Shown here: one piece after another, positions 1 through 64,000 of the stretch
Layout: every line of letters begins with the position of its first letter
How positions within the stretch are numbered: the first letter of the stretch is position 1
Translations under genes and position numbers: made by a program
Notes under the pieces: model-generated
Told to the model about the DNA's origin: nothing
Database searches by the model: none
The model's input: the letters and a program-made list of their open reading frames with translations, nothing else
Assembly: GCF_017939705.1 (NCBI RefSeq)
Contig: NZ_JAGKSQ010000002.1
Location: forward strand, 186,001 to 250,000
Direction of reading: 5' to 3'
From: Halalkalibacter suaedae
Lineage (GTDB): Bacteria > Bacillota > Bacilli > Bacillales > Bacillaceae_D
Length of the DNA stretch: 64,000 nt

Positions 1-116
1 TTCGCTATCTTTGTAGGAAAGATTCGAATTACTTCTAGTTTTGTCACATGCTTGATTTCGCTATTCTATTCATAGTAGTCTTTCCATAGACTGCTAAGTT
101 ATAGGAGATGAGAGCT

Positions 117-755
117 GTGAATAACAAACGATTAATTGCTATACTTGGAATAATTGTGTTAGGAGTAAGTGGATATTATATCATCGGTTCATTCGGCGAA
201 GAAGAGCTGTCATTTCAAGAGGATGTCGTCCATGCCCAAGTCAGTGAAGGTGAAGTCACAGAGCTTTCAACTGAGGAGAGTAGTGATGAAGCAAGGGTCG
301 AAGGGGTAGTAGAAGAATACCAATTAACTGATGCAGAAGCAGACATTAAGGTGGCCTATCAGGTCGGACAAGAACAAGAGGTAAAGAGGATCATTGCGAG
401 CCAACATGAATATTTAAATAATTTAGCTGGCTGGGGAAAAGTAGAATCTATCAATTTCGAACAACTTATAGATGATCGGGATTGGAACCAATTGCAGCAG
501 GATATAAAATGGTTGTATGAAGAAGGGTTTGCACCATCTGCCATTTTGAATGATATGAGTCATGCTAGCCAGTTTCACACACTTGCTCTAACAGGAGATC
601 AGATGTCAATTCGTTATCTGCATCGTATTTTTCATGATTTGGACGCTAAGATTAATCAGATCGATGTCGAACAGATTTGGAATGTGACCGATGCGTTTGG
701 GACAGAGCAAGAGCAAACTGATGTGCAGGAGTACTTAAACAGTTCAACAAATTAA
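117..755 (+). CDS. Membrane-anchored protein of unknown function
   Basis: The product is about 212 residues. One hydrophobic segment near the N-terminus (about residues 5-24, LIAILGIIVLGVSGYYIIG) is followed by an acidic, low-complexity linker and a soluble domain of about 130 residues that should lie outside the membrane. The domain has a conserved-looking NLAGWGKVESI stretch; it resembles DUF6241-type Bacillus proteins, but that is from memory and tentative. A GTG start at 117 is preferred over the ATG at 108, because the AGGAG at 103-107 then has a normal 9-base spacing. A hairpin terminator follows. No function can be assigned. Confidence 0.7.
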   Translation: MNNKRLIAILGIIVLGVSGYYIIGSFGEEELSFQEDVVHAQVSEGEVTELSTEESSDEARVEGVVEEYQLTDAEADIKVAYQVGQEQEVKRIIASQHEYLNNLAGWGKVESINFEQLIDDRDWNQLQQDIKWLYEEGFAPSAILNDMSHASQFHTLALTGDQMSIRYLHRIFHDLDAKINQIDVEQIWNVTDAFGTEQEQTDVQEYLNSSTN

Positions 756-765
756 TTTTTAGGTT

Positions 766-815
766 AGAGAGGTTGATTACAGGACTAGTTGTCCATTTGA
801 ATCAACCTCTTTCTG
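766..815 (+). terminator. Rho-independent terminator
   Basis: The arm GAGAGGTTGATT (767-778) pairs with the complementary arm near 800-811, followed by a short T-rich run. It lies just after the preceding stop codon. Confidence 0.7.
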
Positions 816-843
816 CGATTTATGGTAGAATGGATGACATTCA

Positions 844-1929
844 ATGAATAAGGGTTTGATTAAGATGAAAGTGTTAAAAAAGAGCAAATTTGTTGGTGAA
901 AGAATGATAAAGACAGCTGTGGCTGTTTTTATTACTGCACATCTATGCTATTTGTTAGAACTGCCTGTTGCTTTTGCTGTAATTATTGCGATTGTTACAA
1001 TTGAGCCTACGGCATCGGATTCAATCAAAAAAGGATTGATCAGATTTCCTGCTGCTTTAATAGGTGCGGGATTGGCGATGACATTTACTTATTTCTTTGG
1101 ACAAACACCGTTAACGTATACTCTTTCAGGATTTTTGACGTTATTTCTCTGTCATAAGCTGAAATTACAGGACGGTGCACTCATTGCAACAATTACAGCA
1201 GTAGCAATGATTCAACTCACTCAAGATCACTTCCTCCTCTCTTTTCTCGAGAGAGCTGGAACAACAACACTCGGATTACTCGTGTCCACCTTCGTGAATT
1301 TCTTTATTCTACCAGCGAAATTCTCAGGTGTTATTAGTAAACGAAATGAACAATTGTTTGAAAAGACAGCGAACCTGTTGCAAATGCGGGTTGAGGAACT
1401 AATTGTTGAACAAAAAGGACATTCAAAGCAAACAGAGAAAGCATATCGCCATATCACGGGAGAAATAGCAAAATCATTCAGACTTTGTGATTATCAAAGA
1501 GAAGAGTGGAAATACCATCGTCATTCCAGAAAAGAGTTACGTGAGTTTCTTTATGAAGTTAAGAAGTTAGAATATCTCCAACAAATTCATTATCATATTG
1601 GTCATTTAATTTCAGTGTCAATTAGAGATAAGGTCCTATCTTGTTCTGATCAAGAGCTCTTACTTTCAACGATCCAATCGACTGTTCGATTATTGAAACA
1701 CCCAACGGAAATGATTACAACAGAGCATATTGAATCGATTAGAGAGTTAGATGAACATTTTTGGAGAACGAATGAAGAAAGTGAATCATCGTTAATGCAA
1801 AAATATCATCATCACTTTTCAGTTGAAACCGTCATTTTATTTGTTGTTCTTTCTATTCACGATGTCTTAGAAGAGATTGAGCGTATTCATCAACATGGAC
1901 AAGCACATGAGGAGGAGTTAGCAAAATGA
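844..1929 (+). CDS. Aromatic acid exporter (ArAE/FUSC) family membrane protein, YgaE-like
   Basis: A 361-residue protein with an N-terminal half of about five hydrophobic segments (residues about 20-160) and a hydrophilic, helix-rich C-terminal half. This is the layout of the ArAE_1 family in Bacillus (YgaE-like), where the domain resembles half of a FUSC/aromatic-acid efflux protein. The substrate is unknown. The start is uncertain: ATG 844 has a weak ribosome site and ATG 865 is an alternative. The stop overlaps the start of the next gene (ATGA), so the two are translationally coupled. Confidence 0.75.
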   Translation: MNKGLIKMKVLKKSKFVGERMIKTAVAVFITAHLCYLLELPVAFAVIIAIVTIEPTASDSIKKGLIRFPAALIGAGLAMTFTYFFGQTPLTYTLSGFLTLFLCHKLKLQDGALIATITAVAMIQLTQDHFLLSFLERAGTTTLGLLVSTFVNFFILPAKFSGVISKRNEQLFEKTANLLQMRVEELIVEQKGHSKQTEKAYRHITGEIAKSFRLCDYQREEWKYHRHSRKELREFLYEVKKLEYLQQIHYHIGHLISVSIRDKVLSCSDQELLLSTIQSTVRLLKHPTEMITTEHIESIRELDEHFWRTNEESESSLMQKYHHHFSVETVILFVVLSIHDVLEEIERIHQHGQAHEEELAK

Positions 1930-2390
1930 TTGAAATGTATGAAGGAAACGATTTTTGGGCTTCCCCGTCCGAATATAAGCCAGGAGAACAATTAACAATT
2001 GAAAAACGAATAACGCTAGAACGTAATTTAGGAGTTAAGTTCCCAGATGAATTTATTCAGTTAATGGAAATGCAGAACGGCGGACAGCTATCCTATCGAT
2101 ATGTGCTATTTGAGGACGGAGATGCAGCAATTATTCCCTTCTTCTATGAAATGGAAGAAGACAGTGGAATAGGATTGTCACAAGTATTTGTTGAAGAATG
2201 TGGTTTGCCTGAAGGGATTATCCTTTTAACTGGTGATTTTCATACATGGGTTGCCCTAGATTACCGTGAAGATAAGCAGGTACCCGCTGTTGTCTATATT
2301 GTCCAAAGTGAAATGGATGAGAACAAGTGGGAGGAATTTCAAATGGCTTCAACCTTCAACGAGTTTTTAGGAAAGCTATTTAAAAAATAA
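1926..2390 (+). CDS. SMI1/KNR4 (SUKH-1) family protein
   Basis: A 154-residue soluble acidic protein. The segment LERNLGVKFPDEFIQLME followed by NGG is the typical N-terminal signature of the SMI1/KNR4 superfamily, and the middle holds the usual alternating beta strands. Family members often serve as immunity proteins in contact-dependent toxin systems or as general regulators, but no toxin gene lies nearby. It is coupled to the upstream ArAE gene by a 4-base overlap, so a role linked to that membrane protein is possible. Confidence 0.8.
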   Translation: MIEMYEGNDFWASPSEYKPGEQLTIEKRITLERNLGVKFPDEFIQLMEMQNGGQLSYRYVLFEDGDAAIIPFFYEMEEDSGIGLSQVFVEECGLPEGIILLTGDFHTWVALDYREDKQVPAVVYIVQSEMDENKWEEFQMASTFNEFLGKLFKK

Positions 2391-2578
2391 AAAGAATCAT
2401 CTTTTCCATTGGTGGAAAAATGATTCTTATGTTTGAAACGGTAAAGGACATCTTTCTTCGATTTAGTTTTTCTTGTACGTAAGTCGCTAAAGGCAAAGGG
2501 ACTGCGATTATGTTCGGGATTTCGTCTTCCTTCACGTTCTAGCTTTTGGCGTAGCTTCTTAGCTTTTGAATGAGCCAT
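2339..2578 (-). CDS. Small basic YqkK-like protein
   Basis: A 79-residue very basic protein (KAKKLRQKLEREGRRNPE near the N-terminus, RTRKTKSKK in the middle). It matches my memory of the conserved Bacillus YqkK family of unknown function. The ribosome site AAGGAGTGA is at good spacing. The gene is convergent with the SUKH gene and overlaps its last 52 bases, so its C-terminus is encoded across the hairpin between the two genes. Its true end therefore overlaps both the terminator and the neighbouring gene. Confidence 0.65.
   Translation of the reverse strand: MAHSKAKKLRQKLEREGRRNPEHNRSPFAFSDLRTRKTKSKKDVLYRFKHKNHFSTNGKDDSFYFLNSFPKNSLKVEAI
2394..2432. terminator. Hairpin between convergent genes
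   Basis: AAGAATCAT on the left pairs with ATGATTCTT on the right, with further partial pairing inside (TTTTCCA with TGGAAAA). It follows the SUKH stop codon directly and lies inside the 3' part of the opposing small gene. Confidence 0.6.
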
Positions 2579-2648
2579 CTATAATCACTCCTTAAATAAA
2601 GTACACTCAGTATACTATATTTGTTTGTAAAAAGGTAGGAGGGTGAAA

Positions 2649-3518
2649 GTGAAACAGGCAAAGATTACTGTAATCGGCAGTGTGAATATGGATCTTGTTA
2701 CGATCACGAAAAAGAGACCTAATCAAGGTGAAACCGTACTAGGGGAATCATTCCAGACAATCCCTGGTGGAAAGGGTGCAAATCAAGCAGTTGCAGCAGC
2801 AAGACTCGGTGCTGATGTAGCATTGATTGGACGGGTTGGAGATGATTCGTTTGGACAAAAGTTGAAAACGCATTTGCAAAGTGAAGGTGTGAGAATAAGT
2901 GAAGAAGCAACGGTCATAGGAAAAAGCACTGGTATCGCTGCGATTACGATAAGTGAGCAAAATAATAGCATCATTGTTGTACCAGGGGCAAACGGTGATC
3001 TGACCAAAGAATTTGTTGAAAGTCATGAACACAGGATCAGCACTAGTGATCTCATTGTCGTACAACTGGAAATACCACTTGAGACTGTTATTTTTGCGAT
3101 TGAACTAGCATCTAAGCATCACGTGCCAGTGATTCTAAACCCTGCTCCAGTTCAACCATTGACTAAGTCAGTGCTTGAAAAAGTTACATATCTCACGCCT
3201 AATGAGCATGAAGTAAAGGAACTAAATATAGAGGGCTTTGAACAAAAAGTCATCATTACTCAAGGGAATAAAGGTGTCATCTATTATGAAAATGGAATTG
3301 AGCAGGTAGTCCCGAGCTTCAGTGTAGATGTAATTGATACGACTGGAGCTGGAGATGCGTTTAATGCTGCATTGGCAGTCTCGTTAGCAGAAGGAAAGGA
3401 ACTCAAGGATGCACTTAGGTATGGTTGTGCTGTCGGTGCACTTGCTGTAACAAAATTAGGTGCACAAAGTGGCATGCCGACAAAAGAGGATATTGAACAT
3501 TTTTTAAAAGCAAGATAA
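2649..3518 (+). CDS. rbsK: Ribokinase (PfkB family)
   Basis: Phosphorylates D-ribose to ribose 5-phosphate in the cytoplasm. The protein is about 289 residues, normal for RbsK. It has the N-terminal signature GSVNMDLV, the substrate motif GGKGANQAVAAARLG, the NPAP and TPNEHE segments, and the C-terminal anion-hole and catalytic-base motif DTTGAGDAFNAA. A GTG start at 2649 is chosen because the strong AGGAGGG at 2636-2642 then has a spacing of 6; the in-frame GTG at 2643 would touch it. No ribose transporter or RbsR is adjacent, so the gene stands alone, perhaps for nucleoside-derived ribose. Confidence 0.93.
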   Translation: MKQAKITVIGSVNMDLVTITKKRPNQGETVLGESFQTIPGGKGANQAVAAARLGADVALIGRVGDDSFGQKLKTHLQSEGVRISEEATVIGKSTGIAAITISEQNNSIIVVPGANGDLTKEFVESHEHRISTSDLIVVQLEIPLETVIFAIELASKHHVPVILNPAPVQPLTKSVLEKVTYLTPNEHEVKELNIEGFEQKVIITQGNKGVIYYENGIEQVVPSFSVDVIDTTGAGDAFNAALAVSLAEGKELKDALRYGCAVGALAVTKLGAQSGMPTKEDIEHFLKAR

Positions 3519-3659
3519 ATTGAATCATTACAGTGTCCGATTAGTTTATTGTGTCAATATACACATTTTTTCTTCTTGGTAAAACAGGTAGACACTCCTA
3601 TAGCAGAAAATAGAAAAATAATGGTAAACTAAGTGATATCGTGAGATCTGGAGGGCAAC

Positions 3660-4940
3660 ATGAAATATACTACAATACTACTACTATTTATTTTCTGTGC
3701 TAGTTTGCTTGGTTGCCGTGAGGTAAGTCATACAGAGCCGAGTCCAGTTACATTCAAAGATAAGAATCTAGAACAATTAGTTAGAGAAACAATTGATCAA
3801 AATGAGGGGGATCTGACACAGATTGACCTTGAGCAGATTAATCAGTTGGATGCAAGCCATCGCTATATTACAAACCTAGAGGGCGTGCAATCTCTCGTTA
3901 AGCTAGAAGAATTGAAGCTAGCTGGTAATAAAATTAACGACTTAAGTCCCTTAAAAGAATTAGAGAAACTAACGACTGTTGATTTAGCAGATAATCCACT
4001 CGCTCTTGAGGCACAATCATCTGATGCAAATGTGATTGAAGAATTAATTGATCGGGGAGTTCAAGTGATTTATGATCAAAAGGAAATAGAACAGGAATTC
4101 TCTAAAGGAGTCTTTTATCAAGTCGCCAATGGAGCAAACAAAGTCTATTTATTTGGATCTATACAAGTCGGAACTAGTGATCTTCATCCGTTACATCCAA
4201 TGATCGAAGAAGCCTATGAAGAAGCAAGTCAAGTCGCTTTTGAAGTAAATGTAAATAGAAGCGATGAATTAGAGATAATGCAGGCAATGCTTGATCTCGG
4301 AGTGTATAGTGATGGAACCTCCTTAAAAGATCATATCTCAACCAACTTGTATGAAGAGCTACTAGTTTTTCTCCAACCATATGAGATAGGATCAGAGGAT
4401 ATTTCGAGATTTAAACCATGGGTTGTTGCCAATATGATCCAATCACAATTACTAGAGGAAAGAGGATTTGAGGATCAACAGAGTATAGCGAATCACTTTC
4501 TGTTAAAGGCTGAGGAAGATGGGAAAAAAGTATTGAGCCTTGAACAATTCAGCGATCATATCATGCTAAGTAACAAGCTTGAACCAACCGAACAGGAATC
4601 CTTACTTAAACAAACGTTAGAAGAAATACAGGTAGCTGATCGTGCATTTGAACAATTGATATCATATTGGAAAAATGGAGACATTGAGGCCTTAGAAGAG
4701 CTAAGAGAAGCAGATCAGTATAAGGATCTCGACATCAGTGCATATATGGCAGTTCTAACCGAGGATCGTGACGTTCACATGACAGAAAAGATTATTGAGA
4801 TTTTGGAAAGTGAAGAAGAGCAGACGACCTTTATTGTTGTTGGATCTATTCATTTAGTAGGGGACAATAGCATTGTGGATCTACTCGGAGAAAAAGGTTA
4901 TCAAGTTTTGCCTGGTCTTGTTCAAGGAACAATTGAGTAG
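3660..4940 (+). CDS. Lipoprotein with leucine-rich repeats and a TraB/GumN domain
   Basis: A 426-residue protein with a lipoprotein signal peptide (lipobox LLGC, lipidated Cys at about residue 19). Residues about 60-120 hold internalin-like leucine-rich repeats (LEGVQSLVKLEELKLAGNKI). Residues about 150-420 form a TraB/GumN domain: KVYLFGSIQVGTSDLHPLHP at its start, FEVNVN with the conserved Glu, and FIVVGSIHLVG near its end. The family is related to Tiki/TraB proteases that use two GX2H motifs; here the first reads GSIQ while the second is intact GSIH. The activity is therefore uncertain. It is likely anchored outside the cell membrane. Confidence 0.8.
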   Translation: MKYTTILLLFIFCASLLGCREVSHTEPSPVTFKDKNLEQLVRETIDQNEGDLTQIDLEQINQLDASHRYITNLEGVQSLVKLEELKLAGNKINDLSPLKELEKLTTVDLADNPLALEAQSSDANVIEELIDRGVQVIYDQKEIEQEFSKGVFYQVANGANKVYLFGSIQVGTSDLHPLHPMIEEAYEEASQVAFEVNVNRSDELEIMQAMLDLGVYSDGTSLKDHISTNLYEELLVFLQPYEIGSEDISRFKPWVVANMIQSQLLEERGFEDQQSIANHFLLKAEEDGKKVLSLEQFSDHIMLSNKLEPTEQESLLKQTLEEIQVADRAFEQLISYWKNGDIEALEELREADQYKDLDISAYMAVLTEDRDVHMTEKIIEILESEEEQTTFIVVGSIHLVGDNSIVDLLGEKGYQVLPGLVQGTIE

Positions 4941-5054
4941 TCAATAAAAAGAAAATCAGTATTGACAAGCAATGATCCAAATATGGTTAGGAGCCCACTT
5001 TAAATAACTCTCTTTTTTATCAAAGGAAGCAGCAATAGTTCAGTTCATAGCTAA

Positions 5055-5097
5055 GGCCATAAAAAAGGTAAAGGCATACCTTTTTTATGGCCTTTTT
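5055..5097. terminator. Strong hairpin between convergent genes
   Basis: A perfect 16-bp stem (5055-5070 with 5077-5092, arm GGCCATAAAAAAGGTA) has a 6-base loop and is followed by TTTTT on the + strand. It can terminate the + gene ending at 4940 and probably the opposing gene ending at 5097. Confidence 0.85.
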
Positions 5098-6068
5098 CAT
5101 GCTAGAAGCTTTTGTTTGGTTTGAATTGTCGATAGTCGTTTTGAATAAAAGCTGTGAAATAGCATTCCTAACATGACAAGGACAAGTCCAAAAGTTGCAA
5201 GTCCGTTTGGCATGGGACTTGAGAGTATGAGAATTTCACCAATAAGTACAAAGATAATTTGTGTGGATTGGGTGGCTTCAACTGAAGCTAATTTTTCTTG
5301 GTGGTGCCGGACTCTGTCGGTTGCTATGAAAAATAGGGTTGTAGCAATCACGCCAGAACAGATTGCTACAATAAGGGATTGTGTAATTTGTGTATTCGAA
5401 GGAGGTCCAATACGAATTACCCCATAAATAGCGAGAGCAAGCCAAAATGGTAGACTACATAATGTCATTCCGAGAATTCGTTGAAATGTGTCTAACCTTC
5501 CTCCACACACTTCCATCATTTTTCGATTACCTAAAGGATAGGCAAACGCTGCAACGGTAACAGGTAAAATACCTACAAGTAAATCTTGAAAAGTAAGAGT
5601 TCCAGCATGTTGTAATTGGATTAGTAAAACACCAAGAAGGATAATCAATGAGATGGATAATGAAGCAAGAGGTATTTTCTGTCTATGCTTGATTAGTCCA
5701 TGCTCAGTTACAGTTACTTGAACAAACAATGGTGCGAGTAACGTTCCCGCAACAATGGTTAATTGCCATGATCCAGCAACGAGCCAACCTGGCCCATATG
5801 CGGCTGCATATGTAATAGGAGCATAAAAAAGAACAAAACCAAAGAAACTCCATATCATCCATTGGAACGGATGGTTTTTGATTTCATGAAAAATGATTTT
5901 CATGTTTTTCCGTATGAGAACAATGAGAATAAAAAAGGGTAACATGAAGATAAAACGTAACGAAGAACTCCAAATCCAGCTACCACCGCTTAGCTCCATT
6001 GATCGATTCAATATGAACGTCACAGCAAAAAACATTGATGCTAAAATGCCGATAATTATTTCTCTCAC
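5097..6068 (-). CDS. Multidrug resistance efflux transporter (EmrE/DMT superfamily)
   Basis: A 323-residue integral membrane protein with about ten hydrophobic segments in two halves, the usual layout of long DMT-superfamily carriers. The N-terminal MREIIIGILASMFFAVTFIL and GPGWLVAGSWQLTIVAGTLL segments resemble proteins annotated as the EmrE-type multidrug efflux family (PF13536) in Bacillus. It likely exports a small compound across the cell membrane; the substrate is unknown. It stands alone, convergent with the LRR-TraB gene. Confidence 0.8.
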   Translation of the reverse strand: MREIIIGILASMFFAVTFILNRSMELSGGSWIWSSSLRFIFMLPFFILIVLIRKNMKIIFHEIKNHPFQWMIWSFFGFVLFYAPITYAAAYGPGWLVAGSWQLTIVAGTLLAPLFVQVTVTEHGLIKHRQKIPLASLSISLIILLGVLLIQLQHAGTLTFQDLLVGILPVTVAAFAYPLGNRKMMEVCGGRLDTFQRILGMTLCSLPFWLALAIYGVIRIGPPSNTQITQSLIVAICSGVIATTLFFIATDRVRHHQEKLASVEATQSTQIIFVLIGEILILSSPMPNGLATFGLVLVMLGMLFHSFYSKRLSTIQTKQKLLA

Positions 6069-6242
6069 AGCCCACGCTCCTATCCGCGAAAATCATTTAT
6101 ATTAGTTTTATGCATAATCGACTGATCTGTCAACCGAAAATTCCATTTATTTCACAAAAAAACCATTCATAGAAATTACATAGAGGAGAAAACTACAAAT
6201 TAGATAAGAAAACTTATCAATATGTCCGGAGGAGGGATTCAT

Positions 6243-6377
6243 ATGAATAAGAAACAACAAGGACCTTACGATGAGGTGGAATTTTCACAAGAGTTAGCCG
6301 ATCAAGAGGATCAGGAAGCGATGGAACGAATGGATGCAGCTGATGAGCGTGCAACAAAGGAAAATAAGAAAAAATAA
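6243..6377 (+). CDS. Small YfhD-like protein
   Basis: A 44-codon gene with a strong ribosome site (GGAGGAGGG at 6227-6235). The product is acidic and hydrophilic. The segment FSQELADQEDQEAMERMDAA resembles the C-terminal part of the conserved Bacillus YfhD family, for which no function is known. A terminator follows 16 bases after the stop. The start is unambiguous. Confidence 0.65.
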   Translation: MNKKQQGPYDEVEFSQELADQEDQEAMERMDAADERATKENKKK

Positions 6378-6393
6378 AATGAGTATCTTTTTT

Positions 6394-6433
6394 AGAGTAC
6401 CCTTGTCAATTTGACTGCTAAGGTACTCTTTTC
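6394..6433 (+). terminator. Rho-independent terminator
   Basis: AGAGTACCCT (6394-6403) pairs with AAGGTACTCT (6420-6429), followed by TTTCTT. Confidence 0.8.
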
Positions 6434-6550
6434 TTGTTAAAATTAAAAGGAAATACGATAGTGCCTTTATAAAAAGACGATTTTAAGATAAAATGGAAAA
6501 TGGTATGATATACATATTGAAAAAAATAATTAAATCTAGGGAGTGTAAAG

Positions 6551-7474
6551 ATGGAGAAGATACTTATTTTTGGTCATAAAAACCCAGACACAGACACAAT
6601 TTGCTCAGCAATTGCCTATGCTGAACTAAAGAAAGAATTGGGTATGAACGCTGAACCAGTCCGCTTAGGTTCGGTAAATGGAGAAACTGAGTTTGCATTA
6701 AAGACTTTTAATGTTGAGGCACCACGTCTAATTGGCGATGTCAGTGAAGAGGCAAAACAAGTCATTTTAGTTGACCACAATGAAAAGCAGCAAAGTGCCG
6801 ATGGCATTGATCAAGTAAGTGTAATTGAAGTCATTGATCACCATCGAATTGCTAATTTTGAAACAAGTGACCCTTTATACTATCGTGCAGAACCAGTTGG
6901 TTGTACAGCAACAATTCTAAACAAATTGTATAAAGAAAACGGGATTTCTATAAAGAAAGAAGTAGCTGGTTTGATGCTTTCTGCAATCATTTCAGATTCT
7001 CTTCTATTTAAATCGCCAACTTGTACACAACAGGATATTGATGCAGCAAATGAATTAGCGGAAATTGCTGGTGTTGATGCAAGTGTATATGGATTGGACA
7101 TGCTTAAAGCAGGAGCAGATCTTAGTGACAAATCAATTGCTGAGTTGATCACGCTCGATGCCAAGGAGTTTCAAATGGCTGATAAGAAAGTGGAAATTGC
7201 ACAAGTGAATGCAGTTGATACAAATGAGGTTCTTGCTAAGCAAGTTGAGCTAGAAGAAGCTATTTCTCAGGTAGTTAATGAAAAGCAATTAGACTTATTT
7301 TTGTTAGTTGTGACAGATATCTTAAATAACGATTCTGTAGCACTAGCGATTGGTCAAGAAAAAGCTGCAGTTGAAAAAGCCTTCGATGTAAAACTCGAAA
7401 ATAATACGGCATTATTAAAGGGTGTTGTATCACGTAAAAAGCAAGTCGTGCCTCAATTAACGAATGCATTCTAA
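6551..7474 (+). CDS. ppaC: Manganese-dependent inorganic pyrophosphatase (family II)
   Basis: Hydrolyses cytoplasmic pyrophosphate to orthophosphate and so pulls biosynthetic reactions forward. At 307 residues it has normal family II length. DHH-superfamily metal-binding motifs are in order: [10 protein letters not shown] (residues about 7-16), VDHNE (about 74-78), IDHH (about 96-99), and the C-terminal substrate-binding SRKKQVVP. The ribosome site AGGGAGTG precedes the ATG. The enzyme uses Mn2+, which fits the manganese riboswitch just downstream, although the two transcripts look separate. Confidence 0.96.
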
Positions 7475-7525
7475 AAAGTAATTGACAGAGTGAAAACAAT
7501 CGTCTATGATGAGCACAAATGAATA

Positions 7526-7684
7526 GTTCTCCTAAAGGGGAGTAGCTTTAACAATAAAGTCGTCATTACGGAGTATTATACTCTCGGCTTTATTGGCGAC
7601 GTCACGTTGTTAGCAAGACCTTTACCTAATTGTAAAGGTTTGTACATACCTAAAAACCTTTGCCGTCTTGGTAAAGGTTTTTTT
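7526..7684 (+). promoter_or_regulatory. yybP-ykoY manganese riboswitch with expression platform
   Basis: The aptamer core matches the yybP-ykoY family: CCTAAAGGGGAGTAGC at 7531-7546, GTCGTCATTACG near 7559, CTCGGCTTTATTGGCGACGT near 7581, and TAGCAAGACCTTTACC at 7611-7626. P1 can form between TAAAGG (7533-7538) and CCTTTA (7619-7624). Four related segments follow: A ACCTTTAC (7618-7625), B GTAAAGGTTT (7632-7641), C AAACCTTTGCC (7654-7664), D GGTAAAGGTTT (7670-7680). A-B plus C-D gives a terminator; Mn-stabilised P1 occupies A, freeing B to pair with C. This predicts an ON switch with Mn2+, as known for this family. It leads the Spo0E-DUF1232-TerC operon. Confidence 0.92.
7654..7684 (+). terminator. 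Riboswitch-controlled terminator
   Basis: An 11-bp stem (7654-7664 with 7670-7680, one G-U) has a 5-base loop and is followed by TTTTTTT. It lies between the manganese aptamer and the first gene of the operon. Confidence 0.88.
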
Positions 7685-7710
7685 GATGAAAAACGAAGGA
7701 AGTGTAGCAA

Positions 7711-7920
7711 ATGAAGATCGAAGAGTTATTAGAGCATATTGAACTTGAAACAAAAAACCTTTCCTTACTTGTGAAGGAAAGAGGGATAACTGATCATGCT
7801 ACAATTAATCAAAGTCAAAAATTAGACGAACTGATCCTTCTTTATCAAAAACATATGTGTGTTGTAAAAAAGGAGGGGAGAGAAGTTGAAAAAACTAAAG
7901 AGATTTGGATTTATCATTAA
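7711..7920 (+). CDS. Spo0E-like aspartyl-phosphate phosphatase
   Basis: A 69-residue protein with the helical-hairpin features and the signature SQKLDELI (residues about 33-40, the SQxLD motif) of the Spo0E family. Such phosphatases dephosphorylate Spo0A~P or related response regulators and so delay sporulation. It is the first gene behind the manganese riboswitch and its 3' end overlaps the next gene by 35 bases. The tail after the motif is longer than in minimal members. The target regulator cannot be told from sequence. Confidence 0.85.
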   Translation: MKIEELLEHIELETKNLSLLVKERGITDHATINQSQKLDELILLYQKHMCVVKKEGREVEKTKEIWIYH

Positions 7921-8161
7921 ATTTTGGAGGTTCATTCCTTTTTTCAAAGACTTTTTAGTTAGTAAAGAAGTAAAGATTAGTCAAAAAGTCTTTTGGGTAT
8001 CATTTATTGCATTATACATGATCATTCCATTTGATTTCATTCCAGATTTTTTAGCAGGGATCGGTATTGTTGACGATCTCATGATTATGAGCTTAATCAT
8101 AGGAATGTTATTGAAAAAGGCACCACCATCATTAAAAGAAAAATATAAATTACTATTATAA
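7886..8161 (+). CDS. DUF1232 (YkvA-like) membrane protein
   Basis: A 91-residue protein starting with TTG, supported by the strong site AGGAGGGG at 7871-7878. Two hydrophobic segments (residues about 33-52 and 58-78) surround the family motif YMIIPFDFIPDF, typical of DUF1232 (YkvA-like) proteins. The role is unknown. It lies between a Spo0E-like phosphatase and a TerC exporter in a manganese-riboswitch operon, so a link to metal export or membrane homeostasis is an inference from context only. Confidence 0.82.
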   Translation: MKKLKRFGFIIKFWRFIPFFKDFLVSKEVKISQKVFWVSFIALYMIIPFDFIPDFLAGIGIVDDLMIMSLIIGMLLKKAPPSLKEKYKLLL

Positions 8162-8176
8162 TAGAGGAGTAATAAC

Positions 8177-8959
8177 ATGGAAATATCATTATTATTGGAA
8201 TATGGCTGGGTTCTAATTGTCCTTATCGCACTAGAAGGTTTACTGGCTGCTGATAATGCACTGGTTCTAGCAATTATGGTTAAGCATTTACCTGAAGAGC
8301 AACGAAAAAAAGCTTTGTTTTATGGGTTAGCCGGGGCATTTGTTTTCAGGTTTGGTTCATTATTTGTTATTTCATTCCTTGTTGGAGTGTGGCAAGTACA
8401 GGCAATCGGGGCTCTATATCTATTATTTATTGCGGCAAATCATATATTTAGAAAGCTTGTCGTCAAGAAGCAGGAAGATTCCATTGAAAAAGATGGCAAA
8501 AAGGCTTCAGGTTTTTGGATGACTGTCTTCAAAGTTGAAGTAGCTGATATTGCCTTTGCTGTCGATTCGATTTTAGCTGCTGTTGCATTAGCGATGGTTT
8601 TACCAGATACACCTTTACCAGCAATCGGAGGACTTGATGGAGGTAAATTCTTAGTTATCTTTGCAGGTGGACTTATCGGTTTAATCATTATGCGTTTTGC
8701 AGCAAATATTTTTGTTAATTTATTACACTCGAGACCAGGTCTTGAAATTGCTGCCTTCTTTATCGTTGGTTGGGTTGGTGTGAAGCTAGCTGTTTATACT
8801 TTATGTCATCCAAGTCTTGGAGTGTTACCAGAATCATTTTCTCACTCAACAGAATGGAAGGTAACATTCTATGTTGTATTAATTGGAATTGCAGTAGGTG
8901 GATGGTTTTTGTCAAAAGAAAAACCTTCTGTCGAGGAAGAGAAGAATCAAACAGCATGA
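8177..8959 (+). CDS. ykoY: TerC-family membrane protein, YkoY-like (probable Mn2+ exporter)
   Basis: A 260-residue protein with about seven to eight transmembrane segments. The TerC signature is clear: EGLLAADNALVLAIMV in the first third and a second acidic site VEVADIAFAVDSILAAVA in the middle, which give the intramembrane acidic residues. TerC/YkoY proteins are manganese exporters, some of which help metallate exported proteins. The upstream yybP-ykoY riboswitch is the classic control for this family. It is the third gene of the operon, with AGAGGAG before the ATG. Confidence 0.9.
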   Translation: MEISLLLEYGWVLIVLIALEGLLAADNALVLAIMVKHLPEEQRKKALFYGLAGAFVFRFGSLFVISFLVGVWQVQAIGALYLLFIAANHIFRKLVVKKQEDSIEKDGKKASGFWMTVFKVEVADIAFAVDSILAAVALAMVLPDTPLPAIGGLDGGKFLVIFAGGLIGLIIMRFAANIFVNLLHSRPGLEIAAFFIVGWVGVKLAVYTLCHPSLGVLPESFSHSTEWKVTFYVVLIGIAVGGWFLSKEKPSVEEEKNQTA

Positions 8960-9009
8960 TGATTTAGTATTGACTTAACGAGTTAGTATATGATTAAGGG
9001 GGTTAGTCT

Positions 9010-9678
9010 GTGCATTGGGAAACGGCTATAGAGGAACTCCAAAAGATTACCGTTACGTCTAATAGTGAAAACGAACTTGTTACAATTAAGGGTGTACATG
9101 ATTTACAATGTGTAGGTGTTGGAACAGATGCTGCTGTTTTTAGGTCGCTTCAAATTCCAAATTATGCCTTTAAGTTATATAGTGACGACAAGATTGAGAT
9201 TAAAGAGCGGGAAGAGTATGTATATAATCAATTAGGAAACACGAGTTATTTCCCAAATTGCCATGGAAGTGGAGCTAACTTTCTTATTTTAAGTTTTGAA
9301 GAAGGTGTGACCCTTTACGACTGCATAGTAAAGGGAATTCATATTCCAGAACGAGTGATAGAAGATGTCGACGATGCTAGAGACTATGCGAAAAGCAAGG
9401 GATTAAACCCAAGAGATATCCATCTGAAAAATATTCTTCTTCATCAAGGAAGAGCAAAATTACTTGATGTGTCAGAGTACACACAAGAGGGAAATGATAT
9501 GAGATGGGACTATTTAAAAAAAGGATACTATGATTACTATCATGTGTTAGATGGTAGACCAATTCCGCTTTGGGTCGTTGAAACTGTTCGAAAGTGGTAT
9601 AATCAATCAGATCGCACACAATTTTCTTTTCAAGAGTTTGCTCAAAAAGTGATGACATTATTTCGCTTTGGTCAATAA
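9010..9678 (+). CDS. Protein kinase-fold protein (YrzF-like)
   Basis: A 222-residue protein with an abbreviated kinase fold. Visible elements are a glycine-loop remnant GVGTDAAVF, a possible ATP-binding Lys in AFKLY, the catalytic loop PRDIHLKNILL (Asp and Asn of HRDxxxxN kept, His replaced by Pro) and LLDVSEY in place of the DFG region (Asp kept, Gly lost). It resembles small Bacillus Ser/Thr-kinase-like proteins such as YrzF. Start is GTG with AAGGGGG upstream. Whether it is an active kinase, a small-molecule kinase or a pseudokinase is open. Confidence 0.7.
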   Translation: MHWETAIEELQKITVTSNSENELVTIKGVHDLQCVGVGTDAAVFRSLQIPNYAFKLYSDDKIEIKEREEYVYNQLGNTSYFPNCHGSGANFLILSFEEGVTLYDCIVKGIHIPERVIEDVDDARDYAKSKGLNPRDIHLKNILLHQGRAKLLDVSEYTQEGNDMRWDYLKKGYYDYYHVLDGRPIPLWVVETVRKWYNQSDRTQFSFQEFAQKVMTLFRFGQ

Positions 9679-9687
9679 GAAGTAATA

Positions 9688-9732
9688 GGGATGGTTCTAA
9701 AGGTGTAACCTTTAGGATCATCCCTTGTTTTT
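9688..9732 (+). terminator. Rho-independent terminator
   Basis: GGGATGGTTCTAAAGG (9688-9703) pairs imperfectly with CCTTTAGGATCATCCC (9709-9724), and TTGTTTTTT follows. Confidence 0.8.
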
Positions 9733-9788
9733 TGTTAGAGTTAAGGAAAGGTTAAAAATAAAATATGATGTAGAAAAGGAGAGATTGT

Positions 9789-10439
9789 ATGTCTTTATAT
9801 TCTCTACAACCAAAGGAGATTGACACGATTACTCTAGGAATGGGATGATTTTGGGGACCTGATGCACGGTTCGGGCATCTTGATGGTGTGGTACGTACAC
9901 GAGTTGGCTATTCGGGGGGGTCAACTAAAAATCCAACCTACCGTAATATGGGTGATCACACTGAATCACTGGAAATTGATTATGATCCTACTGTAATTAG
10001 CGTAGTTGAATTACTTAAGATGTTTTGGCAACACCACAATGCTCAGCGCATGAATGATTATCGTGGACGACAATATTTGTCATTACTTCTTTATCGAAAT
10101 GAACAACAATTGGATCTAATACAATCGCAGAAACAGAAATTTGAAAGACAACTAGGAAAGGAAATTGTCACAGAGATTAAACCGTATCATCATTTCTATA
10201 TTGCCGAAGATCGACACCAGAAATACTATTTAAAACGATTTTCAAATGCCTATGCATCAATCTTTCAACATTTTACAACGGAACAAGCATTTGTGGACTC
10301 GACAATTGTTGCTAGATTAAATGCTATGGCGAAAGGTTTTGGAACATATACTGAGCTGAAACAGAGTGTTCAGTCTTGGGGGTTATCAGAAATAGAAGAA
10401 CAGAATTTGAATAAGTTATTGCTTTCAATCAAGTGGTAG
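9789..10439 (+). CDS. msrA: Peptide methionine sulfoxide reductase MsrA, candidate selenoprotein (TGA at catalytic position)
   Basis: Reduces methionine-S-sulfoxide in proteins. Translation from ATG 9789 (ribosome site AAAGGAGA at 9776-9783) reads LGMG, then TGA (9846-9848), then FWGPDARFGHLDGV. The TGA sits exactly at the catalytic Cys of the MsrA motif GCFWG. The frame stays open for 196 more codons with MsrA features: TRVGYSGG, NPTYRNMGDHTESLEIDYDP and WQHHNAQRM. No Cys occurs anywhere in the 216-residue product, so no thiol nucleophile or resolving Cys exists. With the hairpin at 9861-9879 this fits selenocysteine insertion. Alternatives are a nonsense-mutated pseudogene or a sequencing error. 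A model starting at ATG 9888 would lack the active site. Confidence 0.85.
9861..9879 (+). promoter_or_regulatory. Candidate bacterial SECIS hairpin in msrA
   Basis: GATGC (9861-9865) pairs with GCATC (9875-9879); an A.G mismatch is followed by two more pairs (CG with CG) closing a GTT loop at 9869-9871. The loop begins with G and starts 20 bases after the in-frame TGA, within the 16-37 base spacing used for bacterial SECIS models. It lies in coding sequence, as bacterial SECIS elements do. A rival stem GGACC/GGTTC overlaps it. Confidence 0.55.
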
Positions 10440-10455
10440 TAATAGCGATTAAAAG

Positions 10456-10492
10456 AACGTTAAGAATCGGTTTGATTCTTAACGTTTTTTTT
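10456..10492 (+). terminator. Rho-independent terminator
   Basis: AACGTTAAGAATC (10456-10468) pairs with GATTCTTAACGTT (10474-10486) around a 5-base loop, followed by TTTTTT. Confidence 0.9.
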
Positions 10493-10578
10493 AATGAAAT
10501 TGACTAAAATTGGACAGTTTAAAAATAAGATATGTTGCTGAATAAGAAAAATGATCTAAAAGGATGGAGGACTCACTT

Positions 10579-12153
10579 TTGTTTAGGCATTTACTAACGA
10601 CGAAAAGGTTGAGAACTCAATCAGCCCAAGAAAATCAGTTAAGTGAAACAGATAGTGAACAATCTGTACATATAGAAATGAAAGTTCAAGATAATATGAC
10701 AAAAGTTAAAGAAACGCTGCACGCTCCAAGTGATTTAGAGATGAAGGAATTTACGATCGGCCAAAATAATCATATGTGTGGTCTTGTGTGTATAGATGGC
10801 CTAGTAGATAAGGATCTGATTTATGATAAGGTTCTTAAAAATATTCAATTATTTATGATGGATACAAAAGATTATGATTCAGCAAAATCGATTGTTACGG
10901 AATTAGAAAATCAGGTAGTAACAGTGACGACGGTTACTGCAAGTGGAAAATTAGATGAAATTGTCCAAGCTATCCTTTCCGGAGATACAGTTTTATTTGT
11001 TGAAGATGCAAGTGAAGCATTAATTATTGGTTCGAAGGGATGGGAAAACCGTGCCATTTCTGAACCAGTAACTGAGGCTGTCGTTCGTGGACCGCGAAAT
11101 GGATTTACAGAAAATCTTCGAACGAATATGATGCAACTTCGCAGACAAATACGTGATCCCAATCTACATTTTGACTCTATTATCGTTGGTAGACGTTCAA
11201 AGAAAGAAGCTGTCATTAGCTACATCGGCGGAATCGCAGACCCAAAAGTCGTTGAGGAATTTAAATACCGTATTGAAAGCATTGATATAGATGAGGTTCT
11301 AGAGACGGGCTATATTGAACAATGGATTGAGGATAGCTTTCTATCCCCTTTCCCGCAGCTACAAAATACAGAAAGACCGGACCGAGTTGCAGGGTCATTA
11401 CTACAAGGCTATGTTGCTGTTTTATTAGATGGCACTCCTTTTGCATTATATGGACCTAGTACATTGGCAACGACGATTCAGTCACCTGAAGATTATTATG
11501 AGAGATGGGAAATTGCGACTTTACTGCGGGTTGTTAGATATGGGGCTGCGTTCCTAGCAACCTTTCTACCGGCTATATACATCGCCCTTGTATCCTTTCA
11601 TCCTGGTTTGATTCCATCAAAGCTAGCCTTTTCAATTGCCTCTACCCGGGAAGGTGTGCCCTTTCCAGCAGTTATTGAAGCGTTCATGATGGAAATAACG
11701 CTAGAGCTATTACGCGAGGCTGGATTACGGTTACCGAAACCAATTGGTCAAACGATCGGTATTGTCGGCGGGTTAGTTATTGGGGAGGCAGCTGTTTCGG
11801 CTGGAATCATTAGTCCAATTATGGTCATTGTTGTTGCGATTACAGCAATATCGTCGTTTGCATTACCTGCCTACAATTTAGGAATATCATTAAGGATTAT
11901 TCGTTTTCCAATCATGGTTATGTCTGCAACTTTTGGTCTTTATGGACTGATTATTGCTTATATCATTATTAATATCCATGTTGCTAATTTAAAAAGTTTT
12001 GGTGTGCCGTATTCTACACCGTTTGCACCAAGTCTTTATAGTGATTGGAAGGACTTGGTCTTAAGGGCACCATTAACAATGTTAACAAAAAGACCAAAGA
12101 TGGTTAATGCCCAAAATACAAGAAGGATGGATAAAGGGGAGTCAAGTAAATGA
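10579..12153 (+). CDS. Spore germination receptor A subunit (GerA family)
   Basis: The large subunit of a nutrient germinant receptor in the spore inner membrane. It is about 524 residues: a soluble N-terminal domain (about residues 60-290, with RGPRNGFTENLRTNMMQLRR, a family hallmark) and about five C-terminal membrane segments (YGAAFLATFLPAIYIALVSF onward, including PKPIGQTIGIVGGLVIGEAA). A TTG start at 10579 is preferred to the ATG at 10564 because GGATGGAGG at 10562-10570 then has a spacing of 8. First gene of a gerXA-XB-XC operon; the stop overlaps the next start. The germinant cannot be predicted. Confidence 0.92.
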   Translation: MFRHLLTTKRLRTQSAQENQLSETDSEQSVHIEMKVQDNMTKVKETLHAPSDLEMKEFTIGQNNHMCGLVCIDGLVDKDLIYDKVLKNIQLFMMDTKDYDSAKSIVTELENQVVTVTTVTASGKLDEIVQAILSGDTVLFVEDASEALIIGSKGWENRAISEPVTEAVVRGPRNGFTENLRTNMMQLRRQIRDPNLHFDSIIVGRRSKKEAVISYIGGIADPKVVEEFKYRIESIDIDEVLETGYIEQWIEDSFLSPFPQLQNTERPDRVAGSLLQGYVAVLLDGTPFALYGPSTLATTIQSPEDYYERWEIATLLRVVRYGAAFLATFLPAIYIALVSFHPGLIPSKLAFSIASTREGVPFPAVIEAFMMEITLELLREAGLRLPKPIGQTIGIVGGLVIGEAAVSAGIISPIMVIVVAITAISSFALPAYNLGISLRIIRFPIMVMSATFGLYGLIIAYIIINIHVANLKSFGVPYSTPFAPSLYSDWKDLVLRAPLTMLTKRPKMVNAQNTRRMDKGESSK

Positions 12154-13250
12154 GTCCTTTACAGCCAGAAGAAATTAGTTATAAGGAGATTGTGTATGCA
12201 ATTGTTTCCATGCTTATAGGGGCAGGTATTTTAACGCTACCTCGGTCCCTAGCAGAAGAAACGAAAGCAGTAGACGGATGGATCTCCATTCTAATTGCCG
12301 GTGTAATAGCTGCTTTTTTTGTATGGGTCGTAGCTAAGCTTGCGACAAAGTTTCCTCAAACCACATTTGTTGATTATGCAGCTAAGATTGTTACAAAGCC
12401 AATTGCAGTAGCTCTCACCTTTTTGTTTGCTTGCCATTTTATTGGGTATGCCGCATATGAAACGAGAGTGGTAGGAGATATCACTGTATTGTATTTGTTT
12501 GATCGCACGCCGAATGAAGTTGTTGCGTTGTTATTTTTGTTAATTGTTATATACGCTGTCTATGGCTCCACCTTTGTCATTCTAAGGTTAAATCTGATGT
12601 TTTTGCCGATTATCTTATTTATTAGTTTATTAATTCCTGTATTAAATGTAGGGTTTATTGAATTGGATAATGCAAAGCCGATCTATACGTCAAGTGCGAT
12701 TGATTACCTACAAGGAATTAAGGTTTCAGCCTTTTCTTTATTAGGATTTGAAATTCTATTATTTTACATTGCGTTCTTAAAAACGACAAAAAAAGTTGTT
12801 AAAGGCTCGATGATGGGAATTGGCCTGACGGTTGTCATCTATTTAGTTATTTATTTGACTGTAGTTGGTGTGTTTGGTAATGAGACGACGAAGAATCTCT
12901 GGAATCCGACAATCGAACTTGCTAAAGAGGTGCAAATCCCCGGTGAGTTTTTTGAGCGATTTGAGTCGATTTTTTTTACGATTTGGATTATGACTTTATT
13001 CAATACAACGGCAATGGCTTTTGATGTTGCAGTCATTGCCTTGAAATCAATTTTGCCTAAAATAAAGAGGACTATTTTAATTTCCGTCCTCTCGCCAATT
13101 ATTTATATGATTGCTTTTTTCCCTAGGAACATGGTCCAAGTGGAAAAAATGGGAGAATGGATGAGTTATAGTGGTCTTTTCATGAGCATGACTGTTCCAC
13201 TACTTATTTTGATCATTGCCAAGATTAGGAGGATCCAAGGAAATGAATAA
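12150..13250 (+). CDS. Spore germination receptor B subunit (endospore germination permease)
   Basis: A 366-residue membrane protein with about ten hydrophobic segments, belonging to the GerB/spore permease family in the amino acid-polyamine transporter superfamily. The N-terminal AIVSMLIGAGILTLPRSLAEE is the typical unwound first-helix motif of the ligand site. GerB subunits bind the germinant. The gene overlaps the A subunit by 4 bases and the C subunit by 8 bases, so the operon is tightly coupled. Expression is expected in the forespore, but I found no convincing sigma-G promoter. Confidence 0.92.
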   Translation: MSPLQPEEISYKEIVYAIVSMLIGAGILTLPRSLAEETKAVDGWISILIAGVIAAFFVWVVAKLATKFPQTTFVDYAAKIVTKPIAVALTFLFACHFIGYAAYETRVVGDITVLYLFDRTPNEVVALLFLLIVIYAVYGSTFVILRLNLMFLPIILFISLLIPVLNVGFIELDNAKPIYTSSAIDYLQGIKVSAFSLLGFEILLFYIAFLKTTKKVVKGSMMGIGLTVVIYLVIYLTVVGVFGNETTKNLWNPTIELAKEVQIPGEFFERFESIFFTIWIMTLFNTTAMAFDVAVIALKSILPKIKRTILISVLSPIIYMIAFFPRNMVQVEKMGEWMSYSGLFMSMTVPLLILIIAKIRRIQGNE

Positions 13251-14451
13251 AATTCTTTTATTTATGATTGGGATGCTTCTCTTCTTAACTGGCTGTTGGG
13301 ATCGAATTGAAATTGAAGACCGTGGTTTTGTAATTGGTGTGGCGATTGATCTTCCAGAAAATGAATCAGTGGAACAGCATACAAGTCAGGAGGAAGCAAA
13401 TAAACCACGTGGACAGGCTCGTTTTTTAGCGACATATCAATTTGTAAATCCGGCTGCTCTTAGTGGAGGGACAAATCAAGGCGGTGGGAGTGGTGAACCT
13501 GTCTTCAATCTGACAACAGAAGGTGACACAATTATGGAAATCAACCGTTCATTGGCAACTCGAACAAGTCGCTCGCCGTACTTAGGTCACACGAAGGTTG
13601 TTATTATTTCAGAAGAGATTGCACAATCAAAGCATTTTGCAAATGTGATGGATTTTCTGTTGCGTTATCAGGAATTTAGACGAAGTACACAATTAATGAT
13701 TGCAAAGGAAAAGGCCAGAAAGATTATTGAAATCAAACCAGATCTTGAAAAACTTCCAGTTATGTATATTCAGTCAGTTGGTCAAAACAATTACCGCTCG
13801 GCGAGAATGGTTGCTCCGACTGAAATAGGGGATGTTCATCATGATTTATTAGCTGGAAGTAGCTATGTGATTCAACGCATTGTTGGATCAGATAAAGAAG
13901 TGAAGGTAGCAGGGAGTGCTGTTTTCCACGGTAAAGACAATGCCTTTATTGGTTGGCTAGGTGAGGAAGAGACAGAGGGCCTTAATTTTGTCAAAGGGGA
14001 GCTAGAGGCCGGAATGTTAAAGGTACAGGTTGAGGATAATCTTATCGGTTACGAAATTAAAGGAGCAACAAGAGATATTACTGTCGATACGAGTAATATC
14101 GATAATTTAAAGTTTACGATTGACATAAAATCAGAAGGGAATATTCCAGAATCGCTAGAAACGTTATCTTGGGATAGAATAGATGTTCTAGCTAATGTCC
14201 AAGAGAAGGTTGAGGAAGAGGTTGTGCGAATAACAGAGGATGCTATTCATAAGTTGCATGGTGATTTTAAAACCGACGCGATTGGACTTGGTCAATACCT
14301 TTCTAAAAATGAACCAAAGTTATGGGAAAAAATCAAAGATGATTGGGAGGAAGGAAAAGGGTATTTTGGCAAAAGTTCAATTACTGTAAATGCCGAAGTG
14401 GAAATTCGTAATACAGGTGTAATCATAAAATCAGAGCCTGTACAGGATTAA
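13243..14451 (+). CDS. Spore germination receptor C subunit (Ger(x)C lipoprotein)
   Basis: A 402-residue lipoprotein with a signal peptide ending in the lipobox LTGC followed by WDRIEIEDRGFVIGVAID, the diagnostic N-terminus of Ger(x)C proteins. The body holds the conserved LATRTSRSPYLGHTKVVIIS region and a C-terminal domain ending near residue 400. It anchors to the outer face of the spore inner membrane. An ATG at 13243 is chosen as start because AGGAGG lies just upstream; a longer reading from 13216 would prepend nine residues with no ribosome site. Confidence 0.92.
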   Translation: MNKILLFMIGMLLFLTGCWDRIEIEDRGFVIGVAIDLPENESVEQHTSQEEANKPRGQARFLATYQFVNPAALSGGTNQGGGSGEPVFNLTTEGDTIMEINRSLATRTSRSPYLGHTKVVIISEEIAQSKHFANVMDFLLRYQEFRRSTQLMIAKEKARKIIEIKPDLEKLPVMYIQSVGQNNYRSARMVAPTEIGDVHHDLLAGSSYVIQRIVGSDKEVKVAGSAVFHGKDNAFIGWLGEEETEGLNFVKGELEAGMLKVQVEDNLIGYEIKGATRDITVDTSNIDNLKFTIDIKSEGNIPESLETLSWDRIDVLANVQEKVEEEVVRITEDAIHKLHGDFKTDAIGLGQYLSKNEPKLWEKIKDDWEEGKGYFGKSSITVNAEVEIRNTGVIIKSEPVQD

Positions 14452-14469
14452 TAGGGAGGGTTTTGGATA

Positions 14470-14637
14470 GTGATCGCTAAATTAAGTGGCTTTTTTCCTC
14501 CAGGGGGTATTTGGATAGGTGCAACATTAACGGTCGTCATTCCACTGCTTGTCTACTATGTAAACAGAAAGTTACATGAGATGGGGGACCCTCCTTGGAA
14601 AAATGAAGAATATCGCCAAAAAAAACAACCGAAATGA
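14470..14637 (+). CDS. Small membrane protein at the end of the ger operon
   Basis: A 55-codon gene with a GTG start behind AGGGAGGG, 18 bases after gerXC. The product has one hydrophobic segment (about residues 14-31, IWIGATLTVVIPLLVYYVN) and a hydrophilic, Lys-rich tail. Several Bacillus germination operons carry a short fourth membrane protein gene (D subunit) that modulates receptor function; those usually have two membrane segments, so equivalence is an inference. The operon terminator overlaps its stop codon, which supports co-transcription. Confidence 0.65.
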   Translation: MIAKLSGFFPPGGIWIGATLTVVIPLLVYYVNRKLHEMGDPPWKNEEYRQKKQPK

Positions 14638-14665
14638 AGGTGCTTATTTCCTTCATTTCTTTTTC
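14631..14665 (+). terminator. Rho-independent terminator of the ger operon
   Basis: GAAATGAAGG (14631-14640) pairs with CCTTCATTTC (14650-14659), followed by TTTTT. The left arm contains the stop codon of the small fourth gene. Confidence 0.85.
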
Positions 14666-14716
14666 CTGTTAAACTAAATCTAATATTGAATTTCAAACCA
14701 AGGAAAGAGGAAACGA

Positions 14717-14977
14717 ATGTCTTATTTTGCTGCAATTTTACATATGGAAAAGCCTGAATTAAATCAACAATATCGACAACAGCATTTAGATTATTTAGAG
14801 CAGTTAGGCAAGCAGGGGAAGATTTTTGCAAAGGGGCCCTTTGTCGATGGGACTGGAGGAATGGTTATTTATTCAGCTGAAACGATTGAGGAAGCGACCG
14901 CTTTAGCAGAGGCTGATCCTTATATTCAAGCTGGGGTTAGAAGGCTTGAATTACATGAGTGGGGAATGATGAAATAA
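14717..14977 (+). CDS. YciI-like protein
   Basis: An 86-residue single-domain protein of the YciI family (dimeric alpha-beta barrel). Visible features are the N-terminal YFAAILHMEKPE strand, a central His in QQHLDYLEQLGKQGKIFAKG, and the DGTGGMVIYSAETIEEA segment. Members are small enzymes or binding proteins of mostly unknown function. Single-gene transcript with its own hairpin terminator. Confidence 0.85.
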   Translation: MSYFAAILHMEKPELNQQYRQQHLDYLEQLGKQGKIFAKGPFVDGTGGMVIYSAETIEEATALAEADPYIQAGVRRLELHEWGMMK

Positions 14978-14978
14978 G

Positions 14979-15023
14979 AAAAAGTGATTCTTAGGTGTAT
15001 CAACCTAATGAATCACTTTTTTT
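14979..15023. terminator. Hairpin between convergent genes
   Basis: AAAAGTGATTC with TTAGGT on the left pairs with ACCTAA and GAATCACTTTT on the right; T runs flank both sides, so it can serve both directions. Confidence 0.85.
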
Positions 15024-15027
15024 ACAT

Positions 15028-16041
15028 TCACATTCCAACATCCGCAACGATTTCAAAAGAGCGAAGTCTAGCCTGCTGGTCATAGATTTGCGTATTAATC
15101 ATCAATTCATCGGCCTGTGTTTGATCGATCAACGATTGTAGCTTTGTTCTAACCGTTTCGGGGCCACCAATAATCGACATGCTCAGCTGCTTCTCAAGTA
15201 TGGTTCTTTCATATTGACTCATTTGTTGTTCGATATGTTCATTGGGTGGCTGAAGCATCGTCGGTTTGTTTCGTATTAAGTTTAAAAAGCTTTGTTTCAT
15301 CGATGATGCTAATAATTCAGCTTCTTGATCCGTATTTGCAGCGATTATATTCAGTCCAACCATTGCATTTGGCTTTTGCAAACTCGTTGATGGAGTGAAT
15401 TGATCACGATAAAGAGTTAATGCTGGTATTGTATTTTCCGGTGAAAAGTGACTTGCAAAAGCAAATGGCAGCCCAAGTTCTGCTGAAAGGCGTGCACTGA
15501 ACCCACTTGATCCAAGAAGCCAAATCGGTATGTCTAAGCCTTCACCAGGAAAGGCTCTCACTGACCTGTATTCTTCTGTCAGAGGAGGGTTAAAATATGC
15601 CCGTAATGCTGCTAGAAGTTCAGGGAAGTCTTGTCCGTCTCCGCGACCTCCTCTTCTTAAAGCTTGTGCTGTCATTTGATCTGTACCTGGTGCTCGTCCA
15701 AGGCCTAAATCAATTCGGCCGGGGAACAAAGATTCAAGAGTACCGAATTGCTCAGCGATGACCAAGGGAGAGTGATTAGGGAGCATAATTCCTCCTGAAC
15801 CGACACGAATGCTAGACGTTGCGGCAGCAACATGTCCGATCAAGATAGATGTAGCGGCACTCGCGATTCCAGGCATATTATGGTGTTCAGCTAACCAATA
15901 ACGTCTATAGCCAAGTTTTTCAGTGTGACGGGCGAGCTCGACGGTATTTGCAAAGGTGGTTGCCGCTGTGGAACCTGAAACAACAGGAGCAAGATCAAGC
16001 ACGGATAATCGAATATCTTTTCCTTCTTTTGATAACATCAT
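15028..16041 (-). CDS. LLM-class flavin-dependent oxidoreductase (luciferase-like)
   Basis: A 337-residue TIM-barrel flavoprotein of the bacterial luciferase-like family, MsnO8-type. Signatures are [14 protein letters not shown] at the N-terminus, [35 protein letters not shown], and [13 protein letters not shown], the usual FMN and substrate-binding stretches. It likely oxidises a small organic compound with FMNH2 and O2; the substrate is unknown. Monocistronic and convergent with the YciI gene. Either of two adjacent ATGs could be the start. Confidence 0.87.
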
Positions 16042-16138
16042 TTCATCTTCTTTCTAATCAAACTATTTTCATCTTCTCATTGTATCAATCGTAGTTCTCT
16101 ATTCAAAATGAAACGATTTAACCATGCTTGAACCTTGA

Positions 16139-16405
16139 TTATTTTTCTAGAAAGATTTGCTTTGTTGTTTGTTTAAATTTATTAAACGTTTTCTTAATTA
16201 GTGAATTGAAACCCAACCCGGTTTTAAGTGGCGCATATGTTTCATTAAACAATGTTGATTCACAGGGGTATTGTTCCCCACTCACATCAGTAATGAGATA
16301 GTCACCCGGATGACCTGTAATACTACCTTCTGTTGTTTCAATTGTTATTGTTCTAGTGATTCTAACAGCGTCAACAACAATTGGCTTTCTTCTGTATTTT
16401 GCCAT
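16139..16405 (-). CDS. PGDYG-domain protein
   Basis: An 88-residue basic protein. KYRRKPIVVDAVRI at the N-terminus and the segment GHPGDYLITDVSGEQYPCES match the PGDYG domain, known from phage and bacterial hypothetical proteins (KYRKKP ... GDY ... YPC). The function is unknown. An ATG at 16405 is preferred because GAAGGTG then lies at normal spacing; the GTG at 16414 touches the site. The phage-type domain is isolated, with no other phage genes around. Confidence 0.75.
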   Translation of the reverse strand: MAKYRRKPIVVDAVRITRTITIETTEGSITGHPGDYLITDVSGEQYPCESTLFNETYAPLKTGLGFNSLIKKTFNKFKQTTKQIFLEK

Positions 16406-16601
16406 ATCGTTCACCTTCTTTCATTGTTTATTGGCTCTTATTTTTATTCTACGAATCGAATGGGATATTGTGACAATTTAAGATTTATATTCCATTTAAA
16501 TATGAAAAACGATTAGAAGAAATACACATTGTTGCACGTTCTGTTAAGTTTCGATAGAATAGGCTAGTATTAAGTTTAAAACAGAGAAAAGAGGATGCTA
16601 T

Positions 16602-16895
16602 ATGATTGATCGTACTGTATTAATTAAGTTTGCTGAATGGACTACTGACGAGCAGTTAAACGAGGTTATTAAACGTTTTAAAGCATTAAAAGACAATCTT
16701 ACAGGAATTGTTGACTTGCAAGCTGGTTTAAACATGCAAGAGAAGAGTAAAGAGTATCAGGTTGTTTTGTCTGTTCGATTCGAAAACATCGCCGCTCTTG
16801 ATGCGTATGTTGCAAACGAGCAACACCAAGCTGTTGCTACTTACATAAAAGAAATTGGTAGAGTAGATAGTATTGGTGTTGATATTGAAATCTAA
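16602..16895 (+). CDS. Dabb (stress-responsive alpha/beta barrel) protein
   Basis: A 97-residue protein with the Dabb domain: TVLIKFAEWTTDEQLNEVI at the start, a central V-D-L-Q-A-G-L-N strand, YQVVLSVRFENIAALDAYV, and the HQAV motif near the C-terminus. Dabb proteins form dimeric ferredoxin-like barrels; most are of unknown function. A single gene flanked by a hairpin terminator. Confidence 0.87.
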   Translation: MIDRTVLIKFAEWTTDEQLNEVIKRFKALKDNLTGIVDLQAGLNMQEKSKEYQVVLSVRFENIAALDAYVANEQHQAVATYIKEIGRVDSIGVDIEI

Positions 16896-16900
16896 GAACG

Positions 16901-16935
16901 AAACTCAGGTAGGTGGAAACCTCTTGAGTTTTTTA
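16901..16935 (+). terminator. Rho-independent terminator
   Basis: AAACTCAGG pairs with CCT-CTTGAGTTT (two extra bases bulged), followed by a T-rich run. Confidence 0.75.
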
Positions 16936-17053
16936 TTTTTAAAAGATGTGTAAGGTGATGAAAGATTAAAATAATTTCTATTGAGTTTTATATATGAATC
17001 CCATATTATTAATTGAGTCGCAGTAAGAAGTTTTGTTGTAGGGAGAGTTCATA

Positions 17054-18130
17054 GTGGTAAGAGAATTATTTATAAATGTAATGATTTTAACTGCTTTTTT
17101 ATTTCTGTACTATCAATTTAAACAGGATTCATTATTTACAAGAAACTCGTCGGTAAGAAGAAAGATTTTTGTCGGACTTCTTAGTGGTGCATTAGGTATT
17201 CTTTTAATGCAATTTAGTATAAAAGTAGATACAGAAACCCTTGTGGATCTAAGACAGATTCCTGTCATGCTTGTAGCCATTTATGGTGGCTGGCTTCCTA
17301 CGATAATCGCTGGGACGCTTATTTTACTCGCTAGATTTATCATGGGGGTAACGATGTCAGCAATGCTTGCAGTCGTACTTATGATTTTATCTATTGTATG
17401 TTACTTATATGTGTTTCGATCATATCAAAAGATTTGGAAGCCTACCTTTTTATCGATTATCGTTTCAAATATCATTTTTACGCTGCTCACTTATTATCTA
17501 ATTGATACGATGAGTATGTTTATTTATGTTAATATTGTCTACTGGATTGTTTCATTAATTGGTGGAGGATTTGCAGTTTATATGACAGAATACCTGCGAC
17601 GCACAACTCAATTATTTAAAGAGTATGAAAGAGGATCTCGAATGGATCCTTTAACAGGTCTTAATAATGTAAGAAGTTTTGATGACGCGATTAATGACGC
17701 TACTAAGAGAGTTAATCAAAACCAGGAAGAACTTTCTTTGTTAGTAATCGATATCGACTTTTTTAAGAAAGTAAATGATACGTATGGTCATCCTGAAGGG
17801 GATGTCATTTTAAAACAGATCGGCGATATCTTAGTTAATGTATCAAGACCATTTGATATCGTGTCTAGGAACGGTGGAGAAGAATTTACTGTAATTCTAA
17901 ACAATTGTTCACATCATATAGCCATTGGAATCGCAGAAAGAATTAAGAGTACTGTCGAGAATCATTCATTCTTAATCAATGAAGGTAAGCAAAAAATAAC
18001 TATCACAGTCTCAATTGGAGTCGCATCTTACCCCGATACGACAAAAGACATTAATCAATTATATCGAATAGCGGATCTAGCACTTTATAAAGCCAAGGAA
18101 CAGGGACGTAATCGTGTTTGTTCAGGCTAG
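17054..18130 (+). CDS. dgcK: Membrane-bound diguanylate cyclase, DgcK-like
   Basis: Makes cyclic di-GMP from two GTP. Residues about 1-185 hold six hydrophobic segments of the 5TM-5TMR_LYT sensor type (QIPVMLVAIYGGWLPTIIAG). Residues about 195-355 are a GGDEF domain: DPLTGLNNVRSFD, DIDFFKKVNDTYGHPEGD, and the active site NGGEEF. An RxxD inhibitory site (RPFD) sits exactly five residues before GGEEF, so product inhibition is expected. Length and layout fit B. subtilis DgcK (YhcK, about 359 residues). Start is GTG with AGGGAGAG upstream. Confidence 0.9.
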   Translation: MVRELFINVMILTAFLFLYYQFKQDSLFTRNSSVRRKIFVGLLSGALGILLMQFSIKVDTETLVDLRQIPVMLVAIYGGWLPTIIAGTLILLARFIMGVTMSAMLAVVLMILSIVCYLYVFRSYQKIWKPTFLSIIVSNIIFTLLTYYLIDTMSMFIYVNIVYWIVSLIGGGFAVYMTEYLRRTTQLFKEYERGSRMDPLTGLNNVRSFDDAINDATKRVNQNQEELSLLVIDIDFFKKVNDTYGHPEGDVILKQIGDILVNVSRPFDIVSRNGGEEFTVILNNCSHHIAIGIAERIKSTVENHSFLINEGKQKITITVSIGVASYPDTTKDINQLYRIADLALYKAKEQGRNRVCSG

Positions 18131-18230
18131 GGTCATTTTAGCAAAAAAAGTTTAGGCAACGAGTTGAAAGGAATCCAAACCGAAACTACAGTTTGGATCA
18201 TTGTTCATAACAAAAAAAGAAGTGAATAGC

Positions 18231-18281
18231 AAAAGGATGTCTTAAGGTAAAAAAATTACCTAGTGAGACATCCTTTTTAAT
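18231..18281 (+). terminator. Hairpin terminator upstream of the RND gene
   Basis: AAAGGATGTCT near 18232-18242 pairs with AGACATCCTTT near 18267-18277, with an inner AGGTAA/TTACCT stem and a T run after. A second hairpin, ATCCAAAC (18173-18180) with GTTTGGAT (18191-18198), lies just upstream. Together they separate the cyclase gene from the RND gene. Confidence 0.7.
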
Positions 18282-18384
18282 TTTTACAAAATTTATATAA
18301 AATCTTTTAATTCCATCTATTGTAAAATATTTCAAATACAGATATTGTAAAAAAAGAGTATAGGAAAATGAGTGGAGGATGAAA

Positions 18385-21300
18385 ATGGGTATTGTACATT
18401 TTTTATTGAAAAGAAAATTATTAGTTGGTCTATCAATGGTGCTGATCTTTTTTATCGGTTTATATGCAACGACACAATTGGACCAAGAGTTGATGCCGCC
18501 AATCACGTTTGACGGGGCTTCAGTGTATATTGATGCAGGTGATATGACGACACTTGATGTAGAACAACTCGTTACAGAGCCAATTGAGCAAGTGCTCCAA
18601 TCAATTGATGGTGTCAAATCGTTTCAATCTTCAACCTCGGTTGGAACAAGTTCGATAACAATTGAAATGGAAGAAGGACTTGGAGAAGAAATTACAAAAG
18701 AGGTTGAACTAGCTTTAAATGGATTAAAACCTCAACTTACAGGTGTTGATGATATAATTGTTACTCCATTTTCAATGAATGGTACATATGAATTTTATTT
18801 AGATATATCACAAGGGAATAACGATGAAATGACTGAATTTGCTAGGGATGTGCTTGAACCTCGCTTGGAATCATTACCAGAAGTTAGCGATGTCTTATTA
18901 GTGGGGATGGAAGAGCGAGAAATCTTGATTGAACTAAAAATGGATAAACTTAATGAGTTTGCAGTTGAGCCAAGTCAAGTTATTAGTGCAATACAAAACG
19001 CTAATTCTGATCTTGCTCTAGGAACACTTTCGGATGAGGAAGATGAACCGACGATACGATGGAATACCTCGATACATAATGTAGAAGATATAAATGCAAT
19101 GAGAGTTCCAACAATGGATGGTGTTAAGCAAATAAGTGAGCTTGCTAGTGTGACAGAGCAGGTAACCGAAAATTCGTCTGGAGTATGGAAAAATGGCAGC
19201 AGGGATTTTATTCTAGTTCAAGTAGCTCGAGTATCGGATCATACTCAAGTACAAATGGCTGAAGCAGTGCGTTCTGAGATTGCACTTATCAAGAAAGAAG
19301 GACTTGTTTCTAACTTTGAGTTGAATGAAATAGTCGCACAAGCTGATTATGTTAGTGATTCAATCGATGGTGTAACACAAAATGTCTTATTGGGAGGCAT
19401 TCTAGCGATAATCATTCTCTTACTATTTTTACGAAATATTAGAGCGACAATTATTGTTGGTTTAGCGATCCCGATTTCAATCCTGCTGACCTTTACTGCG
19501 ATGTGGTACTTTGATTATAGCTTCAATATGCTCAGTCTTATAGGACTGGGACTTGGGATAGGGATGATGGTTGATGCATCAATTGTCATACTTGAATCAA
19601 TCTATAGTAAGAAAGAAAATGGAATGCCAAACCGTAAAGCAGTAACAACTGGAGTCAGGGAGGTGGCTTCTGCTGTTCTTGCTTCAATGTTAACAACAAT
19701 TGTCGTCTTTTTGCCAATAGGTTTGCTTGGCGGTGAAGTGGGTCAATTTATGATTGTACTATCTGTAGTGATTATTATTACGCTTGTAAGTTCAGTTGTT
19801 GTTTCCTTTACACTAATTCCTACTCTTGCAGAGAGCTTTTTAAAGGTTCGCAAAAAAAACAAAGTTCAGAAGGAAGGGAAGGTACTAACAAAGTATGTTC
19901 AATTTCTTCAATGGATGTTAAGGAAGAAGCGAGCTCGTTATAGTATTATCCTTTTATTTTTTGTTATTTTCATAGGGTCGCTTGCTCTCATTACAAGGGT
20001 GCCGATGACAGTTATGCCGGATGTGTTCAATCGGTACTCTGAAGTGGCAGTCGTTCTAGAAAGCGGTGTAACCCCAAAAGAACGTGAAGAAATTGCCATG
20101 CAGATGAATGAACAGTTGGCTACGATAACTGATATTAAGAATACAATTATTATGGATGATGTTAGCTCGATTTATGCGATTGTTAACATGACGTCTGCAG
20201 AAGATGCAACAATGGACCAAAAAGAGGTTAACGAACAGATTCTTTCTTCTTTAAGAGAACTAGAAAGTGCTTATCCAATTACTAGTGTGAACTCAGCGAT
20301 GTCTGGTGGTGCTGGTTCACCTGTATCAATTGTCATTCAAGGAGAACAACTTGATAAGCTAACTGAGCTTTCAGAAAGCATGATTACTGAATTAGAAAAG
20401 GTTGACGGTCTTGTAGGTTTTTCAACCTCAATTGAGAAGAAATTAAAAGAGGAAAGAATTATCTTAAACGAACAGAACATTGATGATGACGGTTTGACTA
20501 CAGTGCAGATTTTAAGTTCAATAGAACATTTATTCATGAAAACGCAAGTGACTGAAATTACAGGGGATGACTTAGTAACAAAGAATGTTGTTGCTGTGAC
20601 TGACAAAGAATCAGCAAAGAAAGAAGACGTCTTAGCAAATAAGATTCTTACACAGAACGGTGAAGAAAAAGAACTTTCTGAGTATATTTCATTTGAAATG
20701 ATTGAGGCACCTACCCAAATTGATCATAACGATGGGGAACGATATGTGACGGTTATGGCCGATTTAGAAAAAATTGATTTAGGAACAGCTAATCGTGAAA
20801 TTGAAGAAGTACTAAATGATTTTGATGTGCCAAGTGGATATACAATCTCAATGGGCGGTGATCTTGAAGCACAACAAGATGCGATGCAGGAAATGATGAT
20901 GATTTTAGGAATTGCACTGTTTCTTGTTTATGTTGTCATGGCTGTCCAGTTTAACAGTCTGGTTCATCCATTTATTGTGATGTCGATTATTCCGATGACT
21001 GTTACTGGGGTCATTATTGGATTGTTTCTAACGCAAATGGAGCTAAGTATTATGTCTGCAATGGGTATTGTTATGCTAATAGGAATTGTCTTAAACAATG
21101 CGATTCTTTTGCTAGATCGAACTAAGCAATTAAGATTAGAGGGATATTCTATTTCAGATGCAATTATTGACGCAGGTAAAACGAGAATGAGACCAATTTT
21201 TATGACGACCTTAACAACAGTTGGTGGGATGCTTCCGCTTGCAATAGCAACAGGTGTAGCAAGCAACTATCAAGCCCCATTAGCCATTGTCGTTATCTCA

Positions 21301-21438
21301 GGATTAATCTTTGCAACATTCATTACGTTAATTCTTATTCCGGCAGTCTATTACTTATTTGAGGATCTCGCAATCGGTTTAAGAAGATTATTCAAAAGAC
21401 AAAAGGGTAAGAGTAATACAATCAAAATAGAAGGCTGA
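18385..21438 (+). CDS. RND-family efflux transporter, SwrC/AcrB-like
   Basis: A large (about 1017 residues) integral membrane pump with the RND layout: one N-terminal TM, a large outer loop (about 35-320), TM2-6 (about 330-490), TM7 (about 515-540), a second outer loop, and TM8-12 (about 840-1000). It resembles B. subtilis SwrC (YerP), which exports surfactin-like molecules and contributes to antimicrobial tolerance. In TM4 the relay motif reads VDASIVILES, keeping one Asp where Gram-negative AcrB has two. ATG 18385 is chosen: GGAGG at 18374-18378 then has a spacing of 6. No adaptor or regulator gene is adjacent. Confidence 0.88.
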   Translation: MGIVHFLLKRKLLVGLSMVLIFFIGLYATTQLDQELMPPITFDGASVYIDAGDMTTLDVEQLVTEPIEQVLQSIDGVKSFQSSTSVGTSSITIEMEEGLGEEITKEVELALNGLKPQLTGVDDIIVTPFSMNGTYEFYLDISQGNNDEMTEFARDVLEPRLESLPEVSDVLLVGMEEREILIELKMDKLNEFAVEPSQVISAIQNANSDLALGTLSDEEDEPTIRWNTSIHNVEDINAMRVPTMDGVKQISELASVTEQVTENSSGVWKNGSRDFILVQVARVSDHTQVQMAEAVRSEIALIKKEGLVSNFELNEIVAQADYVSDSIDGVTQNVLLGGILAIIILLLFLRNIRATIIVGLAIPISILLTFTAMWYFDYSFNMLSLIGLGLGIGMMVDASIVILESIYSKKENGMPNRKAVTTGVREVASAVLASMLTTIVVFLPIGLLGGEVGQFMIVLSVVIIITLVSSVVVSFTLIPTLAESFLKVRKKNKVQKEGKVLTKYVQFLQWMLRKKRARYSIILLFFVIFIGSLALITRVPMTVMPDVFNRYSEVAVVLESGVTPKEREEIAMQMNEQLATITDIKNTIIMDDVSSIYAIVNMTSAEDATMDQKEVNEQILSSLRELESAYPITSVNSAMSGGAGSPVSIVIQGEQLDKLTELSESMITELEKVDGLVGFSTSIEKKLKEERIILNEQNIDDDGLTTVQILSSIEHLFMKTQVTEITGDDLVTKNVVAVTDKESAKKEDVLANKILTQNGEEKELSEYISFEMIEAPTQIDHNDGERYVTVMADLEKIDLGTANREIEEVLNDFDVPSGYTISMGGDLEAQQDAMQEMMMILGIALFLVYVVMAVQFNSLVHPFIVMSIIPMTVTGVIIGLFLTQMELSIMSAMGIVMLIGIVLNNAILLLDRTKQLRLEGYSISDAIIDAGKTRMRPIFMTTLTTVGGMLPLAIATGVASNYQAPLAIVVISGLIFATFITLILIPAVYYLFEDLAIGLRRLFKRQKGKSNTIKIEG

Positions 21439-21450
21439 TTTAAGGATTCT

Positions 21451-21491
21451 AGGATGTCCATAGGGTTACAACCTCTTTGGGCATCTTTTTA
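21451..21491 (+). terminator. Rho-independent terminator
   Basis: An imperfect stem, GATGTCCATAGGGTT with AACCTCTTTGGGCATC, is followed by TTTTT. Confidence 0.75.
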
Positions 21492-21650
21492 TGATTTTAT
21501 AAACAAACAATACCTACAAATATGAAAATATTGGATATTATGTGTTAGGATGGTAGTGTGTGCTGAAAGAAGATAGGTCCATTATTGAGGGAATTATTAT
21601 TTCACCCCATTTCTGTCCCTAACAAAAATCCCACTAGTGGAGGAGATAGG

Positions 21651-22406
21651 ATGAACTGGAATGCTGAATTGTATGATAGTAAGCTCGGGTTTGTTTCAAG
21701 TTATGGGGAAGAAGTTCTAGGTTTATTGCAGCCTATGCCAGAGGAGAGGATACTTGATTTAGGATGCGGTACGGGAGATCTAACATATGAAATAGCGAAA
21801 AGTGGTGCAAAAGTTATTGGTATTGATTCATCTCTTGAGATGATTAGTAAGGCAAGACAGAAATACCCTCAACTGTCCTTTTATCAAGAATTTGCTGAAA
21901 CTTTTCGTTCAGATCAGCCGTTTGATGCAGTATTTTCTAATGCTGCTCTGCATTGGATGAAAGATGCTGGAGCTGTATGTCAATCAGTTGCCCTTTCTCT
22001 TAGGCATGGTGGACGATTTGTCGCTGAATTTGGCGGTGAGCAGAATGTTGCTACGATCATCAAGGCGATTATCGAAACGTTAGATGAGGAAACTAAGATA
22101 AACGGAAATGAGCGTAACCCTTGGTTTTTTCCAAGTATCGGTGAGTACAGCACTCTTTTAGAAAAAGAAGGATTTTTAGTTAAATACGCCGTTCATTTTG
22201 ATCGTCCAACTGAATTACAAGAGGAGTCAATGGGGTTAAATCATTGGTTGAATAGCTTTGCTGGACATTTTTTTGTGGGAATTGAGCAAGATGAGAAGGA
22301 CCGATTGATCAAAAAAGTAAAAGAAAAAACGAAACCTTCCTTGTTCAAAAACGGACAATGGGTAGCTGACTATAAACGAATTAGAATTCTTGCAATTAAA
22401 AGATAA
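21651..22406 (+). CDS. Class I SAM-dependent methyltransferase
   Basis: A 251-residue cytoplasmic methyltransferase. Motif I ILDLGCGTGDLTYEIA (about residues 35-50), motif II VIGIDSSLEMISKAR and FDAVFSNAALHWM are the classic SAM-binding and family motifs, closest in style to trans-aconitate 2-methyltransferase-like and Methyltransf_25/11 proteins. The acceptor is unknown. ATG 21651 is used because of the strong AGGAGATAGG just before it; a longer frame from 21585 has no ribosome site. Confidence 0.85.
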   Translation: MNWNAELYDSKLGFVSSYGEEVLGLLQPMPEERILDLGCGTGDLTYEIAKSGAKVIGIDSSLEMISKARQKYPQLSFYQEFAETFRSDQPFDAVFSNAALHWMKDAGAVCQSVALSLRHGGRFVAEFGGEQNVATIIKAIIETLDEETKINGNERNPWFFPSIGEYSTLLEKEGFLVKYAVHFDRPTELQEESMGLNHWLNSFAGHFFVGIEQDEKDRLIKKVKEKTKPSLFKNGQWVADYKRIRILAIKR

Positions 22407-22455
22407 GGTAGCCGTAAAGATAACAGAGGGAATTTTTTGTGATCAGGGGTAGTAT

Positions 22456-22677
22456 ATGAGGAAAATAAACGATCGAAAAATACTTATTTTTAATCTGTTA
22501 ACATATATTATGTGTTTAGGACTCTTCCTCTTCATTGTTTTCTTTTCAGACCATTTGAGAGAATTTAGAGTATTTTCTATCTGGGTCATTATTGCGATTA
22601 CTCTCTTTATTCTTGCAGTTATCCAGAGCTATCGGTTATGGAAGGTGAAAAAGAAACAGAGTGAATTGGACAAATAG
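22456..22677 (+). CDS. Small two-TM membrane protein
   Basis: A 73-residue protein with two hydrophobic segments (about residues 11-31 and 39-58) and a basic C-terminal tail (LWKVKKKQSELDK). A modest ribosome site precedes the ATG. I do not recognise the family. It lies between a methyltransferase and another membrane-anchored small protein, without clear operon signals. Confidence 0.55.
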   Translation: MRKINDRKILIFNLLTYIMCLGLFLFIVFFSDHLREFRVFSIWVIIAITLFILAVIQSYRLWKVKKKQSELDK

Positions 22678-22738
22678 TCATGTTGATCTAGGTTGTTGAA
22701 TACCTTCTAAAAAGATACATTATTGAGGAGGTATTTCT

Positions 22739-23116
22739 ATGGCCAAGAAAAAGAAAAAGAATTTATCGAAGGAGACGGCAAAAACAACTAAATCGACCTT
22801 TGGTAGAGATATTACGATCTTCTTTCTTTTCTGTGCTCTGTTTTTTGTTGCAATGATTACTTTTGCAACGATTCAGCAAAGGAGTAATCTTGAGGCAAAC
22901 ATTGCTGCTACTCTAGAAGCATCAGAAGTAAAATTTGACTATGTTGGAACAGAATCCGCACCTCAGCTTAGAAAAATCTATTTAATAGAAGCAGAAGGAT
23001 CGGAGTATATTGCTACAGTTGCTCAAAATAACAGAACGGTTCTAGACATATTTAATATTGAAGAACATCCTACTATTGTAGAAACATTTCAAAGGGACTA
23101 TCATTTGAATTGGTAA
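22739..23116 (+). CDS. Membrane-anchored protein of unknown function
   Basis: A 125-residue protein with a very basic start (AKKKKKNLSKETAKTTK), one TM segment (about residues 29-49) and a soluble C-terminal domain of about 70 residues that should lie outside. GAGGAGG precedes the ATG at normal spacing. No motif is recognised. Confidence 0.6.
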   Translation: MAKKKKKNLSKETAKTTKSTFGRDITIFFLFCALFFVAMITFATIQQRSNLEANIAATLEASEVKFDYVGTESAPQLRKIYLIEAEGSEYIATVAQNNRTVLDIFNIEEHPTIVETFQRDYHLNW

Positions 23117-23246
23117 TTAAAGCTACTTTACAAGATTTTATACAATTTTTTATACCTATTTACTAATGACTATGCTACATTTAAAAAATAGTTTAGGGTA
23201 CATAGTGAGAAGCTAATCGAATAACTTAGTTTCTTGCTACTCAAAT

Positions 23247-23277
23247 CATCTCTAACTTAGTCGTTAGGGATGTTTTT
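23247..23277 (+). terminator. Rho-independent terminator
   Basis: CATCTCTAAC (23247-23256) pairs with GTTAGGGATG (23263-23272, one U-G pair) around a 6-base loop, followed by TTTTT. Confidence 0.75.
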
Positions 23278-23337
23278 ATTAGTGCTATACATAGTAGTAA
23301 GAGAGATTATTAAATTGGATAGGTGGAGATAAGTCAG

Positions 23338-24153
23338 ATGGAAGAGATTTATTTATTATTAAAATATTTGTTGTTAGGTCTATTTCAAGGTTTAACTGAG
23401 CCAATACCTATATCTTCAAGTGGTCATCTCGTATTGTTACAACATTTTATTGGGATTAATGTCGAAGGGTTATCGCTTGAATTAATTGTTAATTTTGCTT
23501 CATTATTGGCTGTACTCCTTATTTATCGTCAATCTGTTCTTGAATTGACAAAAGGAACACTGCGTTATGTTGTAACTAGGAAAAAGGAAGATCAAGCTGA
23601 TTTTCGTTTTGTTCTCTACCTAGTACTCGCTACTATTCCAGCGGGTGTAATTGGTGTATTGTTCGGTGATGTGATTTCAGACTATTTAACTGGATTGACA
23701 GTTATTGGAGTCACTTTAGTTGTAACGGGAATTGCTCTTTGGACAATTCGAAATTTAAAGGGGCGAAAAAACGATGCAGAATTAAGAGCTAAAGACGCTG
23801 TTATTATTGGTTTAGCTCAAGCGGTTGCCCTTATTCCGGGAATTAGTCGCTCAGGTGCAACAATCGTCGCAGCAATGGGACTTGGAATGAAGCAGGAAAC
23901 AGCTTTGAAATTTTCATTCCTTCTATACATCCCCATTAGTGTTGGTGGTACAATCTTAGGATTTTCTGATTTTATAAATTTACCTAATGTTAGTGAGTTG
24001 TTAATACCATACATAATTGCATTTATTGGCTCATTAGTTGCGTCATATTTTTCACTTAAATGGTTTATGGGAATTATGGCACGAGGTAATCTAATTTATT
24101 TTGCGATTTATTGTTTTGTTGTTGGTTCAGCAGTGATTATTTATAGTTTATAA
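23338..24153 (+). CDS. uppP: Undecaprenyl-diphosphatase (BacA/UppP)
   Basis: Dephosphorylates undecaprenyl pyrophosphate to recycle the lipid carrier of cell-wall synthesis; loss or gain alters bacitracin tolerance. The protein is about 271 residues with about eight membrane segments. Both active-site stretches are visible: [20 protein letters not shown] at the N-terminus and [16 protein letters not shown] in the middle. ATG 23338 is preferred because GGTGGAG lies about 9 bases upstream; a GTG at 23323 would overlap that site. Confidence 0.95.
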
Positions 24154-24212
24154 GCAGGTATATTACTAAATGAGTGATGTGAGTGTTGACTTCGTTGCTG
24201 CTACTTTTTTAT

Positions 24213-24258
24213 CAAAGGACCTTTGGAGTGGATCCACCGCTCTGAAAGGTCCTTTTGT
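24213..24258 (+). terminator. Rho-independent terminator
   Basis: AAAGGACCTTT (24214-24224) pairs with AAAGGTCCTTT (24245-24255) with an inner GGAG/CTCT helix; a short T run follows. Confidence 0.75.
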
Positions 24259-24341
24259 AGTGACCTCGAATATATTGCCAGTTGCTATTAAATTTAGTAT
24301 GTTAAAATCAACATTATTGATCATTTAAGAAAGGAGGAACT

Positions 24342-25331
24342 ATGAAAGCTACGATAAAAGAAATTGCGCGTATTTGTGGAGTATCTTCAGGTACTGTTGA
24401 CCGTGCATTGAATAATCGTCCTGGGATAAGTGAAAAAACAAAGAAGAAAATTGTGGAAGTAGCTAAAGAATTAAATTATCAGCCCGATTTCACTGCTAGA
24501 AGCTTAGTTATGGGAAGAACGATGACGATTGGGATTGTCTTGTTTGATCTTTATAACCGTTCATTTGCTCAATTAATGAATGCGATTGAAGCAAATGCAA
24601 GAAAACGAGGATACTTTGTCTATATTACACTTACTGATAAAAATCCTGAAAGTGAAAAGAAGTGCATTGAGTACTTAATCAATAGAAAAGTAGATGGTAT
24701 TATTTTATTTTCAGTGAATCAAGGTGAAGCGTTCAGCCAGTACTTAAGACAATTTAAAACTCCAATCATCACTATATTTAATTACGTGTCTGATCATTTT
24801 GAATACATTGGTATAAAAGAACGCGAAGCAATGAAGAATGCAGTTGAACATATGGTGAAAAAGAAGTACAAACGATTTATTTATATAAGTCCGCCATTAG
24901 CGTTTCAAGGCAAATCCAATATATATACCCAAGAAGAAAGATTAAAGGGATTTCTAGAAGGATTAACGGCAGGCAATATTACAATCGCTCCGGAAATTAT
25001 AAAGGATAAGAATTATATTGATATATTATCTTTGATGGAGCTAAAGACAACTGATCAGACTGCAATTGTTTGCTCCTGTGATCTATATGCTCTAGAAGTG
25101 ATGAACTATTTAAAATCAATTGGACTTCATATTCCAAAGGATGTTGGGGTATTTGGATTTGATGATATAGACATGCTTAAATACATCTCACCAAGACTAA
25201 CAACGGTTCAGTACCCGATAGAAGAAATAGGAGAAATGGCGATAACTAGTATGATACAAAGGATTGAACAAGGAAGCTTCCTTCATATACCATTATTAGA
25301 TTATAAAATGATTGAAGGGGAATCTATCTGA
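24342..25331 (+). CDS. LacI-family transcriptional regulator
   Basis: A 329-residue regulator. Residues 1-55 form the LacI helix-turn-helix and hinge (TIKEIARICGVSSGTVDRAL, NNRPGIS, LNYQPDFTARSLV), followed by a periplasmic-binding-type sugar domain (IGIVLFDLYNRSFAQL ... GVFGFDDIDMLKYISPRLTT). It precedes an arabinofuranosidase gene, and two near-identical GTG(T/C)ACGTACAC sites lie in the gap, so it is the probable repressor of that gene, with an arabinose-derived effector. The HTH recognition region VSSGTVDRAL is a common variant. Ribosome site AAAGGAGG is strong. Confidence 0.9.
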   Translation: MKATIKEIARICGVSSGTVDRALNNRPGISEKTKKKIVEVAKELNYQPDFTARSLVMGRTMTIGIVLFDLYNRSFAQLMNAIEANARKRGYFVYITLTDKNPESEKKCIEYLINRKVDGIILFSVNQGEAFSQYLRQFKTPIITIFNYVSDHFEYIGIKEREAMKNAVEHMVKKKYKRFIYISPPLAFQGKSNIYTQEERLKGFLEGLTAGNITIAPEIIKDKNYIDILSLMELKTTDQTAIVCSCDLYALEVMNYLKSIGLHIPKDVGVFGFDDIDMLKYISPRLTTVQYPIEEIGEMAITSMIQRIEQGSFLHIPLLDYKMIEGESI

Positions 25332-25345
25332 ACTTGCAATAAGGA

Positions 25346-25384
25346 TTGACGGATTATTTTATAAATGCTATTGTGTACGTACAC
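25346..25384 (+). promoter_or_regulatory. SigA-type promoter with overlapping palindromic operator
   Basis: TTGACG (25346-25351), 17-base spacer, TATTGT (25369-25374). The perfect 12-bp palindrome GTGTACGTACAC (25373-25384) overlaps the end of the -10 box and the start region, ideal for repression. The sequence also resembles AraR operators (GTACGTAC core), so the repressor could be an AraR-type protein encoded elsewhere. Confidence 0.65.
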
Positions 25385-25437
25385 GGAAAGAGGATAATAT
25401 ATATTTAACCTATTCTCTTTTTACTTTTTCAATGAAA

Positions 25438-25451
25438 TGAAAGCGTTTTAG
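25438..25451 (+). promoter_or_regulatory. Candidate cre (CcpA) site
   Basis: TGAAAGCGTTTTAG matches about 12 of 14 positions of the Bacillus catabolite-responsive element consensus and lies between the promoter and the arabinofuranosidase gene, where CcpA could block transcription. Confidence 0.5.
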
Positions 25452-25528
25452 AAAAGATGTGATTCTAGTTATTAGAATCAAGAATAAGAGGTGGGAATAA
25501 CGTAAAAAGATTACAGGTGAGTTCATAG

Positions 25529-27085
<1,557 letters not shown>

Positions 27086-27096
27086 AGGAATAAGTA

Positions 27097-27135
27097 GGGG
27101 CAAACATTGGGAATCCGTTGTTTGCCTCCTTTTTA
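27097..27135 (+). terminator. Rho-independent terminator
   Basis: GGGGCAAAC (27097-27105) pairs with GTTTGCCTC (27120-27128, one G-U), followed by CTTTTT. Confidence 0.7.
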
Positions 27136-27163
27136 TTAACTTTTTATTAAATGCGGTTTTAAG

Positions 27164-27862
27164 TTAATGCATCATATTATCATCTTTATTATCAATATAA
27201 AGAGTTCCATCCTTTTGAACTTCAGCATAGAACACTTCAGATATCGTTTTTACCCCAGCAAGGTCAAGTTGTTGCTTGAGCCAATCCTCATTAAGATTTA
27301 ACCTAGTAAGATTGTTCGTATTAATAACTCCATCGGAAATGACTTCTGCTGAAGTTGGAAAGGTAGAAATCGTTTTGAGAATACTTAAATCTTCTTTTGT
27401 TACTGGTTGTTTTTCTTGTTTTTTCATAACTGAAAGCTTTCCACTCGTTTCGAAGAAGGCATAATCTACATCTTGAATCGAAAAAGCATTATTTTGTCGA
27501 AGTAATGAATTTAATGAGTCAATATCTAGACGAGTAGAGCGAAGAGCATCTTCCATAACTTTTCCTTCTTTAATAAGGATAATTGGTTCACCTGTAGTTA
27601 GTTTCCGTACTTTCTTAAATTTAATATCAATATACCCCATTGCTAGTGTGAAAATGGCCCAAACAACTAAGGCAATAACTCCATTTCGGATACTTAAATT
27701 TGAACTTATTGCTAAATTAGCGGCAATTGAACCAATAGCAATAGCTGAAACAAAATTAAAAAAAGTCATCTGACTGATTTCTTTTCTACTCATTGTTCTG
27801 GCTAGGATAAATAAGACTCCAAATGTTAGTGCCAATCTAATAAATAGATCTGACAATTCCAT
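27164..27862 (-). CDS. DUF421 (YetF-family) membrane protein
   Basis: A 232-residue protein with three N-terminal hydrophobic segments (about residues 5-80) and a soluble C-terminal region typical of YetF/DUF421 (TGEPIILIKEGKVMEDALRS, AFSIQDVDYAFFETSGKLSV, SDGVINTNNL). The function is poorly defined; related genes accompany spore and stress loci in Bacillus. It is one of four DUF421 genes in this window, here away from the spoVA-type operon. Confidence 0.88.
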   Translation of the reverse strand: MELSDLFIRLALTFGVLFILARTMSRKEISQMTFFNFVSAIAIGSIAANLAISSNLSIRNGVIALVVWAIFTLAMGYIDIKFKKVRKLTTGEPIILIKEGKVMEDALRSTRLDIDSLNSLLRQNNAFSIQDVDYAFFETSGKLSVMKKQEKQPVTKEDLSILKTISTFPTSAEVISDGVINTNNLTRLNLNEDWLKQQLDLAGVKTISEVFYAEVQKDGTLYIDNKDDNMMH

Positions 27863-28048
27863 GTTAATATCAACCTTTCTAAAGTACTTTATTTATTTCT
27901 ACTATTGGCTAAATAGGAAAGAAATATTACGATCACATTTGTTCTGATGAAACACTGATTAATTTATTTAGTAATTGAGTATATTTTGGGTTGAATATTC
28001 ATAATTAATTAGCTAGGTGTTCATAGTCGTGTAAAAGGTGGGAATAGG

Positions 28049-28879
28049 ATGCAATACGGAATTCCTGAGATTTTTGAATATGAAGCAGAAGGTGTAGTGC
28101 GAGATCTTTACCGTGACATTAAGTATGTGTTAAAAGTGCCGATCGTTAATTTTATTTTTCGGGCCCTTGCTAACTATCCAGATTTTCTAATGATTGGTTG
28201 GGAACAGGTTAGAGCAAATATGCTATCAATTAATAGTGAGTCAGCGGCAACACAATTAAGGTTTCCTGACCTTACAGCAGCAAATGCATATAATCAATTT
28301 AGGGAATTCTATGATGAAAATACCCTTAATCAAATTAAAAATATTATTAAAACGTTTCAGTATGTTAATCCGAAGTTATTACTTATTGCTAGTGCCTGGT
28401 CAGAAAGCTTAGGAAACCGTCCTATTGTATCAGGTATGAAAGATCATGGAACCATTAAACCTGGGGTTCTTGATATGCTTCCTCAAATTAACCTCATCCA
28501 TATTCCCCATGCCTCTTGCTATGTTCAACAGCTATTGCAAGACATAGCAAAGCATCATCAATCATTTGATGTGGCTAGTGACTATAGAGCTCTAGCTAAT
28601 TTCCCGGATTTTTTGACACTATCATGGAGTTATTTAAAACCATATCTTGATACAGATGAATACACGGTTATGTCAGGAAGATTATTGAAACAGAGTATTA
28701 CATTAGCACATGAGAATATGCCGTATCCAGTAACATTAAACACAGATCAGCTTTCAACAATCTATTCACCCGCTGAGATTTCAGGAATTATGGGATTGGT
28801 ACTATTATTTCAAAGGTTTTTACCTGGATTAATTGTAGAAGTCGAATATATGAGAAGATTAATAGAAAAGCCTCTTTAA
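28049..28879 (+). CDS. DehI-family protein (haloacid dehalogenase type I-like)
   Basis: A 276-residue protein made of two related halves: FRALANYPDFLMIGWEQVRAN in the first and YRALANFPDFLTLSWSYLKP in the second, the internal repeat of the DehI (halocarboxylic acid dehydrogenase) family. Characterised DehI enzymes hydrolyse 2-haloacids using a catalytic Asp; many Bacillus homologues have no tested substrate. A good ribosome site precedes the ATG. It is a single gene, so its physiological role is not indicated by context. Confidence 0.8.
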   Translation: MQYGIPEIFEYEAEGVVRDLYRDIKYVLKVPIVNFIFRALANYPDFLMIGWEQVRANMLSINSESAATQLRFPDLTAANAYNQFREFYDENTLNQIKNIIKTFQYVNPKLLLIASAWSESLGNRPIVSGMKDHGTIKPGVLDMLPQINLIHIPHASCYVQQLLQDIAKHHQSFDVASDYRALANFPDFLTLSWSYLKPYLDTDEYTVMSGRLLKQSITLAHENMPYPVTLNTDQLSTIYSPAEISGIMGLVLLFQRFLPGLIVEVEYMRRLIEKPL

Positions 28880-29041
28880 CAAAAAATGAAGATCTTTAGC
28901 TATTGATTTTTGCAAAATACTAGTTAAATCATATGGACACCGAGTTAATTTTCTTGATTAAATGAAATTTAAGTGATAAGATTCGATTAATTAAGGGGCA
29001 ATTTTTAACAAGTCTTTGTGAAAATGTCCCAACAATTAAAT

Positions 29042-29183
29042 ATCCTTCGGGGCCGGGTGGAAATCCCGACCGGCGGTGATGAGGTTATAATGACTTCAAA
29101 GTCCGTGACCCTCTTCTAGTAATAGGGGAGGCTGACCTGGTGCAACTCCAGGACCGACAGTGAAAGTCTGGATGGGAGAAGGA
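29042..29183 (+). promoter_or_regulatory. FMN riboswitch (RFN element)
   Basis: All RFN-element hallmarks are present in order: CTTCGGGGCCGGGTGGAAAT, CCGACCGGCGGTGATGAG, GTCCGTGACCC, GGAGGCTGACCTGGTG, ACTCCAGGACCGACAGT and GAAAGTCTGGATGGGAGAAG. It binds FMN and shuts off the riboflavin operon downstream through the terminator at 29302-29337. The gap from 28880 to 29356 holds otherwise only linker sequence and a small AACGTCT/AGACGTT hairpin (29263-29279). Confidence 0.97.
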
Positions 29184-29301
29184 AAGAAAGACAGTAAAGG
29201 TGGATCTTTTTAAAAAATCCCCTTGAATAAAAGGGAGTAGTCTGCCGTTTTGTTAGCTGTTTAACGTCTAATAGACGTTTATTTCGTGATCTCTACATAT
29301 C

Positions 29302-29337
29302 AAAGGCCCTTGCGTAATGCTTGGGGCCTTTTTCTTT
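29302..29337 (+). terminator. Terminator of the FMN riboswitch
   Basis: AAAGGCCC (29302-29309) pairs with GGGCCTTT (29324-29331) and a T-rich run follows, 20 bases before ribD. It is the expression platform of the RFN element. Confidence 0.85.
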
Positions 29338-29356
29338 TTGATTGGAGCGGATAACA

Positions 29357-30442
29357 ATGAATGATATTGAGTATATGTCACTTGCCTTGAAGCTTGCTGA
29401 AAGTACTAGAGGTCAAACCTCGCCGAATCCAATGGTCGGATCTGTTGTCGTCAATAATGGTGCAATTGTTGGTATGGGTGCCCACCTAAAAGCGGGCGAA
29501 GGTCACGCAGAGGTTCATGCCTTAACAATGGCTGGTGATAAAGCAAAGGGTGGAACGATTTATGTGACGTTAGAACCATGTAGTCATTTTGGTAAAACCC
29601 CACCTTGTGCTGACTTAATCATTGAACATGGTCTGAAGCGAGTTGTCATTGCCACAGTAGATTCTAATCCTGCAGTCTCAGGTCGCGGCATTGAAAAGCT
29701 GAAAAAAGCTGGTATTGAAGTAGTTACCGGTGTGTGTAAAAAGGAATCTGATCAATTAAATGAAGCCTTTTTCCATTTCATAAAGAACGAGACCCCTTTT
29801 GTAACATTGAAGTCAGCTACAACACTAGATGGAAAAATAGCAACTACATCAGGACAAAGCAAATGGATTACTGGAGAGGAAGCTCGTCTAGATGCTCATA
29901 CATATAGACACTCCCATGATGCCATTCTAGTAGGTATTGGAACCGTGTTAGCAGATAACCCATCGTTAACAACAAGGCTACCTCAAGGTGGAATCAATCC
30001 AGTACGAGTCTTGCTGGACAGATCACTTCGTATTCCTATTACGTCTAAGCTTGTCCAAGATAAAGAAGCACCGACCTGGATCTTTACGACAGAGCAAGGA
30101 TCTAATGAAAAAAAGTTGGAGCTAGAAGAATTAGGGATGGTCATTATCACTTTAGCTAATTTCTCGATTCAATCTGTTTTAAAAGAGCTAGGAAAACGAG
30201 GAATTATGTCTGTTTTCGTAGAAGGTGGAGCTCAAATTAGTGGTAGTTTCTTGAAAGAAAAAGCTGTAAACCAAGTGATCACCTATATTGCTCCAAAGCT
30301 GTTCGGTGGTCAGGCTGCTCCTACTGCTTTTGGTGGAGAAGGAGTGCGTAAGGTGGAGGATGCTCTAGAGCTTGAGATAGTAAGTGTCGCAACAATTGGT
30401 AAAGATATAAAAATTGTATCGTATCCAAAGGAGGGGAAGTAG
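29357..30442 (+). CDS. ribD: Bifunctional riboflavin deaminase/reductase RibD
   Basis: Carries out the second and third steps of riboflavin synthesis: deamination of the pyrimidine, then reduction of the ribosyl side chain. About 361 residues. The N-terminal deaminase has the zinc motif HAEVHAL and PCSHFGKTPPC; the C-terminal reductase has TLDGKIAT and VEGGAQISGSFL. ATG 29357 is chosen because GGAG lies at 29345-29348; a TTG at 29342 would precede the site. First gene of ribD-ribE-ribBA-ribH; its stop abuts ribE. Confidence 0.96.
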   Translation: MNDIEYMSLALKLAESTRGQTSPNPMVGSVVVNNGAIVGMGAHLKAGEGHAEVHALTMAGDKAKGGTIYVTLEPCSHFGKTPPCADLIIEHGLKRVVIATVDSNPAVSGRGIEKLKKAGIEVVTGVCKKESDQLNEAFFHFIKNETPFVTLKSATTLDGKIATTSGQSKWITGEEARLDAHTYRHSHDAILVGIGTVLADNPSLTTRLPQGGINPVRVLLDRSLRIPITSKLVQDKEAPTWIFTTEQGSNEKKLELEELGMVIITLANFSIQSVLKELGKRGIMSVFVEGGAQISGSFLKEKAVNQVITYIAPKLFGGQAAPTAFGGEGVRKVEDALELEIVSVATIGKDIKIVSYPKEGK

Positions 30443-31099
30443 ATGTTTACAGGTATTATTGAAGAGATTGGAACGATCGAAGACGTTCGGCAAACAGGTG
30501 ACGCAATGGTTATGAAAATTAATGCAAAAACGATTCTAACTGACGTCCATTTAGGTGATAGTATTTCGGTGAACGGTGTATGTTTAACGGTTACTGGGTT
30601 TACATCTACTGCTTTCTCCGTAGATATTATGCCTGAGACAGTATATGCAACGAGTCTTAAAGGACTTGGCCGAGGTTCGCACGTGAATTTAGAGCGTGCG
30701 ATGGGGGCGAAAGGGAGATTTGGCGGTCATTTTGTTTCAGGGCATGTTGATGGGATCGGAAGAATCTTATCAAAAAAGCCGGAGCACAATGCCGTCTATT
30801 ATCGAATTGGTGTCGAACCCTCTCTGCGTCATTACATGATTGAAAAAGGATCTGTTTCTGTTGATGGCACAAGTTTAACAATCTTTGCTGTGGATGAAGA
30901 AAGTTTTACCATTTCGATCATTCCTCATACGTTAACTGAAACCATTATTGGTTCTAAGGGCACAGGAGATATCGTTAACATTGAATGTGATATGGTTGGG
31001 AAATATATTGAACAATTTATTTCACGTCGTTTTGATTCAAAGGAAAATAAGAATGCATCCTTATCTGCAAGCTTTCTTGAGGAGCATGGCTATAAATAA
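30443..31099 (+). CDS. ribE: Riboflavin synthase alpha subunit
   Basis: Dismutates two 6,7-dimethyl-8-ribityllumazine molecules to riboflavin. 218 residues with two tandem lumazine-binding barrels: MFTGIIEEIG at the start and a second copy beginning near GGHFVSGHVDGIG; both halves show the SVDG/SVNG type strands (ISVNGVCLTV, VSVDGTSLTI). Coupled directly to ribD with no gap. Confidence 0.96.
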   Translation: MFTGIIEEIGTIEDVRQTGDAMVMKINAKTILTDVHLGDSISVNGVCLTVTGFTSTAFSVDIMPETVYATSLKGLGRGSHVNLERAMGAKGRFGGHFVSGHVDGIGRILSKKPEHNAVYYRIGVEPSLRHYMIEKGSVSVDGTSLTIFAVDEESFTISIIPHTLTETIIGSKGTGDIVNIECDMVGKYIEQFISRRFDSKENKNASLSASFLEEHGYK

Positions 31100-31119
31100 A
31101 TTGATTAGGTGGTGAAGAG

Positions 31120-32343
31120 ATGGAGAAAGATCAAAAAGGTATATTTGATCCAATAGAAGATGCAATTAAGGAGTTAATGGAAGGGAAGGTCGTCATCGTA
31201 TGTGATGATGAGGATCGTGAAAACGAAGGAGATTTTATTGCGGTTTCGGAACTAACAACACCAGAGGTAATTAATTTCATGGTTACGCATGGTCGCGGAC
31301 TTGTGTGTGTCCCGATTACTGAAGAGCGTGCAATTGAACTTGATCTAATGGCGATGGTTGATTATAATACTGATTCGCATGGGACAGCATTTACGGTTAG
31401 TGTTGACCATCATACATCAACAACAGGAATTTCAGCGCAAGAGCGTGCAACAACAGTTCGGGCATTAGTTGATGAGAAGGCTCAAAAACAGCATTTCAAA
31501 AGACCAGGACATATTTTCCCGCTTGTTGCAAAAAAAGGTGGAGTGCTTCGTCGTGCTGGTCACACTGAGGCTGCTGTTGACCTAGCTCGGTTAGCAGGCT
31601 CGAAACCATCAGGTGTCATTTGTGAGATTATGAATGCGGATGGAACTATGGCTCGAGTGCCAGAACTTAGAAAGATTGCTGATGAACATAATCTTAAGAT
31701 GATCACGATTAAAGACCTAATTCGTTATCGTACTCGTAAGGATAAATTAGTTAAAAAGGAAATTGAGATCAAGCTCCCGACTGATTTTGGCGACTTCAAG
31801 GCAATTGGTTATACAGATATTTTGGAAGGGAAAGAAAGTGTTGCTTTAATGAAAGGGGATGTTGTTGAAGGTGAACCTACTCTTGTTCGTGTTCACTCTG
31901 AATGCTTAACAGGTGATGTGTTCGGTTCTCACCGCTGTGATTGTGGTCCGCAACTCCATGCAGCACTTGCCCAGATCGAAAAAGAAGGAAATGGAATTTT
32001 ACTTTATATGCGTCAAGAAGGCCGTGGGATCGGGCTGATGAATAAGCTAAAAGCTTATAAATTGCAAGAAGAAGGCTATGATACAGTAGAGGCAAATGAA
32101 AAATTAGGGTTTGCTGCTGATTTAAGAGATTATGGCATTGGTGCACAAATTTTACGTGATCTTGGCGTTCAAAAAATGCGACTCCTAACAAATAATCCTC
32201 GTAAGATTACTGGATTATCAGGTTATGATCTTGAGATTGTTGAACGTGTGCCTTTACAATTACCGCATAACGATGATAATGAAAAATACTTAAAAACAAA
32301 ATCTGCAAAGCTTGGTCATATGCTTCACTTTAAAGGTGAGTAA
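31120..32343 (+). CDS. ribBA: Bifunctional DHBP synthase / GTP cyclohydrolase II
   Basis: Supplies both riboflavin precursors. Residues about 1-205 are 3,4-dihydroxy-2-butanone 4-phosphate synthase ([31 protein letters not shown]). Residues about 206-407 are GTP cyclohydrolase II, with the zinc site [18 protein letters not shown] and [12 protein letters not shown]. 407 residues is normal for the fusion. Third gene of the operon; AGGTGG precedes the ATG. Confidence 0.97.
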
Positions 32344-32372
32344 TAAGAGAGAATCTAAGGAGGAATTATAGT

Positions 32373-32843
32373 ATGGGACAGGTATTCGAAGGACATTTAG
32401 TAGCAACTGGGTTAAAGGTAGGTATAGTGGTAGGACGATTTAATGAATTTATTACGAGTAAGCTTCTAGGTGGAGCGGAAGACGCTCTAAAACGCCATGG
32501 CATGAACGAAGCTGATATTGATGTGGCATGGGTACCGGGGGCATTTGAAATTCCTTTTGCTGCAAAGAAGATGTTAGATACAGGTAAATACGATGCTGTC
32601 ATTACACTAGGAACAGTAATTAGAGGGGCAACTCCTCATTTTGATTTTGTTTGTAATGAGGTAGCAAAGGGTGTTGGTGCACTTGCTCTTTCTTCTGGTA
32701 AGCCAGTGATTTTTGGAGTACTTACAACAGATACGATTGAACAGGCTGTTGAACGCGCTGGAACAAAAGCAGGTAACAAAGGTTGGGATGCTGCAACAGC
32801 TGCTATCGAAATGGCCAATCTTGGGCGTAGTTTTGAAAAGTAA
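32373..32843 (+). CDS. ribH: 6,7-dimethyl-8-ribityllumazine synthase
   Basis: Condenses the two precursors to lumazine. 156 residues; signatures [50 protein letters not shown] and the catalytic-region His in that last motif. RibH forms 60-mer capsids around RibE in bacilli. AAGGAGG ribosome site; a strong terminator closes the operon before ribT. Confidence 0.97.
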
Positions 32844-32858
32844 GCTCGACATTATCTG

Positions 32859-32903
32859 AAAAAGTGATTACGAAGATCATTGATCTTTGTAATCACTTTT
32901 TTC
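32859..32903 (+). terminator. Terminator of the rib operon
   Basis: A long stem, AAAAGTGATTACGAAGATCA with its complement at 32881 onward (one mismatch or G-U), is followed by TTTTTT. Confidence 0.9.
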
Positions 32904-33064
32904 TTTGAACAATTCAAATAAGAATCTGCATAATATGTAATTAAGATGTAATAAAGTAAAAATGACAAAAAAAGAAGGATTCAATTAAATTATGTTAAAA
33001 TAGTGGTAAATAAGGTGATTGATATTACTTCTTTTTTTAGAAGTTTAGGATGTGAGAGGTTATC

Positions 33065-33424
33065 ATGCTAATACCATATAAGAATAGTAATCAGAAGATT
33101 GCGATGGGCTTATTATCGTTGATGCCGAAAGAAAAGGATTTAACAGTCTTACAGGAAACAATCGCACGGTATGAAACAGACCCAGATTGGAAGCTCTATC
33201 TATGGAAAGAAGTAGACTTTGTTGGTGTCATTGGTGTAAACATTGAAGCAGGCGAAGCAAAACTACAACATGTTTGTGTTAATCCTTCTTTTAGAAAAGA
33301 GGGTATTGGCAAGAAAATGCTTGATCAACTGAAGCTAACCTTACCTTGTGAATTGAAACCGACGAAAGCTACAGAAAACTTTTTACTTGCATGTGGAGAA
33401 GCTGAAGAAGAGAAGAGCGATTAA
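33065..33424 (+). CDS. ribT: RibT, GNAT-family acetyltransferase-like protein
   Basis: A 119-residue GNAT-fold protein with the acetyl-CoA-binding segment RKEGIGKKMLDQL preceded by LQHVCVNPSF. Position after ribH and length match RibT of B. subtilis, the last gene of the rib region, whose substrate is unclear. Here it is separated from ribH by a terminator and so may have its own promoter. Its last codons lie inside a perfect palindrome shared with the opposing gene. Confidence 0.88.
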   Translation: MLIPYKNSNQKIAMGLLSLMPKEKDLTVLQETIARYETDPDWKLYLWKEVDFVGVIGVNIEAGEAKLQHVCVNPSFRKEGIGKKMLDQLKLTLPCELKPTKATENFLLACGEAEEEKSD

Positions 33425-33443
33425 TCGCTCTTCTCTTCTTTTT
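33405..33443. terminator. 36-bp perfect palindrome, bidirectional terminator with both stop codons
   Basis: Positions 33405-33440 are perfectly self-complementary about the centre 33422/33423, giving a hairpin with up to 16 pairs and a TTAA loop. Both convergent genes (ribT and ypuF) end in it: their stop codons overlap in the loop and each product ends in EEKSD. Confidence 0.9.
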
Positions 33444-33945
33444 GTTGCTTGCGAATAAGAATTTGATTAAACCGCTCCTGGATGACTTCAGTGCGATCTC
33501 TTTTTATATGTTTATGCAAGATCTCATCAGGTACTTTTTTGACGGAATCGTCCCACTCTAGCCCTAATTGCCTGCAACGCCTTTTACATTCTTGTACTAG
33601 CTCATCATTCATTGGTAAGCGAATATCATCATAAAATTGATTTATTTGTTGAAGTGTCTTTAATTGCTGTATAAGGATCTGAACATTGAGCCCGAGCGTA
33701 GTTATTTCAATAGAATACCTCTCAATGATCATTGAAGCTTTTTGGTACATCCGTTTGGCACCTTGAATGTTACCTCTTCGATGATGGTATAACCCCACTG
33801 CAATTTGAATGAGGCCGACCCAATGCCTTTTTCTAGCATGACGGGGTTGATCTTTCCAATATTCCTCTAAAACTTCGTGGCATTCAAAATAATCACGTTG
33901 AACATGAAAGTAAATTAAATAATCTAGATAAGATTTAGGATACAT
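33421..33945 (-). CDS. ypuF: DUF309 protein YpuF
   Basis: A 174-residue helical protein of the DUF309 family: YFECHEVLEEYWKDQP and WVGLIQIAVGLYHHRRGN hold the conserved His-Glu pairs. It sits between ribT and scpA as in B. subtilis, where YpuF has this fold and unknown function. It is encoded on the opposite strand, with AAAGGAG before the ATG. Its 3' end shares the palindromic terminator with ribT. Confidence 0.88.
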   Translation of the reverse strand: MYPKSYLDYLIYFHVQRDYFECHEVLEEYWKDQPRHARKRHWVGLIQIAVGLYHHRRGNIQGAKRMYQKASMIIERYSIEITTLGLNVQILIQQLKTLQQINQFYDDIRLPMNDELVQECKRRCRQLGLEWDDSVKKVPDEILHKHIKRDRTEVIQERFNQILIRKQQKEEKSD

Positions 33946-34095
33946 AGAGAACTCCTTTTTTTAGTCTCAGTACGTAGTCTACCACATCTTTCTAGTTTCT
34001 ACCTTAATTTTAGAGACGAAGACACGTTCCCCTAAAGGAGAGATTGTGGTATAATCTCATCTAGCGTACATACTAAATAAGCTAGTGGTGGTCGT

Positions 34096-34857
34096 ATGAA
34101 TCCTTATAATGTTAAACTAGACACGTTCGAAGGTCCGCTTGATCTGTTATTACACTTGATTAATCAAGCTGAAGTTGATATTTATGATATACCTGTTGCG
34201 GTTATTACTGATCAATATTTAACATATGTTCATGCAATGCAGGAACTTGAGCTTGATATTGCAAGTGAATATTTAGTTATGGCGGCAACATTACTGGCAA
34301 TAAAAAGCCAGATGCTCTTGCCGAAGCCGGAGGAATTGTTTGAGGATGAATGGTCGATTGAAGATGAAGAAGATCCTCGTGAAGAATTAATGTTTCGGTT
34401 AATTGAATATAGACAGTACAAGGAAGCTGCATCTGAGTTAAAAGAAAAGGAAGCTGAGCGTAGTTTAGTCCATACTCGGTCTCCGGAAGATCTTGATCCC
34501 TATATTACAGATGAGGAACGAAGAGATTTAGCCATACAAGGGGTCTCCCTATTTGATATGCTAAGTGCCTATCAAAAATTAATTAAAAGAAAAGAACTGA
34601 AAGCACCTCGAACGAAAACGGTGAAAAGTCAAGAGTATTCGATTGAGGACAGGATGCAGGAGGTAATCAAACATCTTGATCGCTTAGAAGGTACTTGTCG
34701 TTTTGATGAGTTGTTTACCGTTCAGGAACGCGGACATATTGTCGTCACTTTCTTAGCGATTCTTGAACTAATGAAAACAAAGACGATTCGATGTAACCAG
34801 GATCAAAATTTTTCTGACATCATGATATACAGAACAGAGGGAGGGAGTTTCCATTGA
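34096..34857 (+). CDS. scpA: Segregation and condensation protein A
   Basis: The kleisin subunit that bridges SMC heads in chromosome segregation. 253 residues with the N-terminal signature VKLDTFEGPLDLLLHLI, a central acidic region and a C-terminal winged-helix (GHIVVTFLAILELMK). The 3' end overlaps scpB by 4 bases. The ribosome site is weak. Confidence 0.96.
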   Translation: MNPYNVKLDTFEGPLDLLLHLINQAEVDIYDIPVAVITDQYLTYVHAMQELELDIASEYLVMAATLLAIKSQMLLPKPEELFEDEWSIEDEEDPREELMFRLIEYRQYKEAASELKEKEAERSLVHTRSPEDLDPYITDEERRDLAIQGVSLFDMLSAYQKLIKRKELKAPRTKTVKSQEYSIEDRMQEVIKHLDRLEGTCRFDELFTVQERGHIVVTFLAILELMKTKTIRCNQDQNFSDIMIYRTEGGSFH

Positions 34858-35447
34858 CGATTAATGAGCTCCATGCAGTCATTGAGGGGCTACTTTTCGT
34901 TGTAGGCGACGAGGGTTTGACAATCAAACAGCTTTCCGAAGTGGTAGAGTTAGAGGAAATCACAATAAATGAAGCACTTCATTCACTCATACTTACCTAC
35001 GAGGAATCAAATCGAGGATTGCAAATAGTAGAAATGGCCGGAGCCTTTCGCTTAACAACTAGAGCAGATCACGCTCCATACTTTAAAAAATTAGCGACAT
35101 CACCGATTCATTCAAGCTTGTCTCAGGCGGCCCTTGAAACATTAGCAATCGTTGCATATAAACAGCCAATTACACGAATGGAAGTGGAAGACATTCGTGG
35201 TGTGAAATCTGAGAAATCAATTCAATCATTATCTTCTAAACTTTTAATAAAAGAGGTAGGGCGAGCACAGGGTACAGGTCGTCCAATTCTGTACGGGACA
35301 ACTCCTTTCTTTCTTGATCATTTCGGATTACGTAGCTTAAAAGACTTACCACCACTGCCAGACGAAGTGGATGAGAACTCAATTGAAGATGAGGCAGATT
35401 TGTTTTTCAAGCAATTTGAAGAAACAATCGAAGCAGAGCGGGAGTGA
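34854..35447 (+). CDS. scpB: Segregation and condensation protein B
   Basis: A 197-residue partner of ScpA in the SMC complex, with tandem winged-helix domains: AVIEGLLFVVGDEGL at the start and LETLAIVAYKQPITRMEVEDIRG in the second domain (shown across two segments in the protein). Start is TTG overlapping the scpA stop (TTGA), with GAGGGAGGGA upstream. A terminator overlaps the last codons. Confidence 0.95.
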   Translation: MTINELHAVIEGLLFVVGDEGLTIKQLSEVVELEEITINEALHSLILTYEESNRGLQIVEMAGAFRLTTRADHAPYFKKLATSPIHSSLSQAALETLAIVAYKQPITRMEVEDIRGVKSEKSIQSLSSKLLIKEVGRAQGTGRPILYGTTPFFLDHFGLRSLKDLPPLPDEVDENSIEDEADLFFKQFEETIEAERE

Positions 35448-35464
35448 ATCCTGCTCTTTTTTTG
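35435..35464 (+). terminator. Rho-independent terminator of scpAB
   Basis: AGAGCGGGA (35435-35443) pairs with TCCTGCTCT (35449-35457), 5-base loop, then T run. Confidence 0.85.
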
Positions 35465-35621
35465 TTCGAATAGCTATCAGCTCTTACTGAAATTCAACTA
35501 GTGTAATTTCATGTTAAAGTTATCCTTCAACTTAACTTACTTTATATGGTTTAATAGAAATATATGGAATAAACAGTGTGGATTATGAGATTACTAAAAA
35601 TTAAAAAAGGGTGATAGTTGA

Positions 35622-36566
35622 ATGGAAGGATTTTTTGTCATAGCACTAATAATAATTATTATATTCATTGTCAAGTTGATTGGTAAGCAGGGGAAAAGCA
35701 GGAATAGACAATTAAAAAATGAGTCTATACCCAGTCAAGTCGACATTCAACTCATCGGTAGTACAGAGATGGTTCAATCGCTTGAAACAGCGTTATCAAA
35801 CACATATGTAGAAAATGTAAAAAATCGTTTATTGAGCGAACATCCTAACTGGGCCGATCACGAGGTTGATTGGATGTTTTTCGAATTGAAACGATATTTC
35901 TTAATGAATGGTTTATTAAAATCAGTCCCGATGTTCAGTGAGAAAGTAGATATTATCTGGCATGAAATGCTGATGTTCACAAGAGAATATCAGACGTTTT
36001 CAAATGAATTCTATGGTGAAACCCTACATCATAGGCCAAATCTAGATAGTAAACCAATACCTGAAGAGAGAGCCTTTTTTGATTGGGTATACGTAAGCTT
36101 ATTCGATATACACGATAACAGCAGAGCTATATGGGGGAGTTTTTTTAAGAACCCAATCAAATTGACGGTTCTTGAAGATTTTCAGCACCTTTCAAATGAG
36201 AAATTATTAATGAAATATTTTCGGAATAATGATCAATGGCTAGAGGTTAAGGAACAATTGATTTATAAAATGAAAAACGAAATCAAGCATGCCCAGCGGA
36301 TGAAACTTGGCCAAATGAAGCCTAAAACCAATAGTGATATTAATTCATTCCCGTTTCATGCCTTGCTGAGTGCAGCCGTTTTTTATTCGATGTACGAAAC
36401 GGAAAGTTATCAGGAGGAAATGGGATTATTGATGCCTAAAGAATTTAAAGAACAGCAAGGATCTGGATCATCTTGCTCTGGATTTGCCTGCAGTGCTTCT
36501 TCTGATTCCGATGGAGACTCTGGGGGATCAAGCTGTTCTAGTTGTAGTGGAGGCTGTAGCAGTTAG
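35622..36566 (+). CDS. Membrane-anchored GRDP-like protein with Cys/Ser/Gly-rich tail
   Basis: A 314-residue protein: one N-terminal TM (about residues 3-20), then a soluble domain whose VDIIWHEMLMFTREYQTFSN and GETLHHRP match the WH...Y...H pattern of glycine-rich-domain-like proteins (DUF1399/GRDP-like), then a low-complexity tail of Ser, Gly and Cys ending SSCSSCSGGCSS. Similar Gly/Cys-rich tails occur on bacterial YgcG/TIGR04222-type membrane proteins. The function is unknown. First gene after scpB, where the conserved order breaks. Confidence 0.65.
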   Translation: MEGFFVIALIIIIIFIVKLIGKQGKSRNRQLKNESIPSQVDIQLIGSTEMVQSLETALSNTYVENVKNRLLSEHPNWADHEVDWMFFELKRYFLMNGLLKSVPMFSEKVDIIWHEMLMFTREYQTFSNEFYGETLHHRPNLDSKPIPEERAFFDWVYVSLFDIHDNSRAIWGSFFKNPIKLTVLEDFQHLSNEKLLMKYFRNNDQWLEVKEQLIYKMKNEIKHAQRMKLGQMKPKTNSDINSFPFHALLSAAVFYSMYETESYQEEMGLLMPKEFKEQQGSGSSCSGFACSASSDSDGDSGGSSCSSCSGGCSS

Positions 36567-36608
36567 GAATGGTAAGTAAATAAATCCTAAATAATAACAA
36601 ATCAAATT

Positions 36609-36643
36609 AGAATTCTTTCCTCATAGGAAGAATTCTTTTTTTG
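36609..36643 (+). terminator. Rho-independent terminator
   Basis: AGAATTCTTTCC (36609-36620) pairs with GGAAGAATTCT (36626-36636), followed by TTTTTTT. Confidence 0.85.
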
Positions 36644-36811
36644 TAGATTATAAAGTAACCAATTATTCACAAAGCATGAGAGAATTTATCATGGACAGAC
36701 ATTTGACTATATAGACAGCATAGGATGAAATGTATTCAATCACTCAAGTTAGGCTTACTACCAGAAAGTTTAATTTGAAAATAGGGCGAAATTTGATAGG
36801 GAGGGCTCCAA

Positions 36812-37708
36812 GTGAATTCACATGAAAAAGCAATTTATCAGTGGGTAAATGAGGTAAGAAGTCTTTGGGACAAATATGGTGCAGAAATGAGAACGAGGAC
36901 AAGTGATCGGGAGGTTCAATCGTTTGTTGATTCCCTGAACCAGTTGATTAATAATTTAGAAGATGTCAATACGAAGAAAGATGGAGCACGTTCGGAACAT
37001 TTAGACGAGTTGGCACAAATTGTCTATGAAAAATGGTGTGAGTTAGACAAAGTGCGATCAGATCAATCCGTTACACTTAATCCAGTTCCTATCGGCGGGC
37101 ACACGCTTCCTCCCCTTCCTTATCCTTATGATGCTTTAGAGCCGTATATCGATCGTGAAATTATGCGTTTGCATCATGATAAACATCATCAAAGTTATGT
37201 TGATGGCTTGAATAAAGCAGAAATAGAAATGCAAAAGGCAAGAAAGAAAAGTGATTATAGTTTGATTAAACATTGGGAGAGAGAAGCCGCTTTTAATGGG
37301 GCTGGTCATTATTTGCATACGATATTTTGGAAGATCATGCATCCACAGGGTGGTGGAGAACCAACGGGGGAGCTGGCAACACAAATAAAAAAGGATTTTG
37401 GTAGCTTTAAAAAAATGAAGGAACATTTCTCAAAAGCTGCTGAAAACGTCGAAGCTGTTGGGTGGGCGTTATTAGTCTGGTCACCTCGTTCACATCGTTT
37501 GGAAATTTTGCAAGCGGAAAAGCATCAAAATCTTAGTCAGCAGGATGTGATCCCATTACTTGTACTTGATGTGTGGGAGCATGCGTATTACCTTCAATAT
37601 AAGAATGAGCGTAAACCATACATTGAAAATTGGTGGAATGTTGTGAATTGGCCAGAAGTTGAAGAGCGTTTTCAACAAGCAAGTGTAGTGAGATGGGAGC
37701 CGTTCTAA
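36812..37708 (+). CDS. sodF: Superoxide dismutase (Fe/Mn) with N-terminal extension
   Basis: Converts superoxide to peroxide and oxygen. 298 residues: about 95 N-terminal helical residues not found in classical SodA, then the catalytic domain. Metal-ligand regions are MRLHHDKHHQSYV, GAGHYLHTIFW and VLDVWEHAYYLQY (Asp and His). The layout matches the long SodF of B. subtilis. GTG start with GGGAGGG upstream. It is the last + strand gene before the repeat element. Confidence 0.92.
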   Translation: MNSHEKAIYQWVNEVRSLWDKYGAEMRTRTSDREVQSFVDSLNQLINNLEDVNTKKDGARSEHLDELAQIVYEKWCELDKVRSDQSVTLNPVPIGGHTLPPLPYPYDALEPYIDREIMRLHHDKHHQSYVDGLNKAEIEMQKARKKSDYSLIKHWEREAAFNGAGHYLHTIFWKIMHPQGGGEPTGELATQIKKDFGSFKKMKEHFSKAAENVEAVGWALLVWSPRSHRLEILQAEKHQNLSQQDVIPLLVLDVWEHAYYLQYKNERKPYIENWWNVVNWPEVEERFQQASVVRWEPF

Positions 37709-37740
37709 TAGTACAAAAGTGTTTTTTGAGATACAGAATG

Positions 37741-37957
37741 AAGAACTTGGGACAAACGTGATTTCACTAAAAAAATTCCAATAATACTAATTGGCCGAGG
37801 GAAACGGCTCCTGAAATAACTATTCTTCGCTTTCCGCGGGAAGCTGGTGCACCTGCTGGGTTCCAGCTTTGATTTTTACATTCCCGTAGGAGTCCAATTT
37901 AGTTTACATTGTTTAGGAATTTATATAGTCACTTTCGTTATGTCCCAGCCTCTTTAT
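37741..37957. repeat. MITE-like intergenic repeat
   Basis: A roughly 217-bp element between convergent genes. Its ends are imperfect inverted repeats (AAGAACTTGGGACAAAC at the left, and AAGAGGCTGGGACATAAC read from the right). It is internally foldable: AATTGG with CCAATT, GCTCCT with AGGAGT, AAGCTGG with CCAGCTT. The core TTCGCTTTCCGCGGGAA and TTCCCGTAGGAGT resembles dispersed intergenic repeats common in Bacillaceae. No ORF is present. As RNA it would form a long hairpin and may act as a bidirectional terminator. Confidence 0.65.
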
Positions 37958-37972
37958 CTAATTTAAAGCTTT

Positions 37973-38653
37973 TTAATACGTTTGGATTTCAAACCCTGCC
38001 CCTTCCAACCATTCTGCATAGACAACTTTGGAAGGTCCAGCAATTCCTCGGTTAAATAGTTCATTTATTAACCACTCTTCGTCCTTATTAATTGAAACTA
38101 GCCCATCTGTAATAATTTCCCCATCTAGAATAAGGAATATAGGAATAACACTTTCGGAGGAAGATATGTTAAGGTCTTGATTTGTTGGTGATTGATATGC
38201 GCTCTTTCTAAGAACGCTAACGGATCCATTCGTTTCGAGAATTCCGTATTCAACCTCTCGCATTGAAAAGACTCCCTTTGCTCGTAAAAGATGAAATAGT
38301 TGATCAAAGTCAATTTTGTTCTTCTTCAATTCCTTATACTGGATATGACCATTTGCAATCACGATCGAAGGCTTTCCCTCTAAAAAGACTCTTGATTTCC
38401 GGAATTTCTGTGTAATGATTTCAATTGTATAGATTAATGCTCCCCACAAAATGACAGCGTAAAGAATATACTGTAATCCGATCTCTTTATCGTAGATTGC
38501 ATTTCCGACTAATTCTCCCAGAACGAGTGCTGAAATGAAGTCAAATGGGGTTAATTGTGTAATTTGATTTTTGCCAAGTACTTTCGTCATGATTAAAAGT
38601 GCAAAAAAACCAACAAGGAGTTCAATGGTTAAGGAGATGAAATTTGTGTTCAC
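37973..38653 (-). CDS. DUF421 (YetF-family) membrane protein
   Basis: A 226-residue protein with the DUF421 plan: three N-terminal TM segments (LVGFFALLIMTKVLGKNQIT ...), then the soluble module with LEGKPSIVIANGHIQYKEL, GVFSMREVEYGILETNGSVS and LDGEIITDGLV. GTG start with AAAGGAG upstream. It forms a two-gene unit with the upstream coiled-coil gene (56-base gap) and flanks the spoVA-type operon. Confidence 0.87.
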   Translation of the reverse strand: MNTNFISLTIELLVGFFALLIMTKVLGKNQITQLTPFDFISALVLGELVGNAIYDKEIGLQYILYAVILWGALIYTIEIITQKFRKSRVFLEGKPSIVIANGHIQYKELKKNKIDFDQLFHLLRAKGVFSMREVEYGILETNGSVSVLRKSAYQSPTNQDLNISSSESVIPIFLILDGEIITDGLVSINKDEEWLINELFNRGIAGPSKVVYAEWLEGAGFEIQTY

Positions 38654-38709
38654 AAGTGTAACTCCTTTATCAAGGATCTTGTTGGTAGTTTGTGCGTGGA
38701 AAGGGGAAC

Positions 38710-39231
38710 TTATGTAGCAGAGTTAATTTCCCTGAGCCAATGATCCATTTGTGAGGCTAAGCTTTTAGAAGAGAGATGAAGCTTGCCTAGTTCACTTGTG
38801 ATGTCCTGCGATTGCCCACGAAAAATGGTTTTAAATTGCCCATTCTTATTAAGCCAATGTTCCTCAACATAATCCTGATATGAATCCCAGAATTGCTTTA
38901 TGAGTAGTGCTTTGTTAGCTGGGAAAAGTTCTGCTAATTCTCTGTCATTTATTCCAGAAGAGAGTGGCAAATTGCTGATTGCTCTAGGATAAATATCAGA
39001 TTTTTGTTTAGCGACTACTTCCCGAACATCATACATTAAAAGCAAAAGATGTGCTTTCTTTTCTTCCATTAATTCGTTATGAATTTTATTTTCGATTTTA
39101 ACAAATCGATTATTTGTTGATGATATAAAACGGTTCATTGACTTTTGCATTCGTAGCAATATCAAGACAATCCAAATAAGGAACACAACAGTTAAAATCG
39201 CTAAAATGAAATACGTGCTATTAGTAGGCAA
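38710..39231 (-). CDS. Membrane-anchored coiled-coil-like protein, unknown
   Basis: About 173 residues. One TM near the N-terminus (FILAILTVVFLIWIVLILL), then a charged helical region (QKSMNRFISSTNNRFVKIEN) and a soluble remainder without recognised motifs. A TTG start at 39231 is preferred because GGGAGGA is then at normal spacing; the ATG at 39246 would touch a weaker GGAG. It is divergent from the spoVA-type operon and upstream of a DUF421 gene on the same strand. Confidence 0.6.
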   Translation of the reverse strand: MPTNSTYFILAILTVVFLIWIVLILLRMQKSMNRFISSTNNRFVKIENKIHNELMEEKKAHLLLLMYDVREVVAKQKSDIYPRAISNLPLSSGINDRELAELFPANKALLIKQFWDSYQDYVEEHWLNKNGQFKTIFRGQSQDITSELGKLHLSSKSLASQMDHWLREINSAT

Positions 39232-39297
39232 AGTAATTCCTCCCATTCTCCATTAAGTTTAGCATACTCTTTTTCCGTTGTTTCAATAAATTCCCTC

Positions 39298-39327
39298 TAA
39301 TAATTTCATCTCGTCGTCAACATGATA
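39298..39327 (+). promoter_or_regulatory. Candidate sigma-G promoter of the spoVA-type operon
   Basis: TAATA (39298-39302), 18-base spacer, CATGATA (39321-39327). The -10 box fits the forespore sigma-G pattern (CATNNTA) and the -35 box fits except for its first base. Forespore expression is what a spoVA-type operon needs. Confidence 0.4.
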
Positions 39328-39359
39328 TAGGTGTAAGTGAAATTTTGGGAGGATTACTC

Positions 39360-39563
39360 ATGACTGTAGCAGCAAAAATGAAGCAAACAATCGCAGGTTT
39401 AAAAAGTGCTCAAGCTAGCTTAGAAACATTTGCACTTGAAACGGAAAACCAGCAAGCCAAAACATTGTATCAGCAAATGGCAACTCAAACGCAGACAGTT
39501 ATTGACGGCTTAACACCTAGAATGCAACAAGTTGAAGAAGAAGAGCCTCAGTATAAGAATTAA
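39360..39563 (+). CDS. DUF1657 protein
   Basis: A 67-residue helical-hairpin protein: TVAAKMKQTIAGLKSAQASL and ETFALETENQQAKTLYQQM match DUF1657. Family genes are found mostly in spore-formers next to spoVA2mob-type genes; their role is unknown. ATG 39360 follows GGGAGGATT at good spacing. First gene of the seven-gene operon; the related copy is at 41928. Confidence 0.9.
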   Translation: MTVAAKMKQTIAGLKSAQASLETFALETENQQAKTLYQQMATQTQTVIDGLTPRMQQVEEEEPQYKN

Positions 39564-39634
39564 TTTTTTGACGATTGACACGGGTCTTGATTGATTCGTG
39601 TCAAACTCATACATATAGAAAAGGAGTGACGAAA

Positions 39635-40066
39635 ATGAAAGCATTCGTATTAACCATAGTTTGTGGAATACTGTTTGTAACGGGTTGTCAAATGGAACCC
39701 ACAAAAGATATAAAACCGTTGCAATTATCAAATGAAGTCCTTATTAATCAAGAACAAGCAGATGAAGCGAAGCAAATTGTGTTATCAATGGAGGAAGTCG
39801 TTGAAATTAAAGGCGTCGCTGTAAAGGATGCGATTTATCTTGCACCAAGAGTAAAGCATTTTGATCGGTTTCGATTAAATGAAATTAGAAAATCGAGCCA
39901 CCAAGCTGTAAAGAAAAAATATCCAAATGCCTCAGTACATGTTTCAACAGATCAGAAGATTTTTATGGAGTTAGAAAAATTGGAACAAGCATTAAAGAAT
40001 CGATCAATTAGTGAGAAAAGGCTAGAGAATAAACTAACAGAACTAGAGGACATGATGAAAGGATAA
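39635..40066 (+). CDS. YhcN/YlaJ-family sporulation lipoprotein
   Basis: A 143-residue lipoprotein: signal peptide with lipobox FVTGC, then a YhcN/YlaJ-type domain (VLSMEEVVEIKGVAVKDAIYL, KKYPNASVHVSTDQKIFMEL) and a charged helical end. Such lipoproteins sit in the spore inner membrane and influence germination. ATG 39635 with AAGGAGTGA upstream; a longer frame lacks a site. Second gene of the spoVA-type operon. Confidence 0.88.
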   Translation: MKAFVLTIVCGILFVTGCQMEPTKDIKPLQLSNEVLINQEQADEAKQIVLSMEEVVEIKGVAVKDAIYLAPRVKHFDRFRLNEIRKSSHQAVKKKYPNASVHVSTDQKIFMELEKLEQALKNRSISEKRLENKLTELEDMMKG

Positions 40067-40075
40067 GGTGATCTG

Positions 40076-40555
40076 ATGTCTACGAGTAAAAAGAAAAATG
40101 TTACACCAGCACAAGAGAAATATCAGCAATTAGCCAAAAAACATGAGAAGCAAAGGCCTGTAGGAAAGAACTGTTTAAAAGCATTTTTAATTGGTGGAAC
40201 CATTTGTTTAATTGGTCAATGCATTCATGTCTTTTATTATACGTTTTTTGATTTTACTCAACGAACAGCTGGTGATCCGACTGTCGCTACACTCATTTTT
40301 ATCTCTGTATTACTAACTGGTTTTGGTGTGTATGACCGCTTTGCTCAGTTTGCAGGAGCGGGAACGGCTGTTCCTGTTACAGGGTTTGCAAACTCAGTCG
40401 CTTCTGCAGCAATCGAACATCGAACAGAGGGGTATGTTCTTGGAGTCGGTGGAAAAATCTTTAAACTTGCTGGCTCGGTTATCGTTTTCGGTACTGTTGC
40501 AGCATTTGTCATCGCCTTAATTAAATCGATATTCTTAAAGTTAGGTGGGATGTAA
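40076..40555 (+). CDS. spoVAC: Stage V sporulation protein AC
   Basis: A 159-residue membrane protein with about four hydrophobic segments. KNCLKAFLIGGTICLIGQCI and AGAGTAVPVTGFANSVASAAIEH (in two parts) are SpoVAC hallmarks. SpoVAC forms part of the channel that moves dipicolinic acid into the spore and out during germination; it is also described as mechanosensitive. Third gene of the operon. Confidence 0.94.
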   Translation: MSTSKKKNVTPAQEKYQQLAKKHEKQRPVGKNCLKAFLIGGTICLIGQCIHVFYYTFFDFTQRTAGDPTVATLIFISVLLTGFGVYDRFAQFAGAGTAVPVTGFANSVASAAIEHRTEGYVLGVGGKIFKLAGSVIVFGTVAAFVIALIKSIFLKLGGM

Positions 40556-40556
40556 A

Positions 40557-41570
40557 ATGATCCAAGGTCAACAAACATGGATTTATGAAAATAATCCGGT
40601 GATTATTTCGACTGGAACCATTGGTGGGCCTTTTGAAGGTAATGGTAACCTAGCAGATGATTTTGACATCTTACATGATGATTTATGGCTAGGACAAGAT
40701 TCTTATGAAAAGGCTCAAAAGGTATTATTAGAGGAATCGATTACAAAAGCAATTGAAAAAGCAGAGTTACAAAATTCCGACATTCAATTTATGTTTGCTG
40801 GAGATTTAATTAATCAGATTACTCCTTCAAGCTTCGCTGGTCGAACATTAGCAATTCCTTATATGGGTTTGTTTGGGGCATGTTCGACTTCGATGGAGGG
40901 ACTTGCCCTTGGTTCCTATATTGTAAATTCTAACGGAGCCGATCGTATTGTGACAGCTGCATCGAGTCATAATGCAGCTACCGAAAAACAATTTCGTTAT
41001 CCAACAGAGTACGGAGGACAAAAGCCTCCAACAGCCCAATGGACCGTAACCGCTTCGGGGGCGGCGGTTGTATCTTCTAAAGGAGAAGGTCCGATTGTTA
41101 CCTCAGCTACGATCGGAAAAGTGGTTGATATGGGTCTTTCTGATCCTTTTAATATGGGTGGGGCTATGGCTCCTGCTGCGGCTGATACCATTTTGGCTCA
41201 TTTTCGTGATCGAAACTTGCCTGCGGATCACTATGATTTGATTGCTTCAGGAGATCTCGGTGAAATTGGTCTACCCATTGCTAAAGAATTACTGAAAGAA
41301 AAAGGATTGGATATTGCAGAAGAAACCTTCCAGGATTGTGGATTAATGATTTATCGAGAAGGACAACCTGTTTTTTCCGGTGCAAGTGGTCCGGGTTGTT
41401 CAGCTTCGGTCACTTATGGGCATTTATTGAATCGAATTAAAAAAGGTGAATTAAAACGAATATTAGTTGTTGCAACAGGTGCATTATTATCACCGTTATC
41501 GTTTCAACAGAAGGAAACAATTCCGTGTATCGCCCACGCGGTTTCAATTGAAGCTGGAGGTGTGAAATGA
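40557..41570 (+). CDS. spoVAD: Stage V sporulation protein AD
   Basis: A 337-residue thiolase-fold protein that binds dipicolinic acid on the inner membrane: [19 protein letters not shown], the [15 protein letters not shown] active-Cys-like region and [19 protein letters not shown] 40557 (AGGTGGGA upstream) is used rather than the GTG inside spoVAC. Its stop overlaps the next start (ATGA). SpoVAD needs SpoVAC/AE neighbours, both present. Confidence 0.95.
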
Positions 41571-41917
41571 TTTTTCTTTCAGCATTTATCGTAGGTGGGT
41601 TAATTTGTGTAATTGGTCAAATTTTAATGGATGTGGTTAAGCTCACCCCAGCACATACAATGAGCACACTTGTGGTAGCTGGAGCTGTTTTAGATGGCTT
41701 AGGGTTGTATGAGCCATTAATTGATTTTGCTGGTGCAGGGGCAACGGTACCTATTACGAGCTTCGGAAACTCACTTGTACATGGTGCGATGGCTGAGGCA
41801 GAGGCTAGTGGAATCATTGGTGTATTGACTGGTATTTTTGAAGTTACGAGTGCCGGGATTTCTGCAGCGATTATCTTTGGGTTCTTCGCATCACTCGTTT
41901 TTAAACCAAAAGGATAG
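41567..41917 (+). CDS. spoVAE: Stage V sporulation protein AE (AEb type)
   Basis: A 116-residue membrane protein with three or four hydrophobic segments; [16 protein letters not shown] and [20 protein letters not shown] match SpoVAEb. The AGAG-VPITxFGNS motif is shared with SpoVAC, showing common descent. Overlaps spoVAD by 4 bases. Completes the minimal SpoVAC-AD-AEb channel set. Confidence 0.94.
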
Positions 41918-41927
41918 GAATGATGAT

Positions 41928-42134
41928 ATGACTGTTGGTAGTAAGGTCCAAAGCACATTAATCTCTCTTCAATCAATTGAAGCAACATTATCCTCACTTG
42001 CCCTAAAAACAAAAGAGGAAGAGGCGAGTGCAGCATTCCACCAGGGTGCATTAAAGGTAAGGACGATCATTCAAGAGGTAGAGAAACGCAAGGGAGAAAT
42101 AGAATTTCAAGAGCCACAATATCAACCACAGTAG
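41928..42134 (+). CDS. DUF1657 protein (second copy)
   Basis: A 68-residue protein with the DUF1657 pattern (TVGSKVQSTLISLQSIEATL, SSLALKTKEEEASAAF) and the same QEPQYQP-type end as the first copy (EEPQYKN). ATG 41928 is used; the frame upstream of it only overlaps spoVAE. Sixth-position partner in the operon. Confidence 0.88.
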   Translation: MTVGSKVQSTLISLQSIEATLSSLALKTKEEEASAAFHQGALKVRTIIQEVEKRKGEIEFQEPQYQPQ

Positions 42135-42148
42135 AAAGGAGGGAATTT

Positions 42149-43009
42149 ATGGAAGGGTGGATTGAAGTCGCATTAAGAAGTTTTGTTGGCTTTGTCTTGT
42201 TGATCGCTATTGGGAGGCTTTTAATTAGAAAACCTATCGGTGAAGCCTCACAATTAGAATTTGGATTGATGGCTGCGATTGCAGTTATTCTAGCTGTAGG
42301 TTCTTTTTCGCTCTCAATTCCCATTACCTATTTTCTAATTGCGATCACGATCTGGGCAGGGGGATCATTATTAATCAATATTTTAAGTGTCAAGAGTACG
42401 ATGTTTCGTAATGGAATTTATGGAAAGGGAATTCCGATCATGAAAGATGGAAAAATTCTTGAGGATAATATGAAAAAACAACATCTAACGACAGATGAGC
42501 TCCTTCGTAAATTAAGAACAAAACAGGTGTTTCAATTCGCTGATGTTGAATTCGCAATTCTTGAAGGAAATGGTGAATTGAATGTTCTTGTAAAGAAAGA
42601 GCAACAACCAATTACGTCTAAGTTGTTACATCAAAGGGTACCACCAATTAAGGAACCTGAAACGGTAATCACGGATGGAAAAATATTACACGAGCCTTTA
42701 GCTACGAGGGGGCTTAATCAAGAGTGGTTAAAAACCGAGCTTGAGAAAATGAACGCAATTGTGGAAAATGTCTTTTTAGCCCAAATCGATGAATACGGAC
42801 AGTTAGCAATCGATTTATTTGATGATGTTCTTCAAGTTCCTAAACCAACTGAATTGCCCATGCTTGAAACTAGTATGAAACAAGTGCAAGCAGACTTAGA
42901 AACATTCGTTTTAGACACAGAAAATCCACAAGCTAAGAAAACATATCAATGGTGTGCTGATCAAATGAAGGAAGTATACAAATCGGTATCACCTTACACT
43001 CAAAAATAG
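42149..43009 (+). CDS. DUF421-DUF1657 fusion membrane protein
   Basis: A 286-residue protein, longer than the other DUF421 proteins here. Residues about 1-225: three TM segments and the YetF-type module (GKGIPIMKDGKILEDNMKK, FADVEFAILEGNGELNVLVK). Residues about 230-286 (SMKQVQADLETFVLDTENPQ, KKTYQWCADQMKE) repeat the DUF1657 pattern of the two small operon genes. This two-domain protein is a diagnostic member of spoVA2mob-type operons. AAAGGAGGG ribosome site. Confidence 0.9.
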   Translation: MEGWIEVALRSFVGFVLLIAIGRLLIRKPIGEASQLEFGLMAAIAVILAVGSFSLSIPITYFLIAITIWAGGSLLINILSVKSTMFRNGIYGKGIPIMKDGKILEDNMKKQHLTTDELLRKLRTKQVFQFADVEFAILEGNGELNVLVKKEQQPITSKLLHQRVPPIKEPETVITDGKILHEPLATRGLNQEWLKTELEKMNAIVENVFLAQIDEYGQLAIDLFDDVLQVPKPTELPMLETSMKQVQADLETFVLDTENPQAKKTYQWCADQMKEVYKSVSPYTQK

Positions 43010-43024
43010 ATTAACTAAATTGGT

Positions 43025-43062
43025 AATCCCTCTGTTAAAGATAGCTAGCAGTGGGATTTATT
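43025..43062 (+). terminator. Terminator of the spoVA-type operon
   Basis: AATCCCTCTG (43025-43034) pairs with CAGTGGGATT (43049-43058), followed by a T-rich stretch; it may also serve the opposing DUF421 gene. Confidence 0.65.
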
Positions 43063-43069
43063 TATTGAA

Positions 43070-43786
43070 TCAATGTTCAAGCTCCTCAAGTTTACTTAAT
43101 TGATTTGTGTATGCAAGATGTAATTCATTTTGATCATTAATCGTACATAAAAAGATTTCCTCAATTCTAATAATCCCTTTGTCTAAAAGTTTTTTTCGAA
43201 CTGTCTCTTCTGTTAAGTTTAGGTGGGATAGGACAGTATTGTCTATCTTTCCTTCAATAATCAACGGATAAGCTAAACCAGTGTTCCATTTTTTTAGACC
43301 AAGATCTTCAATCGTCGGGGTTGTTTTCTCCGGCTTTTTTTTGACACTTATTTTCCCACTTGCCTCGATAATAGCTAATTCGACATCCGCTATGTTGAAA
43401 ATATTTTTTTGACGAAGCAATTGTAAAACATTATCAATTGAGTATTGAACTGATCTTAAATTATCGACAAGAATTTCACCATTTTTAATCACTTCAATTG
43501 GTTTAAATGTGACTAATTTTCCAAATACCCGTTTTTTTATTATTAATAACCCGATCAATTTCTGGAAAAGACCGATAAAAACAATCGCGAATGCTGTGTA
43601 AACGTGGTTGACGCTAGGATCTGCAATATCGGCACCGGTCACAGAGGCTAATGTAATGATAACGAGAAAATCGAAAATAGGCATTTCACCGACAACACGT
43701 CTGCCCATAAATAGGGTAATTCCAAGTAGTAACGGCAAAATCGAAATGATTCGTCCGAAAATATTGAGTAGATCATGGACTTCCAC
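43070..43786 (-). CDS. DUF421 (YetF-family) membrane protein
   Basis: A 238-residue DUF421 protein: three TM segments at the N-terminus (IISILPLLLGITLFMGRRV) followed by TFKPIEVIKNGEILVDNLRS, NIFNIADVELAIIEASGKIS and LIIEGKIDNTVL. GTG start with AGGAGG upstream. It is convergent with the spoVA-type operon, so DUF421 genes border the operon on both sides. Confidence 0.87.
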   Translation of the reverse strand: MEVHDLLNIFGRIISILPLLLGITLFMGRRVVGEMPIFDFLVIITLASVTGADIADPSVNHVYTAFAIVFIGLFQKLIGLLIIKKRVFGKLVTFKPIEVIKNGEILVDNLRSVQYSIDNVLQLLRQKNIFNIADVELAIIEASGKISVKKKPEKTTPTIEDLGLKKWNTGLAYPLIIEGKIDNTVLSHLNLTEETVRKKLLDKGIIRIEEIFLCTINDQNELHLAYTNQLSKLEELEH

Positions 43787-43847
43787 AAGAAAACCTCCTG
43801 TCCTAGTTAGTCTTCTTCTTTTTCTACATTTCTAAACAAATGAACTG

Positions 43848-43875
43848 TCATATCATTGGTTGTCCTGCATAGACT
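43848..43875 (+). promoter_or_regulatory. Candidate sigma-E promoter of dacB
   Basis: TCATATC (43848-43854) and CATAGACT (43868-43875) resemble the sigma-E -35 and -10 boxes, with a 13-base spacer that is about one base short. dacB of B. subtilis is sigma-E dependent. Confidence 0.4.
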
Positions 43876-43961
43876 TGGCTAATAAGAGCACGAATTGGAC
43901 ATGGCACTAAAGAAAAAAGTGCTAATGTAGACACTATATTAAGGACAGGACGGGGATTGGA

Positions 43962-45107
43962 ATGAGGAAAAAGTGGGCACTTATTTCATTAGTACTTTTA
44001 TTTCTATGGCCTATGTTTCAACCGGTAGCAAAAGCTGATTATCGCCATGTTTCAGCTCAAGGAGCTATTTTAATGGAACAGGAATCAGGAAGAATTCTCT
44101 TTGCTAAAAATGCAGATCAACCAATGAGGATTGCTAGCATAACGAAGATCATGACAGCTTTGCTAGCGATCGAATCAGGGAAAATGGATGAAATGGTCGA
44201 GATCAGCACTAGAGCAGAAGGGACCGAGGGATCATCCATTTATTTACGAGCAGGAGAAAAGATGAAACTAGAGGATCTAGTATACGGGCTCATGCTTAGA
44301 AGTGGAAATGATTCGGCTGTCGCTATTGCAGAGCATGTAGGTGGTAGTTTGGAAGGCTTTGTTTACATGATGAATGAAAAAGCAAAGCAACTAGGTATGC
44401 TCAATACGATGTTTCAAAATCCTCATGGTCTAGATGATCATGAAGATCATTTTTCAACTGCACATGATATGGCTCTTCTAACTCAATATGCAATGAATTA
44501 TGAAGATTATCAAACAATTGTATCTACTAAGAGTCATAGAGTAGAAGGAGATCAAACACGTGTATGGGGGAATAAAAATCGACTTTTAACAGAGCTATAT
44601 AAGTATTCGACCGGTGGGAAGACTGGTTATACAAAGCGTGCCAAACGCACACTCGTTTCTACAGCTTCTAAGGAGGGGAATGATTATATTGTTGTCACAC
44701 TCAATGCCCCTAGTGATTGGCACGATCATATGAATTTATTTAACTGGGCTTTCGAGACATATAAAGTAGAAACACTGGTAGAACAAGGGATTATTGACAA
44801 TATCGAGGATGAATATTACAAAGATCATGTATATGCTCCATATGCTTTTGATTATCCACTTTCAGCAGCGGAAAGAAAAGCTCTTAAAGTGGAAATGAGC
44901 CTATATGAACCACCCACATCAGAAAGAGCCGATGATTTTGTGCCCCCGCAACCTGTAGGTAAAGTGGAGCTTAAGGTCTATGACGATGTCATAGGGGAGG
45001 TTCCGTTGCTATATGATCCACCTGTTATTGAAGAAAAGAAAGGTTTATGGACACGTTTCTTAGAAATTTTTTCTTTTACTATCGGAGTGAGACCAGATGA
45101 TAAATAA
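43962..45107 (+). CDS. dacB: Sporulation D-alanyl-D-alanine carboxypeptidase (PBP5*)
   Basis: Trims stem peptides and lowers cross-linking in the spore cortex. 381 residues with a signal peptide (cleavage near AKA-DYRHV), the serine-peptidase triad SITK (SxxK), SGN and KTG in TGGKTGYTKRAKRT, and a C-terminal extension with an amphipathic membrane anchor (GLWTRFLEIFSFTIG). The order dacB-spmA-spmB is as in B. subtilis; dacB overlaps spmA by 11 bases. Confidence 0.95.
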   Translation: MRKKWALISLVLLFLWPMFQPVAKADYRHVSAQGAILMEQESGRILFAKNADQPMRIASITKIMTALLAIESGKMDEMVEISTRAEGTEGSSIYLRAGEKMKLEDLVYGLMLRSGNDSAVAIAEHVGGSLEGFVYMMNEKAKQLGMLNTMFQNPHGLDDHEDHFSTAHDMALLTQYAMNYEDYQTIVSTKSHRVEGDQTRVWGNKNRLLTELYKYSTGGKTGYTKRAKRTLVSTASKEGNDYIVVTLNAPSDWHDHMNLFNWAFETYKVETLVEQGIIDNIEDEYYKDHVYAPYAFDYPLSAAERKALKVEMSLYEPPTSERADDFVPPQPVGKVELKVYDDVIGEVPLLYDPPVIEEKKGLWTRFLEIFSFTIGVRPDDK

Positions 45108-45690
45108 AATCTGGATGTCCATGCTTGTTATTGGTATTGTTTTCGCAGCGATTAATGGCAGGATGGAAGAGGTTAATGAGGCAATTTTCTCGGGTGCACA
45201 GGAAGCGGTAACAATCTGTTTAGGTTTAATTAGTATACTTGTATTTTGGTTAGGACTAATGCGAATTGCCCAAGTGGCAGGACTATTAAAGTCGTTAGCT
45301 CGAGTAATGGAACCACTAGTAAAAAGGATTTTCCCTGAGGTTCCTCCTAATCATCCTGCAATGGGTTATATCTTATCTAACATGACCGCCAACTTATTTG
45401 GTCTTGGGAATGCAGCGACACCAATGGGTATAAAAGCAATGCAGCAGTTAAAAGAGTTAAATGAAGGAAGAGATTATGCGAGTCGATCGATGATCACATT
45501 GCTTGCTATTAATACTGCAAGTATAACGTTAATTCCGACTACAGTCATCTCCATTCGAATGAGCTACGGGTCTGTTTCTCCTACAGAGATTGTTGGAACA
45601 ACCCTTGTGGCAACGACATGTTCGACACTTGGTGCGATACTGATTGATCGCTACTTTTATTATAGAAGGCTAAGAAAGGGGCGAGTGTAA
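45097..45690 (+). CDS. spmA: Spore maturation protein A
   Basis: A 197-residue membrane protein with nucleoside-recognition (Gate) features: ISILVFWLGLMRIAQVAG and MGYILSNMTANLFGLGNAAT, MGIKAMQQL. SpmA and SpmB act with DacB in spore core dehydration and heat resistance. It overlaps dacB and abuts spmB. Confidence 0.95.
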   Translation: MINKIWMSMLVIGIVFAAINGRMEEVNEAIFSGAQEAVTICLGLISILVFWLGLMRIAQVAGLLKSLARVMEPLVKRIFPEVPPNHPAMGYILSNMTANLFGLGNAATPMGIKAMQQLKELNEGRDYASRSMITLLAINTASITLIPTTVISIRMSYGSVSPTEIVGTTLVATTCSTLGAILIDRYFYYRRLRKGRV

Positions 45691-46224
45691 ATGGAGTGGA
45701 TCACTGTTGTTTCTATTTGGTTCATTCCGGTTTTAATTGCCTTTGTTCTTATGTATGGAACGTATAAGCAAGTACCTACGTATGAGACCTTTGTCGAGGG
45801 TGCCAAAGAAGGGTTTGACATGGCGATTTCTATTATTCCCTATTTAGTAGGAATGCTTGTCGCTATCTCTGTATTTCGTGCCTCTGGAGCAATGGATTTT
45901 ATTATTGAGTTCCTAAAACCAGCCTTACAAGCAATTGGGGTACCTTCTGAGATCGTTCCGTTAGCGTTGATCCGTCCGATTTCGGGAAATGGTGCACTAG
46001 GTATGACATCAGACTTAATTGCCACATTTGGTCCAGATTCATTCATTGGAAGATTAGCCTCGACAATGCAAGGGAGTACGGATACGACCTTTTATGTTCT
46101 AACAGTCTATTTTGGAGCTGTTGGGATCAAGAAAATGGGTGATGCATTAAAGGTAGGATTGTTAGCTGATTTAGTGGGAATCGTTGCTTCAATATTAATC
46201 GTTTCATATGTGTTCGGGATGTAA
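45691..46224 (+). CDS. spmB: Spore maturation protein B
   Basis: A 177-residue membrane protein: FVEGAKEGFDMAISIIPYLV, LIRPISGNGALGMTSDLI and MQGSTDTTFYVLTVYFGAVG are the conserved SpmB/Gate-domain motifs. It starts at the base after the spmA stop. It works with SpmA in core dehydration. Confidence 0.95.
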   Translation: MEWITVVSIWFIPVLIAFVLMYGTYKQVPTYETFVEGAKEGFDMAISIIPYLVGMLVAISVFRASGAMDFIIEFLKPALQAIGVPSEIVPLALIRPISGNGALGMTSDLIATFGPDSFIGRLASTMQGSTDTTFYVLTVYFGAVGIKKMGDALKVGLLADLVGIVASILIVSYVFGM

Positions 46225-46253
46225 GGACGGGTTATATACCTGTTCTTTTTTTT
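46224..46253 (+). terminator. Terminator of dacB-spmA-spmB
   Basis: AGGACGGGT (46224-46232) pairs with ACCTGTTCT (46238-46246) around a 5-base loop, followed by TTTTTTT. Confidence 0.8.
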
Positions 46254-46327
46254 GCTTATGAAACAACCATCGTAATAACTTGTGAATTTATTTTCTGAAG
46301 AGTATGATGGTACATGAGGTGAACATG

Positions 46328-47056
46328 ATGGAAAGATTACAAAAAGTCATTGCACAAGCTGGGATTGCCTCTCGGCGCAAAGCAGAACAGTTAATTGTTG
46401 ACGGGAAAGTAACCGTTAATGGGAAAGTCATTCGTGAACTTGGAGTTAAAGTAACGCCAAATAAGGATGAGATTGAAGTAGAAGGAGTGCCTATTGATCG
46501 CGAAGAACCGGTTTATTTCTTAATGTATAAACCAAGTGGTGTGATCTCTAGTGTGAAGGATGACAAGGACCGGAAAGTAGTGACAGATTATATTGAAGTC
46601 GAACAACGAGTATTTCCGGTTGGACGACTTGACTATGATACGTCTGGTCTAATTCTACTAACGAATGACGGGGATTTTGCTAATCAATTGATGCATCCGA
46701 AATTCAAGGTTGAAAAAGTATATGTTGCTAAAATAAAAGGGATTCCTAGCAGAGAAATGCTGAAGCAGCTTCAAACAGGAGTTGTTTTAGAGGATGGTAA
46801 AACGGCACCAGCAAAGGTCAAGCTAATGTCAATGGACAAGAAAAAGCAAACATCTATTGTTCGCTTAACGATTCATGAAGGAAGAAATCGACAAGTTCGC
46901 CGTATGTTTGAAGCTATTGGCCATCCAGTGTTGAAGCTTAAGCGTGAAGAGTATAGTTTCTTAAACCTTAAAGGAATGAATCCAGGCGATGTCCGCCCAT
47001 TGAAACCAATTGAGGTCAAACATTTACGTGAATTAGCTGTCACCAAACCGTCATAA
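46328..47056 (+). CDS. rluB: 23S rRNA pseudouridine synthase RluB
   Basis: Modifies U2605-equivalent in 23S rRNA. About 242 residues: N-terminal S4 domain (MERLQKVIAQAGIASRRKAE) and the RsuA-type catalytic domain with GRLDYDTSGLILLTNDGDFA, whose Asp is catalytic, plus NRQVRRMFEAIGHPV. ATG 46328 is preferred with GAGGTGA about 5 bases upstream. Placed before the res operon as in B. subtilis (ypuL). Confidence 0.94.
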   Translation: MERLQKVIAQAGIASRRKAEQLIVDGKVTVNGKVIRELGVKVTPNKDEIEVEGVPIDREEPVYFLMYKPSGVISSVKDDKDRKVVTDYIEVEQRVFPVGRLDYDTSGLILLTNDGDFANQLMHPKFKVEKVYVAKIKGIPSREMLKQLQTGVVLEDGKTAPAKVKLMSMDKKKQTSIVRLTIHEGRNRQVRRMFEAIGHPVLKLKREEYSFLNLKGMNPGDVRPLKPIEVKHLRELAVTKPS

Positions 47057-47080
47057 AGGGAATCAACATAACCCTTTTTT
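47055..47080 (+). terminator. Short hairpin after rluB
   Basis: AAAGGG pairs with CCCTTT and is followed by TTT; only six pairs, so it may be weak and allow readthrough into resA. Confidence 0.4.
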
Positions 47081-47133
47081 GAACGTTATAATAACAAGTA
47101 GAAAAATAAGTATGTGTGAAGGGGAGAATCAGT

Positions 47134-47661
47134 GTGAAACAAAAACGGTTAATTATGCGTACAAGCATTCTAGTCATTATTGGTGCTGCCCTCGCCTATA
47201 CGTTCTATTCCAACTTTTTTGCTGATCGTAGCTTAGCAAAAGTTGGAGAAGAGTCGAAGAATTTTGTCATTCATGATCTTGAAGGTCAACGCATCGAATT
47301 AAAAGGTTTAGAAGGCAAAGGCGTCTTTTTGAATTTTTGGGGAACCTTTTGTCCACCCTGTGAAAAGGAAATGCCGATTATGGAAGAATTATATCAAGAA
47401 TATAAAGACCAAGGAGTAGAAATTCTTGCTATTAATGTCAATGAACCCGAATTAACGGTTGAGAGCTTTGTTGAACGGTATAATCTTACGTTTCCAGTTG
47501 CGATAGACAAAGACGATATTATCGCAGATGCTTACGGAATAAGTCCATTACCCGCAACAATTTTAATTGATGAACATGGGACAATCGTTGACGTTCATAC
47601 TGGTGGAATGCCTGATCAACTTATTAGAGACTTCATGGAGCGTATAAAACCTGGAACGTAA
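47134..47661 (+). CDS. resA: Thiol-disulfide oxidoreductase ResA
   Basis: Reduces apocytochrome c cysteines before haem attachment. About 175 residues: an uncleaved N-terminal anchor (SILVIIGAALAYTFYS) and an extracytoplasmic thioredoxin domain with the active site FCPPCEKE (CxxC) and the cis-Pro region SPLPATILID. A GTG start at 47134 fits the AAGGGGAG upstream; a GTG at 47116 would place that site inside the gene. First gene of resABC. Confidence 0.94.
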   Translation: MKQKRLIMRTSILVIIGAALAYTFYSNFFADRSLAKVGEESKNFVIHDLEGQRIELKGLEGKGVFLNFWGTFCPPCEKEMPIMEELYQEYKDQGVEILAINVNEPELTVESFVERYNLTFPVAIDKDDIIADAYGISPLPATILIDEHGTIVDVHTGGMPDQLIRDFMERIKPGT

Positions 47662-47677
47662 TTGAGGTGTGGGGAAA

Positions 47678-49303
47678 ATGAGTCAATTTACATGTGAATG
47701 TGGACACAAAAATCCACAAGGCACGATTGTTTGTGAATCGTGTGGTAAGCCACTGCAAGAAAATGAAAATCAAAAATTACTCGATATGAAATATGAGGGT
47801 GTCGCTAGACGTTCACAAACGTACACAACTACTTTTATAGACAAGATTTGGATGTTTTTTTCTTCTGTTAAAGTAGGAATTTGGATTATCGTTTTGACCC
47901 TAGTCGCGTCATCATTTGGAACGATTTATCCTCAAGAGATGTATATTCCGCCATTAGTAGATCCCGCAGAGCATTATGAAGCTGAGTATGGTTTTACTGG
48001 TAAGCTATATTATGAACTTGGGTTTCATAATTTATATGGTTCGTGGTGGTATATGCTTTTAATTGCTTCACTTGGCGTATCAATTCTTATTGCAAGTATT
48101 GATCGTTTTTTTCCATTGTACAGAGCCTTGAAGAAGCAACGTGTGACAAGGCATCAGAACTTCTTGAAAAGACAACGAATCTTTGGACAGTCAAAAGTTG
48201 AAAATGTTGACCAACAGCTAGTTGCCATTCAAAAGAAGCTGAAACAGAAAAAATATAAGATTTCTGAAGAAAACGGTAATATTGTTGCCGAAAAAGGACG
48301 CTTTGCACGTTGGGGGCCTTATGTTAATCATATCGGATTGATTGTCTTTTTACTTGGCTGTATGCTGCGATATTTTCCTGGTATGTATGTGGATGATCAT
48401 TTGTGGATTCGTGAAGGTGACACCGTTGTTGTCCCTAATACAGATGGGAAATATCATGTTCATAATGAAAAATTCATGCTTGAATTATATGATGACCAGG
48501 ATGAAATTTTTAAGGAAGCAATTGAGAGAAAAGGGTCATCAGTTGTAAAAAACTATCAAACTGATGCGATTTTATATGAACGTGAAGAAACAGAAATCAT
48601 CGGTGAAGAGAGTGAATTAATTGAAATTGATCATCATCCGATAAAAGTAAATCAACCGATGAAATTTGATGGTTTTGCCCTTTATCAAGTAGATTATAAA
48701 TTAAATGAGTTAAGTGTATTAAGTTTCACGTTAGAAAATAAAGAAACAGGAGAGACGTTTGGTCGTCTTGATATTGATTTAATGAGCCCTGAATCAACGT
48801 ATGACTTGGGCGAAGGCTATCGTGTTGAAATTAGACAATATTTTCAAGACTTTTATTTGAATGATGATGTTCCATCTACACGATCAAAGGTGCCTAATAA
48901 TCCTGTTTTTATCTTTGATATGTATACCCCTGAAACGCCTGAAGGAGAAGTAAGCTTTGTTGGAATCCAAACGAACTTGGAACCTTTAGGAGAGAATCAA
49001 TACAAGATGTCATTTGTTGATGTTGAGACCAGACATGTCACGGCTCTAGCATTAAGAAAAGATTATACTCTGCCATTCCTAATTCTTGGTGGGATTATTT
49101 TTATGATAGGATTAGTCCAAGGCTCGTACTGGGCACATCGACGAATCTGGCTGCAACAAATCAACGGTGAATTCTTAATTGCAGGTCATACAAATAAAAA
49201 TTATCTTTCCCTTCGAAAAGATATTGATTATGTACTAGAAGGAACAGGAATTCCTTCACCTGCTGATCAAACTGAAGAGGAAGAAGAGAAAAATAAAGAA
49301 TAG
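47678..49303 (+). CDS. resB: Cytochrome c biogenesis protein ResB (CcsB/Ccs1)
   Basis: About 541 residues. It opens with a zinc-ribbon-like segment (CECGHKNP ... CESCG), then three TM segments in the first 240 residues, a large extracytoplasmic domain and a last TM near residue 460. VKVGIWIIVLTLVASSFGTI and GRFARWGPYVNHIGLIVFLL are ResB hallmarks. With ResC it delivers haem to apocytochrome c. ATG 47678 is used; a ribosome site GAGGTGTGGGG precedes. Confidence 0.94.
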   Translation: MSQFTCECGHKNPQGTIVCESCGKPLQENENQKLLDMKYEGVARRSQTYTTTFIDKIWMFFSSVKVGIWIIVLTLVASSFGTIYPQEMYIPPLVDPAEHYEAEYGFTGKLYYELGFHNLYGSWWYMLLIASLGVSILIASIDRFFPLYRALKKQRVTRHQNFLKRQRIFGQSKVENVDQQLVAIQKKLKQKKYKISEENGNIVAEKGRFARWGPYVNHIGLIVFLLGCMLRYFPGMYVDDHLWIREGDTVVVPNTDGKYHVHNEKFMLELYDDQDEIFKEAIERKGSSVVKNYQTDAILYEREETEIIGEESELIEIDHHPIKVNQPMKFDGFALYQVDYKLNELSVLSFTLENKETGETFGRLDIDLMSPESTYDLGEGYRVEIRQYFQDFYLNDDVPSTRSKVPNNPVFIFDMYTPETPEGEVSFVGIQTNLEPLGENQYKMSFVDVETRHVTALALRKDYTLPFLILGGIIFMIGLVQGSYWAHRRIWLQQINGEFLIAGHTNKNYLSLRKDIDYVLEGTGIPSPADQTEEEEEKNKE

Positions 49304-49320
49304 TTTGAGGAGGCTTTAGC

Positions 49321-50511
49321 ATGTTAGAAGTTAGTGAGAATCTCCTCTTTATTGCGTTTTTCATGTATCTCGGTGCAACCATTTCATTTGCGGTATCGGT
49401 AACAGGAAGAAAGTGGCGCAACAAAGAGGGTGAGATGAAGGGAAATAGATTGGGGAAAATCGGTTATATTTTCTCTATTTTAGCTTCTCTCCTATCCATT
49501 GGTTATTTCATTACCCGATGGTCTGTTGCAGGTCATCCACCTGTAAGTAATATGTTTGAATATATGACCTTTTTAGGAATTGCAATGGGTTTTGCCTTTG
49601 TCATTCTATATGCTATTTATCGTTCTAATTATCTAGGATTGTTTACGATGCCGGTTGTTATGTTAATCATAGCTTATGCTTCAATGTTTCCTGGAGAAGT
49701 CGCACCATTAATCCCAGCATTACAAAGCAACTGGTTAACGATTCATGTTATAACTGTTGCACTTGGACAGGGGATTTTATCAATTGGATTTGCAGCAGGA
49801 CTCATATATTTAATTCGAACGATTGATTTTACAAAAGCAAGTAAACAAACCCGGGCACTTGAAACAATTATGTACGGGTTGATTAGCTTAATTGCGTATA
49901 TTTTAGTTGGAAGTCTCTTTAGTGCCCTTAACTACGAAGCGACGTTTTCTTATGTCGATGAAACAGGTGCTGAAGCGGAGATTGTCTACAATGTTCCTGC
50001 ATTGATTGGTCCCAATGAAGGACAATTATTAACAGAAGACCGTTTGACGCCATTACTTTCAGCTCCAGCAATGGTACGAGCAGATGATCTTAATACTGTC
50101 ATTTGGTCACTTCTTAGTGGAATTATCCTTTATTGGGTTCTACGTTTGGTTTTACGTAAACGAATTGGGGCAGTCATTCAACCGATTGTTAAAGGAGTTA
50201 ATCCACAAGCGATTGATGAAATAAGTTATCGTGCGATAGCTATTGGCTTTCCAGTCTTTACGCTTGGTGGTTTAATATTTGCTATGATATGGGCTCAAAT
50301 AGCCTGGACGCGCTTCTGGGGATGGGATCCAAAGGAAGTATGGGCATTAATTACATTTTTGTTTTATGCTGCTTATTTACATTTACGTCTTTCAAAAGGA
50401 TGGCAAGGAGAAAAATCAGCCTGGTTATGTGTTATTGGGTTTGCGATTATTATGTTTAATCTAGTGTTTGTTAACCTTGTAATTGCAGGTTTACACTCAT
50501 ATGCCCTTTAA
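49321..50511 (+). CDS. resC: Cytochrome c biogenesis protein ResC (CcsA)
   Basis: A 396-residue membrane protein with about eight TM segments. The haem-handling motif reads WGWDPKEVWALITFLFYAAY, with further conserved residues near PPVSNMFEY and HLRLSKGW. Partner of ResB in system II cytochrome c maturation. GAGGAGG ribosome site 17 bases after resB. A hairpin follows before resD. Confidence 0.95.
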   Translation: MLEVSENLLFIAFFMYLGATISFAVSVTGRKWRNKEGEMKGNRLGKIGYIFSILASLLSIGYFITRWSVAGHPPVSNMFEYMTFLGIAMGFAFVILYAIYRSNYLGLFTMPVVMLIIAYASMFPGEVAPLIPALQSNWLTIHVITVALGQGILSIGFAAGLIYLIRTIDFTKASKQTRALETIMYGLISLIAYILVGSLFSALNYEATFSYVDETGAEAEIVYNVPALIGPNEGQLLTEDRLTPLLSAPAMVRADDLNTVIWSLLSGIILYWVLRLVLRKRIGAVIQPIVKGVNPQAIDEISYRAIAIGFPVFTLGGLIFAMIWAQIAWTRFWGWDPKEVWALITFLFYAAYLHLRLSKGWQGEKSAWLCVIGFAIIMFNLVFVNLVIAGLHSYAL

Positions 50512-50513
50512 GT

Positions 50514-50545
50514 GAAAACCCTCGCTCGTGCGAGGGTTTTCTTAC
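50514..50545 (+). terminator. Terminator between resC and resD
   Basis: An 11-bp stem, GAAAACCCTCG (50514-50524) with CGAGGGTTTTC (50531-50541). In B. subtilis resDE has its own promoter here as well as readthrough from resABC. Confidence 0.8.
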
Positions 50546-50613
50546 ATAAGTATTGTTTTTAGAAGATTAAAATACATGTTACACTAATATAAAATGTTGA
50601 TGGAGGTTGCAAA

Positions 50614-51330
50614 ATGGAAAAAGAAGCTAGAATTCTCGTCGTTGATGACGAAGATCGTATCCGTCGTTTGTTAAAAATGTATTTAGAAAGAGAAAATTAT
50701 GAAGTAATAGAAGCTGAAAATGGGGAGCAGGCACTAGAAATGGCTCTTAATGATGAATATGATTTAATTCTACTTGATATAATGATGCCAGGCATGGATG
50801 GGATAGAGGTTTGTCAAGAGCTACGAAAAACAAAGGCAACACCTGTAATGATGTTAACAGCTAAAGGTGAAGAAGCTAATCGAGTTCAAGGGTTTGAGGT
50901 CGGAACTGACGATTATATTGTTAAGCCGTTTAGTCCTAGAGAGGTTGTATTACGTGTGAAGGCACTTTTACGCCGTTCATCTACAACGAAATTTATGCAA
51001 ACGGATACTCAAACGAAGGATGTTCTTGTTTTTCAACATTTAATGATTGATAATGATGCCCATCGTGTAACAGTGCTTGATCAGGAAATTGGACTAACAC
51101 CAAAAGAGTATGAATTGTTGCATTATCTTGCCCAGTCTCCTGATAAGGTTTTTTCTCGTGAACAACTATTAAAGGATGTTTGGAATTATGATTTCTTTGG
51201 TGATTTAAGAACGGTTGATACACATATTAAACGATTAAGAGAGAAGCTAAATAAGATTTCTCCAGAGGCAGCTTCAATGATTTCAACGGTCTGGGGAATT
51301 GGCTACAAATTTGAGGCAGTGAAAGAGTAA
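50614..51330 (+). CDS. resD: Response regulator ResD (OmpR family)
   Basis: Controls aerobic and anaerobic respiration genes. 238 residues: receiver domain with DDED acid pocket, phospho-Asp in LILLDIMMPGMDG (about residue 57) and Lys in DYIVKPF, then an OmpR-type winged helix (LTPKEYELLHYLAQSP, RTVDTHIKRLREKL). Stop and resE start overlap (TAATG). Confidence 0.95.
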   Translation: MEKEARILVVDDEDRIRRLLKMYLERENYEVIEAENGEQALEMALNDEYDLILLDIMMPGMDGIEVCQELRKTKATPVMMLTAKGEEANRVQGFEVGTDDYIVKPFSPREVVLRVKALLRRSSTTKFMQTDTQTKDVLVFQHLMIDNDAHRVTVLDQEIGLTPKEYELLHYLAQSPDKVFSREQLLKDVWNYDFFGDLRTVDTHIKRLREKLNKISPEAASMISTVWGIGYKFEAVKE

Positions 51331-53108
51331 TGCTCTGGCGAAGTGTTGTTGGTAAGTTATGGTTTACGATATTGTTACTTGTATCTTTCGTTCTTACGAT
51401 ATTAATGGTGGCTCTCTTACAATCCTTTGAGCGCTTTCATGTCAATGAAGCTGAAGAAAGACTCATTAATCATGCGAATATGATTGCTTCAATTTATGAA
51501 GGTCATGAGGATAAAAGTGAAGCACTGTATATGATTAACCAATACGCACAAGCACTTGAAACTCAAATTATTATCTTAATTGAAGGAGAGAAAATATGGG
51601 GTAGTGATGATCAAGAAGCCCATCAGGTCTCACTTTCCACTCTCTTCACAAATGAGACTTTATCTGAGGTTTTTGCTGGAGAACAAGTCGTACGAACGGA
51701 AGGTGATTTCCCTTTTGTAGGTCAAGGTGAGGAAGAAGTACAATCTGAAATTATGATTGTTGGTGTTCCCTTGCAGCCAGAACAATTAAATGATAGTGCG
51801 GTCTTTATGTATCAATCCCTTTCGACAATTGATTCGGCAACCCAGGAAACAAGACAGATTATTTATTTTTCAGCTGGAATTGCGATTATTTTAACAACAG
51901 TTTTTGCCTTTTTCCTGTCGTCAAGAATTACTGCTCCTCTTAGGAAAATGCGTGAGGTAGCTCTTGAGGTAGCTCAGGGTAAGTTTAAAACAAAAATCCC
52001 TATACTGACACATGACGAAATAGGGCAGTTGGCAATCGCTTTTAATCGAATGGGTCGGGAATTGAATAATAATATTCACGCATTGAATCAAGAGAAAGAA
52101 CAGCTTTCTCGTATTTTAGTCAGTATGGCAGACGGAGTCATTACTCTTGATAAAAGAGGAAATGTTGTGCTCACTAACCCGCCTGCAGAGCGATTTATTC
52201 AAAGTTGGTATTATGAACAGGGCTCTGGGGAATCCTCAGCGGATCAAATACCAGAGGCACTTCAATTTCTGTTTGAAAAAGTGGTTTCACTTGAAAAGGA
52301 ACAGGTGATTGAATTCGACATGCAAGGAAGAAGCTGGACTATTCTAATGACACCTCTCTATGACCAGCATGTTATTCGTGGAGCTGTTGCGGTCTTTAGA
52401 GATATGACTGAGGAACGACGTCATGATAAATTACGAAAAGATTTTATCGCTAATGTGTCACATGAGTTACGAACACCGATTTCAATGCTTCAAGGCTATA
52501 GCGAAGCGATTATCGATGATATAGCTGCATCAGATGAAGAGAAGAAAGAAATGGCGAGGATCATTTATGATGAGTCTTTACGTATGGGACGCTTAGTAAA
52601 TGAGCTTTTAGACTTAGCAAGGATGGAAGCAGGGCATGTTGAATTAAATATTGAAACGATCGAATTGGCACCATTTATGGAGCGAGTTGTTCGAAAGTTT
52701 CAAGGTTTTGCTAAAGAACAGAATATCCAATTGGAATTAGAGGACGAAAGAGCAGATGCATGGATTGAAGTCGATCCTGATCGATTAGACCAGGTTTTGA
52801 CGAATTTAGTGCATAATGCGATTCGTCATACAAATGAACAGGGTAATGTGACATTACGAGTCAACTCATATGATCATGGGACTAAATTTGATGTGAGTGA
52901 TACAGGGACAGGTATTCCTGAGGAAGATCTCCCTTACGTTTTTGAACGCTTTTACAAAGCGGATAAGGCTAGAACTAGGAGTCGCGGTGGAACGGGGCTT
53001 GGACTTGCTATCGCTAAAAATATAGTTGAAGCACATGATGGTCATATTTCTGTTCACAGTAAACTGAATGAAGGAACTGAATTTTCTTTTTATATACCAA
53101 AAAACTAA
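51330..53108 (+). CDS. resE: Sensor histidine kinase ResE
   Basis: A 592-residue kinase: two TM segments (about 9-29 and 175-195) around an extracytoplasmic domain, a HAMP domain (RITAPLRKMREVALEVAQG), a PAS domain (RILVSMADGVITLDKRGNVV), the H-box NVSHELRTPISMLQGYSE, N-box NLVHNAIRHT and G-boxes DTGTGIPEED and GGTGLGLAI. It pairs with ResD, sensing redox state. The resDE pair follows resABC as in B. subtilis. Confidence 0.95.
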   Translation: MLWRSVVGKLWFTILLLVSFVLTILMVALLQSFERFHVNEAEERLINHANMIASIYEGHEDKSEALYMINQYAQALETQIIILIEGEKIWGSDDQEAHQVSLSTLFTNETLSEVFAGEQVVRTEGDFPFVGQGEEEVQSEIMIVGVPLQPEQLNDSAVFMYQSLSTIDSATQETRQIIYFSAGIAIILTTVFAFFLSSRITAPLRKMREVALEVAQGKFKTKIPILTHDEIGQLAIAFNRMGRELNNNIHALNQEKEQLSRILVSMADGVITLDKRGNVVLTNPPAERFIQSWYYEQGSGESSADQIPEALQFLFEKVVSLEKEQVIEFDMQGRSWTILMTPLYDQHVIRGAVAVFRDMTEERRHDKLRKDFIANVSHELRTPISMLQGYSEAIIDDIAASDEEKKEMARIIYDESLRMGRLVNELLDLARMEAGHVELNIETIELAPFMERVVRKFQGFAKEQNIQLELEDERADAWIEVDPDRLDQVLTNLVHNAIRHTNEQGNVTLRVNSYDHGTKFDVSDTGTGIPEEDLPYVFERFYKADKARTRSRGGTGLGLAIAKNIVEAHDGHISVHSKLNEGTEFSFYIPKN

Positions 53109-53135
53109 ACGGTTAATGAACCGTTTAGTTTTTAT
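53103..53135 (+). terminator. Terminator of resDE
   Basis: AACTAAACGGTT (53103-53114) pairs with AACCGTTTAGTT (53119-53130), 4-base loop, then TTT. Confidence 0.9.
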
Positions 53136-53161
53136 TTATAATTTATTCGAATAACCGTTCA

Positions 53162-53332
53162 TTAAAGAATAGATCTTATACTTTTTAACCAGCGTTTCTC
53201 AGTAATCTCATCTGTAAATTGAAGATGGTTAAGTAGTGTTACTAGGCTGTTCGCGTCCATATTTTTGATTAGAGAGATGATTATCTTTTCATCATTTGAA
53301 TGTTGAAGAAAATATATTAATTCATTTCTCAT
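53162..53332 (-). CDS. Small uncharacterised protein downstream of metE
   Basis: A 56-codon gene on the metE strand. Its perfect AAGGAGG ribosome site overlaps the metE stop codon, and the ATG is 9 bases further on. The product, from MRNELIYFLQHSNDEK to KRWLKSIRSIL, is soluble and likely helical (DANSLVTLLNHLQF). No family is recognised. The tight spacing to metE implies co-transcription and control by the cobalamin riboswitch. Confidence 0.7.
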   Translation of the reverse strand: MRNELIYFLQHSNDEKIIISLIKNMDANSLVTLLNHLQFTDEITEKRWLKSIRSIL

Positions 53333-53341
53333 ACTTCCTCC

Positions 53342-55618
53342 TTAGGAGTTAGTGATCGTCTGATTTACTTTTTTACGGGCAAGGTGAGCTGCTTTGACCA
53401 TTTCCTTTAAGGCGTCAATTGTTTCTTGTTCTGATCTTGTCTTAAGTCCGCAATCTGGGTTAACCCAGAATAGTTCAGTCGGAAGAACATTTAGTGCCCG
53501 TTCAATGACAGTCAGCATTTCATCTGCACTTGGAATACGTGGGCTATGTATATCATATACCCCAAGACCAATTCCCTTCTCATACACATTTGTTTCAAAT
53601 GCTTCGATAATCTCTCCATGACTTCTAGATGTCTCAATTGAAATGACATCCGCATCTAAATCATCAATCGCTTTAATAATTTCATTAAATTCGCTATAGC
53701 ACATATGTGTATGGATTTGGGTTGTATCCTCAACATCAGAGGTGCTCATTCTGAATGCTTCAACAGCCCAAGACAAATAGTGCTGATGCTTATGATCTTT
53801 TAATGGTAAGCCTTCACGAAGAGCTGGTTCATCCATTTGAATCATTGTAATACCTGCTGCCTCAAGTGCCTTAACCTCGGTTAGGAGGGCCTCTGCGATC
53901 TGATAGGCTACTTCTTGGTGTGGAAGATCATTACGAACAAACGACCAATTTAATATCGTAACAGGCCCCGTTAGCATTCCTTTTACAGGTTTTGAAGTTA
54001 GGGATTGTGCAAAAACTGATTCGGCTACTGTCATAGATGAAGTGAACGTCACGTTTCCGAAAATAATTGGTGGTTTTACGCAACGTGACCCGTAAGATTG
54101 AACCCAACCATTTCTAGAAAAAGCAAAGCCATCTAGCTTTTCACCAAAAAACTCAACCATATCATTTCGCTCAAATTCACCATGCACAAGAACATCTAAA
54201 TCAAGATCTTCTTGAATTCTAATCCATTTCTCTATATGGGCTTCGATTTGGTCTTGATACTGTTTATGAGTTAATTCACCTTTACGCCACTTGAAGCGTG
54301 TTTGGCGAACCTCTTTTGTTTGCGGAAAGCTTCCGATTGTTGTTGTAGGTAATAATGGCAATGACCATTTATCCTGTTGAATATTAAAACGATTTGAAAA
54401 TTCAGTTTTCCGCTTTGTTAGTAAGTTTGGTCGATCATACTGCTGTCTCCATGAAGAGTTAGCCAATTGTTCAACGCCCTCCTGATGACTAACGAGAAGG
54501 TTGATATGATCGTCTGGCTCTTCAATCAACTTCTGAATGATTACTAGTTCATCAAGCTTTTCATCACAATAAGAGAGTGCATTTTTAACTAAAGGATCCA
54601 ACGTATCTTCGTGCTGTAATGTCACAGGTACATGTAGTAGGCTAGAGGAAGGTTGAAGCAATTGATTAGAATAAGGAACATAGGTTTCAAGGTCACACAA
54701 CAAATCATATGCTTCTTTTAGATTGCTTTTCCAAATATTACGACCATCAATTATTCCTACTCCTAAAATCTTATCTTCAGGAAAGCCGAAAGATCGAATG
54801 GCATTTAAGTTCTCATCTTTTCCATAAACAAAATCAAGTCCAATCCCTTTCACGGGTAATTGAATTAACTCTTCATAAAAATCAACGCTCTCGAAATAGG
54901 TTTGAAGTAAAATGTCAATAGAAGGAACTGCCTTGTTAAGTTGTTGGTAAATTGTTTTAAATAATTCAAATTCATTTTTGGATAAGTCTTTGACTAATAT
55001 CGGTTCGTCAATTTGGACTAAAGATGCCCCTGCCTCAGCTAATTCCTGTAGCACTTGAGAATAAAGTGGTAATAAACTGAGTAACAATTGTTCAAATTGA
55101 CTTTCACTATAGCCTTTCGATAGTTTTAAGAAAGTGAATGGTCCAAGAATGACTGGCTTACCGTTAATATTAAGTTCGTCTTTCGCTTCAATAAATGCTT
55201 GGAGTGGCTTGTTATCGACAAGGGTTGGCGTTTGGTTATTCCATTCAGGTACAATATAGTGGTAATTGGTATCAAACCATTTTGTCATTTCGCTAGCCTG
55301 TGCTTCTCCACCTCGAGCTATTGCAAAATAAGTTGAAAGAGGTACCTTTCCTCCAGAATAGGCAAAACGATTTGGAACTAGTCCAAACATTACTGCTGTA
55401 TCAAGGACATGATCATAATAGGTGAAATCATTGACAGGGATTAGATCGATTCCCTTATCTTGTTGTTTACGAAGATTATTCAACCGATATGACTTCATTT
55501 GCTCATGTAATTCGGTTTCAGAAATCTGTCCAGACCAAAAGGATTCCAGTGTTTTTTTCCATTCTCGTTGTTCTCCAATGCGTGGATAACCCAGATTACT
55601 CGTTTGTACTTTACTCAT
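53342..55618 (-). CDS. metE: Cobalamin-independent methionine synthase
   Basis: Transfers methyl from 5-methyltetrahydrofolate polyglutamate to homocysteine. 758 residues, the usual length, with two barrels: N-terminal LGYPRIGEQREWKK and C-terminal zinc barrel with ligands in HTHMCYSEF (His, Cys) and WVNPDCGLKTR (Cys), plus Glu in the HGEFERNDMVEFF area. The long leader carries a cobalamin riboswitch and terminator, so the gene is shut off when B12 is available and MetH-type synthesis can be used. Confidence 0.96.
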   Translation of the reverse strand: MSKVQTSNLGYPRIGEQREWKKTLESFWSGQISETELHEQMKSYRLNNLRKQQDKGIDLIPVNDFTYYDHVLDTAVMFGLVPNRFAYSGGKVPLSTYFAIARGGEAQASEMTKWFDTNYHYIVPEWNNQTPTLVDNKPLQAFIEAKDELNINGKPVILGPFTFLKLSKGYSESQFEQLLLSLLPLYSQVLQELAEAGASLVQIDEPILVKDLSKNEFELFKTIYQQLNKAVPSIDILLQTYFESVDFYEELIQLPVKGIGLDFVYGKDENLNAIRSFGFPEDKILGVGIIDGRNIWKSNLKEAYDLLCDLETYVPYSNQLLQPSSSLLHVPVTLQHEDTLDPLVKNALSYCDEKLDELVIIQKLIEEPDDHINLLVSHQEGVEQLANSSWRQQYDRPNLLTKRKTEFSNRFNIQQDKWSLPLLPTTTIGSFPQTKEVRQTRFKWRKGELTHKQYQDQIEAHIEKWIRIQEDLDLDVLVHGEFERNDMVEFFGEKLDGFAFSRNGWVQSYGSRCVKPPIIFGNVTFTSSMTVAESVFAQSLTSKPVKGMLTGPVTILNWSFVRNDLPHQEVAYQIAEALLTEVKALEAAGITMIQMDEPALREGLPLKDHKHQHYLSWAVEAFRMSTSDVEDTTQIHTHMCYSEFNEIIKAIDDLDADVISIETSRSHGEIIEAFETNVYEKGIGLGVYDIHSPRIPSADEMLTVIERALNVLPTELFWVNPDCGLKTRSEQETIDALKEMVKAAHLARKKVNQTITNS

Positions 55619-55650
55619 TCATATTCCCCCAGTTAAAATTAAAATAAATT

Positions 55651-55694
55651 AAAAAAGGATATAGCTACACCTAAAGTAGGGTAACTATATCCTT
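55651..55694 (-). terminator. Riboswitch-controlled terminator before metE
   Basis: AAGGATATAG pairs with CTATATCCTT with an inner TAC/GTA helix; read on the metE strand it is followed by a T-rich run. It lies between the cobalamin aptamer and the metE start. Confidence 0.85.
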
Positions 55695-55754
55695 ATATGT
55701 CCAACACAAATAAACAGAATAGTTAACACCTCCCTATCTCCCGTAGGTAAAAAA

Positions 55755-55935
55755 CAGTGTCGTTGAAATCGGCAGGTCTCCTGGCTCTAGACTCATCACC
55801 ACATTGGTCTTCCCAGCTGTCGCCAGTGACTTGTTCAATGTGATTCATCTAATACAGTGGCGGGACCGCTTCGGATTTACACCGAATTCCCTTTTAAACT
55901 TTGAAACATTCAAAGTACCCATTCCCAACATATGA
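55755..55935 (-). promoter_or_regulatory. Cobalamin riboswitch of metE
   Basis: Read on the minus strand the leader has AAAGGGAATTCGGTG, AAATCCGAAGCGGTCCCGCC, the B12-box region CGCCACTGT, and AGCCAGGAGACCTGCC, the conserved core of class I cobalamin riboswitches. Followed by a terminator hairpin before metE. The 55619-56100 gap holds this element and otherwise the divergent promoter region of the adenosyltransferase gene. Confidence 0.93.
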
Positions 55936-56100
55936 AATTGTTTCTAACTTTATCTTGATCTGATCGTCTTGTCAATGGAATTGTCAGAAATCGGCGAATT
56001 AAATTTTTGAATTTTCTTTTAGTTTAGCTTCATTTGATATACTATAATAATAAGATTGATTATTGATGATACTACTTTATAAAAATAGAGGTGCTATTAA

Positions 56101-56691
56101 ATGAAACTATATACACGAACAGGTGACCAAGGGAAAACAAGTGTTGTAGGCGGTAGAGTGTCTAAGAATAACGCAAGAGTAGTCGCGTATGGTACGACAG
56201 ATGAATTAAACTCCTTTGTTGGACAATGTGTGACTCAATTAGATGATAAGCTTTTCCTAGATATTAAAGCAGAGCTAACCAAAATTCAGCACGAACTATT
56301 TGATTGTGGCGGCGATTTGGCAATGGTGAAAGAAACGGAGAAGCTTTCATATAAAACCTCTCTTGAGATGATTGAGTTTTTAGAAGAGAGAATTGATTGC
56401 TACATAGAAGAAGCACCTACACTGGAGCGCTTCATTCTACCGGGTGGCTCCATCCCGTCCGCAACATTGCATATTTGTCGAACGGTTGCAAGAAGAGCTG
56501 AACGCGAAGTTGTACAGTTAGTTGAGCAACAGGCTGAATATAATCCGATTGTTTTAACTTATTTAAATCGTCTTTCAGATTATTTCTTTGCAGCTGCTAG
56601 AGTGGTCAATTTTCGGTTGAATGTAGGAGATATTGAATATGAGCGCAGTGGCTTAGTGTTTAAAAATGGAAAGCGTAAGGATCAAATGTAA
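56101..56691 (+). CDS. yvqK: Cob(I)alamin adenosyltransferase, PduO type
   Basis: Attaches the adenosyl group from ATP to cob(I)alamin to make coenzyme B12. 196 residues with MKLYTRTGDQGKTSVVGG (ATP loop), YGTTDELNSFVG, FILPGGSIPSATLHICRTVA, RRAEREV and NRLSDYFFAAARVVN, all PduO-type. It is divergent from metE; a B12-linked pair around a shared intergenic region. No other cobalamin genes are in the window. Confidence 0.93.
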   Translation: MKLYTRTGDQGKTSVVGGRVSKNNARVVAYGTTDELNSFVGQCVTQLDDKLFLDIKAELTKIQHELFDCGGDLAMVKETEKLSYKTSLEMIEFLEERIDCYIEEAPTLERFILPGGSIPSATLHICRTVARRAEREVVQLVEQQAEYNPIVLTYLNRLSDYFFAAARVVNFRLNVGDIEYERSGLVFKNGKRKDQM

Positions 56692-56709
56692 ATCTTAAGA
56701 TTGTCTTAG

Positions 56710-56751
56710 AAAGTATTTCAACGGGAATTATTCTTTTGAAATACTTTTTTT
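56710..56751 (+). terminator. Rho-independent terminator
   Basis: AAAGTATTTCAA (56710-56721) pairs with TTGAAATACTTT (56736-56747), then a T run. Confidence 0.88.
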
Positions 56752-56859
56752 GTTCTTTTTAAAACTCTCCTAAATAAATCTGCTAGTCCGATGTAATTAT
56801 ATGGAATTAGTCTTTTGAGATATTCATATAGTAATTAGTGTGTTGAAGGAGGATGAGGG

Positions 56860-57771
56860 ATGAAAAGAATGTTGGTATTCGTTCCAATTTTACTAGTAGC
56901 CTGCAGTAATACAAATGGTCAAGATGTGTTAGCCGTTAGTAATCATTCAAGATCTGTTGAAACTTTAATTGAAATGAAAGCACCTGTATATTGGGAAATT
57001 AATTTAGTAGACGAATATAATCAAGCTAACTATGAAATTTCGCTAAACGATTATGGCTATCAGATGGGAATGAGTATAGATGAAAATTCCATTCGTTCAC
57101 TGGCCCGGGAGATCGCTAGTGAAATTGATACTCCGATGCAAAACCCTAAGCTTGCTGAGGATGGTTCAATTATTAAGGGAATTCCTCGTGTGATTTTATC
57201 CGAGAAAGAATTAGTCGAGCAACTTCTTTCATTACCGGTTGGAACCAACGAAACACGATTGCCAATATACGTTACGGAACCTAACATTCGCGATGAACAA
57301 TTAATTGGAATTGATGAGAAGGTTATCGGAGAATTCAAAACCTATTTCAACCCCCACGTTGCTGGCAGAGCACAGAATGTATTACTATCTGCTAAAGCTA
57401 TTTCCGGAACGATTATTGGACCGGGAGATTCATTTTCATTTAATCAGACAGTTGGCGAAAGAACGGTTGCTCGTGGATATCAGGAGGCAATGGAAATTGT
57501 TAATAAAGAATTTGTTGTTGGTATTGGCGGAGGTATATGTCAGACGTCGACAACATTGTTTAATGCTGTAGAAAAAGCGGGCTTATCGATGGTTGAACGG
57601 TATTCACACTCTAGAGAAGTAGGATATGTTCCTGAGGGGAGAGATGCGACTGTGTCATGGGGAGGTCCAGATTTCCGATTTTTTAATCCACATCCGTATC
57701 CAATATTGATTCAAACAAATGTCGATTTGGTAAACGGGGAATTAGTAGTTAGCGTCCACAGTCACTCATAA
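56860..57771 (+). CDS. VanW-family lipoprotein (YoaR-like)
   Basis: A 303-residue protein with a lipobox (LLVAC) near the N-terminus, a middle region and a VanW domain at about residues 165-285: FNPHVAGRAQNVLLSAKAIS, GPGDSFSFNQTVGERTVARG, GIGGGICQTSTTLFNAV, SHSREVGYVPEGRDATVSW. VanW-domain proteins occur in Gram-positive cell-envelope contexts; their activity is not established. Good ribosome site GAAGGAGG. Confidence 0.87.
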   Translation: MKRMLVFVPILLVACSNTNGQDVLAVSNHSRSVETLIEMKAPVYWEINLVDEYNQANYEISLNDYGYQMGMSIDENSIRSLAREIASEIDTPMQNPKLAEDGSIIKGIPRVILSEKELVEQLLSLPVGTNETRLPIYVTEPNIRDEQLIGIDEKVIGEFKTYFNPHVAGRAQNVLLSAKAISGTIIGPGDSFSFNQTVGERTVARGYQEAMEIVNKEFVVGIGGGICQTSTTLFNAVEKAGLSMVERYSHSREVGYVPEGRDATVSWGGPDFRFFNPHPYPILIQTNVDLVNGELVVSVHSHS

Positions 57772-58275
57772 TTATACAGTAGATTGGGAGGGGTTTAACG
57801 AGGCAACCTTTCCTTTTTGACTTTCTATACTCTGTTCGAAAGTTGAAGATAGATTTTATGGATAAAGAGCAAGCTGTTAGCAATTGCATGTTGTTGGAGG
57901 AGTAATTGGAAAGCGAAACTGGATAAAGTGTCACAGAGTTCTCTCGTTATATTTCCCCAAGTCGGTCAACCATCAGCCCTTCGACATAAATACGAATTCT
58001 GATATAATTATGCACCATTTTCAATTTAGTTTTTATAATGATGAGAAGAGATTTCTATTTCTGAACGCTTCAACTAGAGAAAAAATCAGCTTGCAAACTG
58101 AAAGTATGTTATCTCATTTTAAAGACTAAACTATTGATCCGGTTATATTTGTGAATTTTCTTTAGTCTCACTCAGTCAGCAAATATAATGGATAAAAGAA
58201 GTGTATCCTATGTAAGCATTCTAAACGAATGTGAAAAAGGAGATGATTCAATCTGGTTTGATTGAATAATTTTAG
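57772..58275. other. Intergenic stretch with no confident gene
   Basis: About 500 bases without a supported gene. One open frame on the + strand (57884-58129) could encode 81 residues (or 39 from the ATG at 58010, ending SMLSHFKD), but neither start has a ribosome site, so I do not call it. A small hairpin, ATTCAATC with GATTGAAT, lies near 58246-58266. It may hold a decayed gene. Confidence 0.5.
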
Positions 58276-58305
58276 GCATAAATTAAACCAAGCCTTCATA
58301 TGATA
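58276..58305 (+). promoter_or_regulatory. Candidate sigma-E promoter of the M23/LysM gene
   Basis: GCATAAA (58276-58282), 14-base spacer, CATATGAT (58297-58304): close to the sigma-E consensus (GHATRTT, CATACANT). Confidence 0.45.
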
Positions 58306-58351
58306 GTACAGTAAAAAATGGAAAATAGATGTTCTTACTTATGAGGAGGAA

Positions 58352-59260
58352 ATGATGATTGATTTTATAAAAAGAATTTGTATTGCTCTTGTTCTTGCTC
58401 TGTTCATTGGGATGTTATTTGTAGGTACTTCTTATACGTTCGCACATGAGGACGAAAAATTGCCAGAAGAGTTAGTTGAAGCCCATATATGGCCAACCGT
58501 CGGTGATGTAACAGATACATACGGGACGAGAAATGGAAAACATTATGGAATCGATATCGCGGCCGAGGAAGGAACACCTGTAATTTCTATCGAAACAGGT
58601 GTCGTCACTCGGTCTTATTATTCAGATACATATGGACATGTTATCTTTGTTGAACATGAAAATGGATTAGAAACAGTATATGCCCATTTAAATGAACGTC
58701 TCGTGGACGAGCTTGAAGTTGTAGATGAAGGTCAATTAATTGGTACTGTTGGCACAACGGGTGAATCATCAGGTAATCATCTTCATTTTGAAGTTCACTA
58801 TGGAAATTGGAATATCGAAAAGTCAGAATCGATTGACCCATTTGTAGTGCTCTCTACAGAACCTGAATATATGTATGCAGCATTAGGCGAAGAATCTCCA
58901 TATGGGTCGGATTGGAGAACAAGAGATAGTATTACTGTTTCAAGTAATGATAAGCATAGAAACTCTGACGGTATGATTGTTGTGACAGTGAATCGCGGCG
59001 ATACTATTTCCAAGATTGCTTATGAAAATAATGTGTCAGTAGAAGAGGTAATGAACTGGAATCTACTTGAAAATGATGTCATCTACCATGATCAAGAATT
59101 GAAACTTTATCCAAATAAGGATAGGCATGTTGTAAAAAAAGGAGAAACCCTAACAGCGATTGCTGATAAATATCAACTATCCATTGAAGGTTTACAGGAA
59201 TTAAATAAACTACAATCTGATCTAATTACAACAGGTCAATCTCTCGTTATAAATAAGTAA
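58352..59260 (+). CDS. M23 peptidase with two LysM domains
   Basis: A 302-residue exported protein. Signal peptide (residues about 1-31, ending FAHE), M23 metallopeptidase domain (about 48-170) with zinc ligands in KHYGIDIAAEEG (HxxxD) and NHLHFEVHYG (HxH), then two LysM peptidoglycan-binding modules (about 210-255 and 259-302). It likely cleaves or remodels peptidoglycan; a sigma-E-like promoter suggests the sporulating mother cell, so engulfment or cortex work. GAGGAGGA precedes twin ATGs at 58352/58355. Confidence 0.9.
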   Translation: MMIDFIKRICIALVLALFIGMLFVGTSYTFAHEDEKLPEELVEAHIWPTVGDVTDTYGTRNGKHYGIDIAAEEGTPVISIETGVVTRSYYSDTYGHVIFVEHENGLETVYAHLNERLVDELEVVDEGQLIGTVGTTGESSGNHLHFEVHYGNWNIEKSESIDPFVVLSTEPEYMYAALGEESPYGSDWRTRDSITVSSNDKHRNSDGMIVVTVNRGDTISKIAYENNVSVEEVMNWNLLENDVIYHDQELKLYPNKDRHVVKKGETLTAIADKYQLSIEGLQELNKLQSDLITTGQSLVINK

Positions 59261-59351
59261 TTCGTCTTTCAACATAGTCAATCTACAATAAATTTGTCGA
59301 ATATGGTAAAATAATGTTTATTGAGATTGTTTGTAAAATGGGGAATGAAGG

Positions 59352-59726
59352 ATGAATATAAGTACTGAACTTTTTCTGTGGCTAAACAAACAAACAGATA
59401 TACAAAGTCATAATGTTGATTTAATAGACGGTTTTCTTTTTATGCTACAAAAAATAAACAGACATCAATCGATTCGTCTTATCAGTGATCAACAAATCCA
59501 CCCACGTTTTTGGAGAAGTCATGATCGGACATTCGGCTATAAATTAATGACTAAAAATAAAAAAAACAAAAATGCCCATCTTTATCAATTTTATTTAGAC
59601 GTGGCCTTTGCGGAACAATTTATTCAAATGGAGCAAGAGAGTATTCGTGTAACTGAAAAGGGAAAGTGTTTTTTAGAGAAAGAAAAAGAAGAACAATTAG
59701 ATTTGTTATTTACTTATATTTGGTAG
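59352..59726 (+). CDS. Uncharacterised protein
   Basis: A 124-residue basic soluble protein. The C-terminal stretch ESIRVTEKGKCFLEKEKEEQ resembles the end of winged-helix-type folds (x-VTxKGxxFL), but I do not recognise a family. Ribosome site GGGGAATGAAGG precedes the ATG. It has its own terminator and lies between two LysM peptidase genes. Confidence 0.6.
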   Translation: MNISTELFLWLNKQTDIQSHNVDLIDGFLFMLQKINRHQSIRLISDQQIHPRFWRSHDRTFGYKLMTKNKKNKNAHLYQFYLDVAFAEQFIQMEQESIRVTEKGKCFLEKEKEEQLDLLFTYIW

Positions 59727-59770
59727 GGAGCGATAAAAGAGTCTAAGGAATTAAACTCTTTATGCTCCCT
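59726..59770 (+). terminator. Rho-independent terminator
   Basis: GGGAGC (59726-59731) pairs with GCTCCC (59764-59769), with an inner AAAGAGT/ACTCTTT helix. The stem carries several unpaired bases and the T run after it is poor. Confidence 0.6.
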
Positions 59771-59807
59771 ATTGTACCTTTGTTGTAACTTGTTAGTTGA
59801 ATTTACT

Positions 59808-59836
59808 GTATGTTAGTAAATAGTTCATCATATAGT
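59808..59836 (+). promoter_or_regulatory. Sigma-E-type promoter of the LysM/M14 peptidase gene
   Basis: GTATGTT (59808-59814), 14-base spacer, CATATAGT (59829-59836). Both boxes fit the sigma-E consensus (GHATRTT and CATAYANT) fully, giving mother-cell expression about 25 bases before the ribosome site. Confidence 0.65.
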
Positions 59837-59860
59837 TATTAATAGAGGGGGAGAGGATAA

Positions 59861-60919
59861 ATGAGGCATATCGTAAATGAAGGAGAAACAATAGCGAAAA
59901 TCGCTTATATGTACGGGATCCGTCCATTTGATTTATTGCTTTTTAATCGACACTTAGATTCAGAAAGTGCGTATGTTAAACCGGGGACAAAACTACATAT
60001 TACGAATTCAATAAGTCAATCTGATCCATTTGATTGGGATGGCAAGGCTGAATTTAGTCAGGTCGATTTGGAGAATATACTTCCGCTAATGAAATCAATG
60101 GGCGTTGGGGTTGAAATTATAGGATATTCTGTTATGAGAAAGCCGATTTATGCATTAACAGTTGGTCGAGGTGAAAAAGAAATATTTTATTCTGGTGGAT
60201 GGCATGCGAACGAGTGGCACACTAGTAAGTTTCTTACATTATTTATTCATCAATTGGCACTAAAGGATCAAATGGATGAAGAGTGGGAGGAATATCGAAT
60301 TCAGAAGCTGCTTGATCATGTCAAATTAGTCGTCGTTCCTTTAGTTAATCCAGATGGAGTAGATTTGGTTCTTCAAGGAATTTACAAGGAGCATCCCTTT
60401 TATGATCAAATTCTACAAATGAACAAAGGGATGACTGGTTTTGATCACTGGTCAAGTAATATTCGTGGAGTCGATTTGAATCATCAATGGGCTGCTGGGT
60501 GGGAAATTGAAGCAGAAGAAAGTCCCCAACAACCGTGGTCACGACATTATAGTGGGACTAAGCCTCTTACAGAACCAGAAGCGAAAGCAATTTATCGGTT
60601 AACAAAAGAGCATTGTTTTAATTATGTGCTTGCATTTCATTCTCAGGGACAGGTTATTTATTGGGGTTACCGTGGCCTGGAACCGGCCGAAAGTAATGAG
60701 ATGGTTAGACGTTTATCGTTAAAGAGCTCGTATACACCAATTCATACTGCAGATAGTGACGGAGGCTACAAGGATTGGTTTATCAAGGAAACAGGAAAAC
60801 CGGGCTTTACTATTGAAGTCGGTGTCGGGACAAATCCGCTATCTCCCAAGGCGTTTGCTGAGGTGTGGTCAAATAATTGTCTTCTTGCACTAGAAGGTCT
60901 GTGCTTATGGGACCGGTGA
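59861..60919 (+). CDS. LysM-M14 peptidase (gamma-D-glutamyl-diamino acid endopeptidase type)
   Basis: A 352-residue protein without signal peptide: an N-terminal LysM module (RHIVNEGETIAKIAYMYGIR, residues about 1-48) and an M14 carboxypeptidase-fold domain (about 70-350). Zinc ligands are in GGWHANEWH (HxxE) and AFHSQGQ (His); the catalytic Glu is in FTIEVGVG; NPDGVDL and RGVDLNHQW are further M14 motifs. It resembles YqgT and endopeptidase I of sporulating bacilli, which cut gamma-D-Glu-diaminopimelate bonds in wall peptides. A sigma-E-type promoter precedes. Confidence 0.9.
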   Translation: MRHIVNEGETIAKIAYMYGIRPFDLLLFNRHLDSESAYVKPGTKLHITNSISQSDPFDWDGKAEFSQVDLENILPLMKSMGVGVEIIGYSVMRKPIYALTVGRGEKEIFYSGGWHANEWHTSKFLTLFIHQLALKDQMDEEWEEYRIQKLLDHVKLVVVPLVNPDGVDLVLQGIYKEHPFYDQILQMNKGMTGFDHWSSNIRGVDLNHQWAAGWEIEAEESPQQPWSRHYSGTKPLTEPEAKAIYRLTKEHCFNYVLAFHSQGQVIYWGYRGLEPAESNEMVRRLSLKSSYTPIHTADSDGGYKDWFIKETGKPGFTIEVGVGTNPLSPKAFAEVWSNNCLLALEGLCLWDR

Positions 60920-60937
60920 TCAACTTTTAATGCTAAC

Positions 60938-60990
60938 AAAAGAGGCCACTGAAAAAGGTGAAAACATTCCTTTTTTAGTGGCCTCTTTAA
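60938..60990. terminator. Hairpin between convergent genes
   Basis: AAAGAGGCCACT pairs with AGTGGCCTCTTT, with a further AAAAAGG/CCTTTTT helix inside. It can end transcripts from both sides. Confidence 0.88.
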
Positions 60991-61018
60991 CAAGATATGT
61001 TAGATATTTTTAAGGGAA

Positions 61019-61267
<249 letters not shown>

Positions 61268-61530
61268 TTAAAAAGCCCTCCAATTTCGGTATCCATTCTA
61301 TCTTATTCAAAACATACGAATGTTTATCCTGTATGTTCCCACTTTTGAATAAGTCTTTTTCTACTGACTTATTGTAAAACGTAATGACAAACTTTTCAAC
61401 ATATACCTCTTAAATTTATTAAATTTAACGTCATTATTCTTATTTATTCCCATTCCGTTACTTTGGAGCACCGATGTTTACTGGAATTTGATACAATAGA
61501 AATAAGCATTTGGAATAGGAAGTTGGTGAT

Positions 61531-62592
61531 ATGGTGAACAGTAAGGATGTTATCATTGTCAAAATACTTGACGCTTTAAAGGGTGAACGTTCAATTTATG
61601 GAGCGTATCATTTACTAAAGGGCAAAAAATCTGCACAGACGATTCAAGATGGTTCTTTTTTTTCAATTCTTCATTTTTTTGGGTTATTCCCGACAATTGA
61701 AAGAGATGAAATCAAATCCATCGTTGAAAAGCTAGCAGCAAGAAATGTCGTTCAATGGATCAGCAATGATAGTGCCGTTGTAACTGAGTATGGAAGGGAC
61801 AAGCTTTCTGAGCTGGTAAGTCAATATCAATACTTAGACGACTTAAATGGCTGGCAATATCATGATTTAGCGAATGTGGTTTGGTTACGAATCATGCTGT
61901 GTGTTCAAACGCTTAGTCATATCGTTCATCAACATAACCGTTTTTATCCTATTACACACCAAAGTCAGATTCAATTATGGGTCAAAAGGACTCTTCCTAA
62001 AGAAAATAAGCTCCAAGCAAATTTGTTTACAGCCTTATATAAGGAGTTACATTATTTTTTATCTACATGTAATGAGCTACAAGCAACTGTCTTTGTCTTT
62101 CAATTGACAGGTAGAGAAAATATAGGTTTAACAAGGCTCCAAATTGCTGAGCTTATGAATAAAAGTCAGGATGAAATTACGCTTGTTCATCTTTCTGTTA
62201 TCCATAAACTTTGTAAAGAGACGGAGCAACAATCTCTTTATCCGATTTTATCACTATTTGCTAAAGATTTGACTTCAACGCTCGTCTTAACTGAATCGGC
62301 CTCTAAGACGTTAGAATTGTTTCAAATGGGGTATACGGTTGAAGAAATAAGTCAAAAGAGGAAATTAAAAGTAAGTACGATTGAAGACCATATTGTTGAA
62401 ATTGCCCTACTAGATAAGAATTTTCCTATTGAACAGTTTGTGCCGAATCAGATAGCTGAGGCGATTGTTAGATCGTCGAATGTTCTTCAAACGAGTCGAT
62501 TAAGAGTAATTAAAGAAAATGTAGAAGAGGATGTTAGTTATTTTATGATTCGTTTGGTTTTGGCTAGGAGGAAGGTAAATGATGGGACTTGA
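61531..62592 (+). CDS. ypbB: YpbB, helix-turn-helix protein coupled to recS
   Basis: A 353-residue protein whose C-terminal part (LELFQMGYTVEEISQKRKLK, VSTIEDHIVEIA) is the HTH_40 helix-turn-helix of YpbB. The N-terminal region has no motif I recognise. It overlaps the RecQ-type helicase gene by 14 bases, as ypbB and ypbC (recS) do in B. subtilis, suggesting a shared role in DNA metabolism. Confidence 0.9.
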   Translation: MVNSKDVIIVKILDALKGERSIYGAYHLLKGKKSAQTIQDGSFFSILHFFGLFPTIERDEIKSIVEKLAARNVVQWISNDSAVVTEYGRDKLSELVSQYQYLDDLNGWQYHDLANVVWLRIMLCVQTLSHIVHQHNRFYPITHQSQIQLWVKRTLPKENKLQANLFTALYKELHYFLSTCNELQATVFVFQLTGRENIGLTRLQIAELMNKSQDEITLVHLSVIHKLCKETEQQSLYPILSLFAKDLTSTLVLTESASKTLELFQMGYTVEEISQKRKLKVSTIEDHIVEIALLDKNFPIEQFVPNQIAEAIVRSSNVLQTSRLRVIKENVEEDVSYFMIRLVLARRKVNDGT

Positions 62593-64000
62593 ACAATCAC
62601 TTAAGCAATATTTTGGTTACACAGCCTTCCGTGAGGGGCAACGTGAGATTATCGAAGCGGTCCTAGAGAAGAAGGATGTTGTAGCAATGCTACCAACAGG
62701 AACAGGAAAATCAATTTGTTATCAGTTACCGGCACTACTTCTTAATGGAGCAACGATTGTTGTTTCACCGCTTCTATCACTAATGGAGGATCAGGTACAG
62801 CAATTACGTTCAGAAGGAATTCGTTCTGTTATTGCTTTAAATAGTTTTATGAGTAAGGAAGAACGTGAGCAAGCTCTTCACAAGCTTCATTTGTACAAAC
62901 TAATCTATGTATCACCGGAAATGCTTCAATATAGGTTTATCCAGTTTGCCTTGAAAAGATTAGCCATTTCATTATTTGTTATTGATGAAGCCCATTGTAT
63001 CTCACAGTGGGGGCCAGATTTTAGACCAGATTATTTAAGACTTGGTGCTGTAAGAGAATGGTTAAAAGATGCACCTTGTTTAGCAATTACAGCCACAGCG
63101 ACTAGTGAAGTACAAGAGGATTTAAAAAAACAGCTTCAAATGAAAAATCCAATTTCTATTATTTATTCAGTCGATCGCCCAATGATCTCATATCAGGTTG
63201 AAGCTGTATCATCAACAGAAGAAAAAAAACAGAGAGTAAGGGAATTGGTTCAGCAATTACAAGGACCTGGCATGATTTATTTTTCTAGCCGGATGTGGGC
63301 AGAATCAATTTGTCATATGCTCAAACTAGAAGGTTTTGAGCGAGTTGCTTATTATCATGGAGGTCTAACAACTGAGGATCGTTTGCTCATTCAACAACAG
63401 TTTATGATGGGACAAATTGATATCATTTGCTGTACTAGTGCCTTTGGGATGGGAATTAACAAAAAAGATATTCGTTTTGTTATTCATTTCCATTACCCAA
63501 TAGAACTAGAATCTTATGTACAAGAAATTGGACGGGCTGCTCGTGATGGAAAGCCAAGTGTTGCAATATTACTTTATTGCGATGATGATAAAGGCTTATC
63601 AAGGATGTTAATTGAAAGGGATGTTCTCACAGAAAGTCAACTACATCATCTTGTCGCACAATTAGGTGAACATAATCAGTGGAATCGCCGCATTGAAGAG
63701 AATATCTTCAACCAACTCGCATGCTCTGAAACAAGTTGGAGGAGCGTTCTTTACACACTTGAAAAGCTAAACATCATTCAAAACGAACAAGTCGCTTCAT
63801 TTACACCAGCAAAGCTTGTCAATAAGCTTAAAGAGATTCAGAGAAAACGAATAGAAGAGAAAGAAAAAAAGGTTATGCAGTTTGAAGCTTGGATTAAAAG
63901 GAAATCTTGTAGGAGAGAATCACTTTTAGGATATTTTCAAGAAATGTTAACATCCCATCCAATCCATTGTTGTGATAACTGTGGTGCTGATTTGGGTCCG
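62579..64000 (+). CDS. recS: RecQ-type ATP-dependent DNA helicase RecS, 3' end outside window
   Basis: Open frame of 474 codons to the window end with no stop, so the last part is missing. Superfamily 2 helicase: motif 0/I region FREGQREIIEAVLEKKDVVAM and Walker A PTGTGKSICYQLP, Walker B VIDEAHCISQWG (DEAH), motif IV-VI FSSRMWAE and IGRAARDGKP, then a zinc-binding segment CCDNCGAD near the end. ATG 62579 is chosen (AGGAGG 7 bases upstream). Downstream of ypbB, it corresponds to YpbC/RecS, a RecQ-like helicase acting on recombination intermediates. Confidence 0.92.
   Translation, partial: MMGLEQSLKQYFGYTAFREGQREIIEAVLEKKDVVAMLPTGTGKSICYQLPALLLNGATIVVSPLLSLMEDQVQQLRSEGIRSVIALNSFMSKEEREQALHKLHLYKLIYVSPEMLQYRFIQFALKRLAISLFVIDEAHCISQWGPDFRPDYLRLGAVREWLKDAPCLAITATATSEVQEDLKKQLQMKNPISIIYSVDRPMISYQVEAVSSTEEKKQRVRELVQQLQGPGMIYFSSRMWAESICHMLKLEGFERVAYYHGGLTTEDRLLIQQQFMMGQIDIICCTSAFGMGINKKDIRFVIHFHYPIELESYVQEIGRAARDGKPSVAILLYCDDDKGLSRMLIERDVLTESQLHHLVAQLGEHNQWNRRIEENIFNQLACSETSWRSVLYTLEKLNIIQNEQVASFTPAKLVNKLKEIQRKRIEEKEKKVMQFEAWIKRKSCRRESLLGYFQEMLTSHPIHCCDNCGADLGP

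Follow-up and report, generated by a model that had tools for sequence, protein, structure and literature searches.

The gene at 9789..10439 of the window (the whole 64-kb stretch of DNA analysed here) encodes, with a probability of about 0.96, a selenocysteine (Sec)-containing peptide methionine-S-sulfoxide reductase (MsrA) of the Clostridium oremlandii type, that is, a member of the 1-Cys class with a predicted catalytic domain and a predicted C-terminal helical domain. We favour this reading because a UGA stands at the catalytic position of an otherwise intact frame, the genome has the Sec machinery, a hairpin 3' of the UGA is conserved in relatives, and the occurrence of TGA agrees with that of tRNA-Sec across genomes. 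From the same sequence evidence, we infer that msrA is translated, contains selenium and is active. If an annotation took the TGA as a stop, the active site would be lost from view and a fragment starting at GTG 9888 would be left; the same misannotation is possible in the 45 genomes of the order whose msrA orthologue carries a TGA.

The msrA frame and its surroundings

Reading and translation bear out the frame as it was given in the first-pass annotation: ATG 9789 is followed by an in-frame TGA at 9846-9848, a further 196 sense codons and a stop at 10437-10439, and the 216-residue product is free of cysteine. Its MsrA-like character, claimed at the same time, was upheld by profile searches, in which Pfam PMSR (PF01625) matched residues 13-155 at 4e-42 (144.5 bits, as compared with a cut-off of 23.7), while TIGR00401 scored 127.7 bits, above its curated cut-off of 108.1. 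A downstream start at 9888, described as an ATG, is indeed present, but it is a GTG. The motif around the UGA would read G19-U20-F21-W22-G23. Substrate-site residues listed for C. oremlandii MsrA (CoMsrA) in the portion of PMC4333827 available to us, namely Tyr47, Glu55, Gln89, Tyr90, His137 and Tyr140, align with Y51, E59, Q95, Y96, H143 and Y146 of the msrA product. The putative C-terminal extension (Table 1) is delimited by the end of the Pfam match at residue 155, by a phmmer alignment to 4u66_A that covers residues 13-211, and by the domain limits in the same portion of PMC4333827.

Terminator-like repeats flank the gene on both sides and msrA is therefore probably transcribed alone. The 222-aa ORF directly 5' of it (9010-9678, + strand) had no NCBIfam match at E ≤ 0.001. 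Elsewhere in the window there are an FMN riboswitch (29039-29187, + strand, 111.8 bits) and a cobalamin riboswitch (55755-55937, - strand, 116.6 bits).

Table 1. Positions of msrA and associated features in the window
Feature	Position	Strand	Remarks
Terminator-like hairpin 3' of the gene preceding msrA	9687..9725	+	From inverted-repeat listing
Shine-Dalgarno-like AAGGAG	9776..9781	+	7 nt 5' of ATG 9789; read directly
msrA (predicted Sec form)	9789..10439	+	216 residues; predicted Sec codon at residue 20; Cys-free; profile matches
UGA in G-U-F-W-G motif, catalytic position	9846..9848	+	Read in frame
Putative bacterial SECIS hairpin	9861..9879	+	7 of 8 positions paired; GUU apical loop (9869-9871)
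Putative C-terminal extension, codons 156-216	10254..10436	+	Sequence alignment to the CoMsrA helical domain
Terminator-like inverted repeat followed by a T run	10456..10486	+	Stem listed on - strand only; T run read on +

Sec machinery and the hairpin 3' of the UGA

The genome that holds the window (4.32 Mb in 30 contigs, 98.7% complete) contains selA, selB, selC and selD, the four genes whose absence, according to the first-pass annotation, would have told against a selenoprotein. tRNA-Sec (selC) was found at 60.2 bits, over the cut-off, with anticodon TCA, and profile matches gave 359 bits for SelB, 562 for SelA and 414 for SelD. All four are clustered within ~9 kb on contig C29 (locus L009, C29:85000-104000), in the order selC (- strand), selB, a GT4 glycosyltransferase, a PhnD/PhnE/PhnC-like transporter, selD (- strand) and selA. 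Because selD carries an in-frame TGA of its own, in AGUGC, it is likely to be a second selenoprotein gene. A formate dehydrogenase was considered as an extra selenoprotein and was not counted, the single TIGR01591-like protein being under the cut-off and without a stop. The GT4 glycosyltransferase between selB and selD (L009:9941-13522) has GPMC-system GT4 as its best NCBIfam match (246 bits) and SenB as the next (72 bits), both below cut-off; the binding protein of the transporter also matches, again below cut-off, the putative selenate-binding family TIGR04553. Glycosyltransferase and transporter could possibly serve selenium uptake and a selenosugar-type step.

The window's hairpin is an 8-pair stem with an A-G mismatch at 9866/9874 and a 3-nt loop lying 21-23 nt past the TGA. 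When 20000 synonymous versions were drawn at random, 26% had at least seven of the eight pairs, and the minimum free energy (MFE) was equally low in 17% of 4000 such versions; single-sequence folding, being no better than synonymous chance, was rejected as support for the hairpin. Only the exact core string CGGTTCGGG stands out, with a frequency of 0.3% among 20000 synonymous versions. Rfam returned no SECIS match over the local stretch, and one chance match.

Comparison across relatives is more informative. In 49 TGA loci (48 distinct sequences; L130, described below, is kept in these counts), columns 16-23 after the TGA can pair with columns 27-34 around a GUU loop, which is found in 48 of the 49 as compared with 34 of 85 Cys loci. 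Columns 23 and 27 form G-C in 32 of the TGA loci, A-U in 13 and A-C in four. In the 17 rows with A, an Arg codon CGG is replaced by Gln CAG (His CAT in one), and 13 of these rows have Phe TTT instead of TTC, restoring the 23/27 pair. Covariation was assessed over the 48 distinct sequences by five measures. Cells in which both sides had changed numbered 15 (mean in shuffles, 4.9) and the covariation score was 0.247 (0.195 in shuffles), values that none of 500 shuffles reached, and 88.3% of cells were paired, as compared with 85.3% in shuffled and 24-49% in slid versions; the remaining two measures, the number of pairs altered at both positions and the number of further pair types, were not above the shuffles, 105 and 491 of 500, respectively, being as high.

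Mean MFE of the hairpin region was -8.8 in the 49 Sec loci, against -5.9 in the 85 Cys loci. Of the 34 Sec loci in the order, the family included, 28 have a paired core containing GUU and GGG, as compared with two of 17 Bacilli Cys loci (p 1.6e-6, for rows that are related and with two of the 17 Cys loci identical over the 60 bases compared). The mean number of pairs kept, out of eight, is 7.6 in Sec rows of the order and 5.9 in the 15 Sec loci outside it, where the outer pairs are poorly kept; Cys rows keep 5.1 in Bacilli and 3.1 elsewhere. The conserved string does not reflect codon habit, since CGG, TTC and GGG are uncommon in the window (6.3% of Arg, 22% of Phe and 17% of Gly codons, respectively). 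The SECIS-like hairpin proposed at first pass thus appears convincing across the relatives, with its conserved loop and core and one covarying pair over 49 loci, whereas the window copy taken alone, with seven of eight pairs, is unremarkable and at the level of chance.

SelB carrying Sec-tRNA would bind this hairpin directly past the UGA and insert Sec20, whose selenolate would attack methionine-S-sulfoxide, with the release of methionine. The oxidized Sec would then have to be reduced by an external thiol system, because the chain contains no Cys that could act in resolution. Among the Sec rows, 20 of 48 are without any Cys, and the commonest place for one (+40) is common to 15 of 48; a conserved resolving Cys is therefore not a family trait. 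The reductant of CoMsrA is glutaredoxin, not thioredoxin (PMC4479559). By analogy, the likely reductant here would be a bacilliredoxin-family (PF06491) or a glutaredoxin-family (PF00462) protein, two of each being encoded in the genome, and a bacilliredoxin may be the partner of Sec-MsrA. The family allows the recycling of a Cys-free Sec-MsrA to be tested where bacilliredoxin-family proteins occur.

Distribution of TGA and tRNA-Sec, and alternative readings

Within the family, an msrA orthologue (E ≤ 1e-40) is present in nine of 41 genomes, each with exactly one in-frame TGA and no other stop within the match, so that the frame decay in close relatives that would have spoken against the first-pass reading is not seen. 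tRNA-Sec scores above cut-off in 19 of the 41, including all nine carriers (Fisher 2.6e-4). Ten of these 19 genomes are without an orthologue at E ≤ 1e-40, and in them other selenoproteins presumably maintain the Sec apparatus. The assignment of the window's genome to a Bacillus-type order is based on its gene content and on the named relatives in the trees. Among 397 genomes of this order, the orthologue is found in 53, of which 45 have one in-frame TGA (G343 with a TAA in addition) and eight have no stop; reading the DNA of 28 of the 45 showed TGA as the catalytic codon, the other 17 being known by stop count only. tRNA-Sec, present in 179 of the 397 genomes, was found in 45/45 of the TGA genomes and 0/8 of the stop-free ones (Fisher 1.1e-9, calculated from related rows in which the eight stop-free genomes represent three genera and hence few independent cases). 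Some genomes have two or three tRNA-Sec genes (G015, G109, G088 and G171). In the phylum, an orthologue (E ≤ 1e-35) occurs in 19 of 398 genomes, 16 of them with TGA including the window's own; the other 15 TGA loci were read and all have it at the catalytic codon.

The catalytic codon, at which the first-pass annotation advised looking for TGA or Cys in orthologues, is TGA in 49, TGT in 54 and TGC in 31 of the 134 loci read. Most of the Cys loci (80 of 85) came from a contig scan with six patterns, which cannot give the share of Sec forms because one pattern contains the Cys codon and all 80 loci kept are Cys. At one Sec-MsrA locus, L130 (G343:C1), an extra in-frame TAA lies 3' of the TGA; that gene is perhaps decaying, and tRNA-Sec is still present in its genome. 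These related bacteria offer Sec and Cys versions matched to the presence or absence of tRNA-Sec, and with them a direct test of what is gained from selenium in protein repair.

If the TGA were a true stop, msrA would be a decaying pseudogene, or translation would restart at GTG 9888, and the resulting fragment of 183 residues would lack the active site. A mechanical ORF of 183 aa does run from that GTG, and the additional TAA of L130 is in keeping with decay. However, no Shine-Dalgarno sequence is visible 5' of 9888, and the codon is the same TGA in 49 loci, with no second stop inside the match in 48 of them; nor does it take any form other than TGA, TGT or TGC over the 134 loci. Together with the agreement between TGA and tRNA-Sec in all 53 genomes of the order that have an orthologue, this makes a true stop very unlikely. 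That agreement, 53 of 53, also weighs against the insertion of an ordinary amino acid by near-cognate suppression of the UGA, a reading that is compatible with the sequence and with the weakness of the window's own hairpin in isolation. Against it stand also the Cys found at the site in every non-TGA locus read and the use of TGA to end 13 of the 53 long ORFs in the window, and we consider such suppression slightly less probable still.

General recoding of TGA was rejected: the 13 of 53 are counted among mechanical ORFs of at least 150 aa, and readthrough adds no more than 28 codons. A sequencing or assembly error for a Cys codon at 9846-9848 is the least probable of the alternatives. A Cys codon does occupy the position in 85 of 134 loci, albeit in a Cys-biased set, but the genome has the Sec apparatus, and a local error is not credible because TGA stands at the same codon in 48 other genomes, one locus having been read from each. 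We conclude that Sec insertion at the UGA is by far the best explanation of the msrA frame.

Sec and Cys forms of MsrA and comparison with known systems

The relationship between Sec and Cys forms was examined in two unrooted trees, a quick one of 128 rows (six identical rows merged, a partial CoMsrA sequence added, L130 left out) and a careful one of 60 rows (including 10 of the 15 Sec loci that lie outside the order, but neither an archaeal outgroup nor L130). In both, the Sec rows are interspersed with separate groups of Cys forms, from Carnobacteriaceae, Caryophanaceae/Staphylococcaceae, Paenibacillus and Domibacillus. The larger tree needs eight changes between Sec and Cys and the smaller one four, of which well-supported branches alone force at least two and at least three, respectively; many forks are open, 46 of 125 inner branches in the larger tree and 17 of 56 in the smaller. 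A single origin of the Bacilli Cys forms is weakly disfavoured: holding the 17 Cys rows together gave p-AU 0.032 in the 60-row tree, but this Cys group was defined with the first tree already in view and includes one long row (L152). No paper listed in our literature searches was seen to report Cys forms falling among Sec forms in an MsrA tree.

With moderate confidence, we prefer replacement of Sec by Cys, accompanied by loss of the Sec apparatus, as the direction of change in these unrooted trees. The hairpin pairs in Bacilli Cys rows hint at most at remnants, because Sec rows outside the order themselves keep just 5.9 of eight pairs, and closer protein similarity could explain them. A fuller scenario, to which we give somewhat less than even odds, is that Sec was ancestral for long-type MsrA in the Bacillus-type lineage and was repeatedly exchanged for Cys as the apparatus was lost, some hairpin remnants persisting, while bacillithiol/bacilliredoxin recycling replaced glutaredoxin in the lineage of the window.

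Sec-MsrA as a kind is already known. In Chlamydomonas, Sec likewise occupies the catalytic site of MsrA, and decoding is of the eukaryotic type, with the SECIS outside the coding region. Bacterial examples are documented in those portions of the literature available to us: a 2026 review gives MsrA as a selenoprotein of certain bacteria with the motif GUFWG/H (PMC13188914), MsrA is among the prokaryotic selenoprotein families listed in PMC9312934, and PMC1794560 lists it as a selenoprotein of Syntrophobacter fumaroxidans while crediting Bacillales with three selenoproteins as of 2006. In the available text of PMC12013277, Sec-MsrA appears in a reference only, and in the main text of PMC5029168 (>5200 genomes), as far as available and with Table 3 in part, neither 'MsrA' nor 'sulfoxide' occurs. 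No paper listed in our literature searches was seen to describe Sec-MsrA as widespread in Bacillales, which is no proof of absence. The first-pass view that the gene would be notable in a Bacillaceae-like genome must nevertheless be tempered, as a gene with one in-frame TGA is present in 45 of the 397 same-order genomes sampled; Bacillus-type relatives carry Sec-MsrA more often than expected.

The same genome also encodes MsrA paralogues that are 25-35% identical to Sec-MsrA and have no internal stop. Two of them are, by their motif, GGCFWC cysteine forms; in the third (25% identical), a motif search found no G-x-F/Y-W. The long-type Cys-MsrA proteins of Carnobacterium, Planococcus, Paenibacillus, Domibacillus, haloarchaea and others share the MsrA motifs, are full length in the Bacilli rows and are 36-51% identical to the window MsrA over the best segment. 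They differ in having TGT or TGC as the catalytic codon and in that just two of the 17 Bacilli loci have the complete hairpin core.

In a phmmer search of the PDB, the first-ranked matches (3e-46 to 9e-42) were 4U66, 7C13, 4LWJ, 4LWM, 4LWL, 4LWK and 4W8C, all of which we take to be MsrA of Clostridium (Alkaliphilus) oremlandii. 4LWM is named for CoMsrA in PMC4479559, and the CoMsrA peptides quoted there match the letters of 4U66. CoMsrA is a native selenoprotein, Cys-free and with Sec at the catalytic position, where the window gene, otherwise Cys-free, has its TGA. The two are of similar length (209 and 216 residues), and the C-terminal extension is included in their alignment (residues 13-211), as far as sequence alignment can tell. 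They have nevertheless diverged in sequence, the window MsrA being longer by two residues just ahead of its RQY motif, and, whereas the reductant reported for CoMsrA is glutaredoxin, the Bacillus-type genome of the window has bacilliredoxin-family proteins.
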